Shown: in pieces, positions 1 to 64,000 of the stretch
How the letters are laid out: each line of letters opens with the position of its first letter
Position numbering within the stretch: position 1 is the stretch's first letter
From: Nematopogon swammerdamellus
Taxonomy: Eukaryota > Arthropoda > Insecta > Lepidoptera > Adelidae
Reading direction: 5' to 3'
NCBI GenBank assembly: GCA_946902875.1
Contig: OX336349.1
Coordinates: forward strand, 18,933,891-18,997,890
DNA: 64,000 bases
Program-made: the position numbers and the translations under genes
Notes under the pieces: model-generated
Seen by the model: the letters and a program-made list of their open reading frames with translations, nothing else
The model's database searches: none
Told to the model about the DNA's origin: nothing

Positions 1-620
1 ATGTCAGTGCCTTCCTTCATTTCATGTCGGCTACACTGAACTGGGCGGAAAATACGAACTATTTATATAGCCGTTTCGACCGACGACGTTTCGTTCAATG
101 CGATGGTATCAGCCCGGGTGGGATAAACCCTACCACCTAGTAAATTGGTGTTGTGCTGCAAGTACTCTTCTAAATTAAACCGAATTAAATATTTTTATTA
201 CACCAATATTTGATATTAGATTTATACATATTATACTATATTTTGTACACAATAAATTAAAAAAATACACTTATTACACATCTTATATTTCGACTTAGAA
301 ATAAGTCGTCGTCAGAGAACAAAGAATTTATGAATTAAGGTTTGTGAATTACAGCACAACACCGACCACCACGTTTAGCAATGTATTAGGACAAGAAAAC
401 CATCGAGCAGCAAGTAAGGCATGAAGATTCACCTTCTGCATGACTCGGTGGAAGGACCGTGCCAAGGTGAGAGGTAGCTATCCTGTCGCCGCCCTGATGC
501 ACGACACCTTGTCCTTTGTCGCCTTTTACGATATGCACGGGGAGAGACGCAGTGGGGTTATTCTTTTTAAGTGCCGGCCCCAAACAGTACAGTACCGGCC
601 CCACACAGTAACTTTTTCTT
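1..620 (-). repeat. Chimeric SINE copy, cut by window edge
   Basis: Read on the minus strand this copy carries the block starting CCGTGTGGGGCCGGTAC (here degraded, about 550-620), then a body block with GGTCGGTGTTGTGCTGTAAT, then the common SINE tail (about 1-146). The same three blocks occur in the same order at 15083-15512. About 180-340 is AT-rich sequence not present in other copies, so the element was interrupted or has decayed there. Open frames here are chance frames inside the repeat. Confidence 0.7.
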
Positions 621-1339
621 AGCGTATATTAACCCACGCACACAAAAATACTTACGTATGTATGTATCTATTCAGAGTATATGTGTATGTGTGAGTAAGG
701 TAGGTAGGTAGACGCACACTTCGCGTAATTAAGGAAAACACGTAAAAATCCAATCTCCTACGGACCCCTCTTCAACACACACACACACATACAGATTTTA
801 TGTGACACACTCATGTACTCAGTTTGCTACAGTCTTCTTGCTCTGCCTTTCTTTATTACTTGGAGACGTTGTAAGTCTTGGATGCTATACAATTTCATTA
901 TAGTAACTTCATTTATTTTATTATTATATACATACACAACGTCACGCCTGTTACCCGGTGGGGTAGGCAGAGACAACGTATCTCCACGTGCCACGATCCT
1001 GACACACCTCTGCCGCCTCTTCCACTCTCATGTTTGTCTTTTTGACCAGATGCCCGTTTGTTACCGAAAGACTGACAGACAACTCAGCAGTGAGTCTAGT
1101 AGAATGAACATTTGCATAGAAGTTCCTTATAATATTACATAGGTGAGCACTAAAAAAGGATTTATGAAAATTCATCCCCATAGAAGGTTAAATAGGGGAT
1201 TAAATTTTGTATTGAAGTTCGTCATTTTTAAGTTAGAAATATCGAAATTGGTTTTCTGGTTTACGTTTATAAAGAAAAGTCAATTGTATCTGAGTTTTTG
1301 AAAATTCAACCCCTAAGTGCAAAAAGTCACGAGAAGCCA
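621..1339. other. No gene seen; (CA)n tract
   Basis: Apart from a short (CA)n microsatellite near 777-793 I recognise nothing in this stretch. The small open frames lack any family signature. Confidence 0.5.
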
Positions 1340-1358
1340 AACCGCGGGCAAAAGATAG
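1340..1358 (+). repeat. Helitron-like 3' end remnant
   Basis: CCGCGGGCAAAAGATAG followed by T matches the 3' end of the short Helitron-like elements elsewhere in the window (compare 16815-17241, which ends GGGCAAAAGCTAG|T). The 5' limit is not clear. Confidence 0.4.
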
Positions 1359-2503
1359 TATTTTAATAAATTACCCTGTCTATGTGTATGTGCGAATATT
1401 TTTTTTTTAATCCAACAAACACATGCATAGTCGCGCGCGCGCGCGTGTGTGTGTGTGTACTGCCACATAAAAGCACGCGGGATGAATTAAATTATCCCTC
1501 ATTTTCTCTTCCTAATTCCCATCAAAATTGCAAAAAATTCCGCACACACTGCCGAGACGCCACGCACCGCGGCGGCGGCGTCGCGACGCCGAAATTCTCG
1601 TCCCTCCCCCAACACCCCACACCCCCAGTGCGTTCCTAATATAAATTAAGTCCCCCCCACCTATAGGGGGAGTACGGAATACACGTACAGGCGTCTCTGT
1701 GTTGGTATTGTAAAGTCTTAAAAATGAGAGGACGGTGGAATCTTTAAAAGGGTAGGTCTTAAGAGACAGGGGGGCTCATTTACCCCCCCGCGACCCCACT
1801 GGCCCCCCGAAGGGGGTTCCCCCTTCACGCACAAGCGCGTTCTCGGGCACTTTCCTTATCTCATTGTTGGGGTGTTGGCGTGTGTTTGGCCTCAATATTT
1901 TGGCGATATTAAAGTAAAGCCCCGATCGAATATTGTTTGGTCAGTGCTTTTTCGCTTGGCCCATTTGTCTGCGCTTACCGTTTGGAGTTTGCTTCTGTCG
2001 GTGATGATGATGATTCCGAGTAAGTAACGTTAAGAAAGATAGAAATAACGAATTTTTTTAATGAATACCAATCAATACTAAAATAATAAATCTGTAAGGG
2101 ATGGTCATGGAGTAAGTTACTTTGTTTTATGAGATACTGCGTTTGTAGACTCTATGTATGATAGCAAAACTAAATTGACGATTTTTAGAAATCTTTTCTG
2201 TATGTATGTGTGTTCCTCCATAACTCTTAAACCGATCATCCCAATTCGATTAAACGTAAAAAGCACATTTAACTATACTCGACACAGGATAGGCTAAATA
2301 AAATTGAGTTCCGGCTACGCTAAGATGTGGGCTCAATATTACTACTGTTAGTAATATTAAATTATTAGGTAGATATTGAAGAATAATCATTATTAAACTA
2401 ATTGTCAATAATCATTCAAACATAAGCTGTTCTAATTTATTAGGCTTTATTCAGCGATAATACACTCCATAAACATAAATGACGATGAAATAAATATAAA
2501 TGA
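1359..2503. other. GC-rich island and purine/pyrimidine simple sequence
   Basis: Contains a (GC)n/(GT)n tract at about 1432-1459 and a GC-rich stretch at about 1540-1860 with C and G runs. No coding signature is evident. It could be regulatory or untranslated sequence of an unseen gene, which is only a guess. Confidence 0.4.
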
Positions 2504-2704
2504 CTAGCTGTGCCCGCGGCTCCGCCCGCTCTCGTATTTCACTTCACTGCCTATAGTTGATGGGAAGAATCAAGCTATCCGTAGATTTTTTTTTATTAAA
2601 ATCGGTTCAGTGGTTCTCGAGTTATAAGCGGACAGACAGACATGCACTCAGACACTCAGACACTCAGACAGAAAGCAGACGTTGCATTTTATTAAAGGTA
2701 AGGA
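2504..2704 (-). mobile_element. Short Helitron-like element
   Basis: On the minus strand it begins TCCTTACC, preceded by A, and ends GGGCACAGCTAG, followed by T. These are the Helitron hallmarks: 5' TC, 3' CTAG, insertion between A and T. It is about 200 bp and non-coding. A near-identical sibling lies at 51616-51810, with the same GTTATAAGCGGACAGACAGA-type interior on one strand. Confidence 0.7.
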
Positions 2705-2775
2705 TATGTTTCTGAAATTTTTATTTACTCTATTTCAAAACTAACTCATGCGTGATACTCCGTCACAGACAGTCG

Positions 2776-2840
2776 GCGTGTATGCGTGCACTGCTGGACA
2801 TACGCGTTCGTCGACTCTTCGGCCGACGTGACCAGCACAC
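2776..2840 (-). repeat. RTE-type LINE 3' end fragment
   Basis: Contains CTGCTGGACATACGC followed by CTCTTCGGCCGACGTG. Both are pieces of the RTE-like C-terminal region seen more completely at 34555-34800 and 51190-51450. It is badly decayed. Confidence 0.45.
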
Positions 2841-3263
2841 TGCAAATTCAACTACACAATCGAATTTAAAAATAATATAATTATTATCTCTAGTTTAATT
2901 TATTTACTCCTAAAAGATTTTTCATATTCCTCCATTTCCCAAATGCGCAGGCTGCGTGGTAATTAAAGCTACGCATTATATCGATTTGTCATGAGGGTCC
3001 CGGGCTGCTTTATCCCGTATCATTTAGCCTAATTTTTTTATTTGACGCAAATATTTTTATTCACAGAACATCCATTAATATAAATTAAATATTTAATGTA
3101 AACTCAATTTTATTTTACTTCTAACGGCAGTTTTTTCTTAATTTTTTTTTTCATTGGCTTTACTTTTTGGCTTAAACGTATAAATGCATATGCGAATGAC
3201 TCTTTGATCTGGAATTGACGGGGTACGAAAAACTGGTCAGAACAAAGTACGAGTAACTTCAAA

Positions 3264-3551
3264 TTCTTCATGAATTTGCTTTCTTACATAGGTGTGTTAT
3301 AATTATTTATTAATTATAACACACCTATGTAAGAAAGCAAATTCTTCATGAATTTGCTTTCTTACATAGGTGTGTTATAATTATTTATTAATTATAACAC
3401 ACCTATGTAAGAAAGCAAATTCTTCATGAATTTGCTTTCTTACATAGGTATGTTATAATTATTTATTAATTATAACACACCTATGTAAGAAAGCAAATTC
3501 TTCATGAATTTGCTTTCTTACATAGGTGTGTTATAATTATTTATTAATTAA
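3264..3551. repeat. Tandem 78-bp palindromic satellite, 3.7 copies
   Basis: Three full units (3264-3341, 3342-3419, 3420-3497) and a partial fourth are almost identical. Each unit is itself a near-perfect inverted repeat with arms TTTGCTTTCTTACATAGGTG and its complement around an AT-rich centre, and the unit junction TTCATGAA is also palindromic. The array is thus a run of alternating inverted repeats that could extrude hairpins or cruciforms. Confidence 0.95.
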
Positions 3552-4517
3552 CTAATAATCATGTTATGATTGTATAATGTTTTCATACATATACACACTG
3601 TAAATATTGTGTGCATGTAACTGTTGAGAAAATGTTTTTCATCGCCTTTAACGGCTGACACACAACGGTTGACTGAAATCAACTTCGAGAAAAAATAAAT
3701 AGGGGCGGGGTCAGGTTATAAAATTAGTCCTATGAAAGTGTCTTACCGATTGTCACAATTCTACATAAGTCTTGTGTGTGAATTATTTTGTACTAGCTTT
3801 TACCGGCGGCTTCGCGTCGCTTGTTAAACTTTTTGCTCACAGCTCAGGCCGCCGATGATGAAGCGCAGCGATTAAGAGCCAAAAAAGCATCTTGAGAAGT
3901 AACACGATGTAACAGTGGAAAATCTATGTAAATTGATAAATTGGTTCTCGAGTTATAAGAATATTCATATATTGACGTAGGTTACACAGTCGGTTGCCAG
4001 TCGTCGCCGGTCGCCCGTAGAAACTTGACCTCATTTATAAAAAATAAGTGTTATCTGGTTAACAGAAAGTGTAACAAATATTATAAAAAAAAAAATGTTT
4101 ACATCAACTCATGTTGAACGGTGCCAAAAGTCGAGTTTACAATGAAAAATTTTAAAACAGCAAAAGATACGAGGCAAGCCCGCCCACACCGGGTGGCATA
4201 CGGGGATTTTTCTTAAGATCCCCGCGCGCGGCCGTGGGTAAGTTTTTTAGCTCCGCAAGGGCGAACCGAAGGGGAGGGCGGGAATTCAAATGAGGGGCGA
4301 CTTATTAGTAGATGTGTGCGCCTCGTCTCGCCATGTCGGAACCTTTCAAGACGTGTCCCTATGTACCGCGCGAGAGGTGAATATCAATTTTTATGTTGCC
4401 CCATTTGGACGTTGAGATTCACTTATTTAGTGACGAGACGGACGGACTCTTTCAGAGTTTTTGTTTAGTGAATTTCTTTCATAAACAGTACATAACTTGT
4501 ACATAACGGTAACTTGT
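3552..4517. other. No gene; one Helitron-like terminus
   Basis: ACTAGCTTTTACCGGCGGC at about 3792-3810 looks like a minus-strand Helitron-like 3' end. About 4180-4340 is GC-richer. Nothing else is recognised. Confidence 0.4.
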
Positions 4518-4788
4518 ACCGTGTGGGGCCGGTACTTTAAAAGAATAGCCCCACTGCATCTCTCCCCGTGTATGTCGTAAAAGGCGACTAAGGGATATGG
4601 CTCCCTTCTTATATTACTAGGTGGTAGGGTTCAACCCGCCCGGGTTGGTACCACCGCACTGAACCCGGCCGGCACGACCGAAGGGAAGCACTGACGTGGC
4701 ACCAAGTTCATCCGGTGTTATGGGCTGACATCACGGATGTTGTAGGTGATGTAGCCAACTGTGTGAGTTTCCATAAAAAAAAAACATA
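4518..4788 (+). mobile_element. SINE, CCGTGTGGGG-headed, internally deleted
   Basis: Starts ACCGTGTGGGGCCGGTAC, carries GTCGTAAAAGGCGACTAAGG and CTAGGTGGTAGGGTT, and ends with the common tail GTGTGAGTTTCCATAAAAAA. Compared with the copy at 4934-5260 it lacks about 60 bp in the middle, between the CCACCGCACTGAA and CCGGCACGACCG blocks. Confidence 0.85.
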
Positions 4789-4933
4789 CATGGCAAGCTA
4801 CCGTTTCATAAAAACTGTCTGTTTATCTTATGTGTAGCCTGGCCATCCAGAGGAGGAACGCCGCTTCAGTCTTGGAGACCATGCTAATGGTCCCTATGGA
4901 CGATTAATTTTATGTATAGTTAGATTTATTTGT

Positions 4934-5260
4934 ATTTTTTTTTTTTATTGAAACTGACACGGTTGGCTACATCACCTACAACATCCGTGATGTCAGCCCA
5001 TAACACCGGGTGAACTTGGTGCCACGTCAGTGCTTCCCTTCGGTCGTGCCGGCTACACTGAACTGGACGGAAAACACAAACTATTTACATAGCCGTTTCG
5101 ACCGACCTTTCATTCAGTGCGGTGGTATCAACCCGGGCGGGTTAAACCCTACCACCTAGTAATATAAGAAGGGAATCATATCCCTTAGTCGCCTTTTACG
5201 ACATACACGGGGAGAGATGCAGTGGGGCTATTCTTTTAAAGTACCGGCCCCACACGGTAC
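4934..5260 (-). mobile_element. SINE, full-length CCGTGTGGGG-headed copy
   Basis: Minus-strand copy running from poly-T (A tail) at 4934 to the CACACGGTAC start at 5260, about 327 bp. It lies head to tail-opposed to the plus-strand copy 146 bp upstream, so this region can fold back. It is a useful reference copy for the family. Confidence 0.9.
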
Positions 5261-5799
5261 AATCTTAGTGAATTGTATAGTTAATGAAGTTATTTTTGGG
5301 TCCAGATTTTATTATTTTATTAGAAATAAAGTATAATATTATATGTGGTAGGTTTGGCCGTCCAGATTCATATCACCCACAGAGCATGAAGCCGGCCTCT
5401 GGTCGCTGTTCTGTGGTACTACCAAACTGAATATTATATTCAGCTCAAGTACGTGTCGACCGGAACAAGGTGTAATAATAATATAATTTATTTAGGCAGA
5501 AGTCCTATTCATTTCACACGTTCAGCATATAAAACATTTCATTATTATTCAATATAATAAATTTATATTAACTAGGTATTCTATGAAATAATATATATTT
5601 TTTTTATTATTACAAAATTACCAACTAATGGGCCAACATGAATGTGCCTGAGGCTCCGACCTCAGGCACAGACACCCAGTTTTGGTGCAATAAAAACAAA
5701 CGTATATCTGTCCACATACATATTTCATTATACATATAATATACAGAATGACCCAATTTGACCTGATTTCGCATTTAATAATATTAATAAAAAGCTCAG
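5261..5799. other. No gene recognised
   Basis: AT-rich sequence. GAGGCTCCGACCTCAGGCAC (about 5650) resembles a piece near 49410, so a second dispersed repeat fragment may be present, but I cannot classify it. Confidence 0.4.
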
Positions 5800-5953
5800 T
5801 ACAGTTTTTTCCTAGTACTCATATTTTTCGAAATAATCGAGGTTTTGGTGCTTTTGGTTCGCCAAAACCATGTCCAACAAACATCGTAAACTGACCTTTA
5901 AATGGCGATTATCTCGAAAAATACGAGTCCTAGAAAAACAATTTTAGTGAGTT
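5800..5953. repeat. Dispersed repeat shared with 58770-58930
   Basis: TTTTTTCCTAGTACTC, ATAATCGAGGTTTT and AATGGCGATTAT occur in the same order at 58770-58930 with scattered differences. The family is unknown. Confidence 0.6.
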
Positions 5954-6310
5954 TTTTTAAGCTCATAAATATCATACACGCTGAATCCCGACAATCGGGG
6001 TAAGCAGTAATCGGTCTTGTGCTGCAAGAACTCTGGCAAATTACAGCACAACACCGACCACCACATTTCGCAAAGTATTCGAACAAGATTAAATCCATCA
6101 AGCAGCAAGTAAGGCACGAAGGAAGTGCTGCATGCACTTGCTGCATGACTCGGTGGAAGTACCGTGCCAAGGTGAGAGGTGGCGAGCCTGTCACCCTTTA
6201 GCACGACATCTTGTCCTTATCCCTTAGTCGCCTTTTACGACATGCACGGGGAGTGATGCAGTGGGGCCATTATTTTGAAGTACCGAACCCACACGGTTTT
6301 TAAGCTCATA
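5954..6310 (-). mobile_element. SINE (head 2 + body 2) with 14-bp target duplication
   Basis: The element occupies 5968-6296. It is flanked by the direct repeat TTTTTAAGCTCATA at 5954-5967 and 6297-6310, which fixes both ends. In its own orientation it starts CCGTGTGGGTTCGGTAC and ends CAGCGTGTATGATATT. This defines a SINE type that shares the head of the copy at 4934-5260 but has a different body. Confidence 0.9.
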
Positions 6311-7734
6311 CAATGAGAAATCTCGTGTAAGCAAGAAATCCCGTGAAATCCCAAGAAATCCCGTGTAAGCGAATGCGGTCGATCTGGGACACCCAGCATA
6401 GCTAATCGTATGCCGGTGCATCGATAAATTTTCAAAATTTGTTTACGAACATAAACTCACAACTCCAATAACAATACCTACCCAGCAACTCGCGTCAGAA
6501 ATTGGTCCAATAGCTGATTCCAATGACCAATTAGTGGTTGGAACTTCGGAGCGCCACATCACGGCCTAAGTGGCGCGACTTTTGTCGAGTGGCGCCACTT
6601 GTGGCCCGAGTCCCAGCGCCGCAGTTATCCGACCAGCCGTTTACGAGTTAATAAACTGAGTTATCGCCCCTAACGATTTAATAAAGAGTTCGGTGGGCGA
6701 CGTAAAAATGCCCGCTTGGTGGACGCGCTGAGAAACTCTCTAAGTAGCATTTTGTTTAGCTTGTTTGTTAGTTCACATAGTTCCGACATTGCACGGTCGA
6801 ATAATCACAAATCAGGTAGATTCATAATTACTTAGGATTAAAGTAAATAAACTTGTGTACCTACTACAATAAGGTGCGATAAAGTCTGGTCGAAAAGTCA
6901 CAGTTCAATACAAGGTAAGATCTTGACAAATACACTATATGGGTATATTTTTAAGGTTTTTATTTAAAGTATGTATATAGTAATATTATGTTTTGTGTAA
7001 TAAGTACTCGTATATTGTTTAGCTCCTCTCCATCCAAAGGTTGTTGAAATAAATCTTATAGAAAAAAAAACAAACAATATTTTGTTTATATTTTCATAAT
7101 ATAGACATATTTTCATTATAAATGACTTAAAAATTAAAAAGAAGTACGAAACTATTGAGGGGAATAATTTTAAAACCATTAGAACGTATGTCACAAGAAA
7201 ATCGGCACTAAAAAATGCGACTTACAGTGTTCTCCATTCTCTCATTTTTTTTTCATAGTAAAAAGCGCCGCCGTGCAACAACGGTCCGCAATGAAAGTAA
7301 TTTGGAAAGATTTTAACGATAATCGCCAGCGCGCCGCGCCGCCGCGCCTGACCAACTTGCCGACCGTACCAGCGGGAGCAGAGAGCGGTACTGTTATGCG
7401 GTTGACTGTACTTTAGTGGACTACTGCTTCTGAAGTTGGCGCTTGCTTTTTATTTAATTGGGAACTTCTAGAAGTGAACTTTGCATAACGCATCGCATTG
7501 TCGTGGGCATTTTACGGGATTCTTGAATATGAATATATTAATTCTTGAATGTCATCTAACTTTTTTGCTCCAAATAGGCTCAGGAGTACCTGGTTTGCTT
7601 TATGTATGACCTATAATCATCGAACAGCCGGTATAACTAGATAGACAATTTAATGTGTTAAACTTTATTAAGAACAATATTTAAATTAAAATACAAATCA
7701 GAAAAATATCATATGTATATATTTTATTAAAATA
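6311..7734. other. No gene recognised
   Basis: Holds a short AAATCCCGTG repetition (6320-6365) and a GC-rich patch (7260-7400). The remainder is AT-rich unique-looking sequence. Open frames are short and without signature. Confidence 0.4.
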
Positions 7735-8225
7735 ATAATAGATAGATAGGACTATTCTCGCGAATAGACCTGATATTGTGATAGTGGACCGGGAGGCAAG
7801 GCGCGCAACGCTCGTCGATATCGCCGTGCCGCACGATGGTAACCTCGTCAGTAAGGAAGCAGAGAAGATGCTGAAGTATCTGGATCTGCAGCACGAGGTT
7901 ACCAAAATGTGGCCCGTCGACTCGACGATCGTTGTGCCCATAGTCGTATCAGCGCATGGGCTGATAGCGAAGAACCTCGATGACCACCTTAAGAGGCTCT
8001 CGCTGAGTGGTTGGGTCAAGGGCCAGATCCAGAAGGCAGCCGTGCTCGACACTGCACGCATCGTCCGGAGGTTCCTCTCTTTGGGACCCGACCATCGGTA
8101 GCCTGGGTTCGCCCCGCCGCCGGTGGTGGAAACTCCGTTTGTTTTTATATTAATTTTAGGTTTTAATTTTTGAAAAAATTTAAAATTTGTATAAAAAGAA
8201 ATGTGGAAATAAATTAATAAATATA
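7735..8225 (+). mobile_element. R4/Dong-type LINE, 5'-truncated 3' end
   Basis: An open frame read from about 7744 to 8101 gives the C-terminal restriction-like endonuclease segment of an early-branching non-LTR retrotransposon: ANRPDIVIVDREARRATLVD, followed by IAVPHDGNL, LQHEVTKMWPV and IVVSAHGLIAKNLDDHLKRL. The PD...D spacing fits the PD-(D/E)xK type endonuclease of R2/R4/Dong elements. Stop at 8101, then about 120 bp of 3' UTR ending in TAA/ATAT-rich sequence. The 5' junction sits in an (AAT)-rich tract, consistent with Dong-like preference for TAA repeats. The reverse transcriptase is missing, so the copy is dead. Clade assignment is from memory of the family motif. Confidence 0.65.
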
Positions 8226-9153
8226 ATATAATATGTATATGATCGAAATTGAGTTTCCTATATTGGCAACACTCTAAATTAGACAGCTGTCAATAATGGC
8301 GTGTTTGAAACGCTTAATGTTAGCTTGCAAGGTAACATTTACGAAAATTTAATGATGTTAGACTATAAACATATATGTTAATATAATGTTTTTTTAATTT
8401 AGTTTCCTCTTTTTATTTTATAACTGTTTGTCTACCAGAATTTTAGATTCCATATAAATATGTATGTAGGTCCACCGGGTTCACTGGAGGAAATTTCTTG
8501 AGGCAATAAGGCCGCCCTTGCCATTCATTAAGTGGCATAAAGTGTATTATTATACATTTATATTATTTATTTCACATTTTTACATTAAATTTATATAAAT
8601 TTTACATATATTACCTTTACTAAAAGTAATAAAAATATCCAAAATTTATACAAAAATTAATCACTTAATGTAACTTTTCACCATTTTTCGCGATAATAAT
8701 TTGTGTTAACCCAAATACGACTAAACTTAATACTGGACCAGGTTTTCATGTATTTATTTCATACCAATCTGCGTTACATTACTTTCAGCCACCACAAGGA
8801 GTAGCTTGTTCTAGAAGACTCTATACAAGGCGGGGAGGGATGTTACGAGCGTGTGCCGCGGCGTCATCATCCACTGGGCGGGCGCGACTGTACCGGCTTG
8901 TTGGGCGGGCGGCGCGCGACTTAGGAGCGGAGCGGACATGTGGGGAGCCTTCTTCGCGTACAGTTTTAACTCACGAGCGCGGCTGAGTCACGCTTGTGTG
9001 CACTATACATGCACACTGTCTTTGTCTGCGTAAGCTCGGGAGCGCTACCTGCGCTAACGCACACACACACAGGAGCGCGTGTCTATACGCATTACAACTA
9101 CAAGTATGGCTCACCCGCGCTCGTGAGATAAAACATCTGTACTACTACGCTTG
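8226..9153. other. No gene; GC-rich patch
   Basis: 8226-8840 is AT-rich. 8850-9110 is GC-rich with a (CA)n tract near 9058. No recognisable coding or RNA gene. Confidence 0.4.
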
Positions 9154-9400
9154 TCAGCCTCGGTAGCTCAGTGGTGCGGTCGGTCGACTATTGTTAAGCA
9201 ACCCTGAGTGCGGTCAGTAGCTTGGATGGGTGACCGCTCGACCGTTGGAGGCTGACCGTGGTTCGGATTCCACGTAAAACTGTTAGGTCCCTTCCCTTCT
9301 CACCTTACTAGGTGGTAGGGTTTATCCCGCCCGGGTTGGTACCACCGCACTGATTGAAACGTCGTCGGTCGAAACGGCAAAGGAAGGGAAGGAATAGTGA
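9154..9400 (+). mobile_element. SINE with composite tRNA/5S-like Pol III head, 3' truncated
   Basis: Begins GTCAGCCTCGGTAGCTCAGT, a tRNA A-box motif (TAGCTCAGTGGT), and has a tRNA B-box-like GTGGTTCGGATTCCAC at about 9258-9273. Between them lies GTTAAGCAAC...GCGGTCAGTA followed by GGATGGGTGACCGC, which matches the internal control region (box A, intermediate element, box C) of animal 5S rRNA. The core CTAGGTGGTAGGGTTTATCC follows. The common tail is missing: the copy ends in AAGGGAAGGAA-type sequence. Confidence 0.8.
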
Positions 9401-9496
9401 GGGGCAGGAGAAGGGAAGGAATCTTTACCCTGTTTAATTATACAGAAAGTTATCTTACCTCCTGCACTACTACGCGAAGAACACTCAAGTAGTTCT

Positions 9497-9965
9497 TTTT
9501 TTTATAGAAACTGACACGGTTGGGTACATCACCTACAACATCCGTGACGTCAGCCCATAACATCGGGCGAACTTGGTGCCACGTCAGTGCTTCCTTTCGG
9601 TCGTGCCGGCTACACTGAACTGGACGGAAAACACAAACTATTTACATATCCGTTTCGACCAACCTTTCATTCAGGCGGTGGTATCAACCCAGGTTAAACC
9701 CTACCACCTAGTAATATAAGAAGGGAGTCATATCCCTTAGTCGCCTTTTACGACATACGCGGGGAAAGATGCAGTGGGGATATTCTTTTAAAGTACTAGA
9801 GATAATAGGGATAAATCTTAATAAATTAATTTCTAACCCAATTCAACAACCTAGTCAAAAATTAGAAGAAATTGAAATTAATGTTCTAATTAATAATAAT
9901 AATAAAAAAATTAATTTATTTGAATTAAAATTTAAAAAAATCAAAAAAAGGACCGGCCCACACAT
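9497..9965 (-). mobile_element. SINE (CCGTGTGGGG head) interrupted by mitochondrial DNA
   Basis: A minus-strand SINE from poly-T at 9497 through the common tail and core to the head at 9950-9965. The head is split: GATATTCTTTTAAAGTACT at 9780-9797 and GGACCGGCCCACACA at 9950 normally adjoin. The intervening AT-rich DNA is a nad2 NUMT. Confidence 0.9.
9798..9941 (-). pseudogene. nad2: NUMT: first 48 codons of mitochondrial nad2
   Basis: On the minus strand, with the invertebrate mitochondrial code (TGA Trp, AGA Ser), the segment gives an uninterrupted 48-residue ND2 N-terminus. It starts with ATT, runs through SNKLIFLLLLLISTLISISS and then WLGCWIGLEINLLSFIPII. ND2 is a subunit of respiratory complex I. 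In the nuclear code the frame is broken by the TGA codons, so it cannot function here. It sits inside a SINE head with no duplication at the junctions, as expected for capture of organelle DNA during end-joining repair. The high match to an intact ND2 frame suggests recent transfer. Confidence 0.93.
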
Positions 9966-10140
9966 AATATTATATAGAAATAAAATCGATACAGTACAGC
10001 CTAGCAAAAACTGCCTGTACGATGTGGTTATCAGACCGAGCCACCCGTTCCAGAAAACAAGCTTTTCGTTTTCTTAACAGCCCGCGTAGAAGTCGTCCAG
10101 CCTATTCTCAGCGAAAATGCCAGACGCACTACACCTCCAC

Positions 10141-10463
10141 CACAGATTACTTAATAGTTACTTCGTAACAGATAAATCACTCCATAGAAAAAGTTCCATA
10201 CCTTCGGCTTTATCCTAGTCTAGTCTAGCACTAATCTTTCACGTCGCCAATCGCTGCGTGCGAAAATGTACCTAAACGATCCAGTGTAAAGTGCATTATT
10301 GCTTTGCAGCTGCGCGCGTTAGCTTTGGCGAGCGTGTAGGTATGTTTCGCGCGGTTGACGAATTTCTACTGAATTAGACCGCCGCCGCGCGCCGCCGCCG
10401 GGGCGGTACACCGGGCGGTAGGTAGTTAGCGCGCGCAAGTACATAGAGTGCGTGAGGCCTGCC
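10141..10463. repeat. Dispersed 0.3-kb repeat, copy 1
   Basis: Shares near-identical sequence with 30882-31179, from CACAGATTAC through GTTACTTCGTAACAGATAAA and GCGAAAATGTACCTAA to AGAGTGCGTGAGGCCTGCC. Both edges are sharp in the two copies. I see no inverted termini and cannot name the family. Confidence 0.85.
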
Positions 10464-11056
10464 TCCACAACGACGGTAGGCCCAGCATACAGCGCAGTGC
10501 ATTAATTGTACTGTATACCAGTACGAGCTGAAATAATTCCTTTTTAAGTCATTAAAATATTCGGTCACTCCCATTTTCGGTCGACATCAAAGTTTAATAC
10601 TTTAATGCGATTGCCCCGCCCCACAACCCGTCTATCACAACTCCTAAGTCAATGCGGGCAGTGACTTTAAGCCGCCGCCGATCTTTTGTTTCTTAATTGC
10701 TACAGCGTTTCTTCTTTCTACCTCCCCCCCCCCCCCCCCCCCCCATCCTTCCCCATCCAAAGGGAGGAAAAAGGAGAGAAGAGGTCGAAGGGGAAGAGGA
10801 AAGTTGGGCAATTCTTATTTCTCATGCCCGCGTGTTTGTTCAAGCCGGTGTGACGTGAATCGCAACTGCTGCGTGTGTAGCAATTTTTGCTAATCTTGGT
10901 TTTTTTTGTGTGCTATATTTTGTGGAAATTATTCAGTGCTTCGGTCATGTTGACAAAAATTAAAGATAAAACTTAGGAAAGTGATAATTTAATTTTGATT
11001 TGTTGTTTTGATTTTATTACTTGACATGTTTTTAAAAGATTACATTTTTAATGTTG
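10464..11056. other. No gene; poly-C tract
   Basis: Contains an uninterrupted C run at about 10727-10744, preceded by TTCTACCT and followed by purine-rich sequence. The run could form a G-quadruplex or i-motif. Otherwise nothing is recognised. Confidence 0.5.
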
Positions 11057-11206
11057 TAAAACGGGCTAGACAGCCTAGCAACAGTCCGCAAATCTGATGG
11101 CATGGCACCTAACTGAGCGTGGTTTCGCGAGGAGAGGTGATTTTGGCTCTGTCGACTGCACCATTGGTCTCTCAGCACAGCCACCCATGCTGGTTTATAT
11201 ATATAT
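11057..11206 (+). repeat. LINE 3' tail (same family as 44951-47020)
   Basis: ACGGGCTAGACAGCCTAGCA, CTGAGCGTGGTTTCGCGAGG and CACAGCCACCCATGCTGGTT reproduce the last 150 bp of the LINE at 44951-47020. It ends in an (AT)n tract in place of an A tail. The copy is severely 5'-truncated. Confidence 0.9.
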
Positions 11207-11254
11207 ATAAAAAAATTAAATATGTTGTGTGTATGGGACATGTGCCTGAAAATA

Positions 11255-11637
11255 AAAAAACCGGCCAAGTGCGAGTCGAATTCGCGCACCGAGGGTTCGT
11301 ATCGCCATGTCATGATCAGCACCACTCACGCTATCTATGGCGTGATTTACGGAATGCTTCATATTAATTAAAATGGTTCATACCCTATTCGGTAGATGGC
11401 GCGCGCGCATACACTTTTTAGTTTCTTATATGGGAACCCCGTGAATTTTTTACTATTTCTTATTTTTATTTGTTTTTATATCGGCCATAATATAACACAT
11501 TCTGTGAAAATTTAAACGGGATGTCTATTAGAGTTCAAGAGATACAGCCCTCGCACAGACGGACGGAAAGATAGACAGACAGACAGACGGCGTAGGCTTA
11601 GTAATAGGGTCCCATACCAGATACGGAACCCTAAAAA
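11255..11637 (+). repeat. Interspersed repeat with GGGTTCCGTATC-type ends
   Basis: Runs from ACCGGCCAAGTGCGAGTCGA to GATACGGAACCCTAAAAA. Internal landmarks are AGATGGCGCGCGCATACACT, ATATCGGCCATAAT and GAGATACAGCCCTC followed by a (GACA)n tract. GGGTTC(C)GTATC near one end and GATACGGAACCC at the other are inverted, as in a MITE. Six or more related copies lie in this window. The class is uncertain. Confidence 0.8.
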
Positions 11638-11784
11638 TAATTTGATTTTATTAAGCTAATCTGTTCGAAAGCATATGCCTACAACGTAGCAGCCATGTCT
11701 TTCAAAAGGGCTATGACGTAGTACCCGAAACCGTCATTGGTGTGTCAGAACGTTGGCACATGGAATTTATTTTGATTTTTTATG

Positions 11785-11886
11785 AAAACCAGTAAGTATG
11801 GGTATCTACGCCAAGGGAGCAGAGGTACTCGATACAGCCAAATCCACTTTCCCTCGCGAAACCACGCTCAGTGAGGCACCACACCG
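11785..11886 (-). repeat. Degenerate LINE 3' tail
   Basis: CCTCGCGAAACCACGCTCAG is the reverse complement of the conserved tail of the 44951-47020 LINE family. The flanking positions are more diverged than in other copies. Confidence 0.7.
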
Positions 11887-12175
11887 ACAGATTTACGCGT
11901 ACTGGACAGGGGATGCACCCCTATACAATCGAACTACCGAGGATCGGTTCTGTAGGTCTTTTATCCACAGAACCGGAAAAATGTGGAACGCACTCCCTGC
12001 TCATCTATTTCCTCCCAAGTACAACCTGGGGTTTTTCAAGACGGCGTGAAAAGGCTCCTGTCAAGCCGGCATGGCATTCGCGATCCCCGTGAATCACAGA
12101 ATGTCCATGGCCATCGTAAGTCACCTACTCGTAAGTGAAAGGATGTCGCGCATTCCATAAAAAAATATATATATT
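11887..12175 (+). pseudogene. LINE ORF2 C-terminus fragment, frameshifted
   Basis: Encodes the typical end of a CR1/jockey-group ORF2: DRFCRSFIHRTGKMWNALPA followed by HLFPPKYNLGFFKTA, then a frame change. An ATTCCATAAAAAA tail follows. No reverse transcriptase remains. Confidence 0.7.
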
Positions 12176-12179
12176 TGCG

Positions 12180-12470
12180 AACTATAGAGCGCTATCCAGC
12201 TTGTTAATACGAGTACGCTCTTTGAAGACTCCCAGGTTAAATCGGGAAATACACTCGTCAGAAAATTCCACACACTTGCGGTGCGACAGAGGCGCGATTT
12301 GGCGCCAATAGGCCCAGTGTCAACAACGAAAGGTTGTTTAGTTTCTCCACGATGAGCGCTTCGAAAATAGGCTGGATGGCAATGAATGAGGAATGCAAGT
12401 TACTCCGAGCAGCGTAGATTAAAGTACCTGTGGACTATACGACATATGTACGTCTGTGGCTCAGAGATTC
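12180..12470 (-). pseudogene. LINE ORF2 C-terminus fragment
   Basis: On the minus strand it reads PFVVDTGPIGAKSRLCRTAS followed by VWNFL, homologous to the C-terminus of the 44951-47020 LINE (PFVVDIGLLRTNRFSKSFLC). It is heavily mutated. Confidence 0.7.
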
Positions 12471-12471
12471 C

Positions 12472-12720
12472 AGTTTTTTTTTTATTTAATGCGGTATGGG
12501 TGGCTGAGTCAGAGGGGCCAAAGCACATGCTCTGACTAGCCAATATCACCTCCGAGAAGGTAGGTGCCATACCGGAGACTTCCCTGTATTGCTGGCTATA
12601 CTGGACTAGAGGAGAACACAACCTAGGTTGCTATGCGGCCATCTTACATCCAGTACGGTGGTACCAACCCAGTCGGCTACAATTTGAGCCTACAGTTGTC
12701 AGAGAACCATGTTGTGGAAA
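12472..12720 (-). mobile_element. Second SINE-like family (GGTATGGGTGGCTGAGTC)
   Basis: Begins with a T run, then GCGGTATGGGTGGCTGAGTC, GGCCAAAGCACATGCTCTGA, GTTGCTATGCGGCCATCTTA and GTACGGTGGTACCAACCCAG. The last block parallels the core of the main SINE (GGTTGGTACCACCG), suggesting related cores under different tails. Other copies: 34828-34990 (opposite orientation) and 43430-43662. Confidence 0.75.
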
Positions 12721-13029
12721 TGCATACCCCATTGTAAGAGAACGATGATTTTATGGATGTAAGTTTCGTGAACAGCTATTCAAAATGAGCTCAAGTATCA
12801 AGACCCTTCGGTGAGGCAACTTCACGCGACACATTACCTGTACGTCCGACCGCTCTTATGTCAATAATTCCGCCGAGGAATATTAGCTTTTTTACGTTTT
12901 TCGGCAAACACTGGAAGCTACGTGTCTTCGCGGCTACTGATACGAGTACGTGATGTGCCATAGAGAGCATATTCTATTAGAACTCTTATAGTACTTCTTT
13001 GGATAAATGCAAGGCCGAAAATGAAGAGA
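12721..13029. other. No gene recognised
   Basis: Unique-looking sequence between two repeats. No signature seen. Confidence 0.4.
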
Positions 13030-13033
13030 AAAA

Positions 13034-13120
13034 ATACGTCCCGTCCAGGATTCGAACCTGGAACTCCGGCTTGAGCCGCCAGCGCGTTGCCAATTTCCAA
13101 GTTGAATCGTACAAGTTGAC
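13034..13120 (-). repeat. tRNA-like SINE remnant
   Basis: On the minus strand CCAGGTTCGAATCCTGGACG forms a perfect T-arm (CCAGG/CCTGG around TTCGAAT) with an acceptor-like GGGACG after it. No complete cloverleaf with anticodon arm can be made upstream. A related GGAGTTCCAGGTTCCGATTT at 31181 shows that this is a repeat, not a single tRNA gene. Confidence 0.45.
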
Positions 13121-13489
13121 TAAACGCAGTAGATGCGTCATAACTACTAGAGAACATGCAAGAAACGATTCGAAAATATAGAGAGATACGTTATCGACCC
13201 GGTGGCGGGAGAGAGGAATCCTAGTCGGGACGTATTTTGACATGGAATCCATATGTAATGTCTTACCCGTGCCATTTGCAAAAATCGACCGTCATTTTTA
13301 ACGTCAGGAACGTAGATTCGACTGTCCTTATTAAAAATGAATTGTAAAAATCGGATAAGGTTTTGTGGGTAAAAAACATCGTATTGTATTGTATTGTAAC
13401 TATTGTATATTTATTGCACTCAAATAGAATATGGGCAAAAGGTAACACTTAATGCCTCTAGGCATTTTCTAACAGAATACCTTTGGGGT

Positions 13490-14128
13490 ATGATAACTAG
13501 CGTTGTAACGAGTCCAGTGATAATACTCGTGTGACTCGAGTCAAGCCTAAAACTCGTCAACTCGAGTAGGATTCGGAGCGAAACCGAGTCGGACTCGTAT
13601 TCGTACGGATAAGCAGTCAGTCAGTCAGTCTGCCCACTCGCTTCGCTCGACTCGAGTGCACGCACGCACTCGGACGACTGAATACGAATGCGAGTTGACG
13701 AACGAATACAAAATACTCGACTCGCGGCCTTGAGAGACTGACTGACGGCGGCACCGACTCGAGTCGCAGTCTCTCAAGGCCGCGAGTCGCCGAGTATTTT
13801 GTATTCGTTCGTCAACTCGCATTCGCATCGCATTCAGTCATCCGAGTGCACTCGAGTCGAGCGAGTGGGTGACGCGGTCTGCTGCTGCGAGTCAGTTGAA
13901 TTCATTTGATTGAACTGGTGACGCGCTGTACGAGATTAGTGACTTCTTAAGTCTTAAAATTATTTAAGGAGCTATTATTTAAGAATTAAATAATGGTTCC
14001 GAGACTAATAAATAGATAATCTATAGCGAGTGTTTTTGTATTCGAGTCGCTACTCGAGTTATAGATGTTTTCAACTCGAGTCACTCGAGTCGTCCATGTA
14101 TTCGACTCGTAACAAGACTAATGATAAC
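13490..14128. mobile_element. Non-autonomous hAT element (MITE) with 8-bp TSD
   Basis: Perfect direct repeats ATGATAAC (13490-13497 and 14121-14128) bracket a 623-bp element whose ends are inverted: TAGCGTTGTAACGAGTC on the left, and TAGTCTTGTTACGAGTC on the complementary strand at the right. An 8-bp TSD with TAG-starting ends fits the hAT superfamily. The interior has many ACTCGAGT motifs and a long central palindrome at about 13640-13870. There is no transposase frame. Confidence 0.9.
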
Positions 14129-14287
14129 TGCTAGGTGAGTGGCAAACATAAATGCCGAAAGACGATTTTGTATGGAGAAAGTTAACTATTCATTATTACG
14201 TGTATTGTATTAAGACGAGAATGAATGAATAACGAATAACAATGAACGAATGATAATGAATAACATACACAGAAAGAAAGGAAAGAG

Positions 14288-14735
14288 TAAAATCGGCCAA
14301 GGGCGAGTTTTACTCACGCACGGAGGGTTCCGTGGATCTGCTATACCATACCTGCCAAAAAACCATATCGATCTATCTTTTGTCTGCAGGTCTGCAATGC
14401 TGCTGTCCCTGTGGCGCCATCTATTATTTAGTAGCGTGAATATGTACTAATCGATTCTTAGCGCGTTTTTTGTATGGGTACTCCCCTTAATTATTTACTT
14501 TTTGCTTTTGACGTGAATACATTGCCGTCTGTCTGTCTGTCTGTCTGTCCGTCTGTCCGAGGGCTGTATCTCTTGAACCCGTTAAAATTTTCACAGTATG
14601 GCCGATATAATAAAAAAAAAGTAAAAAATGGGTTCCCATACGAGAAACTAAAAAGTGTATGCGCGCCATCTACCGAAAAGAGTATGAAGCACTCTAACTA
14701 AACATGAATTTTAACTAATATGAAGCATTTTTTTG
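14288..14735. repeat. Two opposed fragments of the GGGTTCCGTATC repeat
   Basis: 14288-14515 is a plus-orientation fragment (ATCGGCCAAGGGCGAGTTTT, GGAGGGTTCCGT, GTGGCGCCATCTATTATTTA). It joins at the (GTCT)n tract to a minus-orientation fragment (14525-14735; GGGCTGTATCTCTTGAACC, TATGCGCGCCATCTACCGAA). The junction may reflect recombination at the microsatellite. Confidence 0.7.
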
Positions 14736-15082
14736 GATATCCTAGATACCGTCTCAATAACAGCTAACCCGAATGGATTTCAAGGAGGAATTGAATTGAA
14801 CAGGAATTGAAACAGAGTGTGCTAGCCGCCAGAAGTAACCATTTGTATGCCCTTGCTAGCTGCTTATTATGCGGGGGGTTATCTCCACCATGTCGTGTGT
14901 GAGTTCATTCTTCCTATTAACTTTCACCTTCTCCTTAGCTTTATTAAAGAACTTTGGAGAATGAGTACCACATTCTTTCATGATTTTTAGATTTATCTAT
15001 TTATTGTTTTTTTTATAAAGGCATACTTTATTAAAATACTTACTCAATAAGGACTGCCGAATAGCTTTGACAATATTCATAC

Positions 15083-15512
15083 AGTTTTTTTTATGGAAAC
15101 TGACACGGTTGGCTACACATCACCTACACAACATCCGTGATGTCAGCCCATAACACCGGGTGAACTAGGTGCCATGTCAGTGCTTCCCTTCATTTCATGT
15201 CGGCTACACTGAAATGGACGGAAAACACGAAGTATTTACATAGCCGTACGCTGTGTCACCACAATCGTGGTAAGCAGAGTAGTCGGTGTTGTGCTGCAAG
15301 TACTCTTGTAAATTACAGCACAACACCGACCACCACATTTTAGCAAAGTATTAGGACAAGATAACTATCAAGCAGCAAGTAAAGCAGGAAGACCCACCTG
15401 CTACATGACTCAATGGAAGGACCGTGCCAAGGTGAGAGGTGGCTATCCTGTTGCCCTTATGTGCCACGTCTTGTCCTTATCCCTTAGTCACTTTATACGA
15501 CATATTGGTACA
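15083..15512 (-). mobile_element. Chimeric SINE: head 2 + body 2 + common tail
   Basis: From T run and common tail (GAAACTGACACGGTTGGCTA) through TTTACATAGCCG the copy passes directly into the body typical of 5968-6296 (GGTGTTGTGCTGCAAGTACT, GCAGCAAGTAAAGCAGGAAG) and ends in a partial head. It therefore combines modules found apart in other copies. Same arrangement as 1-620. Confidence 0.8.
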
Positions 15513-16094
15513 ATTGGTACAAAAAGGAAACATATTGGTACTATATTATTACAAGTAAGTACGGGCCTTTATATGAATGTTCCTACCCACTTGAGCCGTT
15601 ATAAAACATAAATTATTTTATTGACTTCATAATAAATTCGAATGAATTATCAAAAAATTGCTGTATTTTATCGTAGACTCCTCCCAAAACAAATTGAAAT
15701 TACGAGGTCAAAGAGCGCCAAAATTAATTTAAACGAAATTTAAACTAAACGATATTCATGGAAGGCCAAACAACACGGACGAAATGAAAATGTCGCATAA
15801 ATATTTATATTCAAAACAAAACCGTGAATTTAAAGACAGTAATTTGAGCAGTGCTCTTATCCTGATCGTGGGATCATTTATCTTAAGGAAAGGGGTGAGG
15901 TGAGGGCTGCCACCACTTCCGGGACGTCATCGGGATATCGGGAGATATTTCTTTATCGTCTTGAATTCGAATACAAAACAGAAAATCGGTGTTTCACAAT
16001 GTGAAACACCGATTATGTCATAATGTATTTATTATTAGTTATGTTACTACATATCTGTATCGACCGTAGTTCTTTAAATATATATCTATAAATT
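15513..16094. other. No gene; short perfect hairpin
   Basis: 15984-16014 is AATCGGTGTTTCACA, one base, then its exact complement: a 15-bp perfect stem. It lacks a T run and is not an obvious terminator. The remainder is unrecognised. Confidence 0.5.
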
Positions 16095-16350
16095 TATTTT
16101 GACCGTTCGACCGTTGGAGGGTGACCGTGGTTCGGATTCCACGTAAAACTGTAGGTCCCTTCCCTTCTTACCTTACTAGGTAGGTTCAACCCGCCCGGGT
16201 TGGTACCACCGCACTGAATGAAAAGACTGTCGAAACGGCTATGCACATGCACGTAGTTTGTGACATGGCACCTAGTTCACCCGGTGTTATGGGCTGACAT
16301 CACGGATGTTGTAGATGATGTAGCCAACCGTGTCAGTTGCCATAAAAAAT
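16095..16350 (+). mobile_element. SINE, 5'-truncated (tRNA/5S-head type)
   Basis: Starts inside the head at CGTTGGAGGGTGACCGTGGT and keeps the B-box-like GGTTCGGATTCCACG, core and common tail ending GTTGCCATAAAAAA. Confidence 0.85.
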
Positions 16351-16814
16351 TTTTTTATAACTACAACATAATTGTTTGTCTACTTATACACATACAAACA
16401 ATGATTAAACTCACTAAAAGTACCCTGGAACACAAGCACGGTCCATACCGTACTTAGTGTGCTGATGGTTACTCCCATCAGCCACTTCCCGTCTCTTGAC
16501 CTTCAGCTCCAATACATTCTACTTCTGTGCTATCTGGCTTACTCTGGCAGTCCAGGAGAACTGCTGCATTAATTGAAACTCAATAGGGCGATTAAGTGTT
16601 TACTATAACGCGATAGCAGAGACATACATTTTTAGACATGTTATAAATTTAGAAGTTTAAAGCCGAATCCAACGAAAAGAGTTTCTGACAGTTCTTCTAT
16701 ACTATCACAACAAAAGATAAGTTTTTCAGCAGTCTAGAACACTCGGAGCGACGACGGGTGCATGAGTCACAATATTCGGTTCCGTTTGCACCTCTTTGTG
16801 ATACGGAACATAAA
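16351..16814. other. No gene recognised
   Basis: Unique-looking sequence. No signature. Confidence 0.4.
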
Positions 16815-17241
16815 TCCTACTAATATTATAAACGCGAAAGTTTGTGAGGGTTGATGGATATATGGATGTATGGATCTTTGTGCCTCTTTCACGCAAAAAC
16901 TACTGGACGGATTTTGATAAGACCTTACAGTACTATAGCTTATACATCAGAATAACATAATAAGCTATTATTTATTAATACCTTGTGTAAATTGGCCCAA
17001 ATATTATCGATAAATGTCAAGTAAGTCAGAAAAAATCCCGCCATCTGGGAGCTATCTCGGCGTGCGCTGCATAAACCGCTAGAGTTACACGAAAATAATG
17101 TATGGTAGGGTTGTTTCTCTTAAATCGTTCTAAAAAAAAATCCGCGGCAGCATAATTATATCTACCTTTTATGTGAAAGCCACTATAGCCAAACTAGTGA
17201 ACCATAAATACATCGCGGACGAAGTCGCGGGCAAAAGCTAG
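16815..17241 (+). mobile_element. Non-autonomous Helitron-like element with exact ends
   Basis: 5' TCCTACTAATATTATAAACG preceded by A; 3' GCGGGCAAAAGCTAG followed by T. This gives the Helitron 5' TC, 3' CTAG and A|T insertion site. A GC-rich hairpin-capable segment (CGCGGACGAAGTCGCG) lies just inside the 3' end. Contains the lepidopteran CACGCAAAAACTACTGGACG motif. No Rep/helicase frame, so mobilised in trans if at all. Confidence 0.8.
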
Positions 17242-17622
17242 TATTAGGTTTCCGTATCCCGTACGGAAGCCTATTACTAAGCCTCCGCTGTCTGTCTGTC
17301 CGTCCGTCCGTCCGCCCGTCTGTCCGAGGGCTGTATCTCTTGAACCGTAATAGATAGCCCGTTGAAATTTTCACAGAATATGTGTTACTATGGCGGATAT
17401 AACAACAAATAATAAAAGAAAATGTTAAAAATTAAGGTGGGCTCACATACAACAAACGTGCGAAAAATCGATTAGTCACGCTACTGAATAACAGATGGCG
17501 CCACAGGCTTTTATACACTGCATTGTTGAAAGACAAGAGATAGGGATATTGATAGCGGATAGATACGGAAACCTCCGTGCGCGAGTAAAACTCGCACTTG
17601 ACAGATTTTTTAAACATACAAC
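17242..17622 (-). repeat. GGGTTCCGTATC-type interspersed repeat
   Basis: Abuts the Helitron-like element directly. Contains TTTCCGTATCCCGTACGGAA, a (GTCT/CCGT)n tract, GGGCTGTATCTCTTGAACCG and GTGCGCGAGTAAAACTCGCA near the far end. It belongs to the same family as 37077-37577. Confidence 0.75.
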
Positions 17623-17867
17623 ATGTACTTCCGATTTGTTCCCCATGTGTGACAGCCCTGGTGGCAGGGCGCGGGCGAGGCAGGCTCGGCTGCGCACGGC
17701 GAGCAAAAATTGGGTAAAAATGTTGGCAGGCGAGCGATTAAACCGTTAGGGAGATGCGTAGTATTAATCACCACCCGGCAGGAGCCAGCCTTTCTTCAGC
17801 AGATCTTCTAGGAGCTCGTGCAACCGCGCTGGAAAACATTAGAAAGATTTTGTCTAAATATTTTTGT

Positions 17868-18243
17868 TTATGGAAACTGACAAAGTTGGCTACATCACCT
17901 ATAACATCCGTGATATCAGGCCATAACACCTTGGTGAACTGGGCGCCAAGTCAGCGCTTCCCTTCGATCGTGCCGGCTACTCTAAACTGGAGGTAAAACA
18001 CGAACTATTTAAATAGCCGTTTCGACCTACTTTTCATTCAGTGCGGTGGTAGCAACCCGGGCGGGTTAAAACCTACCACGTAGTAAGTGAAGAAGTAGAG
18101 GGACCTACAGTTTTACGTGGAATCCGAACCACGGCAGCCTCCAACGGTGGAGCGGTCACCCATCCAAGTACTGATCGAGCCCAGGTAAGCTTATGAATAC
18201 GATAGACAGTCGACTAACCGCACCACTGAGCTACCGATGCTGA
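17868..18243 (-). mobile_element. SINE, full-length tRNA/5S-headed copy
   Basis: From the common tail at 17868 to the head end TGAGCTACCGATGC at 18240. It includes the 5S-like GGTCACCCATCCAAGTACTG on this strand, the complement of a 5S box C region. About 375 bp, a good reference for the complete family. Confidence 0.85.
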
Positions 18244-18277
18244 GAAGATATAATTGTCTTACAGAATATGCTATGGT

Positions 18278-18345
18278 TCATCATCATCATCATTATCAGC
18301 CTGTATCGGTCCACTGCTAGACATAGACCTCTCCCAATGCTATGG
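18278..18345 (-). repeat. RTE-type LINE 3' terminus with ATG-repeat tail
   Basis: On the minus strand it reads GTCTAGCAGTGGACCGATAC followed by an (ATG)n tail, the usual 3' terminus of lepidopteran RTE-like elements. Confidence 0.6.
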
Positions 18346-18554
18346 TTGGCTAAATTAATTTGCCATCACCGTCAATCCTTGCATTGCGATGCTTTGGCCT
18401 GATGCTAGCTTAAGAAAGGGATGTGGGTTCGACACTCCTTAAAGTAAGACCGCACTTCGCGGCATAGCACTGCAGCCGAGCGGCGAGACACGGCGGAGGC
18501 GACGGCGACGGCCTTTGCATGAAATACAATGATGTTAACCGCACTACGCGCCAG

Positions 18555-18645
18555 CAATTCATGGCACCTAGCTCACCCGGTGTTATGGGCTGACATCACG
18601 GATGTTGTAGGTGATGTGGCCAACCGTGTCAGTTTCCATAAAAAA
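18555..18645 (+). repeat. SINE common tail fragment
   Basis: GGCACCTAGCTCACCCGGTG to TCAGTTTCCATAAAAAA. Only the 3' 90 bp of the SINE is present. Confidence 0.85.
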
Positions 18646-18808
18646 AGGCCCGTGGCAAAGGCCATGATAAAATTTATGTTTTCGCTCCAATTCAGTGTAG
18701 CCAGCACGACCATAACAAGATCTTCTGGCTGGCTAAGTTCGACAAGGATAGGATGCCTGCAAAGCATGGTTGAAATTGTTTAAAAAAATCCTTACAGAGT
18801 AAGGCTAG

Positions 18809-19018
18809 AAACTCATTGGGCCCACGTACGCCACACACGCGAATCTGGGCGCGTCGGTCTCCATACATTTTATATGGAAGAGTGCAGCACGCAGTTTCAT
18901 TGCGCCCACGCCACCCTACGCTACGCGACGCACTGCGTGCTGCACTCTTCCGTATAAAATGTATGGAGACCGACGCGCCCACGTACGCGTGCGTAGCGTA
19001 CGTGGGCCCAATGAGTTT
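18809..19018. mobile_element. Palindromic MITE (snap-back)
   Basis: About 90-bp inverted arms, AAACTCATTGGGCCCACGTA at the left and the complement at the right, with CGCGTCGGTCTCCATACATT and GAAGAGTGCAGCACGCAGT paired across a short centre. No coding capacity. No convincing target duplication beyond GCTA-like flanks. Confidence 0.85.
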
Positions 19019-19109
19019 ATAGCTTTACATTTAATAGGTGGGAGGGTGATTCTATACCTGATGCTGAACAACTTTTGTTCTACCACTTTTTATTTTGACA
19101 CCTTTTTAT

Positions 19110-19480
19110 GGTTCCGTATCCGTCGTACTGTCTGTCTGTCTGTCTGTCTGTGTTTCTGTCCGAGGGCTGTATCTCTTGAACCGTAATAGGTAGCCCGTTG
19201 GAATTTTCTCAGAATATGGGTTATTTATTATAGCCGATATATCAACAATTAATAAAAATTTAAAAAAGTAAAAAATTCACGGGGTCCCCAAGAAACTACA
19301 AAATGTATGCGCGCCATCTACCGAAAACAGTGCCTATAAAGCATGTTAACTAATCATGAATTTTAACTAATATGAAGCATTTCATAAAACACGCCATAGA
19401 TGGCGTGAGTGGCGCTAACCATGACATGGCGATACGGAACCCTCGGTGCGCGAGTTCGACTCGCATTTGGCCGGTTTTTT
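19110..19480 (-). repeat. GGGTTCCGTATC-type interspersed repeat
   Basis: From GGTTCCGTATCCGTCGTACT through the (GTCT)n tract, GAATATGGGTTATTTATTAT and CGCGCCATCTACCGAAAACA to GATACGGAACCCTCGGTGCG and TTGGCCGGTTTTTT. It is nearly complete. Confidence 0.85.
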
Positions 19481-20009
19481 CTTCTTTCACTCTCTTCAAA
19501 GGCACACAAAATCATGCCATCAATAAGATCTCGAAATATGGGCCGGAGTAGATCCCAACCTTGCGGAGCAATGAAGATTTTTGCCACCTCCGCTCCGCCC
19601 GTGTGGGCGGCGCGGGGTGGTGCGGTGGGGGTGGGCGGAAGAGGGTGTGAGGCCACCACCGCCTAGGCTTTGTTTAAATATTTTCGCAAGCATTACGTTA
19701 TGTCGGCGTGAAGGGTTCGGGGGCTCTTTGAAATATTTTTTGGCTTCTGCTCTTGAAGTTTGGAAAGTTCCATTCTATCAATAATTAAGGGAACAATTCC
19801 GCGCCGGCCGCCGCGCCGATGAGATTATAAAAGGTTCGGCTGCGGTTTCCGCGGAGCGACTTGTTTTTCCTCTTCGCCCTTTTGCGGTTTTTGGCCGGCC
19901 CGTGAAGCACCATAACACCGCGCGGTGTCGAATGTTGCTGTTCTTTATTAACTGACTCCACGCTGCCGCGTACTGCGGTATCATACGATTTCAGACAAAA
20001 TATATTTTC
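19481..20009. other. GC-rich island
   Basis: GC-rich stretches at 19590-19650 and 19800-19960, including GAGATTATAAAAGGTTCGGC at 19820. A promoter is conceivable, but no adjoining exon can be recognised. Confidence 0.3.
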
Positions 20010-20300
20010 AGGGTTCCGTATCCGTCGTACGGGGCCCTATTACTAAGCCTACGCCGTCTGTCTGTCCGTCTTTCTTTTCAAGGGCTGTATCGCTTAAACT
20101 GTAATAGGTAGCCCGTTGAAATTTTCACAGAATATGTGTTATTAAGGCCGATATAAAAACGAATAATAAAAATAAGAAAAAGTAAAGAATTCACGGGGGT
20201 CCCCATACAAGAAACTAAAAAGTGTATGCGCGCCATCTACCGAAAAGAGTATGAAGCATTTTAACTAATACATAGATGGCGTGAGTGGCGCTGACCGCAG
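20010..20300 (-). repeat. GGGTTCCGTATC-type repeat beside the Polinton-like element
   Basis: GGGTTCCGTATCCGTCGTACG to GATGGCGTGAGTGGCGCTGA. The distal end is lost about 40 bp before the TSD of the large element at 20346, and no remainder appears past 30541. Confidence 0.8.
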
Positions 20301-20339
20301 TTTTTCTCATCCCTTTTATCCTATCGAAAAACTCTAACT

Positions 20340-20345
20340 CATTAG
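20340..20345. repeat. Left target site duplication CATTAG
   Basis: CATTAG immediately precedes the AGTAGTGTA terminus and is repeated exactly at 30536-30541 after TACACTACT. Confidence 0.95.
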
Positions 20346-20490
20346 AGTAGTGTAGAATTGGGCTATCTAATTCACCTCGACAAACATCATGCCGTTCAGT
20401 CTAACTCGCATCGCTTCGCTCATGCTCATTATCCTGAACACCAAGATGTTTCTGCCGAGGTGAATTAGATAACCCAATTCTACTGTATCG
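20346..20490. repeat. Left terminal inverted repeat, itself a branched palindrome
   Basis: The terminal repeat folds on itself: TAGAATTGGGCTATCTAATT at the outer side pairs with AATTAGATAACCCAATTCTA at about 20465-20484. CACCTCG...GATGTTT/CATC positions extend the stem to about 36 bp with a few bulges. The apical part holds CGTTCAG/CTGAAC and a loop with GAGCGAAGCGATGCGAG (on the complementary strand), conserved in the right end. Such a structure resembles the hairpin telomeres of parvoviruses more than the plain linear repeats of typical Polintons. Function as a replication origin or integrase end is inferred. Confidence 0.88.
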
Positions 20491-21179
20491 CTGCGGGCAA
20501 CTATGCTGATTATTTGAATAAAGTCGAGGTTAAATTCTGTTAACTTCAAATCGATAAAACTCAATTTACCTGCTGATATTCATGTATTGATAAGACTGAA
20601 TGCCGATGAGCTGCATATAGCGATTATAAATGTTTGCAATTTTTTTTTTTAGAGACGCTGTAAGTAAGGCATGCATGCTTTATAAAATATTGTATGCAAT
20701 ATTTTTTTATATTCTAAGTATTTCAAGCAATTCCCGCTTTGTCTAAAGCCCACCCGCCCGTGGAGCACTATTAAATTTCATGTAATGAATCTCTTTATCG
20801 TTTGCATGCGAGCTATTGTACATACATACTCAAATACCCCATCAAGCAGGAAATTCATCAAGCCCTCCACAACCAGACTATATTATGAAATCTTTCCTAT
20901 TTCCCTGAAATTCTCGTAGGAGGCTATATTTTTGCCAAGTTTTATATCATGAACACGTATAGTAATGGAGGTCTAATTAAAATAAAACATGTTTATTAGC
21001 AAACAAGAATATTTTATTTATTCTATTACATGAACAGCATCATAAAAACACTTGGATTAATTATAAGATACGGTTACAATTATAATGCCTTCATAGGGCA
21101 AGTACTTAGCTTATAAAAAGTATAAAAAAACAGCAGATCAAACACGCAAATACGTAAATTAATTATTTTTAAGGCGCAA
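20491..21179. other. Left non-coding segment and polyadenylation signals of the leftward transcript
   Basis: Between the left terminus and the polymerase stop I see no frame of note. On the minus strand AATAAATAAAATA (about 21009-21022) and AATAAA (20992-20997) lie 155-190 bp downstream of the polymerase stop and are the likely polyadenylation signals. Confidence 0.65.
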
Positions 21180-24100
21180 TTACAATTTATAATGCCCCCA
21201 TGGCAAAGTATTATAGCTTCTTTTCAACAATCGCCGCTTATCATCAGATCTATCGAGCACCGATTTAAAGATTTCCTGTGTGAATGCATTGTGATTAACC
21301 GATCGAATAGTATGCATTTTACGCCGAACTATCGCGCCGCTGTCAAGAGCGTGTTTGTATTCATCGCTGCGTAATTGCTTGGTAACAGATCCGGATATAC
21401 CTTTTGCTTTCTTTATAGATGAATCCGATGTTTTTATGCAGTACAGTTTAGCGCGAAGTCCTATGAACTCTGATATAACCACACCTCCCATTTCGTCTTT
21501 GAAGAGACCGGGAACTTTCATATTTACTCTAGGTATACCGTAAATATTATTGCAGGCAAAGTTGCTTGTATCAAAATTTGAAATATCGTCTTTTATATCT
21601 CTGTATATGTCATCAGTAAACACATGGTAAAGTAAACTGTCCGTATCAGTATAACATAATTTTATATTTTTACTGAACTTTTGCTTCATTACAGAGTAAT
21701 GAAAATTGTATAGATGGGCTTTCGAAAGTTCTAATACGGTAAAACCGATGTAAATTGGCCTGTCCAAAACAATTTCTTCAGGATGCAATTGAACCGCTGC
21801 TAGATTTTCTGAAAATATCGAAATGCTTTTGAAGTTAGGCATGCATACGAGTTTTTCAGCGCTTAAAATCTTGTTCGTTATATTACGATCGTCTCTCCAC
21901 GAGTTCACTAATTTCACATTAGCTTGCTTACGTTTGTTTTCGATTGTTTTTCCGAAGATAGCGTTATTCATTTTTTTTAAATTATCCTTTTCAAATTCTG
22001 ACTTGGCAACCGTGCGCAAAGAAGTGTTAAGTTCAATATACTTTTTCAGAAAGTCATCCTGCTTGAAAACGAGTGCTCTATGTACTTTTTTCAATATCAA
22101 ACCATTATTCAGACATGTCTTTAAGTGGATGTAATGAATAACATAGTTATGTTTGTGATATAAACTTGCTATGAGTTTCGAGTTAGCGCCGCCAGGCGGT
22201 GTAAGTTTTTCAGGCGCGAAAGGTAAATCCGAATGATCGTCGTGCAAATATGACGGGTATTTCAAATCAACCTCCAAATCATAGCCAATGTCGCTGTTAT
22301 CGGGGACCGAGCGAATGTCCAAGCTCGCGATTTCATTAGCGGTTAAAAATGAAAATTGGGACACCGGCATTTTCCTCATCATGGAAAAGCCATATAAGTT
22401 ATTTGAATCGAGATATATGCAAAAACTTGAGGGTAATGACTCGTCATGATCAGGCAGATACTTGTTATTAGGTTTACAATATCGCAAAGAGACCTGAGCC
22501 AATCCTCCTCGAACACCTTTCTCGAAAAATTGATAAATCTCTATATCAGAGATCAATTCAAGTTTGACTTTAGTGTGAAGTAGCATCGCATCCCAGCTCA
22601 GCCCCGGCGAGGTTACATAATAAGCCGGATCGAGCTTGTAATGTTTTAAGCTCATATTCCTAAAGTTTTCAAATATATCGCACAATAACAGAACATCGCT
22701 TTTTAAGTAAAGTTCTGTATATTGACCCAAACTTTTAACTCTAAATTGTCTCCAAACATTTACAGCATGCTCATAATCGCTTTGCGATATATCAGCCGAA
22801 GTGAGCGCGTTGTAAAAACTATCTTTTAACGGTAACTCGATTTCATCATATTTACCCCAGGAATCAACATAGTCGTATGGGAACACTCCTTTACGGCGTA
22901 TCAAGTTGAAAAGTTCGCGCTCGGGAAAGAACGACTTCAAATGTGTAAAATCTGTATCGTTAAGACTCTGAGCGAGTTTTTCAAGACTAGAATTTAAAAA
23001 TTTGAACGAATCAACAAATTTTATCTGCGCGAAATGATCTTTGCTTAGAGGGATGTATTTAGTAAATGATATATAATTTTCTTTATTTTTAGGTATAATT
23101 TTTATAACACCTGGCGTGCTGCCTAACTCTTTGATAAATAAATGGCTGTCGTAACCAGTCAAATTATGGAAGAATACAGGTACAAACGAGCATTTTTTAA
23201 ATGATAAATTGCAGCTCGAATGAGCTGGGCCTCTTAGCTCCCCAGTCATATGATCATGATCCGCTACTATGTCACCGAATAAATAACCCCCGCATATATG
23301 ACATTTTTCTGCTTCCGCTAAAAGCTTTTCCTGCTCTGAGTTCAAGGTCTTCATAGGCGTGGCTGTATGTAATATACCGTCAAGTTGAAGAACTTCTTTT
23401 GTAAGCATTTTCACGAATTTTTTCACGCAATCGCGCCCTCGATACTGGACTAGTTTATTTAATTCAGGTTTTAAAGCTGAGCATATATAAAATGCAAAAC
23501 AACTAGGCTCGTGTATTGTAGCATAACATGTCTTTTCTGTATCCCGACTCTCGTCTAAACACGGCTTCAGTATACTTTCAAAGTCAGCGTAAATAACGAA
23601 TGGAACTCTCTGCATTTTTTCCCAATTATGAAATTCTAAGAAAGTGTCTTTTGCGGGCAATATGGTTCGCACTCGAGAGCAGTCATGCCCATTAAATTTA
23701 TTTTCACTGGTAAAAGTAAGCAAGCAATCTTCACAAAGAAAGGATTTCCCATGATGCTTTGATATTTGTTTTTGAACCAAAAGACCGAGATTTGTGATCA
23801 GGCAGTAATGCGACTTCCCGCCCTTCTGTATGAACAATAAATTTATATGATTGTATTTTCTGTTTTGAGTCCTGTATAGAGGCCCGTTTACATTAGAATT
23901 TGAGGCTAACCCGTACACATTCACGCTAATGCATGGATTGCTATTTTCAAAAAATTTTATATCTTCAGAACTGGGCGGGAAATTTAGATTATATGTGTTA
24001 AGCACTGTGGAAAAGTGCGGATATGAATTAACTCTGTGTGGGTTTCTGGAAGCAGGATGTAAATGCGCTGTGATACACCACGCAAAGCAGTATTTATCGC

Positions 24101-24668
24101 TATTTTGAATATTTAAACAACTTTTATTGCGTCGAAGAGCTGGCGGCAAGGGAATGTACGATCCAGCCCTCAAAGGATTATATCTATTAATGTTTAGCTC
24201 AAGGTACGCAACATTTTTAAGTGTCCATCCGCTATCTCGATGTTCAAATTCAGAACTTTTGTGAATTAAACGTTCTACAGCATGCTTGTAAAATATCGCG
24301 ATGTTAGTACCTCTCAGTATAGCCTCATACCGCGTATTAAATGATTTCAACTCGGTTTCATCGTTTTGAGGTAGAGTAAAATGAGCAAAGAATTCCAAAT
24401 TTACTTTAAGCGATGTATGCTTCTCTAAGTGTATTTCTATAAGAGTTTTTACTTCTGATTTTACTTGCTTCAAGAATGCCTCAGGCGTGATAAGTTTTTG
24501 CGATGGTTGTATACGGTAACTGCATACTCTTTTTTTAAAAGCTGACGCGATCAGTCTCACATTACCAAATTCGGTGCTCAATAGACTATTCGTTTTATGT
24601 AAATTGCTTCTCTTATGAGCATGAAAATAGGATTTGTGAACGCTAACATTACATTTTTCACAGTACAT
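21180..24668 (-). CDS. Protein-primed family B DNA polymerase (pPolB)
   Basis: 1162 aa, uninterrupted; replicates the element using a protein primer. N-terminal C2H2-like finger (C3, C6, H18, H24) and a second Cys/His cluster at 312-330 (LCEDC...GHDC). Exonuclease motif I YADFES (360-365), an HNH/endoVII-like zinc segment CHICGG...HDHMTGELRG...CNL (456-487), exo II FHNLTGYDSH (500-509), exo III LKSDVLLL (655-662). Polymerase motif A YLDSNNLYG (752-760), motif B NNAIFGKTIENK (901-912), motif C YTDTDS (1006-1011), and KKAKGI (1086-1091). All catalytic carboxylates are present, so the enzyme looks functional. The length is normal for Polinton/bidnavirus-type pPolB. ATG 24668 is the first in frame and starts just before the finger. 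It lies 49 bp downstream of the stop of the 184-aa gene, and TTTAG in that gap could serve as an alternative splice acceptor. Confidence 0.97.
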   Translation of the reverse strand: MYCEKCNVSVHKSYFHAHKRSNLHKTNSLLSTEFGNVRLIASAFKKRVCSYRIQPSQKLITPEAFLKQVKSEVKTLIEIHLEKHTSLKVNLEFFAHFTLPQNDETELKSFNTRYEAILRGTNIAIFYKHAVERLIHKSSEFEHRDSGWTLKNVAYLELNINRYNPLRAGSYIPLPPALRRNKSCLNIQNSDKYCFAWCITAHLHPASRNPHRVNSYPHFSTVLNTYNLNFPPSSEDIKFFENSNPCISVNVYGLASNSNVNGPLYRTQNRKYNHINLLFIQKGGKSHYCLITNLGLLVQKQISKHHGKSFLCEDCLLTFTSENKFNGHDCSRVRTILPAKDTFLEFHNWEKMQRVPFVIYADFESILKPCLDESRDTEKTCYATIHEPSCFAFYICSALKPELNKLVQYRGRDCVKKFVKMLTKEVLQLDGILHTATPMKTLNSEQEKLLAEAEKCHICGGYLFGDIVADHDHMTGELRGPAHSSCNLSFKKCSFVPVFFHNLTGYDSHLFIKELGSTPGVIKIIPKNKENYISFTKYIPLSKDHFAQIKFVDSFKFLNSSLEKLAQSLNDTDFTHLKSFFPERELFNLIRRKGVFPYDYVDSWGKYDEIELPLKDSFYNALTSADISQSDYEHAVNVWRQFRVKSLGQYTELYLKSDVLLLCDIFENFRNMSLKHYKLDPAYYVTSPGLSWDAMLLHTKVKLELISDIEIYQFFEKGVRGGLAQVSLRYCKPNNKYLPDHDESLPSSFCIYLDSNNLYGFSMMRKMPVSQFSFLTANEIASLDIRSVPDNSDIGYDLEVDLKYPSYLHDDHSDLPFAPEKLTPPGGANSKLIASLYHKHNYVIHYIHLKTCLNNGLILKKVHRALVFKQDDFLKKYIELNTSLRTVAKSEFEKDNLKKMNNAIFGKTIENKRKQANVKLVNSWRDDRNITNKILSAEKLVCMPNFKSISIFSENLAAVQLHPEEIVLDRPIYIGFTVLELSKAHLYNFHYSVMKQKFSKNIKLCYTDTDSLLYHVFTDDIYRDIKDDISNFDTSNFACNNIYGIPRVNMKVPGLFKDEMGGVVISEFIGLRAKLYCIKTSDSSIKKAKGISGSVTKQLRSDEYKHALDSGAIVRRKMHTIRSVNHNAFTQEIFKSVLDRSDDKRRLLKRSYNTLPWGHYKL

Positions 24669-24717
24669 TATTAAAAGTAATCCCTAAACTGCTTCCTCAA
24701 TATTATAAATTTCTTAA

Positions 24718-25444
24718 TTACTGCTTCTTATCATAAAATTTTTTCTCTTCTTTTACAAACGACTGCAGGTGGGACCACCCAGTGGAATTTTCGGCTAAAT
24801 TCTCGCGCAGCGTTATGAGGGCATGCCTCCAGCGGTCGGCAGGCCTCACCATAGCAATGTCTTTCGAGTTGTAAATTTTTAATTCTACATAGTATTCGCC
24901 GTCCTTAACAGTCAGCTCATGCTTCGAGTATCCGCACGATGACCGACGGCTTAAAGAATTAGCGAGCAATATTTTTGGTCGCTCCTGTTTCTCACCGCCA
25001 TCCTCGCTATCGGTACCGAATAGCTGATACGCAAGCTTGTTATTAGCAACCTCACCATGCGATGGGGAGCGCTTCTTCGAGGGCCGCACGATGTCTTCCT
25101 CGCCGGACGAGTGTGTAGAACTTGGGAGAGGATTGGATCGCGATTTCTTGCTAGACGCTGACGGCCGGGCAGCTGGAGTTCTCTTTTTCTTCCGGTCAGG
25201 TATCAGAGACGACGGTGCTGCAACGTCCTCATCGGAAGATAAGAGGCTAGGCAGGCTGGCTTTCTTGCTCCTGTAAAGAAGAAATAATAGCTGCAGTGGT
25301 TTAGAATAAAAAAAGCTGTCCGCAGGACTGCGCGGCGGAAATGCTGAGCGTGACAGTTACGTGAGTTCACTTCAAAACATGCGCGGCGTTGAAGAAAAAG
25401 ATAATGTTTTCTAGATATTGTAAAATACTTCTACTTACTTACAT
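24718..25444 (-). CDS. Unrecognised 184-aa Ser/Lys-rich protein, start codon split by an intron
   Basis: The coding exon runs 25270-24718 on the minus strand and has no ATG upstream of the conserved part. A canonical acceptor (TTATTTCTTCTTTACAG) ends at 25271. An upstream exon (25518-25443) has acceptor CTTGTTTCAG and donor CAT|GTAAGTAAGT. Joining them makes an ATG from AT + G, giving 184 aa. Residues 1-75 are low complexity (SKKASLPSLLSSDEDV, runs of K/R/S), likely disordered and nuclear. Residues 80-184 are more ordered (KHELTVKDGEYYVELKIYNS, DRWRHALITLRENLAENSTG). No family recognised. A single-stranded-DNA-binding or terminal-protein role would suit its place before the polymerase, but that is a guess. 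A GTG at 25087-25089 is an unlikely alternative start. Confidence 0.6.
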
Positions 25445-25838
25445 GACTGTATCTGCTGTGCACAGCGCCGTGCTGAAGGATTTCTCGAGACCGCTTGATT
25501 TCTCTCCGACGCTCCGATCTGAAACAAGCGGGGAGGACAAGTTTTATAGCATAATTATTTACAAAGTTTCAAGAAAAGAAAATTTGCAAGTATTTGAACG
25601 AGCGCAAGAGTCAATCAATCATTACATCGCTTAAAAACATGAGACAGAGCTCTAAGTTTAAACATGCATGAAATTTTTACAAGTATTTGAAATTGTGATG
25701 CTTAAAAATTGGAAAACAGACGGGAATTGATCAAGTGTTTTATTTGAAATTTCAAAGTATTTTTTCAATTAAAAACAGTGCAAAGAGTCTGAGAATAACA
25801 AGTAAAAATTGCCCTAGTTATGAAGAGATAAAACTTAC

Positions 25839-25975
25839 CAGTCGAGTTCCTTGAGTCTCGGCGAAGGCGGGGCAGGCACTTACTTGTTCACTTTCCACTT
25901 TTCACTAGGCACTTGTACTTACTGCTTACTGCTCAACTGAATGATGCCCGGTACTAGCGCGACGTCAAATTTATA
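25839..25975 (-). promoter_or_regulatory. Core promoter and first non-coding exon of the leftward transcript
   Basis: On the minus strand TATAAA (25975-25970) is followed 33-37 bp on by CATCATTCAGTTG, an arthropod initiator-like sequence (TCATT/TCAGT, +1 near 25942-25938). The transcript then reaches a donor CTCGACTG|GTAAGT with exon end 25839. This fits a 5' UTR exon spliced to 25518 and then 25270. Confidence 0.55.
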
Positions 25976-26253
25976 CAAAAACCAACGCATAAAGCCAGAT
26001 TCACATAGGGACTGAAATCTTGCAGTAAATACAATGTTTGTATGCAACGATCCGCCCGTCTTCCATATTTCATCATCAAAACCGTGTGTGAGCATGTCTT
26101 TACAGAATAATGCAATCGGCGAATCAGCATTTTCACGGGAATTGAAATAATATTGCTTCGCAGGCGGCTTTGTACAAAGCAAGGCGCTGTGGCGCGGCGA
26201 GTGAAATTCGAAACTTCAATGCCCGGCGGCGGTGTTAATTCGTAAAAATACAT
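25919..26253 (-). other. Two overlapping open frames, unrecognised
   Basis: From 26253 one frame gives 99 aa starting MYFYELTPPPGIEVSNFTRR. A shifted frame is open from about 26210 to 25919 (KQYYFNSRENADSPIALFCK, FMRWFLYKFDVALVPGII) but has no ATG at its start. Either is a small gene, or the pair is one gene broken by a frameshift near 26180. It also contains the TATA and initiator of the leftward transcript, so coding here is doubtful. Confidence 0.3.
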
Positions 26254-26259
26254 CTATGC

Positions 26260-26756
26260 GACCGCTCTATATGAAATTTTAGGGTTCCGCACATTAAAAG
26301 GAATAAAGGAGTGCTTACAAAAAACACCTCACTGCCTGCCTGCCTGTATGCCTGTCTGTCAATAAAAAAAAAAAGCCTGTAGAGATAGTGCATGCGGTAT
26401 GTGCATATATGCATGTTATTGCACATATATTTATTGAGCATAATGTATGTTGGCTGGGAAAAATTTACTAAGGCGGTAAACCCATCCTCGCCGCATATTA
26501 AGCGGTGTAAAGCGTATTATTATATTATTAATATTATGTAAATACAAAATTATTCTCGTAATATGACTACTTTCAAATGAGAATAGATTTATGCATAATG
26601 TTTTTTTTTTTTTACTTGAATTTAAATCGTAAATTTGCTGGGAAATTAAAACTCAAGAAGTAGCTTACATATACATTTATTTATTCTTTAAATTTCATGT
26701 TTAATTTATTTATAAAAATAAAAATAAACAATAAACCTTACGATATTATGCTAACA
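26260..26756. other. Intergenic; polyadenylation signal of the 140-aa gene
   Basis: AT-rich. On the minus strand AATAAATAAATG at about 26678-26690 lies about 70 bp after the 140-aa stop and is a plausible poly(A) signal. GGGTTCCGCACATTAAAAGG near 26281 is reminiscent of the window's GGGTTCCG repeats, but only a few bases match. Confidence 0.45.
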
Positions 26757-27334
26757 CTACAGCGTGGAAAATGTACATTCTCGGGATATCTTTCTTAAAA
26801 TATTTTGAGTTAAATCCATAATTTCATTATAACCGCTTTCAACAACCACGTACTGAGACTGCACTGTTAGAACTTCAGAAGCTTCGCTCCCTACTAAATC
26901 ATACATCTGAATTTTTATTAGATGGTGTCCCCGAGCCTGCTGCGGTGTTATTATGTATGATGACGGCTGTTGTTTAACGGCAGCTTGCATCTTCTTTTTT
27001 CCCCGTCCTTGACTAGTGGACTGGCTCGCATTTTTGAAAACGCCTGTTTCGTCTATCCCATAACTCTTGAGACATCCGGCGCTCCGCTCGTTTTTTAAAA
27101 TATCATTATAAGTTTGAAGTATGAGAGGTTTTGAACTTGCATCGCGATATGTCATGGCTTCCTGATCGCGAATCTGAAAAAAACAATTAAACATTATTTT
27201 ATGTAATGCTGATTTGATGTAATGCTGGAAAACATGAAAATAGTTATTATTTATTTATTTATTTATTCTTCCTTTATCACCATAGTGAAACATGGAAATA
27301 GTTGTTATTATTATAATATGAGGCTTACCGACAT
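26757..27334 (-). CDS. Unrecognised 140-aa protein, two exons
   Basis: Exon 1 contributes ATG TCG (27334-27329), ending at the donor TCG|GTAAGC. Exon 2 starts at 27173 after the acceptor TTGTTTTTTTTCAG, and the 155-bp intron preserves the frame. The product begins MSIRDQEAMTYRDASSKPL, has a Ser/Gln/Lys-rich middle (TSQGRGKKKMQAAVKQQ), and a hydrophilic C-terminus (IIPQQ-like SSYIITPQQARGHHLIKIQM, then SGYNEIMDLTQNILRKIS). No motif recognised. The unspliced frame would start MFNCFFQ inside the intron, which the splice sites argue against. Upstream ATGs in other frames precede it in exon 1, so translation may be inefficient or the true first exon may differ. Confidence 0.55.
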
Positions 27335-27419
27335 GATGCAGGCGTGTGAAGTATTCGAAATGTAAAGCTGAAGTGCCGCGAGAGCGGAGGAGTTCGCATC
27401 GCTGCAGCCATGATAATTT

Positions 27420-27645
27420 CATCAATATTTCAAGTAAAACCTGTTCTAACATGTTTTTTTTTCATCGAGTAGCACCTGCAGATACATGGGCGAGCTTGCT
27501 AGACACGTTTCGCTGAAATCATTGCAGATGTCAAATTCGTGCTATGGAAAAATATTTCAAGTTAAGCCTGTCGCAACATGAATTTTTTTTTATTTTTCAT
27601 CGATTAGTACCTACAGTGGTGTGCACGAGCTTGCTAGACACGCAT
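27420..27645. repeat. Tandem duplication in the central control region
   Basis: ATATTTCAAGTAAAACCTGT...GCGAGCTTGCTAGACACG (27420-27503) recurs with changes at 27552-27640 (AATATTTCAAGTTAAGCCTG...CGAGCTTGCTAGACACGC). This lies between the divergent gene sets, where promoters and possibly origins would be expected. Confidence 0.7.
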
Positions 27646-27689
27646 CGTACGACGACGCAGACACGCATCGTACACATCGGTGCATTCGT

Positions 27690-27732
27690 TATAAATGTAT
27701 AAAATGTGGTGTTGATGGTTTATACGCTCAGT
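27690..27732 (+). promoter_or_regulatory. TATA + initiator promoter of the rightward genes
   Basis: TATAAAA at 27698-27704 (a second TATAAAT at 27690) and the arthropod initiator TCAGT at 27728-27732. The +1 A at 27730 lies 32 bp from the TATA start, the canonical spacing. The first ATG (27776) follows after a 46-nt leader. Confidence 0.75.
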
Positions 27733-27775
27733 AACATTCAAACTTTCGCAGCAATTATTTTTGAGGCTTGCTAAA

Positions 27776-28111
27776 ATGAATATTGATAAATTCGGCCAGC
27801 ATGTGCACAAAAGACTTAGGCTTTCTGAGCTTCAACGTGATCATATAGATTCATGCTTTCATAGAACTGGAGATGCCAATATTGATGCACGATCATCAAG
27901 ATTGACAGGGCTTCTGCCCCCCCGAAAGAATCAAATGATGCTGTTACAAAATCTTAAGGAATTTTGCAGCAAAAAACAGTTAAGCGATAGCTTTCATCGA
28001 TTTCAAGCTGATATAAAACACGATATTGAATTGCTAAAATCTCATTTTGAGCGAAAGATCTATACTAAAGCAGACGTTCATAGCCTTGAAGGAGAAAATA
28101 AATCTTCATAA
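27776..28111 (+). CDS. Small 111-aa protein preceding the integrase
   Basis: Begins MNIDKFGQHVHKRLRLSELQ and continues RDHIDSCFHRTGDANIDARS, SRLTGLLPPRKNQMM, then a helical, charged C-terminus (FHRFQADIKHDIELLKSHFE). ATG 27776 is the first after the predicted transcription start. From memory, small frames starting in a similar DKFGxHVHKR way occur in insect Polinton-like elements and related virus-like proteins, but the function is unknown to me. The stop overlaps the integrase start (TAATG), so both proteins probably come from one mRNA. Confidence 0.7.
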   Translation: MNIDKFGQHVHKRLRLSELQRDHIDSCFHRTGDANIDARSSRLTGLLPPRKNQMMLLQNLKEFCSKKQLSDSFHRFQADIKHDIELLKSHFERKIYTKADVHSLEGENKSS

Positions 28112-29035
28112 TGGAGGCTGTTGTCAAAGAAATTCATAAACCCGCTCGTAGAAATTTTCCGAGGCGAATAGTAGAGCTTCGAGGCATAGACGATTTATGG
28201 CAAGCAGATCTGGCTGAGATGAGAAGTTTTCAACGGTATAACAGAGGATATAAATTAATACTAGTTGTAATTGACGGATTTTCGAAATTCGCATGGGCAG
28301 TTCCTGTGAAGACAAAAAATAAAGAGGATATTTGTAATGCGATGGAGGTAATTTTAAAAAAGGGGAGAAAACCCGCACACCTGCAGACCGATCACGGGAA
28401 AGAATTTTACAATGAAAAATTTAAAAAATGTATGGTGAAACAATCTATTAATCATTATTCAACATATTCTATCAAGAAAGCTTCGATCGTTGAACGTTTT
28501 ATAAGAACGCTAAAAACCCGATTGTATAAAACATTCAGTTTAAATGGTAACTATAAATGGGTTGGAAAACCACTTGCAAATATAATGACTAATTACAATA
28601 ATACAGTGCACAGCACCACGCGTTTTAAACCTGCAAATGTGAGTAATTATAACGCGGCTGCTGTTCATGCAAATATTGAAAAAGTAGAAAAAAATATGCA
28701 AACGCGCTGCTACCCCGAAATTTAAAATAGGTGATCATGTCCGTATAAGCAAATACAAAGGAGCTTTTGCCAAGGGATATAATCCGAATTGGTCAACTGA
28801 ACTGTTTAAAATAGCTAAAATAAAAACAATGAGGCCTGCCTCGTATATATTAAGCGATATGCACGGCCAAATTATATCAGGATGTTTTTATGAGCAAGAA
28901 CTGATGAAAACAAGATATCCAGATATTTACCTGGTTGAAAAAGTTTTAAAAAGAAATGGGGGAAAAGTGTTTGTAAAATGGCTGGGTCTTCCCGCGTCTG
29001 AAAATAGCTGGATAGATGCTGATAACAAGGTATAA
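28111..29035 (+). pseudogene. Retrovirus-type integrase with chromodomain, one frameshift
   Basis: The first 204 codons (28111-28725) hold the catalytic core: D33 (DLWQADLAEM), D94 (LQTDHGKEFYN) and E128 (KKASIVERFIRTLK). The start MEAVVKEIHKPARRNFPRR is typical of insect Polinton integrases. The frame ends prematurely at 28725. In the next frame, from about 28712, the protein plainly continues with an SH3-like segment (KIGDHVRISKYKGAFAKGY) and a chromodomain (YLVEKVLKRNGGKVFVKWLG...NSWIDADNK) to 29035. A one-base insertion-type shift near 28700-28712 therefore separates catalytic and C-terminal domains. It could be a mutation of this copy or an assembly error. The enzyme joins element ends to target DNA with 6-bp staggering. 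Confidence 0.9.
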
Positions 29036-29088
29036 TTAGTTATAAAAAACTTGAAACGCTTGCTAAAACCTTCATTTGATGTTAAGTG

Positions 29089-29838
29089 ATGAAAGGGGAG
29101 GGAATAGTCGATACATTGATAAATAATTTACCTTTTGAAATTCATCTGCCTGGCTATAATTATTGCGGCCCGGGGACACGTTTAAATAAAAGACTGCAGC
29201 GAGGTGATACGGGGGTTAATCAATTGGACGATTACTGTCGAGAACACGATATAGAATATATGAAATCAAAAAATTTGGGCGTTAGACGTATAGCTGATTT
29301 AAAATTGATGGATAGAGCGGGGAAACGTTCAAAGTGTGCTGATGCAGGGAGAGGAGAAAAAATCGCTTCATGGCTGGTGAAAAATATTATGAAGGCGAAA
29401 GTGAAAGCGGGGGCCGGTGTAAAGAAAAAAATAAAAACGTTTAAGACAGCGATAAAAAAAATTAAGACTAAATTAGGAAAAATTAAATCCAAAAGCAATA
29501 AAACTATTATTCGTCGGGCGCTTGCTTTTGCAAAAAAGATTATTCCGAGGAATGCATGCATTCCATTGCCTAGAGTAATACCAATTCCAAAAACAGGTGG
29601 TATATTACCGCTTATACCAATTTTTGCAGGCCTATCTGCTTTAGGCAGCTTGGCTGGAGGGGCTGCTGGAATCGCTAAAGCCGTGAATGATTACAAAATA
29701 GCTAGAGAAGATTTGAAAGAAGCACATCGTCATAATAGCGCCATGGAATCCATCGCTATAGGACATGGTTTATATCTCAAACATTATAAAAATGGAGCTG
29801 GACTCAAACGATCGCCATTCTACCTACAGCAGTCATAA
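29089..29838 (+). CDS. Phospholipase A2 domain fused to a core-protein-X/mu-like segment
   Basis: 249 aa from ATG 29089. The N-terminus carries a parvovirus-type PLA2 site: calcium loop YNYCGPGTRLN (residues 23-33) and catalytic pair CREHDIEY (H53, D54). PLA2 domains of this kind help virions breach endosomes, so a virion component is likely. Residues about 100-155 are strongly basic (VKKKIKTFKTAIKKIKTKLG), suited to DNA binding. Residues 160-200 have PRVIPIPKTGGILPLIPIFA followed by a Gly/Ala-rich hydrophobic run. This pattern resembles the membrane-active C-terminus of adenovirus-type core protein X, as described for adintovirus-like elements. The tail ends HGLYLKHYKNGAGLKRSPFY. Intact frame, about 50 bp after the integrase stop. 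Confidence 0.88.
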   Translation: MKGEGIVDTLINNLPFEIHLPGYNYCGPGTRLNKRLQRGDTGVNQLDDYCREHDIEYMKSKNLGVRRIADLKLMDRAGKRSKCADAGRGEKIASWLVKNIMKAKVKAGAGVKKKIKTFKTAIKKIKTKLGKIKSKSNKTIIRRALAFAKKIIPRNACIPLPRVIPIPKTGGILPLIPIFAGLSALGSLAGGAAGIAKAVNDYKIAREDLKEAHRHNSAMESIAIGHGLYLKHYKNGAGLKRSPFYLQQS

Positions 29839-29842
29839 GAAT

Positions 29843-30404
29843 CGAATGCGATATTGTGAATGGCTCTTTTATAAACGGGAAACCATCGCATCGTATCTTC
29901 ATATCGATTGTGAAAACTGTAATCTATTTAGCACCTAAACATTACCATTCTGCCATCGGCATTCAGTTTACCGATCAAAAAGCGATTTTAACCGGCATTC
30001 AGTTTACCGATCAAAAAGCGATTTATAAACGGGAAACCATCGCATCGTATCTTCATATCGATTGCTGTGAAAACTGTAATCTATTTAGCACCTAAACATT
30101 ACCATTCTGCCATCGGCATTCAGTTTACCGATCAAAAAGCGATTTTAACCGGCATTCAGTTTACCGATCAAAAAGCGATTTATAAACGGGAAACCATCGC
30201 ATCGTATCTTCATATCGATTGCTGTGAAAACTGTAATCTATTTAGCACCTAAACATTACCATTCTGCCATCGGCATTCAGTTTACCGATCAAAAAGCGAT
30301 TTTAACCGGCATTCAGTTTACCGATCAAAAAGCGATTTTAACGCTCAAAGAGCTCTGCAATGCAAACGATCTGCACCTGCATCGCAGACGTAGTTTATAA
30401 TTGG
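29843..30404 (+). repeat. Tandem 154-157-bp repeats near the right terminus
   Basis: Units start with TTTATAAACGGGAAACCATC at 29868, 30022 and 30179. The first lacks GCT, giving 154 bp against 157. Each contains one or two copies of the 36-bp ACCGGCATTCAGTTTACCGA... block. After the last unit the frame ILTLKELCNANDLHLHRRRS runs to a stop, so the repeats may have grown inside a small former gene. The 157-bp period is not a multiple of three, so it is no longer coding throughout. Confidence 0.85.
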
Positions 30405-30535
30405 GCTGTTTGATTTCACCTCGACAGACAGATCGAGCTGTTTGAATCATGAGTATGAGCGAAGCGAATGCGATTATGATTGAGCAGCTCGATGTTTCTG
30501 ACGAGGTGAATCAAACAGCCCAATTATACACTACT
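30391..30535. repeat. Right terminal inverted repeat, itself a branched palindrome
   Basis: ATAATTGGGCTGTTTGATTT pairs with AATCAAACAGCCCAATTAT at 30509-30527. An inner stem ATCGAGCTG/CAGCTCGAT plus AATCAT/ATGATT closes a loop with GAGCGAAGCGAATGCG. Compared with the left end, stem bases differ in pairs that preserve pairing. Confidence 0.88.
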
Positions 30536-30541
30536 CATTAG
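30536..30541. repeat. Right target site duplication CATTAG
   Basis: Exact copy of 20340-20345. Confidence 0.95.
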
Positions 30542-30881
30542 TATATCGATATAGTAACCCACTCGCCCATTCATCTGCTCCTCCCCTGTCTTCTCTTTTT
30601 GCTCAAATATTAATTATTTCAAATCCAGCAGAGCCAGTGGTTCACTATGCAATTCTGAATATTCATTATCTTAAAAATTCTCATTTTATTTAAGTATCGA
30701 ATGACTCTTCGATTCCAGATATGATTCCAATTTTAAACAAAAAATAAGTTTTCTAAATAAGACTTAAACCAAAAAATTCTAATCGGTTCTTACATTTATT
30801 TTAATTATTTTGTCTCTTCTATCTGTACAATTGAATGTTTCAATGTATTCTACATAGTAATAATGAAGATTATGCCGGGAG
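30542..30881. other. No gene recognised
   Basis: AT-rich sequence between the large element and the next repeat. Confidence 0.4.
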
Positions 30882-31179
30882 CACAGATTACTAAATAGTT
30901 ACTTCGTAACAGATAAATCACTCCATAGAAAATGTTCAATACCTTCGGCTTTAATAGCCTAATGCTTCACGTCGCCAATCGCTGCGTGCGAAAATGTACC
31001 TAATAGATCGAGTGTAAAGTGCATTATTGCTTTGCAGCTGCGCGTAGTTGCGTGGGCGATGGGGGTAGGTATGTTTCGCGCGGCTGACGAATTTCTACTG
31101 AATTTTACCGCCGGCGCGGCGGTGCACCGGGCGGTAGGTAGTTAGCGCGCGCAAGTACATAGAGTGCGTGAGGCCTGCC
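30882..31179. repeat. Dispersed 0.3-kb repeat, copy 2
   Basis: Partner of 10141-10463, in the same orientation and slightly shorter through internal deletions. Confidence 0.85.
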
Positions 31180-32051
31180 GGGAGTTCCAGGTTCCGATTT
31201 TGGTCGGGACGTAAAATTTCTCTTAATTTTCGGCTTTACATCTATCTAGAAAATGAAAATCAAAATATATATTTCCAATTTCTTATTATTTATTACAATA
31301 ATTTGTCCCTGAACTTAGATACTATCATTCTAATTCCCGCCAAAGCCTAAAAAACGTTTAAAATTTAAAATTATTGTCACAAACATTTTCTCAAAAGCCT
31401 TTTTGGCATGCATTCTTTTTCTAATAAACAACGTTTTGATGGAAGACATTTTGAATATAATAGTATGATGATGCGAGATAGAAGTGTTCCAGATAGCTTA
31501 AACAGATTCCTATTAATTTAACAAGTTAAATGCCTCATCTAATAATTTTTATTGATTTTCCATTTATTTATCCCAATTTTCTTAAAACTATTAACATCGA
31601 AATCGCATGACCAATTTCACAACATCATCACTCAAAACTTCTTACAGCACTATACACACGCATACATCACAGAATAAAAAGCCGCGCCGCATCCCAACTC
31701 ACAGACAAACTGAAATGGAAGATGGCTTCATAAAAATGACAATAAAAAAACCAGGCTAACCGTGCCAAAACTCCGAAGATTACTGTCTGAGCCATACGCA
31801 CACATTCGCGTCTTCCGGCATACACATACAGGGATATACGCACACATACACATATATGTATAGTACGTACGAAGAACGGAAACTTCGAGGGAATTTGCTC
31901 ACACAAATGACGACGCCTGTTTTTTTGAGGTGGGTGCTTAAACCTTACTCCCACCGAGTACTGGACATGACTGTTGAGTCGGCCTAAGAGACTTTCAACT
32001 CGGCCCATGCAAATTGTTCCAAAAACGAAGAAAATTCTAAGATGATCTTGA
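31180..32051. other. No gene; tRNA-like SINE scrap at the start
   Basis: GGAGTTCCAGGTTCCGATTT at 31181 echoes the T-arm repeat at 13034-13120. The remainder is AT-rich. A 129-codon minus-strand frame (31667-32056) has no recognisable features. Confidence 0.4.
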
Positions 32052-32440
32052 TCCATTTTTTTTTATGGAAACTGACACGGTTGCCTGCATCACCTACAAC
32101 ATCCTCGATGTCAGCCCATAACACCGGATGAACTAGTTGCCATGTCAGTGCTTCCCTTCGGTCGTGCCGGCTACACTGAACTGGACGGGAAACACAAACT
32201 ATTTACATAGCCGTTTCGACCGACGTTTCATTCGGTGCGGTGATACCAACCCAGGTGGGTTGAACCCTACCACCTAGTAAGGTAAGAAGGGAAGGGACCT
32301 ACAGTTTTACGTGGAATCCGAACCCGAATCCGTTACCCATCCAAGTACTGACCGGCCCAGCGTTGCTTAACATCAGCGAAGAATCAAAAGCGACAGTCGA
32401 CTGTCTGCACCACTGAGCTGTCGAGTCTGACATTTGAGGG
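32052..32440 (-). mobile_element. SINE, full-length tRNA/5S-headed copy
   Basis: From T run and common tail to GCACCACTGAGCTGTCGAGTC. The head includes TACCCATCCAAGTACTGACC (5S-like) and a B-box complement. A small deletion removes part of GGTCAGCCTCCAACGG. Confidence 0.85.
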
Positions 32441-32869
32441 TTGATTCGAGAACGAGAAAACCAGATTAATCAAATGTAATTTTTTTTATGCAAATTAATA
32501 TGGTTGATTGTGCCGAGGGACCATAGGTACCGAAAGAGTCACATACACCTCACCGCACGAAGATACCAACAGTTTTACGGACTGTAGTCATAGCGACACC
32601 TATCCCACAATTGAATAATAAAGATCGATAATAACCTATATGGCTTCGCGACGAAGAAACAGAAAGATTCACTAACACACTAAGAGGTTGCGAATAAGAG
32701 TAATTAAGAATTCCATACGCCACTTAACACATTATTGAAATATCAAATATGCCTCGCATAAATACAGATCGCTTGGCAGAACAACAGGGCACTAGCCCAT
32801 ATGAAATCAGCTGGAGCTACACGTGGAGCCAGAGGACACGACACCGCTTCACCTTTTACCTCATAGCTC
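32441..32869. other. No gene recognised
   Basis: A T run and GGTTGATTGTGCCGAGGGAC near 32500 hint at another decayed LINE tail (minus orientation). The evidence is weak. Confidence 0.35.
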
Positions 32870-33150
32870 TACAGGACTATACAAGCGTTATCCACCTTGT
32901 TGATACGACGTTTGAAGACTTCCAGGATGAAGGTAACGGGAAACATACTCGCCGATAGACAATTCCAGACCCTAGCAATGCAACAGATGAACGATGAGAA
33001 ACGATAGGTCCTCAAAAGCTCAAAGTCAACAACGAACGTGTTTTCCGTTTCTCTGCGACGAGTGCTGCGGAGATATGTTGGATGGCAAGGAATAAAGGGA
33101 TGCAAGTTACTCAGAGCAGCGTCAATGAATGAATAGTACCTGTGCTGTAG
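32870..33150 (-). pseudogene. LINE ORF2 C-terminus fragment
   Basis: The minus strand reads CHPTYLRSTRRRETENTFVV followed by ARVWNCLSASMFPVTFILEV and FKRRIN, matching the C-terminus of the 44951-47020 LINE. 5'-truncated and frame-open for about 100 codons. Confidence 0.85.
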
Positions 33151-33479
33151 AATAAAAGTATTCGCCTTCAACGACAACATTTTCTGTGGAGTTTCTTTCT
33201 TTTGGGAGCAAACTAATTTCACAGTCTGTGTTTTAACAAAGTGCATACACATTATTAAGAATATCTGTGTCTGCAAAATGTTAGAGATTTAAAAAAAATT
33301 AATTCATTAGGAAAAAACGTTTCCTTTATGCTATTAATTTTGCAAAATCAAAACCTGCTTAAAATCGATTTCGCAGTTCTTTAAAGAATATTTCATAGGA
33401 ATGTACATACCGTCCAATCCACACTTTTCCATCGCGCCCTAACAAACTTATTAAGATTTCTTTTCTTTTTACTCTGTAC

Positions 33480-34135
33480 GTGGTTAGCGACGTATGACGC
33501 AAGCTAACGGCCCGGGGGGTTCGGGGGGGAAGAGGCGAAATGAGAGACCAGGGGACACGAGGAGCCGGGGGGGGGGGGGACTTTTCGTCCCACTGGGGGG
33601 GCGTGGGGTTTAGGGGGGGGCGCACGCATGGCCGCACTCATGATTTAAGCGCGCGGATAAGAATGAAATTAAAAATACATCCGCGCGCGTCTTAAGGGGG
33701 GTCCCCCGAGGAGGAAAAACGCGCACCATGTATGCAAATGAGGTTCCGCAGTGGGGTGAAATTACACCCACCGCCCACTCATAAGATAGGGGGCGCGGGA
33801 TTTTTTTCGGGTGCTATTAATTTGGGGTGCCGGAGAGATATGCTCGTGTAAGGTTTTGCGAGTGAGCACGCACTGGGGGGTGGAGCAGCCGTTTCGTTAT
33901 TACGTAAATTCGTAATTTGCTTTAGCGGTTCATGTGCGTAAGTAAAAAAGAAGTTTATTAAGATTCGTTCTTAGAATTGTGTCTACGTTGTGATCGGTTT
34001 GCCTACAGTTACAAATACGGCTACAAATCGCAGAAAACGTTGTTTACATCTGAATTTGGTCAGAATCCCTTCTCCCATCGTCAGTCTCCCCTCAAGCAGT
34101 GTTATTGCGACAAGGTGCTTGCGGTAAGTTCAGGA
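33480..34135. other. G-run-rich GC island followed by an exon-like segment
   Basis: 33510-33630 holds several runs of 6-13 G, and GTATGCAAATGAG at 33728 contains an octamer (ATGCAAAT). Downstream 33975-34130 is open (LRCDRFAYSYKYGYKSQKTL) and ends at GCTTGCG|GTAAGTTCAG, a good splice donor. It could be the promoter and first exon of a host gene extending out of view, but I recognise no protein. Confidence 0.3.
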
Positions 34136-34554
34136 GTATATTTCGCGCAAACTCTTACATTAGTACAGGTTCGTAGATTGCGTGCAGGTAGACAGTACAA
34201 ACCTTAATGAGAGAATGCACACATATCGGAATCATCGGCCGAATTTTCCGGCAGGCGGTAAATTGTATGGGATGTGAATCTGCACAAGTGTGTCACCGGA
34301 GACCCGTACTATTCAGCGCTGGTCCACGAATTCCGGCCGGAAATTCCGGTGAGTTTGTCTCCGGACCAAAACTTGTCGGATCATACAGCGTTTTCACATA
34401 CCTTACTCAACTCGCTCCCGCCGATCCAATACATTAGCTTTTTTCACAAGTTCTTCGCTCACACTTTCATTAACTTAGCATACTTACTATTTTCTGTTTA
34501 TGCAACCCGACTAGTTGCTCGCATAGTCTAGTCGACTCGTCGATCAGCATAAAG
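34136..34554. other. No gene recognised
   Basis: Two overlapping short frames without signature. Confidence 0.3.
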
Positions 34555-34800
34555 TGTCAACTGCTGGACATACGCCTCTCAAATTTTTCTCCAGTCCTCC
34601 CTTCAGCGGTACGGAACTACTTGTTTCCGCCGACGTTCTTGATGTCGTCGTCCCACCTGGCGGGTGGTCTTCCCACACTTCGTTTTCCTGTCCTCGGCCG
34701 CCAGTGTAGGCAGAACCCGTTTACTCCAACGGTCATCGTCTCTTCGGCTAACGTGCCCAGCCCACTGCCACTTGAGCTTAGATTAAATTTACGTGCATAC
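34555..34800 (-). pseudogene. RTE-type LINE C-terminus fragment
   Basis: The minus strand carries the degraded lepidopteran RTE end: GGCACGTTAGCCGAAGAGAC, CCACCCGCCAGGTGGGACGA and GAGGCGTATGTCCAGCAGT. It is homologous to 51190-51450. Confidence 0.7.
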
Positions 34801-34827
34801 CTACACCTGCTGCTTCACCGCTTGTAG

Positions 34828-35080
34828 CCGGTGTAAAACTGTAGGTCACTTCCCTTGCCACTTAGTAGGTGGTAGACTCAAATTGTAGCCGACTGGGTTG
34901 GTACCACCGTACTGGATGTAAGATGGCCGCATAGCAGCCTCGGTTGTGTTCTCCTCTTGTCCAGTATAGCCTACAGTAGGTATAGCAGTATACCTACCCT
35001 TAGTCGCCTTTTACGACACACACGGGGAGAGATGCAGTTGGGCTATTATTTTTAAGTATCGACCCCACACGGTACTCTTT
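34828..35080. repeat. Second-family SINE joined to a main-family head fragment
   Basis: 34828-34990 has GTGTAAAACTGTAGGTCACT, TAGTAGGTGGTAGACTCAAA and GATGGCCGCATAGCAGCCTC (second family, orientation opposite to 12472-12720). It joins CCTTAGTCGCCTTTTACGAC to ACCCCACACGGTAC (34998-35074), a minus-strand head of the main SINE. Confidence 0.7.
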
Positions 35081-36683
35081 TTTTAAATCAACTGTAAAAA
35101 TTTATGATATCACTGTGAAAATTCATTACAAACTATTCCATAGAGAGAATATATTCCGAAGAGCACGTATACACTAACCACTGACAGTGGGCGCTTAACA
35201 GGATGTGATCTCGTATTAAAAGACGTTCGTTGTTGCCTGAGGAGACGCCCGGAGAGCCTACTTCCGGTTTAACACGTTAACGCTTTGAAGTGAAAATGTT
35301 TTCCCAATAAAGCTGATGTTGCTTCCTTTGCCAGCGGCATTCCTTGTGTGAAATCTTGTGAATATGCGCTGTCAGCCAGTGTTATATATTTGGCTGTTGA
35401 GGCACGCAAATAAATTAATTTAGTTTAATGAGAAAAAAATTCACAGATTTCGTGCCTCACACGACTATCGAGCACATTGGAAATGAATCTACGGAATTCG
35501 AAAAAAATGTCGTTCTGACTTTTTGGCTTTTTTCAAAAAGGTTAGGCTACCGGGCAAATCCTTAACCCGATCGTCTTTTACTTAGGCTCAAATTGTAGCT
35601 GACTAATTTGTCCAGAGGAATTTTTCTAAAATTTTTGATATCATTCTTCGTTTCCAAAATATGGAGCGCCAAAATAAAAAATTCGGAAAAAATATTTTTT
35701 TTTTTTCACTATTTCGAACATAACTTTTTTCCTTTTTGACTTTCTCGGATAATTCTTTACAACTCTCCGAGATATAAGGGGATCGCACTTTTTCGTGAAA
35801 TCGGAGCCTACACTGGAGCGAACGAAAAGACATTTCCAATGTCAAAACTGACTTTTATTAAATTAAACAAATTCACATGTTCACAAATATAAGATTCACC
35901 CATGTACATTTTCAGGTTAACTATCCAAGTAGGTATAGAAATATATTTCAATTAATTCAAAGTAAGATAATAGTTTATTGTATAACTAGCTGTTGCCCGC
36001 GGCGTCGCTCGCGTGAAATTCGTATTTCAAATAAGAATGTAAGTAATTAACGGCATATTCATATTTTTATTGATTCCTTTGGTACCACGGTACACTTGAA
36101 TAAGTCAGTCATAACATTTACACACACATTGAATAGAAAACATATAAATTATTATTAGCTAGGTAATAATTATAAGTAAAATGTTTGGGTTCGAGCAAAA
36201 AATAGCCTTCGTCAATACTTTAAAACTTAATAATAACACAATACCATTTGAATAAAAAGGCATAGGAAAAAAATCACAACATAAAAATATATAATCAAGA
36301 TTTTTAGGTTACATCTAAAATGTCACGAATACAATAAAAGAAGGTACTTAAAATAAATTAGATAAGACTTGCTTAAAAAAAAAATCCACAGTAAAATTTC
36401 ATTTGTCAGAAATAAAAACATAAAAAAATCATGTCAAATAATAAAATGATAAAAACATGTTAAAAATAAAATTCAATTAAGCCGAGCAAGGCCTTGTATA
36501 ATATAATATAATGTTTTTAAAGAATGTCTCATGATTTGAATCCTTTATAAAGTATACTTTGATTATAATATAATTTATAGAATGTTAGTGTTTCAGTTTT
36601 ACAAGAATAAAAATATTTAATAAAAAAAATAACTCAAGAACATGAAATTACATTTGCACCAAAATAAGAACCAACCGCATACT
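35081..36683. other. No gene; Helitron-like terminus
   Basis: AACTAGCTGTTGCCCGCGGC at 35983-36002 is a minus-strand Helitron-like 3' end. The remainder is AT-rich with no signature. Confidence 0.45.
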
Positions 36684-37062
36684 AGCCTCGGTAACTCAGT
36701 GGTGCGATCGATCCACCGCCGTTCTTTATTTTAGGCCCACTAGGCGCGGTCAGAACTTACATGGATGACCGTTCGAACGTTGCGGCTGACCGTGGTTCAG
36801 ATTCCATTTAAAACTGTAGGTATTTTCCTTTCTTACCTTACTAAGTGGTAGGGCCTAACCCGCCCAGGTTGATACCGCCGCACTGAATGAAAGGTCGATC
36901 GAAGCGGCTATGCGTATAGTTCGCGTTTTCCGTCCAGTTCAGCGTAACCGGCACCACCAAAGGTGAGCACTGACATGGCACCTAGTTCACCGACGTGTTA
37001 TAGGATGATATCGTGGATGTTGTAGGTGATAAAGCCAACCGAGGCAGATGGCATTAAAAAAA
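36684..37062 (+). mobile_element. SINE, full-length tRNA/5S-headed copy
   Basis: GCCTCGGTAACTCAGTGGTG (A box), then GCGCGGTCAGAACTTACATG and GATGACCG (5S-like), CGTGGTTCAGATTCCA (B box), core, and common tail ending GGCATTAAAAAAAA. Diverged about a tenth from younger copies. Confidence 0.85.
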
Positions 37063-37076
37063 ATATTTATAACAAA

Positions 37077-37577
37077 AAAAATCTGTCAAGTGCAAGTTTT
37101 ACTCGCGCGCGGAGGTTTCCGTATCTATCTGCTATCAATAATATCCGCCTATCCGCTTAGGTGACATGGTCTTCAAATTTTAATTTCGAAGATAATAATA
37201 TGTCGGAGAGAAGCCTCAATGAGGTCGATGGAAATTTACGGTGGGAAAAAACAGCACCTCAATGAGGTCGTTGGCAATTGAGCGGCTGTAACAATGCAAA
37301 AAATAAAAGCCTGTGGCGCCATCTATTATTCAATAGTGTGACTAGTCGATTTTAATGTACGTTTATTGTATGGGAGCCCCCTTAATTTTTAACATTTTCT
37401 TATTTTTCTTATTTGTTGTTAAATCCGCCATAGTAACACATATTCTGTGAAAGTTTCAACTGGCTACCTATTACGGTTCAAGAGATACAGCCCTCGGACA
37501 GACGGACGGACGGACGGACGGACGGACGAACGAACAGACGGCTTAGTAATAGGCTTCCTATCTAAAAAACCTAAAAA
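37077..37577 (+). repeat. GGGTTCCGTATC-type interspersed repeat
   Basis: AATCTGTCAAGTGCAAGTTT to GGCTTCCTATCTAAAAAACC. It contains GTGGCGCCATCTATTATTCA, AGAGATACAGCCCTCGGACA and a (GGAC)n tract (about 37500-37530), plus a 100-bp interior absent from other copies. Confidence 0.75.
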
Positions 37578-38493
37578 CTAACCAAAATCATAAAGCTATA
37601 TGTCAAACAAGTCATGATTCGTCAACATGTCAATAATTCATCGTCCAAACACAAATTACCCCCAACGTCGCTGTAGCCTCCCGCGCCGGCCCGTATAAAA
37701 TATGAGGCACTCCGTTTCATGTGCTGTCAGAATCTTGATAAAAACTCTTCACGGCCACTTCATACTCGTACACGACTCGCGAGCGAGCGTAGGGGCGGCG
37801 ATGTGACAAACAAGATGAATTTAAATTTGAATTTCGAACTGTCGTCGTCGGGGAAGTCGAACCGGTTCAAGTCTTTGCGCGCAAACGATTTTTATTTTCT
37901 GTAGGTATGTTTTCGGGAATTTGTTTGCGTTTTAACAATGTACCTGATATGTTTTGTTGAGCTTGGAATATATTTCTGAACTACATATATATCTACATAT
38001 CTGCATATCTATCTATGTCGGAGATGACAGGTGAAAACCCGGCGGTGAAGTAAACGCACCATCAATTTTGAGAACATAAGTTTGTAAGTTTGGATGTAGG
38101 AGTTAATCTCCGAAAATGCTCATTCGATTTAAAAAATTCTTTGACCAATATTTAGAATGAACCTTCAGGGTGGACATAGGCTATGCGAGCGAGGCCCCGG
38201 GCAAAATCTAGTAATAAATAAAACAAATCTTCTTTATACAGCATGGTTGTAATCAAGGTTGTAATTTTTTTCGTGTCGTTCCCGCTCAGCCTTTGCAGAA
38301 ATATCATGATAGCCTAAAACTGTCCCATAATGTAAATAGGTAGTGGAAAATGCTTGAAAATCAATTCAGTCGTTTTCGAGTCACGCGCTATGCCACAATT
38401 TAGTATAACATAATTTTAAAAGTAAGTATTTAAATGTAACGCGAAAATATGGAAAAATTCCTTCGGGAAAAACAAGGTAACACACACACGTAA
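37578..38493. other. No gene; Helitron-like element 3' end at 38211
   Basis: GCGAGCGAGGCCCCGGGCAA followed by AATCTAG|T (CTAG 38208-38211) marks a Helitron-like 3' end. The 5' limit is unclear, perhaps near 37980. Confidence 0.45.
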
Positions 38494-38905
38494 ATTTTTT
38501 TTTTTTTTTTTATGGAAACTTCACACGGTTGGCTACATCACCTACAACATCCGTGATGTCAGCCCATAACACCGGGTGAACTAGGTGCCATGTCAGTGCT
38601 TCCCTTCATTTCGCGCCGGCTACACTGAACTGGACGCAAAACACGAACTATTTACATAGCCGTTTCGACCGACGTTTCGCTCAGTGCGGTGGTACCAACC
38701 CGGCCGGGATAAACCCTACCACCTAGTAAGGTAAGAAGGGAAGGGACCTACAGTTTAACGTGGTATCCGAACCACGGTCAGCCTCCAACAGTCGGGCGGT
38801 CATCCATCCAATAACTGACCGCACCATTAAGCTGCCGAGGCTGACGATCCCTTAGTCGACTTTTACGACATGCGACGGGGAGAGATGCAGTGGGACTATT
38901 CTTTT
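38494..38905 (-). mobile_element. SINE with both head types
   Basis: Common tail, core and tRNA/5S head (GGTCATCCATCCAATAACTG, CTGCCGAGGCTGAC) to 38843, followed without gap by CCCTTAGTCGACTTTTACGA...CAGTGGGACTATTCTTTTA, part of the other head. Flanks AAGG(T/A)AACACACACA on both sides (about 38473 and 38942) may be the target duplication. Confidence 0.75.
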
Positions 38906-40689
38906 ACATTTTCAGTGGGACTATTTCCTTATACATACACTATAAGGAAACACACACATACACGCACGTACACACGCTTTCCACCCCACGGCAATATTTA
39001 AGTCAAGTCCCCCGCCCTACATTCGTAGACACGTAGAGTTACGATCGAAATTAAGAAAAGTATTGGCACAACTTGACTTCTAAGATTTATGTAGGCACGT
39101 ACCTACATATTTTAAAAAGTTAAATTACAAATTAAAAAAGCCTCCGACGATTAAAAACTCAAAAATAATTTCCAGTTACTTTCTTAAAGGAGTCGGGGGA
39201 CCGCTAAGTAAATACCCGCGCAGCGCTGAGTTTTATATTTAATTTACTTAAGTCGTCGTCAGAGAAAAATAATTAAATTTAATATATTAAAAAGTTTGGT
39301 CTGTCAAATGATGACGAATTAACCTTAATAGTTCAGGAACATTCGCCCGAACCCAATATTGCCGCGAGTGAAGCCGCGGGTGAAGGCTGGTCTATTGAAA
39401 TTGCTCTGCGAAACCAAATGAACGTCGTGTAGGTAAACACGGCGACGCGACGTTTTGATTTCGTAACCCACCACGATGTTTATAAATATCGACTGTTGTG
39501 AAAGTATTTTAAAAATATTTCATTTGTTTGGTCTTGAAAATTTATTTATTTATATTGGATTTCTTAATATCTGTAGCCGAAATTTTAAAGTTTAATTAGA
39601 ACTCGATGTCCTCGTTGCCTTGCTTCTCAGTGGTATATCTCTTATAACCATCCGAGATGTGCCTACTGCCACTTCAGCTTGCTAATTTTCTGAGCAATGT
39701 CAACTACCTTGACCTGTTCACTTTTAGCAATTATTTCAAAAATGTTTCGCTCTAAACTCAATTGATTTTATCTAACAAGTCTACGAGACTTCTAACTCTA
39801 TGTCGCGACATGAAGCAGGAATTCGACACGTGACATAATCGGTGAATAATTTCCTTATTCATATCTTTAATCTTAATTCAATTCAATTCACGAACATATA
39901 TGTTCGAAAATATATCCGCGTGTTCATTGCGCCATAACCATTTTATTATATTTATTACTAACAGTAAAATTAATATCATCTTTGTAGTAATTTTCATAAG
40001 TGGACGAAATATTATTTTAAGTTGACATGTATATTTAATTGAAATGAAATGATAATGAAAATAATGTATTTAGGAAAATGTCTAAGCCTATTTTACATGT
40101 AGCCATGTCTCCTGCTCTAGAGAATCGATGTCTTGTAGGAACACCTTGTTTTATTAAATAACGCGTAATTACATTTTGGCGCTCTTATTAATTATGTTAA
40201 GTTCATATAGTTAATTAAGACAAAATATTAGTTAGAAGTAACATGTGGGGTTAGTTTTCAGATACATTGTTTTTTATTGTGTTTAGTTACCAAATTACAA
40301 CTAAGAGAACAAGATCGGAATAGGTTACGTTTTTATATTTACTGTACAGTTCATTGTATCCGAAACCGAGTCGTTGACGAGACAGTCTAAAAAGATAAAA
40401 CCTCAGAGTAATTTATGTTTATTCTTGAGTACGAGTAATATAATGTGTACGTTAATCGCTGTTCCTTGAAAGGTTATCAGTCCACTATCAATTATTCTGC
40501 GAAAATTTGTAAAAACCCTCTCATTTCATTTTTTCATGGTTTATATTCTTTAGAGCAAACTTTAAATTAATTAGAAGAAAAAAATAATTAATCCTACTGG
40601 GACTACTGGGGTAAAGACTCAGTGCCCTTTCAGTGGCCAGGAGGAAGTATTTATTTTTGTTAATTTTAGATCATTTTTAGCTATTTCTA
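38906..40689. other. No gene; Helitron-like terminus at about 39355-39392
   Basis: GCCGCGAGTGAAGCCGCGGG resembles a Helitron-like 3' end. Otherwise AT-rich with no signature. Confidence 0.4.
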
Positions 40690-41010
40690 ACCGACTTTAA
40701 AAAAAGAAGGAGGTTTTCAATTCGACTATATTTTTTTTTAATTTTTATTTTTGTTACCGCAGAACTTTCGACTGGGTGAACCGATTTTGAAAATTCTTTT
40801 TTTATTTGAAAGCTGGTGCTTCCCGTGTGGTCCCATTTCAATATGGTCAAGATCGGATTGGAAAGCGAGGCGATTTCGCTGAGTACATTAATAACAAAAA
40901 ATTACTAAAAAAAAATTGTGAAATAAAAAACTATTTAAAAAAATATAAAAACCGGTGCTAAAGCAAGCAAAAATAACTGACCGCCTTGAACTCTAGGGTT
41001 CGATTTTTCT
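40690..41010 (+). repeat. Probable dispersed repeat (ACCGACTTTAAAAAAAGAAGG)
   Basis: Starts CCGACTTTAAAAAAAGAAGG followed by AGGTTTTCAATTCGAC. I recall this as a common lepidopteran interspersed repeat head. Only one copy lies in this window, so its limits are approximate. Confidence 0.4.
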
Positions 41011-41683
41011 TTATTTCATACATTTTTGAAGGCGGTTTTTATATTTTTTCAGATATTACGTTATTTTCAGATCATACATATGTGTGTTATTTCAGATTAA
41101 TTTATTGTGTAACTTTGTTCTTTTTTCACGATGTCTTAATTGTTTTTATTTTTATTTCAAATAATTAATAAAATTAAAAACTAATCAATTATGAATTATT
41201 TTGTTCCAACAAATCATTCTTGATGAACATATTATTTTGTTCAAACATAATATAAATTATTTATTTAAAAATTATCCACAAACATAAAAAAACACATTTT
41301 GCCTACTGCACATACATATGCACCGTTATGTGAAGTGCAAAGCCGGTTACATACATTAATAAGAAAATTACACTAACATGTATGCATACCACCGAGTCGC
41401 CTGACACGGCACCTACTCGCATCAGTATCCCATGTCCGGTAGCCGCTAGGACGAGGTTGTAATCAACAGCCTTCGGTCCGTAATCGCTTGATTAAAAGGA
41501 AGGCTTCAACGCGTTGATTTATTGATAGTTTGACGTGTATTTTTGAGTTATGGTGTTTTGTCACACTCCGCGCCGGAGACCTGCCCCCGCGCTCCTGTGG
41601 CAGAGAAAGCATCGCGCGGTGCAGAAAATTATCGTTTTAGGACCGATTTCATCACCTTTGGTTAAACTGTAGCTGTCGGATTT

Positions 41684-41914
41684 TTTTTTTTTTTTTTTGA
41701 AACTGACACGTTTGGCTACGTCACCTACAACATTCGTGATGTCAGCCCATAACACCGGGTGAACTGGGTGCCACGTCAGTGCTTCCCTTCGGTCGTGCCG
41801 ACTACACTGAACTGGACGGAAGCACACAAACTATTTACATAGCCGTTTCGACCGACCTTTCATTCAGTGCGGTGGTATCAACCCGGGAAGGTTAAACCCT
41901 ACCACCTAGTAATA
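41684..41914 (-). mobile_element. SINE, 5'-truncated (tail and core)
   Basis: T run, GAAACTGACACGTTTGGCTA, GGCTACATAGCC-type middle and CCTACCACCTAGTAATATCC. The head is missing. Confidence 0.85.
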
Positions 41915-41924
41915 TCCCCTAGTC

Positions 41925-42415
41925 ATTTCGCCAAGAGTCTGGAGTGTAACGTCGCGATAAGGATGTATGTACCGTGTGGGGCCGGTACTTTAAAAGAATA
42001 GCCCCACTGCATCTCTCCCCGTGTATGTCGTAAAAGGCGACTAAGGGATATGACTCCAATCCTTCTTATATCACTAGGTGGTAGGGTTTAACCCGCCCGG
42101 GCTGATACCACCGCACTGAATGAAAGGTCGGTCGAAACGGCTATGTAAATAGTTTGTGTTTTCCGTCCAGTTCAGTGTAGCCGGCACGACCGAAGGGTAG
42201 CACTGACGTGGCACCAATTCACCCGGTGTTATGGGCTGACATCACGGATGTTGTAGGTGGATGTTGTAACGTGTCAGTTTGCATAAAAAAAAAAAGTCGG
42301 CTTTTACGACATACACGGGGAGAGATGCAGTGGGGCTATTCTTTTAAAGTGCCGGCCCCACACGGTACATACATCCTTATCGCGACGTTACACTCCAGAC
42401 ACTTGGCGAATGAGA
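41925..42415. repeat. SINE (+) and SINE head (-) in fold-back with duplicated flanks
   Basis: A full plus-strand SINE (41971-42290) is followed by a minus-strand head (42297-42367). The non-SINE flank TCTGGAGTGTAACGTCGCGA + TAAGGATGTATGTACC occurs before the first and, inverted, after the second (42362-42405). The SINE head and about 45 bp of host flank were therefore duplicated together in inverted orientation. Confidence 0.85.
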
Positions 42416-42522
42416 GCTAGGCCGAAAAAAGTGTAAGACTTCGACCGTCACGACACTTTTGCTGTAGTATGCGTGTTTGTGTGTTTACAAGCGTACGTAT
42501 ATGTATAGGTATATTACTGCAG

Positions 42523-42702
42523 TACAGGTCTGTTAACCAAAGCTGGCGCGTGCACAGTACTCACACCAATGCAATTGTGCAAGTGCGAGTGAGGCAGATC
42601 GGGTTTTCGTGATGCGTATGCCCCGATCTGTCTCCCTCGCACTTGCACAATTGCGTTTGTGTGAGTACTGTGCACGCGCCAGCTTTGGTTAACCGACCTG
42701 TA
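42523..42702. mobile_element. Palindromic MITE with TA duplication (Tc1/mariner-like)
   Basis: TA (42523-42524) | CAGGTCTGTTAACCAAAGCT ... AGCTTTGGTTAACCGACCTG | TA (42701-42702). 176 bp with inverted arms of about 75 bp (GCGCGTGCACAGTACTCACA) round a short loop. TA duplication and CAGG ends fit Tc1/mariner-type MITEs. Confidence 0.85.
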
Positions 42703-42747
42703 ATAGACGTCATTTATTTTTTATTTTTCATGACATAAAATTAAGGG

Positions 42748-42835
42748 TAGCACTGACATGGCACCTAGTTCACCCGGTGTTATAACATCACGGATGTAGT
42801 AGGTGATGTAGCCAACCGTGTCAATTTCCATTTAG
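42748..42835 (+). repeat. SINE common tail fragment
   Basis: GGTAGCACTGACATGGCACC to GTCAATTTCCAT. 3' end only. Confidence 0.8.
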
Positions 42836-43353
42836 AAAAAAAATTCAATTTTTTTTTGTCCAAAAATTCTTAGTGTATTTTCTGCTCGCATGCTCCGTGT
42901 ATATTCTCTGGTCGTATGTCGAGTCGTCTAAAAGTAATGATTAATTCGTTCCTTAATTACAGAACGAGCGAAGCCGGTTCGCAGTTGACTCGTCCGCGTG
43001 GAAAAATGAAGAAGGAACCGGTGTACCGTACGGATGTATGCAAATGTATATGAGCGGTGTCCTCACTGGAGAAGGCCTACCTACATTATGTATTAATTAT
43101 TAAAATTTGTGAAAAGAAGTCTAAAGATGTTTTCTTTTGTAATTCCTTAAATTAAATACTGATTAAAATAACAAATAATTATATGACTTATTTTAAATTA
43201 TTGTTAATAAATCCTTAGTTTTTAAATGTCCGGCCTTGTTACCAAAATGTCCGGCTTTACCGACTGGTAAATCCGGCTTTCTGTTCTGTACACCTGGCAA
43301 CGCTACCTACATATATGCGTTAGAGCAGAGGCCGTCTACATTCATACAATGTT

Positions 43354-43967
43354 GTTAGGGTTCCGTATCCGTCGTACGGAACCATATTACTAAGCCTACA
43401 CCGCCGTCTGTCTGTCTGTCTGTCTGTCATTTTTTTTTATGTAATCCGGTATGGGTGGCTGAGTCGGAGGGGCCAAAGCGCATGCTCCGACCGGCCAATA
43501 TCACCTCCGAGAAGTTAGGTGCCATACCGGAGACTTCCCTGAATTGCTGGCTACACTGGACTAAGAACACAACCGAGGCTGCTATGCGGCCATCTTACAT
43601 CCAGCACGGTGGTACCAACCTAGTCGGCTACAATTTAAGCCTACCACCTAGTAAGGGGCAAGGGCCTGCCTGTCTGTCCGAGGGCTGTATCGCTGTATCT
43701 CTCGAACCGTAATAGGTAGTCGGTTGAAATGTTCACAGAATATGTGTTATTATGGTCGATATACCAACAAATAATAAAAATAAGAAAAAGTAAAAAATTC
43801 ACGGAGGTCCCCATACAAGAAAGTAAAAAGTGTATGCGCGCCATCAACCGAAAAGAGTATGAAGCATTTTAACTAATACACAGATGGCGTGAGTGGCGCT
43901 GACCATGACATGGCGATACGGAACCCTCGGTGCGCGAGTTCAACTCGCACTTGGCCGGTTTTTTTTT
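43354..43967 (-). repeat. GGGTTCCGTATC-type repeat with a nested SINE
   Basis: Outer repeat from AGGGTTCCGTATCCGTCGTA to GGAACCCTCGGTGCGCGAG and TTGGCCGGTTTTTT. It is split in its (GTCT)n tract by the second-family SINE at 43430-43662, after which CCTGTCTGTCCGAGGGCTGT resumes. Confidence 0.85.
43430..43662 (-). mobile_element. Second-family SINE inserted in a GTCT microsatellite
   Basis: T run, ATCCGGTATGGGTGGCTGAG, GCTATGCGGCCATCTTACAT and GCACGGTGGTACCAACCTAG, as in 12472-12720. Confidence 0.8.
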
Positions 43968-44950
43968 AATCCCTAGTGTTGAAAATAGTGTCTGGTAGTG
44001 CTCCATACCAAAGAGTTGTATTACGTCGCTACAGGAGCGCAGCGACGCACACTGGTCCCAAATTGAAAAAAAGCGGACTTACGAATTTAGTCGGGATTTT
44101 CGGGTTTTTTTGTTATCTGTCTGTCATATTATGTTAAAGAGATTCGTATAAAGTACAAATTGACCTAACTGAATAGAATACTTCGAAGAAAAAAAATATT
44201 TTTCTTTTTTTACTATGGAGAAAAACACATTTTCTCTATTTGTCTTCGTGGAACCTAGTGGAACCTCACAGTTCAATATGATAATAATGTACTAGCATGA
44301 GGTCTTCCAGATGGCTATCAAAGTTGCTGCATCGGCTTGCATCGGAGCGACTTTAACAAACTTTTATGTTTTTGAAAAAAATACATACTATTATTATTAT
44401 TGTAATCGGTGTAGTTTCATATGTATATCAAAAAGTTTCAAGAACGTCCATTTGTTAATTGCACACAAACGTAAATAAAAAAATAAAACAATTTTTTTCT
44501 GTCTTTTTCTTTGCGGAACCTAGTGGAACCTCACAGATTGATATGTTAATAATGTACTATAGCATGAGGTCTTCAAGATGGCTACTAAAGTTGTCACAGT
44601 AGCTTTCATCTGAGGGTATTTGATAAACTTTCCATTAAAAAAAATCACAATAATGTTATTATTATGCTGATAACTAGTAACAACTGTAAAGACTTTGTCA
44701 ATTCGTGAAACCACTTAAAATTATAACACGATAAGTGGACATTTAATAGTTCAATACACTTAAACGCGAATATCTCACGCGGTTTCACGAGAAACCTTGT
44801 CATCCGCACTGCAATTTCCAAACTGAAAAACAAAAATAATGACGATTTAACACTGTTCATGAAAGAAAAATTACATAAAGCAAGAGTACTATTACGAAAA
44901 CATATTTTTAACTTGCCTTTATGACTTGAATCCATTATGATGACAAATAA

Positions 44951-46927
44951 GCCATGGTTCAACCGTCTATGCCGCATAGCTGTCGAGGCCAAGAGCCAAG
45001 CCTACAGGCGGTGGCTCTCCGCACGTACCGCTGAGGCAAGGCGCGCTCTTAACGCCTCCTCCAGGTCTTGCAAGCGAACACTCATCGTGGCCAAGTCCAA
45101 GTACGATCATAGAATTGGCGAGAGACTAGTGCGATGCCCGACCGGCAGCCGCGCATTCTGGTCTCTCGCCAACTCTATCGGACGAAACTTCTGTCGCTCT
45201 GCTACACCACCCCTGGAACGGTCTGACGGATCACTCGCTATCCTCGCGAAGGAAAAGGCGAACATTTTTGCTCGTCTTTTCGCGTCTAACTCAACGTTGG
45301 ATGACCAGGGTGCAACTCCTCCCTTGATACCACGCTGTGGGATTTCGATGATGGAGCCGAAGATGCACCCTAGACAGGTATTCAAATGTTTGAGAACGTT
45401 AGACACTTCGAAGAGTAGTGGTCCTGATGGCATTCCAGCCATAGTGCTCAAGATTTGTGCCCCTGAGTTGACACCAATAATCTCCCGTCTTTTCCGTCTC
45501 TCCTTCGCCCGTGGGATTGTACCCTCTTGCTGGAAAAGAGCCTCGGTACAACCGGTTCCAAAGAAGGGAGACTCCGCGAACCCCCCAACTATCGGCCCAT
45601 TGCGATAACTTCACTATTATGTAAAGTTATGGAGCGCCTTATTAACACCCAGCTCCTAACGTACTTAGAAGCAAATAAACTCCTGGATGACAAGCAGTAC
45701 GGATTCCGGAAAGCGCGGTCAACAGGAGATCTTCTAATGTACGTTACGCATATATGGGCCGAAAGATTGGACAATTTTGGGGAGTCGCTGGCAGTCGGCC
45801 TGGATAACTCCAAGGCTTTCGACCGCGTTTGGCACCGAGGCCTCCTAGGCAAGCTTCCGTCCTTCGGCATTCCACCCAAACTCTGCACCTGGATCGCCAG
45901 CTTTTTGGCAGGTCGTTCCATCTTCATTACCATCGATGGCTCGAAATCGGACGACTTTCCAATCAACGCTGGTGTTCCGCAGGGCTCTGTGCTGTCGCCT
46001 ACGCTTTTCTTAATAAACGATCTACTGTCCTTGGGCATGATACACAGCTATGCAGACGACAGCACGGAGCACGAGGGCTATGTTAAGGACTGGAAGAGTA
46101 GAGATTCGCGGCACAGGGAGGCTCAACGTTCAGTTGTTGATAAGGTCGATAACGTTCTCGGAAAAGTAGCTTTATGGGGCCAGGAGAACCTTGTCGCCTT
46201 CAACGTTAGTAAGACTCAGTGCTGCGAATTATCTGCTAAGGTCAATCCCTTTCCTTTCCAAGCTAGTTTCCAAGGTAGCGTTGTACCTGTCTCGCAGCAC
46301 CTGGACCTCCTGGGCACCACTATATCCAAAGAAGTGGGTTTCCGGCAACTAATCGAGTCTAAGGCCAAAACTGCATCCAGAAAATTGGGAATACTTTTCC
46401 GCAATCGGCGGTTCTTCTCACCGGCACAACGATTCCTGTTGTACAAAACACAGATTAGGCCGGTGATGAAGTACTGCAGTCACATCTGGGAGGGTAGTCC
46501 GCATTATCTGCTTGCGTCCTTGGACTCGATACAGCGCCGAGCCATCCGTCTTGTTGGTGACCCGAAACTTACAGATGGTCTGGAGTCTCTGAGTCACAGA
46601 CGATTTGTGGGTTCGCTTAGTCTGTTTTACAGATACTATCACGGACGCTGCTCTGTGGAACTAGCATCCCTTATTCCCTGCCACCCGTCCTACCTCCGCA
46701 TGACTCGTCGCAGAGAGACTCAGCACCCTTTTGTTGTTGACATTGGGCTTTTGAGAACCAATCGATTCTCTAAATCGTTTCTTTGTCGCACCGCTAGAGT
46801 GTGGAACTGGAACTGTCTTCCGGCGAGTGTATTTCCTGAATCCTTTAACCTGGGTGTCTTCAAGCGTTGTATTAACGGGCTAGACAGCCTAGCAACAGTC
46901 CGCAAATCTGCTGGCATGCCCCTATAA
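44951..46927 (+). pseudogene. LINE ORF2: reverse transcriptase and C-terminus, frameshifted
   Basis: The first frame (to 45608) covers the pre-RT region with TSKSSGPDGIPAIVLKICAP. A frame change near 45580 leads into 45588-46927: NYRPIAITSLLCKVMERLIN, catalytic motif A LAVGLDNSKAFDRVWHRG, GVPQGSVLSPTLF, and motif C SYADDST. The C-terminus has RRETQHPFVVDIGLLRTNRF and FKRCINGLDSLATVRK. All RT catalytic aspartates are present, but the frameshift and loss of the 5' end make it non-autonomous. Confidence 0.9.
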
Positions 46928-47020
46928 CTGAGCGTGGTTTCGCGAGGAGAGGTGATTTTGGCTCTGTCGACTGCACCATTGGTCTCTCGGCACAGCCACC
47001 CATGCTGGTTTACATAAAAA
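44951..47020 (+). mobile_element. CR1/jockey-group LINE, 5'-truncated
   Basis: Starts abruptly inside ORF2 at KPWFNRLCRI (no endonuclease domain) directly at the inner end of the left arm of the 44009-48131 transposon. It ends with the 3' UTR CACAGCCACCCATGCTGGTT and a short A run at about 47016-47022. At least five 3' fragments of this family lie in the window (11057, 11785, 12180, 32870, 48600, 54372). Confidence 0.9.
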
Positions 47021-47071
47021 AATACTAAGCTGCTATATAATCAAGAGATAATAATAATAACCTATATTTTA

Positions 47072-47215
47072 AATCTAGATTTGCTTCCAGAAGCAAAAGA
47101 GTTGGTAGATATACAGGAGTCATATTCATTCCTCGATGATGACGAAGAGGCGACATACGTAGTCACTGAAGTAGAAAAAGAGAACGACCCATTAGACATT
47201 TATTTGTCATCATAA
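47072..47215 (+). pseudogene. C-terminal stub of a transposase-like ORF
   Basis: An open, acidic 47-residue C-terminus (NLDLLPEAKELVDIQESYSF, then DDDEEATYVVTEVEKENDPL) ends TAA at 47215, just inside the right inverted arm. Its position between the arms suggests it is the end of the host transposon's own transposase, the rest removed by the LINE insertion. The family cannot be assigned from this stub. Confidence 0.5.
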
Positions 47216-48139
47216 TGGATTCAAGTTAAAGGCAAGTTAAGGTAAGTTAAAAATATGTTTTCGTATTAGTACTCTTGCTTTATGTAATTTTTCCTTCATG
47301 AACAGTGTTAAATCGTCATTATTTTTGTTTTTCAGTTTGGAAATCGCAGTGTGGATGACAAGGTTTCTCGTGAAACCGCTTGAGATATTCGCGTTTAAGT
47401 GTATTGAACTATTAAATGTCCACTTATCGTGTTAATATTTTAAGTGGTTTTACGAATTGACAAAGTCTTTACTGTTATTACTAGTTATCAGCATAATAAT
47501 AACATTATTGTGATTTTTTTTAATGGAAAGTTTATCAAATACGCTCGGATGAAAGCTACTGTGACAACTTTAGTAGCCATCTTGAAGATCTCATGCTATA
47601 GTACATTATTAACATATCAATCTGTGAGGTTCCACTAGGTTCCGCAAAGAAAAAGACAGAAAAAAATTGTTTTATTTTTTTATTTACGTTTGTGTGCAAT
47701 TAACAAATGGACGTTCTTGAAACTTTTTGATATACATATGAAACTACACCGATTACAATAATAATAATAGTATGTATTTTTTTCAAAAACCTAAAAGTTT
47801 GTTAAAGTCGCTCCGATGCAAGCCGATGCAGCAACTTTGATAGCCATCTGGAAGACCTCATGCTAGTACATTATTATCATATTGAACTGTGAGGTTCCAC
47901 TAGGTTCCACGAAGACAAATAGAGAAAATGTGTTTTTCTCCATAGTAAAAAAAGAAAAATATTTTTTTTCTTCGAAGTATTCTATTCAGTTAGGTCAATT
48001 TGTACTTTATACGAATCTCTTTAACATAATATGACAGACAGATAACAAAAAAACCCGAAAATCCCGACTAAATTCGTAAGTCCGCTTTTTTTCAATTTGG
48101 GACCAGTGTGCGACGTAATACAAATTCTTTGCTCCATAT

Positions 48140-48509
48140 AAGGAAGCAAGCACACCCACACGGTGTGAATTATTCCACGGGTGCAAGCAGGATGGCGTTA
48201 CGGAGCTTTTCCGGTTGGAGTAGGATGCATCACACGGAAATTTTTAGCGCAAGTGAAAATATGTTATTTTTATGATAATATTTATTTGAAGAAATATAAA
48301 TAAACATATGACTACTGAAACAAAGAATTAAAATGCTACCGGCATAGATACATAATACATACATAGTAGACTAATTCTTTCCAAAATCTTGCCACGGTCA
48401 TGTTAAGGGTTTTTTTTTTTAAATAGTACTTTTCGCGAGCGAAGCCCCGAGCAAAATCTAATTACCGATATTATATGTATTATTATACGAGTATATAGTA
48501 ACCACACAG
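48140..48509. other. No gene; Helitron-like terminus
   Basis: GCGAGCGAAGCCCCGAGCAA near 48435 resembles a decayed Helitron-like 3' end. TTGGAGTAGGATGCATCACA near 48217 is matched at about 60222, so another dispersed repeat piece may be present. Confidence 0.4.
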
Positions 48510-48599
48510 TAAGATAAGAAAGGAAGGGACCTACAGTTTAACGTGGAATCCGAACCACGGTCAGCCTCCAACAACGGTCGAGCGGTCACAATCCTTTAA

Positions 48600-48946
48600 C
48601 CTGAGTGTTTTCAAACGTCGTATCAACGGGCTAGACAGCCTAGCAACAGTCCGCAATCTGCTGGCATGGCGCCTCACTGAGCGTGGTTTCGCGAGGAGAG
48701 GGCTCTGTCGACGAGATTTAACGACGAGATTTAACCTACACCGCGTTAACCTACTACGCTACGCCGTGTTCTCCGCATCATTTTGTATGGAGAAACGAAG
48801 TTCGCAAATCTATCACTAGAGGCGGTGCTCCGTTTCTCCATACAAAAACACGGCGTAGCGTAGTACGCGGTGTAGGTTTAATCTCGTGATTAGGGTATTG
48901 GTCCCTCGACACAGCCACCCATGTTGGTTTACATTTAAAAAAAAAC
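48600..48946 (+). repeat. LINE 3' tail within the SINE
   Basis: CAACGGGCTAGACAGCCTAG, CTGAGCGTGGTTTCGCGAGG, then after the MITE GACACAGCCACCCATGTTGG and A8. Same family as 44951-47020. Confidence 0.9.
48709..48888. mobile_element. Palindromic MITE inside the LINE tail
   Basis: Left arm CGAGATTTAACCTACACCGC...CTACTACGCTACGCCGTGTT and right arm AACACGGCGTAGCGTAGTAC...GGTGTAGGTTTAATCTCG are inverted. TTTGTATGGAGAAACG is paired further in. GAGATTTAACGAC is duplicated at the left edge. Confidence 0.8.
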
Positions 48947-49022
48947 ATCCAAGTACTGACCGCGCTCAGCGTTGCTTAACAACAGTCGACCGACCGCACC
49001 ACTGAGTTACCCGAGGCTGACA

Positions 49023-50229
49023 ATACTATAAGGGTTTACGTTCCTCTTTTGAGGTACGGAACCCTAAAAACAAGAAAATATCAATGCCAAGTGTACGAAA
49101 TATATAGACGGTACAGAGATGGACAATTACATAGACGGTACAGAATGTTCGCAGTGCGCGACGAGGCTTTGTTCTGTCACAACGACGACGATCGATTCGA
49201 AGCGATTTTAAGACAGTCGGAATAAATGAGCGGACCGAATGTCTGCGCCGCGATAAGAAGCGACGCACACGCCACGAGCCAGCGACTCTAGCCAGACCGA
49301 TCGGTCTAGATCGTTGGAGAAAAATAAATTTTACATCCCCAGCAACATTAGTCCACCTCCAAGCCGGACTGGCACGTCCGCGGCGGTGAAATTGGCTGCG
49401 CCCGAGGCTTCGACCTCGGGAAGAGCCACCCAGTTCGATAGCAATAAGAAAAAATTGTACACGTTTCAGAAAAGAAGTTGAAATTGTTTTTTATGGAATC
49501 TGAAATGGTTTGCTATTTACCACCTGCTAACACCTGTGTCGTTAGCACACTACGCATGGTCTCTGTCTGAACTGGATGTAGTTTTTCCCTTTGGTCGCGT
49601 CGTTGACATGCAACGTAAAACTTCGCTCTTTCTGTGCGATGTACCATCAATATTACTCACCTGATATATTCAGTTTCAATATATGTAAAAGTTCATTTAT
49701 TATGGCAGATCGGTAGCTTTGTTAAAACACGTTTTGATTAGTTTTACTATTAAATTATAAAAATCATCTTGAATTTACTTATAAAAAATGTATCAGGCGA
49801 TAACTAGGACACCCTTTCTCTTTTTTCCTTCACATTCTTTTACACTGACTCTTATGATTGGTTGAAGGGTTTAGAACGCTGTAATCGCTATTTAGCTGAA
49901 AGAAAATTGTGAAATTGTTATTAGATAATTATGAATAGAAACTAATTTGGTCTGAACACATCTTTACTTTTGCCCCAGTACTGAGAGAGTATCAGTGATT
50001 CCACATATAAATCAAAATGCACATGGTCAAAACAAAAATTATGACTGAACTCCTAGGTATATTAAAATAATTGTTAATTTTGCTATAGATGTGTTTACAA
50101 AACACTATAATTGTTTACAGTGTAAAATTAAATATACAAAAAATGTGCATACAAAACTAAACTGAAAATAAATTAAATTAAGACAGTAATGAAACGATCA
50201 AGACATATCGCTCAGCCAACACTCTTTTA
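49023..50229. other. No gene recognised
   Basis: GAGGTACGGAACCCTAAAAA at 49050 is the end of a GGGTTCCGTATC repeat. GAGGCTTCGACCTCGGGAAG (about 49411) matches a piece near 5650. Otherwise unremarkable AT-rich DNA. Confidence 0.4.
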
Positions 50230-50530
50230 ATTTTCCCTTCTTAAAAAAGGGAGGCCAGCGGTGTGTTTTCGGCTGCCCTCCCCCGGCGAGCCCGCACGCG
50301 TGTGTGTGGGGGTGTTGGGGGGGACCCCCCAAACTTGGAGCCGCGGGGGCGCGGGGAGGGAAGGAGTGAGGGAGGGTGGGCGGGCGGGAAAGGAGGGGTA
50401 ATCAACGCACGCAATCTTCGCGGAACCCTTAAAAACTTTAAAAACTCATCGCCGCCCGCCTTGGCCCGGTCGATGCTTACATACACATGCGTTGACGTAT
50501 GTATATGCGAGTGTGAGTAAGGGAGGGTGT
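50230..50530. other. GC-rich, G-run-rich island
   Basis: Runs such as GTTGGGGGGGACCCCCCAAA and GGAGGGTGGGCGGGCGGGAA favour G-quadruplexes. The two 80-85-codon frames here are compositional artefacts. Confidence 0.4.
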
Positions 50531-51189
50531 GTGTGAGTGTATGTGATAGATGTTATAAATGTTTGCGATAATTTTACTAGTACGTCAGGTTTGCATCAGT
50601 GAAAAATCATATTTGCTGTGTGAATAGCTTATATGTCTCTATGTGTGTGTTTTTTTTATTAAATGTAGCAATATCTTCGTCTTTATTTTGATTTAGGTCA
50701 ATCACTGTACTTTTCGATAGTTGTTGCGAGAAAATGAGCGTTATACTTCGCTATTTTCACTTACTTTACTTTCTGAAAATTATGCATTTTTAAACCTATC
50801 GTGTTGATGAAAAATTACATCTACCTTCTAAATTGCCCTTATTCACATCAGTATATAATTAAGTACCTACCTACTAATGTACTCGTATAAGTGTACTGAC
50901 AAAATTATGTATGTGTGTGTGTGAGTGTGCATGGAATTTGTTTTAGCGAGGGCGTAGTTTGTGTGTGAGCGTGTGGAGTTTTAATTTTTGGGGGATGTAA
51001 TGAACGGAGCAGTCTTTGAATATTGATCGTGAGTTTTTATTGTCACTCTCCGCGCCGCTCATAGCTCGTATTATGTTTGTCATTCCATCCACTTTTATAT
51101 ACGTCAGTACGTACATGCTGGGAATATCGCTACGTGCTATTGTGCGTAAAGAGGCAATCCGCAGACGCACCAAAGTAGTCGATATTGGA
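50531..51189. other. No gene recognised
   Basis: AT-rich, with (GT)n tracts near 50640 and 50910. Confidence 0.4.
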
Positions 51190-51450
51190 CACAGGGCGGC
51201 TTAGATCAAGTGGCTGGCAGCGGGCTGGGCACGTCAGCCGAAGAGACAGCGACCGTCGGAGTAAACGCACATCCTACACTGGCGGCCGTGGACAGGAAAA
51301 CGGAGTTTAGGAAGACCACCCGCCAGGTGGGACGACGACATCTAGTACGTCGGCGGAAAGAGGTGTTTCTGTACCGCTGAAGGCCGGGAGGACTGGAGGA
51401 AAATTGAAGAGGCGTATGTCCAGCAGTGGACTCATACACGCTGACCAACG
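51190..51450 (+). pseudogene. RTE-type LINE C-terminus fragment
   Basis: Degraded homologue of the common lepidopteran RTE ORF end (HVSRRDSDR, TGGRGQ, RPPARW-like stretch split by frameshifts). It ends at GTATGTCCAGCAGTGGACTC. Counterpart of 34555-34800. Confidence 0.7.
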
Positions 51451-51487
51451 TGTTATGTATGTGTTGAGCATACATATTTTTAATGTA

Positions 51488-51602
51488 TGCTCACTTATCC
51501 TTCCTTCCTTCCTTATCCTTCCTTATCCTTATCCTTCCTTATTCCTTATTCCTTATTCCTTTTCCTTATTTCCTTATTTCCTTATTTCCTTATTTTTTCC
51601 TT
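51488..51602. repeat. CCTT/CCTTATT microsatellite
   Basis: About 115 bp of imperfect CCTT, CCTTAT and CCTTATTT units directly upstream of the Helitron-like element. Confidence 0.9.
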
Positions 51603-51615
51603 ACCTTTAATAAAA

Positions 51616-51810
51616 TCCAACGTCTGCTTTCTGTCTGTCTGTCTGTCCGCTTATAACTCGAGAACCACTGAACCGATTTTAATAAAAAAAATTCTACGGA
51701 TAGCTTGATTCTTCCCATCAACTATAGGCTACTTACTATCACGCTAAATGGCTTATGAGGTTAGCAGAGAAGTCAAATGTGAGAGCGGGCGGAGCCGTGG
51801 GCACAGCTAG
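51616..51810 (+). mobile_element. Short Helitron-like element with exact ends
   Basis: A|TCCAACGTCTGCTTTCTGTC ... GGAGCCGTGGGCACAGCTAG|T. 195 bp; sibling of 2504-2704. The interior has CTTATAACTCGAGAACCACT. Confidence 0.75.
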
Positions 51811-51842
51811 TCTTATTTACAAAGGAAATTGTAAATAGAGGA

Positions 51843-52170
51843 CGTACCGTGTGGGGTCGGTACTTAAAAAGAATAGCCCCACTGCATCTCTCTCCATGCA
51901 TGTCGTAAAAGGCGACTAAGGGATAAGGACAAAATGCCGTGCTAAAGGGCGACAGGCCCGCCACCTCTCACCTTGGCATGGTACTTCCACCGAGTCATGC
52001 AGCAGGTGGGTCTTGGTGCCTTACTTGCTGCTTGATCGATTGAATCTTGTTCGAATACTTTGCGAAACTTGGTGGTCGGTGCTGTGCTGTAATTTACCAG
52101 AGTTCTTGCAGCACAACACAGATTACTCTGCTTACCACGTATGTCGGGATTCAGCGTGTGTGATATGTAT
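51843..52170 (+). mobile_element. SINE (head 2 + body 2)
   Basis: GTACCGTGTGGGGTCGGTAC, GTCGTAAAAGGCGACTAAGG, CACCTCTCACCTTGGCATGG, GTGCTGTGCTGTAATTTACC and ATGTCGGGATTCAGCGTGTG. Same module order as the TSD-defined copy at 5968-6296. Confidence 0.85.
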
Positions 52171-52378
52171 GTATGTAGGACATATATCGAATGCTCATGA
52201 CAGACAAGCAATAAATCGGTTCCTTTAGCCTGTTTTATAAGTACCACCAAGGCCGTTACTCTTATCAATTTGCTTCCCTCATTCCTCCTGCCCCCATTCA
52301 TATCAGCCACGCGCGTCGGAGCCGCTCGGAACATCCTAGCTGTTGAAACTCAACCTCTGAGAAGGCATCGCTTTTTAA

Positions 52379-52866
52379 AATCCTTCCGGTATCTTTTTAT
52401 TTTTTGCGTTTTTTTTTTTTCAACAAATAAACCCTAATACTTACATAATAGCCATTTATGGTATTTCGAATAAAATGTATTCAAGTTGAATTTTTTTTAA
52501 TTTTTTTTTTATGGATACTGATACGGTTGGCTACATCACCTACAACATCCGTGATGTCAGCCGATAACACCGGGTGAACTTGGTGCCACGTCAGTGCTTC
52601 CTTTCGGTCGTGCCGGCTACACTGAACTGGACGGAAAACACAAACTATTTACATAGCCGTTTCGACCGACCTTCCATTCAGTGCGGTGGTACCAACCCGG
52701 GCGGGTTAGGCCCTACCACCTAGTAATATAATCCTTCCTGTATCTTTTTAGTTTTTTGTGGTTTTTATTTTTCAACAAATAAAACCTATTATTATGTACT
52801 TACATAATAGGCATTTATGGTATTTCGAATAAAATGTCATTGTATTCAATTTTAATTAATAATTTT
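52379..52866 (-). mobile_element. SINE flanked by about 125-bp direct duplications
   Basis: The SINE (52502-52730, tail, core, no head) is abutted on both sides by copies of ATCCTTCC(G/T)GTATCTTTTTA...AACAAATAAA...CATTTATGGTATTTCGAATA (52379-52500 and 52731-52866). The geometry is that of a target-site duplication, but far longer than usual. Confidence 0.85.
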
Positions 52867-54129
52867 TTTTATTCTATTATCACTCCAATCAGTACTCAGG
52901 ATAATGCTTGGTAAGCACTGTTTTAAAGGCGAAATTCAAGCTCTATAAAAGGACCCCATTACCAGCCAACATGATACGGCCGAAAAATTTGGTAAAATAA
53001 CCCAAAAATTAATTAATTAAAATTAAAGAAACTCGAAGCGAGATAAAGATACCGACGACGCCAGCAAAAGGGGAAAGCGGGCGCGCTCGGAACAGCGTGT
53101 GTCGGGTGGCATCCTCCCCGCACCCCCACGCGGCCTCCTAGCTATACCGACCTGGGGGGTCCCCCCCTAAAAATTTAATTCATCACGCCGCGCCTTGACG
53201 AAGGAGACATATCTCCTTTCTTACTCCGATGTCCCTCTCCCCTTTCTTCTCCCATTCTTTTCCCTTTCTTTAGAGGTTTTTCGCGGACGGGACGCCGCTA
53301 CGACCCTCCGCTTTCCTAATGTCGCATATCGCGCTAGATTGGAGCATGATTTTCAATCTTATTCCTTGGTGATACGGGCGAAGATCGAGTGTCTTGTTTT
53401 TTTCATGTAGCCGATTTCGGTGCTGTTGTTGTCTAGCGCTGTCTCTGTCGCGTGGAATGAGCGGTTAAAACAAATAAACGTGAGGCGTTTGTGAGAGATA
53501 AGATTTTGTAGTCGACACGGCAGCGGCGGTGGGGCGCGGGGAGCGCGGCGCGGAGAGGCGACCATCATTGCAGACCGTTTGTTTGTTGAGTTTCTTATAC
53601 GTTTCCATTTTATGCTCGTGGTCCTCTTTCCTCTCGTTCCTATAAAGCTGTAGATATTGTATGGAGGCGCACACAATGTATTGACATCGCAAACGAAGCT
53701 TCTAAGTGTTTTCAGCACACAATATACACAACTTGTTCTCATACTTTCAATATACTCAACTAGTAAGCACACATTAAGCTGTAAAGATAAGATTTCCATT
53801 CGTGCCTCAATGTTGCAATTAATGCGTTCAATATATGTAGAGTCTATATAATTGCAACACTTTCGCGCATATAAAACAGTGCTTGGATACTCTGTGGTCA
53901 GGTTTTATGAGAGAATCGTAATCATTAGTCGACCGAGAAAGTCTTGGAGGCTAGAAAGGAGAAAAACAACTGAAGCGGACCGAGAAAACTAATAAAGCGA
54001 AGCGAGTGAGAACTGAAATTTTCGTCGAAAAAGGTCAAGTTTATTGCTCATTCTCGCAATTTTAAAGTAACCCAGCGCAGCGGTCTTCAAACTGCGGCCC
54101 GCGTACTTGGATTTTTTTATAATAGTAGT
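52867..54129. other. No gene; GC-rich island
   Basis: GC-rich patches at 53040-53170 and 53515-53570. A 146-codon minus-strand frame (53359-53799) shows no known motif. Regulatory or untranslated sequence is possible but unsupported. Confidence 0.35.
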
Positions 54130-54275
54130 CTTTCTTCTATAGATAAATGCATCACGCTGTATCTCGACAATCGGGGTGAGCAGAGTAAGCCTTGTTGTCT
54201 GCATGAACAAGGTAAATTACAGCACAACACAGATCACCACGTTTAGCAAAATATTAGGACAAGACAACTATCACG
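54130..54275 (-). repeat. SINE body-2 fragment
   Basis: CACGCTGTATCTCGACAATC, GGTAAATTACAGCACAACAC and TTAGGACAAGACAACTATCA match the body of 5968-6296 and 15083-15512. Confidence 0.75.
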
Positions 54276-54371
54276 ACATTTTCATTTGTATAATACATAT
54301 TAAAATTAAAACCCCTATATTTATTCAATGTTTACGGTTTAGTAGAGATTAGGAAAGTGATACTAACGCAG

Positions 54372-54512
54372 CGTTTTTTTTTATGTAAACCAACATACGG
54401 CTCTCATCTCGGCTGTGCCGAGAGACCAATGGTGCAGTTGACAGAGCCAAAATCACCTCTCCTCGTGAAACAACGCTCAGTTAGGCTTCATGCCAGCATG
54501 TCGTGGATAACA
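54372..54512 (-). repeat. LINE 3' tail
   Basis: TTTTTTTTATGTAAACCAAC, GCTGTGCCGAGAGACCAATG and AACAACGCTCAGTTAGGC are the reverse complement of the 44951-47020 LINE tail. Confidence 0.85.
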
Positions 54513-55239
54513 TTTTATTACCTTAAAAATGGATACCTACTAAATATTTTGTCCGGTACATCAGAACCAGATTCACAGCAGAACATGCTTTAGGAAATTT
54601 TATATTTTATTCCAAAAAAATTATGACAGTAAATATATGAAGTGTCCGTTCATTTTATTTTATTTTAATCTGTAATTTTAGTCTTAATTAACTGCATGAT
54701 TTAGTTTTGTGATAACTTATTGTAACTGGTATGTATCTTAGAACAAAAATCTTTCCTATATCTGTATAATGTAATGTTTTAATGTGTGTTTACAATGTAC
54801 TGAAGTGACCCTATAATAATATTATATATTTTTTTAAGACAATATCATTATTAAACACGTATTATTTTATTGGCTCTATAGTTTTCTGAAATACAAGGTG
54901 TGTGGTCTTGAAGTACTGCTTGCTATGTATGTATTGCTGATATGTAAAAGATTTACTTTTCTGTGTTTCTTTTTTTAACAAAAATCAAAGCATTTAGGAT
55001 GGACCTTTTAAAGGTACTAAAGTTGAACACCACTGAAGGCGCGACTCATTTTTCTCGAGATCACAGGTTGCTAGGCAGATAGCAACACAATTTTAATAGA
55101 ATCTTGCTCGAAAAAAATGTTTAAAAAAATTCCTTATTTTAAGGGATACTTAAAACATAGAAAACAATATCCGTATTTTTACTGACGAAACATTGTATTA
55201 AATGAAATGATGATATACTTTATGGCACAATAAAAATTG
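54513..55239. other. No gene recognised
   Basis: AT-rich sequence upstream of the LINE. No endonuclease-domain remnant can be read. Confidence 0.4.
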
Positions 55240-56559
55240 ACAAGAGGCCGGTTTAAAATAGAAAATTACCGGCCCATATCAATACTGAACACATTCAGCA
55301 AAATCTTCGAAAAAGTTGTCTATGAGCACATTTACCCACATCTGGCTACATGTATCTCGAACTCTCAGCATGGTTTCATGAAGTCGCGGTCAGCTGTAAC
55401 GAACTTAGCCTCGTTTACAAACTTTACAATAAATAATATTGAGTCTGGCGGGCAGGTTGACGTGGTCTACACGGACTTCGAGAAAGCCTTCGACCGTGTG
55501 GATCACGTGATCCTGCTGGCCAAACTCAACAAACTAGGCATACGAGGTAACTTACTGAGGTGGATCGAATCTTACCTTACCAATCGTTCACAAGTTGTTG
55601 CAATAGGTAACTGTCACTCTAGTGCCGTAACTATTCCCTCAGGAGTTCCCCAGGGATCGCACCTCGGACCCTTGTTTTATTTGGTCTACTTATATGACAT
55701 TTATACATGTTTTAGGAATTGCAAACACTGGATGTATGCAGATGATAAGAAAATCGCGATAAAAGTTACAAACGACATTGATTGCAAACTAATGCAGGAC
55801 GACTTGAACAGACTGAGCGAATATTACAGAATAAACAGAATATCTGTGAATACTGGTAAGTGCGAAAGTATTACATTCACCTGGAAAAGAAGACCTGTTC
55901 TCTTCAACTATACATTAAATGGTGTTGCAATTCCTAAAACAGATCTCGTACGCGATCTCGGAGTGAAATTAGATAGCAAACTGACCTTTACTTCACACGT
56001 AGAAGCTATCACCGCTAAAGCATACAAAAATCTCGGTTTTATTCTCAGGATATGCAAACCGCTAAAAAGCACACAGTGTATTAAGACAGTTTACTGCGCG
56101 TACGTCAGAAGCACTCTGGAATTTGCCAGTTCCATTTGGTCCCCTAGGTACGGCATTCAAATAAATCGTATTGAAAGAATACAAAAAACTCTAATAAAAC
56201 ATTTAAACTACACTGACAACAGAGGTCGTTGTGACTATAACTCAAGCTGCAAACATTTCAATCTACTTTCGTTAGAAGAAAGAAGACGCCTGGCGGACAT
56301 GACATTTTTATTTGACGTGATGCGCGGGCGCGTAGACAGTGCAGAGCTGCTGGGGGAAGTGGCACTGAATGTTCCGCCACGCCGCACCCGCCATACTCCG
56401 CTGTTCCGCGAGCCCGCGCATCGCACAAACTATGCTCAAAATTCTATCTTGCCTAGACTAACGCACACATTTAACAACTTATTTCGAGATGTGGACATCT
56501 TCCATCTAAGCAGAACAGCATATAGAAACCAAATCAAAACAACACTAAACACTTTATAG
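55240..56559 (+). pseudogene. LINE reverse transcriptase, open but 5'-truncated
   Basis: About 440 codons without stop. ENYRPISILNTFSKIFEKVV, motif A VVYTDFEKAFDRVDHV (D80), SGVPQGSHLGPLFYL (135-149), motif C WMYADDKK (YADD 167-170), thumb, and a C-terminus ending HLSRTAYRNQIKTTLNTL. The uninterrupted frame suggests recent insertion, but lack of the 5' half (endonuclease, ORF1) means it cannot move on its own. Confidence 0.9.
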
Positions 56560-57090
56560 ATAGATTAGACATATACACATATAATACCGTATTCCTCAAT
56601 ATCTCCCACACATTTTTTCTATTTAGATATAAAGTCATACAAATTATTCTACCTATTACGTATTACCATACTTTTGTAAAATTATTTATACTTACGATGG
56701 CAGTGCTGTGAAGAGCGAACTCGAACTTTAACTTTAGCTTTAACACTGGTTTATTATAAACCTAAAAATTTAAATGCGTTTTTTACCTAAATGAAGTGAA
56801 TTGTGGACTTGCTTAATCTATAAGATATCTACGCATTGCTTAGTGCTCCTTTACTTAATCATTGCATTAGATTGTTATTTTTCACCACCAATCTAGCATT
56901 ATAATTACATATCTCTCTTTCTTGCAATGCAACTCAAATGTTCTCCGTCTATACTGTGGTTTAAACCATACTATATCAATATTGCTTGAATCTGTTATTG
57001 TCTTTAATATTGTACAAGTTTTTACTACTTAATTGATTGTAACTGTAAAGATGTTGATTCTATAATAAATAAATAAAATAAATAAATAAA
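55240..57090 (+). mobile_element. CR1/jockey-group LINE with (AAATA)n tail, 5'-truncated
   Basis: Begins within the RT domain, continues through the ORF2 stop at 56559 and about 500 bp of 3' UTR, and ends in ATAAATAAATAAAATAAATA at 57062-57090. A different family from 44951-47020, which ends in plain A and has another C-terminus. Confidence 0.85.
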
Positions 57091-58769
57091 GCCTAAATGC
57101 TTTCTCTACCAGTCATGCCTGGGATTGTGGTGATTGATTAATGCAAAATTAAATTAAAATCCATAAAATCAATTTAAAAAAATAAAAAAATAATAAAAAA
57201 CTAATTTTACACAGAAATAAATATTTGCATTAGGTACATACATAATTAAATACAGGTTCATAGGTACATACATATATATACATACATAAATTTACACTTA
57301 ATGATGTTCACAGTATTATTTGAAACAATGCACCACCATACTCTATAAGGTACATACATATCTAATGATTTGTTTTTTGCGGTTCCGTTCAACATTGCAA
57401 TAAATGAAAAACTGCACATGAAACTTCATGGAACTTTTTGCTCATATTAAATTTATGATTTCTCAATGCATTATTTACCATCTTAATTCATAGAACTACA
57501 AATATTTCTAATAAACATATATTTAGAAAACTTTTGTGTTAGAAATCTACCTTACCCTTGATATAGCCATAAGTTAAAGCCTTTTTATCGATAACAAAAT
57601 GCACATGGTTATTTGTCAAAATGTCAACCGAGCTATGTAAAACAGCTCCTGAGACTTCCACGAAACGCTATAATTAGAAAAGCGATTCCCTCGGAAAATA
57701 TCTTTGCGAGAAACTTCTCCATTAAACAAGTTAATTTTTCGCTGTCGAAAACAATTTACCATCGAGCGAGTCCGCAAACCGCCATGCTCCATTTTATATT
57801 AATTAACACATACATAACACCCTATATACTCATCGGCTAACTCCTTGGCACATAGCTGACGTAATACATAATACGCACAATACATAATGTACAATAAACA
57901 CGTACACCCTACATATAGCCATATATAACGGCAGAAAAGTCATACTCACACACATATACGCACGTGTATATATACGCATATATATTTGTTATTTTCTACA
58001 TAAAACATGTACCCTTCTTTCTTCTTGTATTCTTAATTAGCGTGTCGCCTCGCGCCGTCCCTCTCGCTCCAGAGGCATTAATTAGAAGTCCGTCTCATTC
58101 TCACTTTCTTAATACATTCTTCCTCCTTCGTCGGTGTTTCTTTACGTTTTTATTTGTGCGGGTGTGTGCGTGCGGCGCGGCTGTGTTGGTGCCTCGAGTT
58201 TAATTTACATGTACTTGTATGTCAATGTACAGCCGCCGGCAGAGTCGGCGGGTGAGATTAAGAAGACATTTTCATCTCCGGCATCACCTGATGGGTAGAG
58301 AATAGCTAGTTACTCATTTATTCACTGTGACGGCGAAGCTTTAACCTCTAGGTAGCATGCTCCGGAAATGCAGAGAAAAGTATCAAATCGCGGTTTATAA
58401 TAACGGTAATAATTTATCATTTATAATTTTCATTTATAAAGATATAATTTATTTTTTCAAATTCAGTTTTGCCCGCTTCTCCTGTCACGCAAAATTTGAA
58501 ATTTATGACTTGCTGCTCAGATTTAACTTTACAATACTATAAGATCAAAATAATTTTTTTCACAAATAAATATTAATTTATAATTCAAAATTGGTTTTTC
58601 AATTTATAATTATAAAGACAGGCGCAATAAAAATCGTAACAACGTACTTTCTGATAAGTACAGATTTACCCGCAAGTTAAGAAAAACAAACCTAAATATA
58701 GAAGTTGTCCCTGTTTAAGCGGATTTGCTTCCGCAGGATTCCGCATTTCATAAGCTGCAAAGAAGCTCG
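57091..58769. other. No gene recognised
   Basis: AT-rich with several TACATACATA tracts near 57230-57290. 57610-57840 has slightly higher complexity but no family match. Confidence 0.4.
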
Positions 58770-58930
58770 GTATCATTTTTTCCTAGTACTCTTATTTTCG
58801 AGATAATCGAGGTTTTATGCGTTAGGAAAGTGTAGCCAAAACCGTGTCCAACATCAGAAACTGACTTTGTAATGGCGATTATAACGAAAAATACGAATAC
58901 AAAAAAAACATAGCTGATCTTTTTTGAAGC
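58770..58930. repeat. Dispersed repeat shared with 5800-5953
   Basis: TTTTTTCCTAGTACTC, GAGATAATCGAGGTTTT, AAAACCGTGTCCAAC and AATGGCGATTAT, in the same order and orientation as the first copy. Confidence 0.6.
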
Positions 58931-60509
58931 TTAATCATCGAGGAATCTCGTGGTAGTAAGCAAATCCAACCTGGGGCATCATGTATATTACAAGCTAAAA
59001 TACCTATCAAACTTACTGCCCTCATACATATAGACGATTCAGAAAATATTATCAAGCAAACTAAACCTCGAGAGAAAAATTCAACAAATTACTAATCAAA
59101 GATCTCCGCGGCGCGCGACTGTACGCAAAGGGGAGTTTTATACTAATGTGGGTATACGTGAAAGGGTGTCGCGGGGGTGCGGCGGGGGGCGCGCGGCGCG
59201 TGCCGGCGGGAGGGGGGGCACGACACACACACACACACACTCGCACACGTACACATAAACACTTATAAAACTTTTTTGACAACAGCTCGGTGTGAAGAGC
59301 GCGGGAGGCGGGCGCGCCACCCTCCCTGCCCGTTGGAAATTCGCTAATTTATGTTGCTTTTTTAATCAATACCGAAGGAGTGTAGTTTATCGGCGGGGGT
59401 GGGCGGCGGAGTGCGGGGCGGGGGGTGCGTGCGCTGTCGCCTGCGAGCCTAAGTGGATGCGTATTAATTGTGAACGGCTTGTCCTCTGTCGCGGCCGTAT
59501 ATTTTCTGTCTTTTGTTGCGACTTTAGCCGCGCATTTTTGGCGTATTGGAACGCCTTTTTCGCGTATTAGAGCGCCTTTTTCGCATATTGGAGCGCCATT
59601 TTGGCGTATTGGACCGCCTTTTTCGCGTATTTGAACGGTTTTTTCGTATTTGAATTTAGAAATGAATGAGTACGCTTGAGGTACCTACCTCGGATGATTT
59701 TTCATGCCCCTGAACAACATAATATGGTGTGGTAGACGTTAGATTGACCCGGAAGATATGCATGATATGATACAAATTATTCTATCACACTATTCTGAGT
59801 GAATTTATTGCAAATATTACACTTTCTTCCGGTCAACCAAGTATTCAATAAATTGGTATTAATTTCTGACTGGTGCCTTCACTATGTTTTCCTTCACCGG
59901 TTTAAGATTTGTAAAATATTTTGTCAATTTAAAAAATGCATAGCTAAAATTATATTAATTTGTCCGCGAGTGATGCTATCAATTGGGTCAATAAACAAAC
60001 TTAAAATTGGTATACCTACAGCTCGGTTTGGAACCTCCTACCACCTTGCGCACGAATACCCGGCTCCTTCACCACTGAACTATCCGCTACTTCATTATTT
60101 AAATCATCGTGAGGGTTCTTTGTGTTATTTTTCGCTGGTAACTGGTGTGGAATCCTAAAACCATTTAAGGCCCTGTCAACCCGTATTTACCCATACTCCT
60201 CTTTCAAGGCGCCGCTTTCGCTGGTTGGAGTAGGATGCAACACAATCGATCAATAAAAAATTAGGTTTTTTTTTTTTTATTCCAAAACTACGGATCGAAA
60301 CCAAAAAGTAAAAAGGTACGGATTTAGATATATATACAACAAATAAAATATATGTTTTCCAGAGCCTTGATTTGATCACGTTGCCTTAAATACGTTTTTA
60401 TAACTAAACTCAGAGGCATGTTCATGATTTTTTTTCTATGGAGCGAAGTTAATCAAATCGTGTTTTCAAAAAGCCTTCGATCTGCGCTGATAGATGAAGT
60501 TTAACATAT
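58931..60509. other. GC-rich island; otherwise unrecognised
   Basis: 59100-59460 is GC-rich with a (CA)n tract at 59222-59240. The remainder (59650-60509) is unremarkable. Confidence 0.35.
59535..59655. repeat. Tandem 21-bp repeat
   Basis: About five imperfect copies of GCGTATTGGAACGCCTTTTTC, with changes such as TTAGAGCGCC, TTGGAGCGCCATTTTGG and TTTGAACGG. Confidence 0.85.
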
Positions 60510-60975
60510 ATTAAAACTGAATCTGTCAGGTAAGTAATATTGGCGGTACACTTCTTGAAATTCGAGTCAGACGCAGTCTCTTTTTTTTTATGGAAACTGA
60601 CACGGTTGCCTACATCACCTACAACATTTGTGATGTCAGCCCATAACACCGAGTGAACTTGGTGGCACGTCAGTGCTTCCCTACGGTATTGTCGGGTACA
60701 CTGAACTGGGCGGAAAACACAAACTATTTACATAGCCATTTCGACCGATCTTTCATTCAGTGCGGTGGTATCAACCCGGGCGGGTTAAACCATACCACCT
60801 AGTAATATAAGAAGGGAGCCATATCCCTTAGTCGCCTTCTACGACATACACGAGGAGAGACGCAGTGGGGCTATTCTTTTAAAGTACCCGCCACACACGG
60901 TACAAAATCTGAATCTGTCAAGTAAGTAATATTGGCGGTACACTTCATGAAATTCGAGTCAGACGCAGGTCTCAC
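60510..60975 (-). mobile_element. SINE flanked by about 70-bp direct duplications
   Basis: A full CCGTGTGGGG-headed SINE (60582-60903) lies between copies of CTGAATCTGTCA(G/A)GTAAGT...GGCGGTACACTTC(T/A)TGAAAT...GTCAGACGCAG (60512-60580 and 60904-60972). The copies differ at a few sites and abut both ends of the SINE. Confidence 0.9.
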
Positions 60976-61394
60976 ATCACCTTAATACTTATGCACTTTC
61001 GTTGAAGCTTCTGCGTTTGATGTAGAATAAGATCTGTGCACCCCGTGGTCACGCCACATCTCGCCTGTCAGCGGCGCGAGACGAGTGTCGAGGGAGCGAG
61101 CCTCATACTTCTGCACATCCACTCCATCAATCATACTGAAAAATCGTGAAAATCGCAACCACCAGTCACGTTGCAGACACACGAGCATCTATAGTATCCT
61201 ATACGCAAGAATTTCGTATCCTTGGAGGCGTATCCTCGACGATATTAAAAAAAGTTTGAAAGCTAATTAAAACTAACACGTATAAAAACATATTTCAAAC
61301 TTAACACAACACATAATTAAAAAAAAAAATTTGCACGTTGCTGGAAAGGTTTGAAACCAAAATCAAAATGATTCGAAGTAAATAACAAATTCAG
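60976..61394. other. No gene recognised
   Basis: No signature. Confidence 0.35.
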
Positions 61395-61532
61395 TGTAGC
61401 CGACACGAAATGAAGGGAAGCACTAACATAGCACCTATTTCATTTTCACCTAGTTCAGTTAGGTCTAATGGGCTGACATCACGGATGTTTCAGGTGATGT
61501 AGCCGAACGTGTCAGTTTCCATAAAAAAAAAA
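61395..61532 (+). repeat. SINE 3' fragment
   Basis: GTGTAGCCGACACGAAATGA to GTCAGTTTCCATAAAAAAAA. Confidence 0.8.
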
Positions 61533-62194
61533 ACAAAAAAACAAAAACAAAAGTCAAGGATGAAATAATGTATTAAATATATATTTAGAAAATATTCGAT
61601 TTCGTCCAATTTCGTCTACTGTGACATTTTGAGGGTAATGTAAAAGCGTCCCAGTTTTACCTAGTGTTATATTACTACTAGGTAACGGATTTAAAATTGA
61701 CAAACAGACATTATCTGATTGTTAAATAGTAGCTTAAGTGAGAGAATGAGATAACTCGAACTAGAACCGCATAAGTATAAAACTCCGTAGATAACGGCGA
61801 ACATTAATTCCGGAACAATTGCACTTCGGACATATTGAACACATGTAGGGCGAGAAAAGTAGCGGGCTCAGCGTGAGCCTTGGGGTACACCCGCATTGAG
61901 ATAACAGCCGCTACAGACAGCTGGAACGAGATTATAAAGACTTTAGAATTTGTGATGCTGTGACGAAGACAACATAATCTTAAAGTTTATTGAGATTTTA
62001 TATTATTTAAGATTGTAGTCTGTTATAGTTTGTGCATCGGTATAATGATTAGTTAGTTATGATGGTGGTGGATGAATTTTTGAAAACATTGCATGAAGCT
62101 ATATTGGGTAAGGTTACATATCTATTGCTTATCCAATTAGAAACTAATTGGATTCTAAGGAAAATTCAAATGCATTTTATTACAGTCTAACACA
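61533..62194. other. No gene recognised
   Basis: No signature. Confidence 0.35.
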
Positions 62195-62450
62195 CATGAC
62201 CGTTGGAGGCTTATCGTGGTTCGGATTCCACATAACAGGTCCCTTCCCTTACTAGGTGGTAGGGTTTATCCCGCCCGGGTTGCCGGACACCGGTAACACC
62301 GGACTGAAGTAATGTTGATCGAAACTGCTAAGTATAAATAGATCGTGTTTTCCGCCCAGATCAGTTTAGCCGGCACAACCCTGGGGAAACATGACTGGCA
62401 TCGCGTATGTTGTAGGTGGTGTAGCCAAACGTCTGTTTCCATAAAAAAAA
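62195..62450 (+). mobile_element. SINE, 5'-truncated, degraded
   Basis: CGTTGGAGGCTTATCGTGGT (head, B-box region), CTAGGTGGTAGGGTTTATCC and GTCTGTTTCCATAAAAAAAA, with an internal deletion of the ACCCGGTG tail block. Confidence 0.8.
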
Positions 62451-63013
62451 CGCATTGATTGTATTCGTTCATTTTCCGTAACTTAAATTTTAATATAGTC
62501 TTGACAACAATTTTATTATTTTAAGAAATCTCCGCTTGATAGCTGAATCGCTGTGCGCTGCAGCCGCTACCTTCCCACCAGCGACGGCCCTGCATACCTA
62601 GAGTTAGATGAAAATAATCAGCCGCAAGAGCGCTGCAGCCGAGTTAACTGATAATGGCTAATAAATAACGCACGGGCAACGCTAGAGCTGTTAGGTACTT
62701 TACATACATTTGACCCAACCACTTCTCCCACTACAGCTCACTGCACTTCTGAGAACTACTACAGAATCTGAGAAGTGTTGATATCTATATACATGTAGCT
62801 AAAAAAATATTTTTTTAGCCGGTTAATATTATGTGCCCATTGTTCATAAAAAAACTCGAGAACCACTTTTTTCGATTTAGATACGGTTTGCACTGTTACA
62901 TTCTGTCACTTTTCAAGATGGTTTTAAATAATGAATCATTGCGCTCCGTCATAGGACAGTGTGAAAAGATAAACAACAAATAAACGTGGAAAGAGGCCCT
63001 TTCTATTGATATA
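62451..63013. other. No gene recognised
   Basis: A small palindrome CTAAAAAAATATTTTTTTAG at about 62799-62818. Otherwise nothing. Confidence 0.4.
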
Positions 63014-63472
63014 TACAGGATGTTTCAGGATAGACTTGAGAAACTTCACGAATAGAAAGTACTCATTATTAGAAGAAAAAAATCCTTATCACTCAAATTG
63101 GAAATTGCAATTAAAACTCGATGGACAGTGAGTATGGCGAGATTTGGCAAAAGTGCTGGCTAGCAAAAGTCTAGGGAGTGCAATGACCTAGTCCAGTCCC
63201 CTTTTTCTTTTGATGTCATTCAAATATAAGTGTTAGGAATTTACCTACATGCAGTTCAATTCCACTAGGTAAGCATGTAAGGTACTTAGTAATTTTATTT
63301 TTATTTAATAAAGGCTGACGTTAACCGTCCACCAAGTCTTGATGAAACGATTTTCACTAAAAAGTACTATAAAATGACTGAATCTGGGAAATAATTTCAG
63401 AGCTTTTCCTCTTCAAATATGGACCCCTTTCGAACCCTGAAATTACTAAACCCTATCCTGAAACATCCTGTA
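63014..63472. mobile_element. MITE with TA duplication and 19-bp inverted ends
   Basis: TA | CAGGATGTTTCAGGATAG ... CTATCCTGAAACATCCTG | TA (element 63016-63470, 455 bp). The ends are exact complements. TA target and CAGG ends fit a Tc1/mariner-type non-autonomous element. No transposase frame. Confidence 0.85.
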
Positions 63473-64000
63473 TATGCTGTCGGATCAAAATATGCATGCT
63501 GCACTTCTGAAATATGCAGTTAGCTCTATGCACGTGGTGTGACAATAAGGTCATTTATTGCGGCTTAGGTACTGTAAGCGCGAACCGGACACTGTTCTGT
63601 GATCCATTTTTTTAACTTATCTCTATGAATGGAACTGATAATGAATATTTATTGGAAATATAGTATGCATAGATTTATGAGTGCGTCTTCTGAAAGGAAT
63701 ACCTACATATTAAAAGAGAGATATTTCATAGAATTACTAATAACAAAATTAACTTTTTAATTACATTATAAATGCTGAAGTAATGCGAAAAAAGATAACA
63801 AAATTATTAATACAAAAAACAAATTTAAAAGATATAAACAATTTATTTAATGCACCAAACTTCAAGTAAAATACTAATTATAAGAAATAAATAAAATACA
63901 GAAATAAATATAGAGAGAGATAGAGAAATCAATAAATATGGAGATCGTAAAAACATAATATTATTTTCAGGGGGAAAATAGGAGCACTGATTTCGATCCC
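63473..64000. other. No gene recognised
   Basis: AT-rich sequence to the window end. Confidence 0.4.

Follow-up and report, generated by a model that had tools for sequence, protein, structure and literature searches.

How are the ends of a mobile element copied and kept when each end is a palindrome and the two palindromes differ from one another? The question is raised by a Maverick/Polinton at positions 20346–30535 of the window (the whole 64,000-nt stretch of Nematopogon swammerdamellus DNA analysed here), with both palindromes lying exactly at its first and last bases. To our knowledge, the copying of Maverick ends has been inferred but never demonstrated. A preliminary description of this DNA had placed the element correctly to the base and had read its ends as branched, parvovirus-type hairpins alongside a protein-primed polymerase. 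Our analysis indicates that the element is a recently active Maverick (Polinton, polintovirus), probably one that is protein-primed and in which each of the diverged ends forms its own hairpin, not a joint panhandle.

The Element and Its Genes

Two membership features of Mavericks are found at the termini of the window copy, a perfect 6-bp target-site duplication (CATTAG) and the motif (AGT)2//(ACT)2 (Table 1). A third is an integrase with a chromodomain, which we scored as present with a Chromo match of 24.1 bits against a Pfam cut-off of 25.1, i.e., 1 bit short; a frame disruption in the window copy leaves core and chromodomain in separate frames. The fourth is the polymerase, whose predicted fold matches phi29 polymerase best, so that, as modelled, it is a family B polymerase of the protein-primed type, in agreement with what the preliminary description had proposed to lie between the palindromic ends. 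A profile search of PDB sequences returned zinc fingers only, and no priming residue was identified. We considered the Endonuclease VII-like stretch of PolB as a hairpin resolvase and set this aside as an idea only, the stretch being present in the PolB of the Spodoptera frugiperda (Sf) Mavericks too; homing-endonuclease inserts are mentioned for polinton polymerases in the accessible parts of the literature. The phospholipase A2-like protein has 2061 homologues at E ≤ 0.001.

Table 1. Features of the window copy and its flanks, in window coordinates.
Feature	Coordinates	Strand	Remarks
Target-site duplication CATTAG, left copy	20340..20345	+	
Left terminal (AGT)2	20346..20351	+	Motif as in vertebrate Mavericks (PMC8097293, accessible text)
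Left terminal hairpin, unbranched, bulged	20352..20483	+	DNA fold z −11.6 / −13.4
Family B DNA polymerase (PolB), 1162 aa, frame open	21180..24668	-	Endonuclease_7-like stretch, residues 448–492
123-aa ORF, function unknown	24718..25089	-	Without Pfam match
145-aa ORF, function unknown	26757..27194	-	Without Pfam match
Integrase core (rve)	28111..28725	+	Pfam rve, E 1.4e-11
Integrase chromodomain part, different reading frame	28829..29035	+	Pfam Chromo, E 3.5e-5
Phospholipase A2-like protein, 250 aa ("CAP" in Sf Mavericks)	29086..29838	+	Pfam Phospholip_A2_4, E 2e-12
Tandem array of ~157-bp units, unit number differing among copies	29868..30338	+	
Right terminal hairpin, unbranched	30390..30534	+	DNA fold z −14.8 / −13.7
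Right terminal (ACT)2	30530..30535	+	
Target-site duplication CATTAG, right copy	30536..30541	+	

The window copy is an internally shortened Maverick. Besides PolB, the integrase, and the phospholipase it holds no ORF of 170 aa or more; neither a double jelly-roll capsid protein nor an adenovirus-type protease was seen in it, and its stop-free frames of at least 55 residues between 24.6 and 28.2 kb contain no P-loop pattern of a packaging ATPase. In stretches of two long-copy loci, by contrast with the window copy, we found the coding sequence of a double jelly-roll protein (E 1.7e-87), as well as a frame that matches the adenovirus protease weakly (E 0.0055, below cut-off). None of the seven ORFs of the window copy had a Pfam match to Rep/NS1, and no parvovirus-type SF3 helicase or single jelly-roll capsid protein was matched in the ORFs scanned, which cover the long copies in part.

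Copies of the Family

The family comprises dozens of near-identical copies in this genome and is very young. With an end query we scored 40 left ends of 115 candidates (the window copy and 39 others), and with an interior query (20500–20800), which does not choose copies by their ends, 40 of 58 candidates; 34 of the latter were already in the end-query set and 6 were new, giving at least 46 left ends in total. Two copies, L026 and L028, have one flank in common and are probably a single duplicated insertion. Right ends with both duplications were located in 33 of the first 39 copies (28 and 5 more), and the 6-bp duplication is perfect in all 33. The 6 new copies lie outside this count, as do L028, which was left out, L031, which is cut at the end of its stretch with its hairpin nonetheless visible, and L029, L037, L040, and L046, in which no right end was found. 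The 11 right stretches at first unlocated (9 copies) contained no right hairpin in either orientation; in five of these 9 copies the right end was then located further out. Four long copies (13.1–15.2 kb) carry the same right hairpin.

The right hairpin is identical over 151 of 151 nt in 31 of the 33 copies, so the difference between the left and the right hairpin is a stable one. Of the first 40 left ends, 20 show identity over 145 nt. Left and right end sequences diverge by 20–23% despite these identities among copies, and PolB retains 1162 open codons, whereas none of 400 frames stayed open when neutral change was simulated at 0.10 changes per site (stops only). Thus, the divergence between the left and right stretches predates the insertion of the copies.

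Among the first 40 left ends, one group variant (C96G) strengthens the fold and another (A35C with an extra T) is approximately neutral. Six variants are private, of which four weaken the fold by 2–4 kcal/mol, one weakens it by 0.5, and one strengthens it. A double change common to two left ends also weakens the fold (−34.5 versus −40.4), so pair-breaking variants are not solely private.

Folding of the Two Ends

Folded with DNA parameters, the four strands of both ends reach −37.9 to −48.6 kcal/mol (z −11.6 to −14.8), and for each strand 0 of 200 shuffles folded as well. All four minimum-energy structures are single long interrupted hairpins; the ends are therefore palindromes, as had been described, but they are not branched. 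The stems quoted in that description do pair, although a C·A mismatch at position 18 of the left stem, visible in the letters quoted, had been passed over in the text. Ranked by RNA energy among 2554 windows of 150 nt, the right end takes place 13 and the left end place 38. The window is repeat-rich and strong folds are common in it, and the argument accordingly rests on the position of the hairpins, the duplications, and a second family (see below). The motif GAGCGAAGCGA occurs in both hairpins, as had been noted, and once more in an unrelated palindrome at 13638; this palindrome (13.6–13.9 kb) was rejected as a relative of the ends, since it has GAGCGAAGCGA in common with them and not the end sequences.

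We compared the two ends pair by pair. On the left-end structure, 37 of 51 aligned pairs are identical, 5 are changed on both sides with pairing kept, and in 9 a change on one side alone has abolished the pair in one of the ends. For the right-end structure (50 pairs) the corresponding numbers are 35, 5, and 8, the rest being one single change with pairing kept and one double change without pairing. In the outer stem, over 26 columns paired in both ends, four differences in the outer arm and four in the inner arm fall on the same four pairs, a coincidence with a chance of about 1 in 15,000 by counting. Compensatory change is thus genuine but less extensive than had been proposed: it is complete in the outer stem (4 of 4), while in the hairpin as a whole 5 compensated pairs stand against 9 that are not.

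With loop cost excluded and DNA parameters throughout, the two hairpins apart sum to −87.1 and −92.3, as against −80.1 and −84.5 for the panhandle, so that hairpins are favoured by only about 7–8 kcal/mol; were the ends identical, the panhandle would reach about −191 to −194.

A Second Family in the Same Genome

A second family encodes a PolB that is 62.6% identical to that of the window; of the 835 bp that separate end and PolB in the window copy, convincing alignment is confined to the outermost 24 nt (PolB-side end). We located its near (PolB-side) end in 10 of 12 cases and its far end in 10 of 10. Both ends carry hairpins of about 63 nt (z −9.4 and −8.8 at the near end, −7.1 and −7.7 at the far end), and neither the inner hairpin sequences nor the hairpin length is conserved between the two families. 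The near ends contain a compensated pair, G-C or T-A, split 7 versus 3 of 10, whereas the far ends contain an uncompensated mismatch (A·C or T·C). Duplications are perfect in 8 of 10 copies and in one more when its terminus is read as (AGT)3, this end having a third AGT with the duplication CCAGCA on either side; the remaining copy shows a single difference. One of the 10 far ends lacks the loop and inner arm, yet its duplication is perfect.

Pairing has been kept through change both between the two ends and between copy groups of the second family, which favours a hairpin that really forms. The preliminary description's argument for selection on, or copying through, a folded hairpin draws support from this, but it is weakened by the nine uncompensated pairs, the shared variants that are uncompensated, the far-end mismatch of the second family, and the far end without a hairpin. 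Such uncompensated differences, some of them common to several copies, would be expected if the palindromes were passive, having arisen by fold-back copying of a broken end and being kept by arm-to-arm correction alone with no benefit, and the variation of hairpin length and inner sequence between families fits the same account. We nevertheless regard passivity as very unlikely, because both families have a hairpin at either end although, from left end to PolB, their sequences align over no more than the outer 24 nt; that C96G strengthens the fold and four of six private variants weaken it also speaks against it, a point offset by the weakening variant common to two copies.

A Proposed Mechanism for the Ends

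Protein priming is suggested by the predicted polymerase fold, the AGT termini, and the single end with (AGT)3. In our model, the polymerase would use a protein primer to initiate on the AGT repeats, where it could slip by one AGT unit, and strand displacement would release a complete single strand. As the ends match over only about 77%, each would then fold on itself instead of joining in a panhandle. The folded end may re-create a duplex terminus recognisable to the polymerase or the integrase and may shield the free DNA end; the complementarity of the arms would be largely maintained by selection, or by one arm correcting the other while folded. These functions of the hairpin are inferred.

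The hairpins begin immediately inward of the site cut by the integrase, and their form is retained in two families with unrelated inner sequences. They could therefore serve to bind the integrase or the packaging machinery, or be part of a transcript, with no role in end copying. We consider this unlikely, though less so than passivity; the second-family copy with a collapsed hairpin has a perfect duplication, which counts against it provided that the loss preceded insertion.

Parvoviridae with two different ends have unlike terminal hairpins and a phospholipase A2 domain, and some parvovirus ends keep one orientation. The element resembles them in both its terminal hairpins and its phospholipase A2 domain, the latter as in parvovirus VP1, and its ends are strong, unlike hairpins with compensated changes. 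Replication of the parvovirus type, in which a 3′ hairpin self-primes, nicking resolves and inverts the end (flip/flop), and the cycle maintains the palindrome, is on these grounds conceivable but highly improbable. The hairpins are unbranched, none of the scanned ORFs matched Rep/NS1, and further long ORFs are absent from the window copy. The termini are AGT repeats, one of them (AGT)3, in the manner of Mavericks, with integrase-type 6-bp duplications. Flip/flop orientations, for which the preliminary description had proposed to look, were sought, and inverted ends numbered 0 of 40 on the left (interior-query sample) and 0 of 33 on the right, where ends had been found by their own sequence. 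The element further differs from Parvoviridae in having an integrase and, in a long copy, a double jelly-roll protein.

Relation to Known Elements and Significance

The closest described parallels are Sf Maverick 1 and 2 (PMC5803895, accessible text), which likewise encode a 1162-aa PolB, an integrase with a chromodomain, and a parvovirus-VP1-like phospholipase A2 protein, and also a protease; in Sf Maverick 2 PolB lies on the opposite strand, as here. The window copy differs in lacking protease and capsid genes, which are represented in the long-copy stretches, the protease by its weak match. Terminal repeats of the Sf Mavericks are not described in the accessible text of that paper. Vertebrate Mavericks (PMC8097293, main text) share the motif 5′-(AGT)2//(ACT)2-3′ and 6-bp target duplications with this element but have terminal repeats of 46–1447 bp, and that main text does not mention hairpin or palindromic ends. 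Bidnaviridae, according to the accessible text of PMC4061559, also have a polinton-type protein-primed PolB and mix parvovirus-like with polinton-like features; their terminal repeats do not form parvovirus hairpins, so the present element, a polinton with hairpin ends, shows the reverse combination.

Our scan of viral_contigs (PolB, PLA2 alignment, PolB alignment, end pattern) yielded one distant relative, L001, and that of genome_contigs nine contigs of prokaryote MAGs with a distant PolB. Palindromes like these ends were found in 0 of these 10 contigs, many of which may stop short of the element end. In L005, PolB is followed by an AT-rich array with inverted similarity, which looks like direct repeats. 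Hairpin ends of a Maverick are not described in the accessible portions of PMC4061559, PMC11071296, PMC11071308, PMC6431247, PMC8363768, PMC5803895, PMC8097293, PMC2836005, PMC10675110, and PMC4028283, a set of open papers that leaves most subscription literature outside its scope. Hairpin ends are not usually linked with the Maverick class.

The copying of Maverick ends can be tested in a young multi-copy family such as this, with self-complementary ends that differ stably: under panhandle repair the two ends should grow alike, and here they stay unlike. Hairpin ends and a parvovirus-like phospholipase in a polinton also bear on the proposed origin of bidnaviruses from a parvovirus and a polinton. 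More tentatively, and with the odds in our view against it, an insect polintovirus clade may have traded the adenovirus-type panhandle for two independent hairpins, combining protein-primed tips with parvovirus-like folded termini. If so, it would represent the sort of intermediate by which protein-primed elements could be connected with the origin of parvovirus-polinton hybrids.

Each End of the Element Is Predicted to Fold into Its Own Hairpin

Palindromes were found at both ends of the Maverick/Polinton element, where the preliminary description had placed them; it had called them branched, but each of the four strands, folded as single-stranded DNA, forms a single long interrupted hairpin. 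The folds have z-scores of −11.6, −13.4, −14.8 and −13.7, and none of 200 shuffles of any strand folded as well. Ranked by RNA energies among 2554 windows within the whole window, the right end comes 13th and the left end (the PolB side) 38th; strong folds are not rare in this repeat-rich DNA, so fold energy alone is not convincing for hairpin ends.

Features of the window and of the element within it
Feature	Position	Strand	Remarks
Best-folding stretch of the window	13600–13880		−108 kcal/mol; unrelated palindrome also bearing GAGCGAAGCGA
Family-1 element (window copy)	20346–30535		10,190 bp
Interior stretch used as query	20500–20800		
PolB (family B DNA polymerase)	21180–24668	−	
Tandem array, ~157-bp units	29868–30338		Near right end; unit number varies among otherwise near-identical copies (also fetched stretches L058–L077)
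Inverted repeat, 916 bp, 97% identity	44043–48115		Around retrotransposon-like reading frames

Read outside-in, the two ends align with 77% identity (142 columns; outer arms 80%, inner arms 70%); the two arms of one end are 77% (left) or 74% (right) identical. The left/right differences had been described as compensated, which is true of part of them: among 51 pairs comparable on the left end's structure, 37 are identical, 5 are doubly changed with pairing kept, and 9 are changed on one side, the pair being lost in one end. In the outer stem, which has 26 columns paired in the left and right end alike, the four outer-arm and four inner-arm differences fall on the same four pairs, a coincidence with a chance of about 1/15,000 (one in 26-choose-4) if they were placed independently.

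With DNA parameters, the separate hairpins of one strand's two ends reach −87.1 (top) and −92.3 (bottom) kcal/mol, versus −80.1 and −84.5 kcal/mol for the best duplex between the ends, and co-folding both ends gives 104 and 111 pairs that stay within an end, against 6 and 1 that join the two. A panhandle of hypothetical equal ends would reach about −191 to −194 kcal/mol. Hairpins are thus favoured because the ends have diverged, by a small margin in which the energy needed to close a 10-kb loop is not included.

Hairpins in Recently Amplified Copies

Searching the genome (699 Mb, 39 contigs) with the left end gave 115 candidates, and all 40 that were scored match at 99–100% identity. The flank boundary lies exactly at AGTAGTGTA in each of the 39 other copies fetched, and their flanks are mutually different except for one pair, L026 and L028, which share a flank 1.9 Mb apart on contig G000:C21 and reflect a segment duplicated either in the genome or in the assembly. 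In 33 of these 39 copies the right end could be located; the 6-bp duplications are perfect in all 33, and 31 of their right hairpins match that of the window at all 151 nt. Such near-identical hairpins and perfect duplications show that the amplification happened very recently and that the left hairpin and the right hairpin, distinct in sequence, remain distinct.

Of the 40 left hairpins, 20 agree at all 145 nt, 11 have C96G, 3 have A35C together with one additional T, and the other 6 are each a single variant. C96G, which strengthens the window's fold (−40.4 vs −37.9), lies in one of its interior loops; measured against their own class fold, four of the private variants weaken it by 2–4 kcal/mol and one by 0.5, and one strengthens it. 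Because these ends had been found by their own sequence, left ends were also sought through the interior stretch (58 candidates, 40 scored, 34 already in the first sample). All six further copies have the hairpin; in two of them a common double change makes the fold weaker (−34.5), as do two private changes in another (−35.2). That the palindromes are passive is a reading to which we give little weight.

The interior-stretch sample also bears on rolling-hairpin replication of the parvovirus type, under which flip and flop orientations would be expected. A single orientation was found in 40 of 40 left ends, the six new ones being 98–99% identical to the window's hairpin and 77–78% to its inverse; no inverted right end occurs among 33, a sample found by the right-end sequence itself. 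Rolling-hairpin replication is considered quite improbable.

Long and Short Copies

Five copies measure 11.6, 13.1, 14.0, 14.1 and 15.2 kb; their right hairpins are identical and their duplications perfect. The remaining 28 with a right end span 10.2 to 11.8 kb. In stretches of two long copies the reading frames include one for a double jelly-roll protein (E = 1.7e-87), one that weakly matches adenovirus protease (E = 0.0055, below cut-off) and two more without a match. The double jelly-roll and protease-like frames are absent from the window copy, which is a shortened derivative that probably moves with the help of long copies.

A Second Family with Hairpin Ends

A search of the same genome with a related PolB (P0193) gave 370 candidates; 24 of the 39 scored belong to a second, related Maverick family (family 2), and 20 of the 24 are stop-free. 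This PolB shares 62.6% identity with that of the window, and across the window's 835 bp from left end to PolB the only convincing alignment with family 2 is over the outermost 24 nt. Near (PolB-side) ends were located in 10 of 12 fetched stretches, all starting with AGTAGTGTATAATTGGGC and all carrying a palindrome of ~63 nt in one of two versions (z = −9.4 and −8.8). The versions differ in one pair, G-C in seven copies and T-A in three, a compensated difference that is fixed between these two groups.

All ten far (opposite) ends could be placed (the two versions that were folded have z = −7.1 and −7.7). At the corresponding position they are mismatched, A.C in seven copies and T.C in two, so the outer arm changed there and its partner did not. 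In one near end, L118, a private change breaks a pair; the far end of that copy (L128, contig G000:C14) has T in the outer arm and has lost loop and inner arm, its duplication being perfect. There the outer arm is joined to sequence beside the inner arm's end, as though the fold had been skipped.

Duplications are perfect in eight of the ten copies, and one (L111/L124) differs at one of six bases. The ninth copy (near end L109, contig G000:C9; far end L120) is flanked by CCAGCA on both sides and starts with (AGT)3 instead of (AGT)2. One extra terminal trinucleotide is the outcome expected from sliding-back in protein-primed initiation, a mechanism known for phi29 and adenovirus, and by this analogy the third AGT may be its natural trace; no third AGT occurs among 39 family-1 left ends. 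Two family-2 copies measured ~16.2 and 16.5 kb.

Relationship to Known Systems and Proposed Replication

By the features tested, the element is a Maverick/Polinton. The preliminary description had likened the ends, next to a protein-primed polymerase, to those of parvoviruses. The element shares with parvoviruses two different terminal hairpins and a phospholipase A2 domain; unlike them, it has no Rep among the ORFs scanned and no inverted left end. Bidnaviruses, proposed parvovirus-polinton hybrids, are stated to form no such hairpins (PMC4061559). In the literature searched, which did not extend to the original Maverick descriptions, neither Mavericks nor adintoviruses are described as having hairpin ends. 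Nine contigs (L002–L010) that were assigned to bacterial and archaeal MAGs encode PolB related to these elements and are probably misbinned.

Given the 20–23% left/right divergence, ends equal at insertion would imply ~0.12–0.14 changes per site in each. In a neutral simulation scoring stops only, 0 of 400 PolB frames stayed open at 0.10, 4% at 0.02 and about one in five at 0.01. The real frame is open in the window copy and compared stretches differ by ~0–2% between copies; the unlike ends thus belong to the replicating element and were already unlike before insertion.

It is established that the element ends in AGT repeats, that its unlike ends can form hairpins, that its duplications are of the integrase type and that it amplified recently; the polymerase has a predicted fold of the protein-primed type. 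We consider it fairly probable that initiation would be protein-primed at the AGT repeats, that each end of the displaced strand would fold and serve as the restored terminus, and that arm pairing would be maintained through selection or arm-to-arm correction. A hairpin role confined to integration or packaging seems unlikely. The evidence from the interior-stretch sample cuts both ways, with a stronger flip/flop negative on one side and an extra shared uncompensated variant on the other, and leaves the standing of these explanations unchanged. PolB residues 448–492 match Endonuclease_7, as listed for many relatives too; this family includes Holliday-junction resolvases, and the segment is a candidate for acting on folded ends.

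Ends that are unlike are not predicted if equal terminal repeats pair as a panhandle for repair; the panhandle model is the one established for adenovirus.
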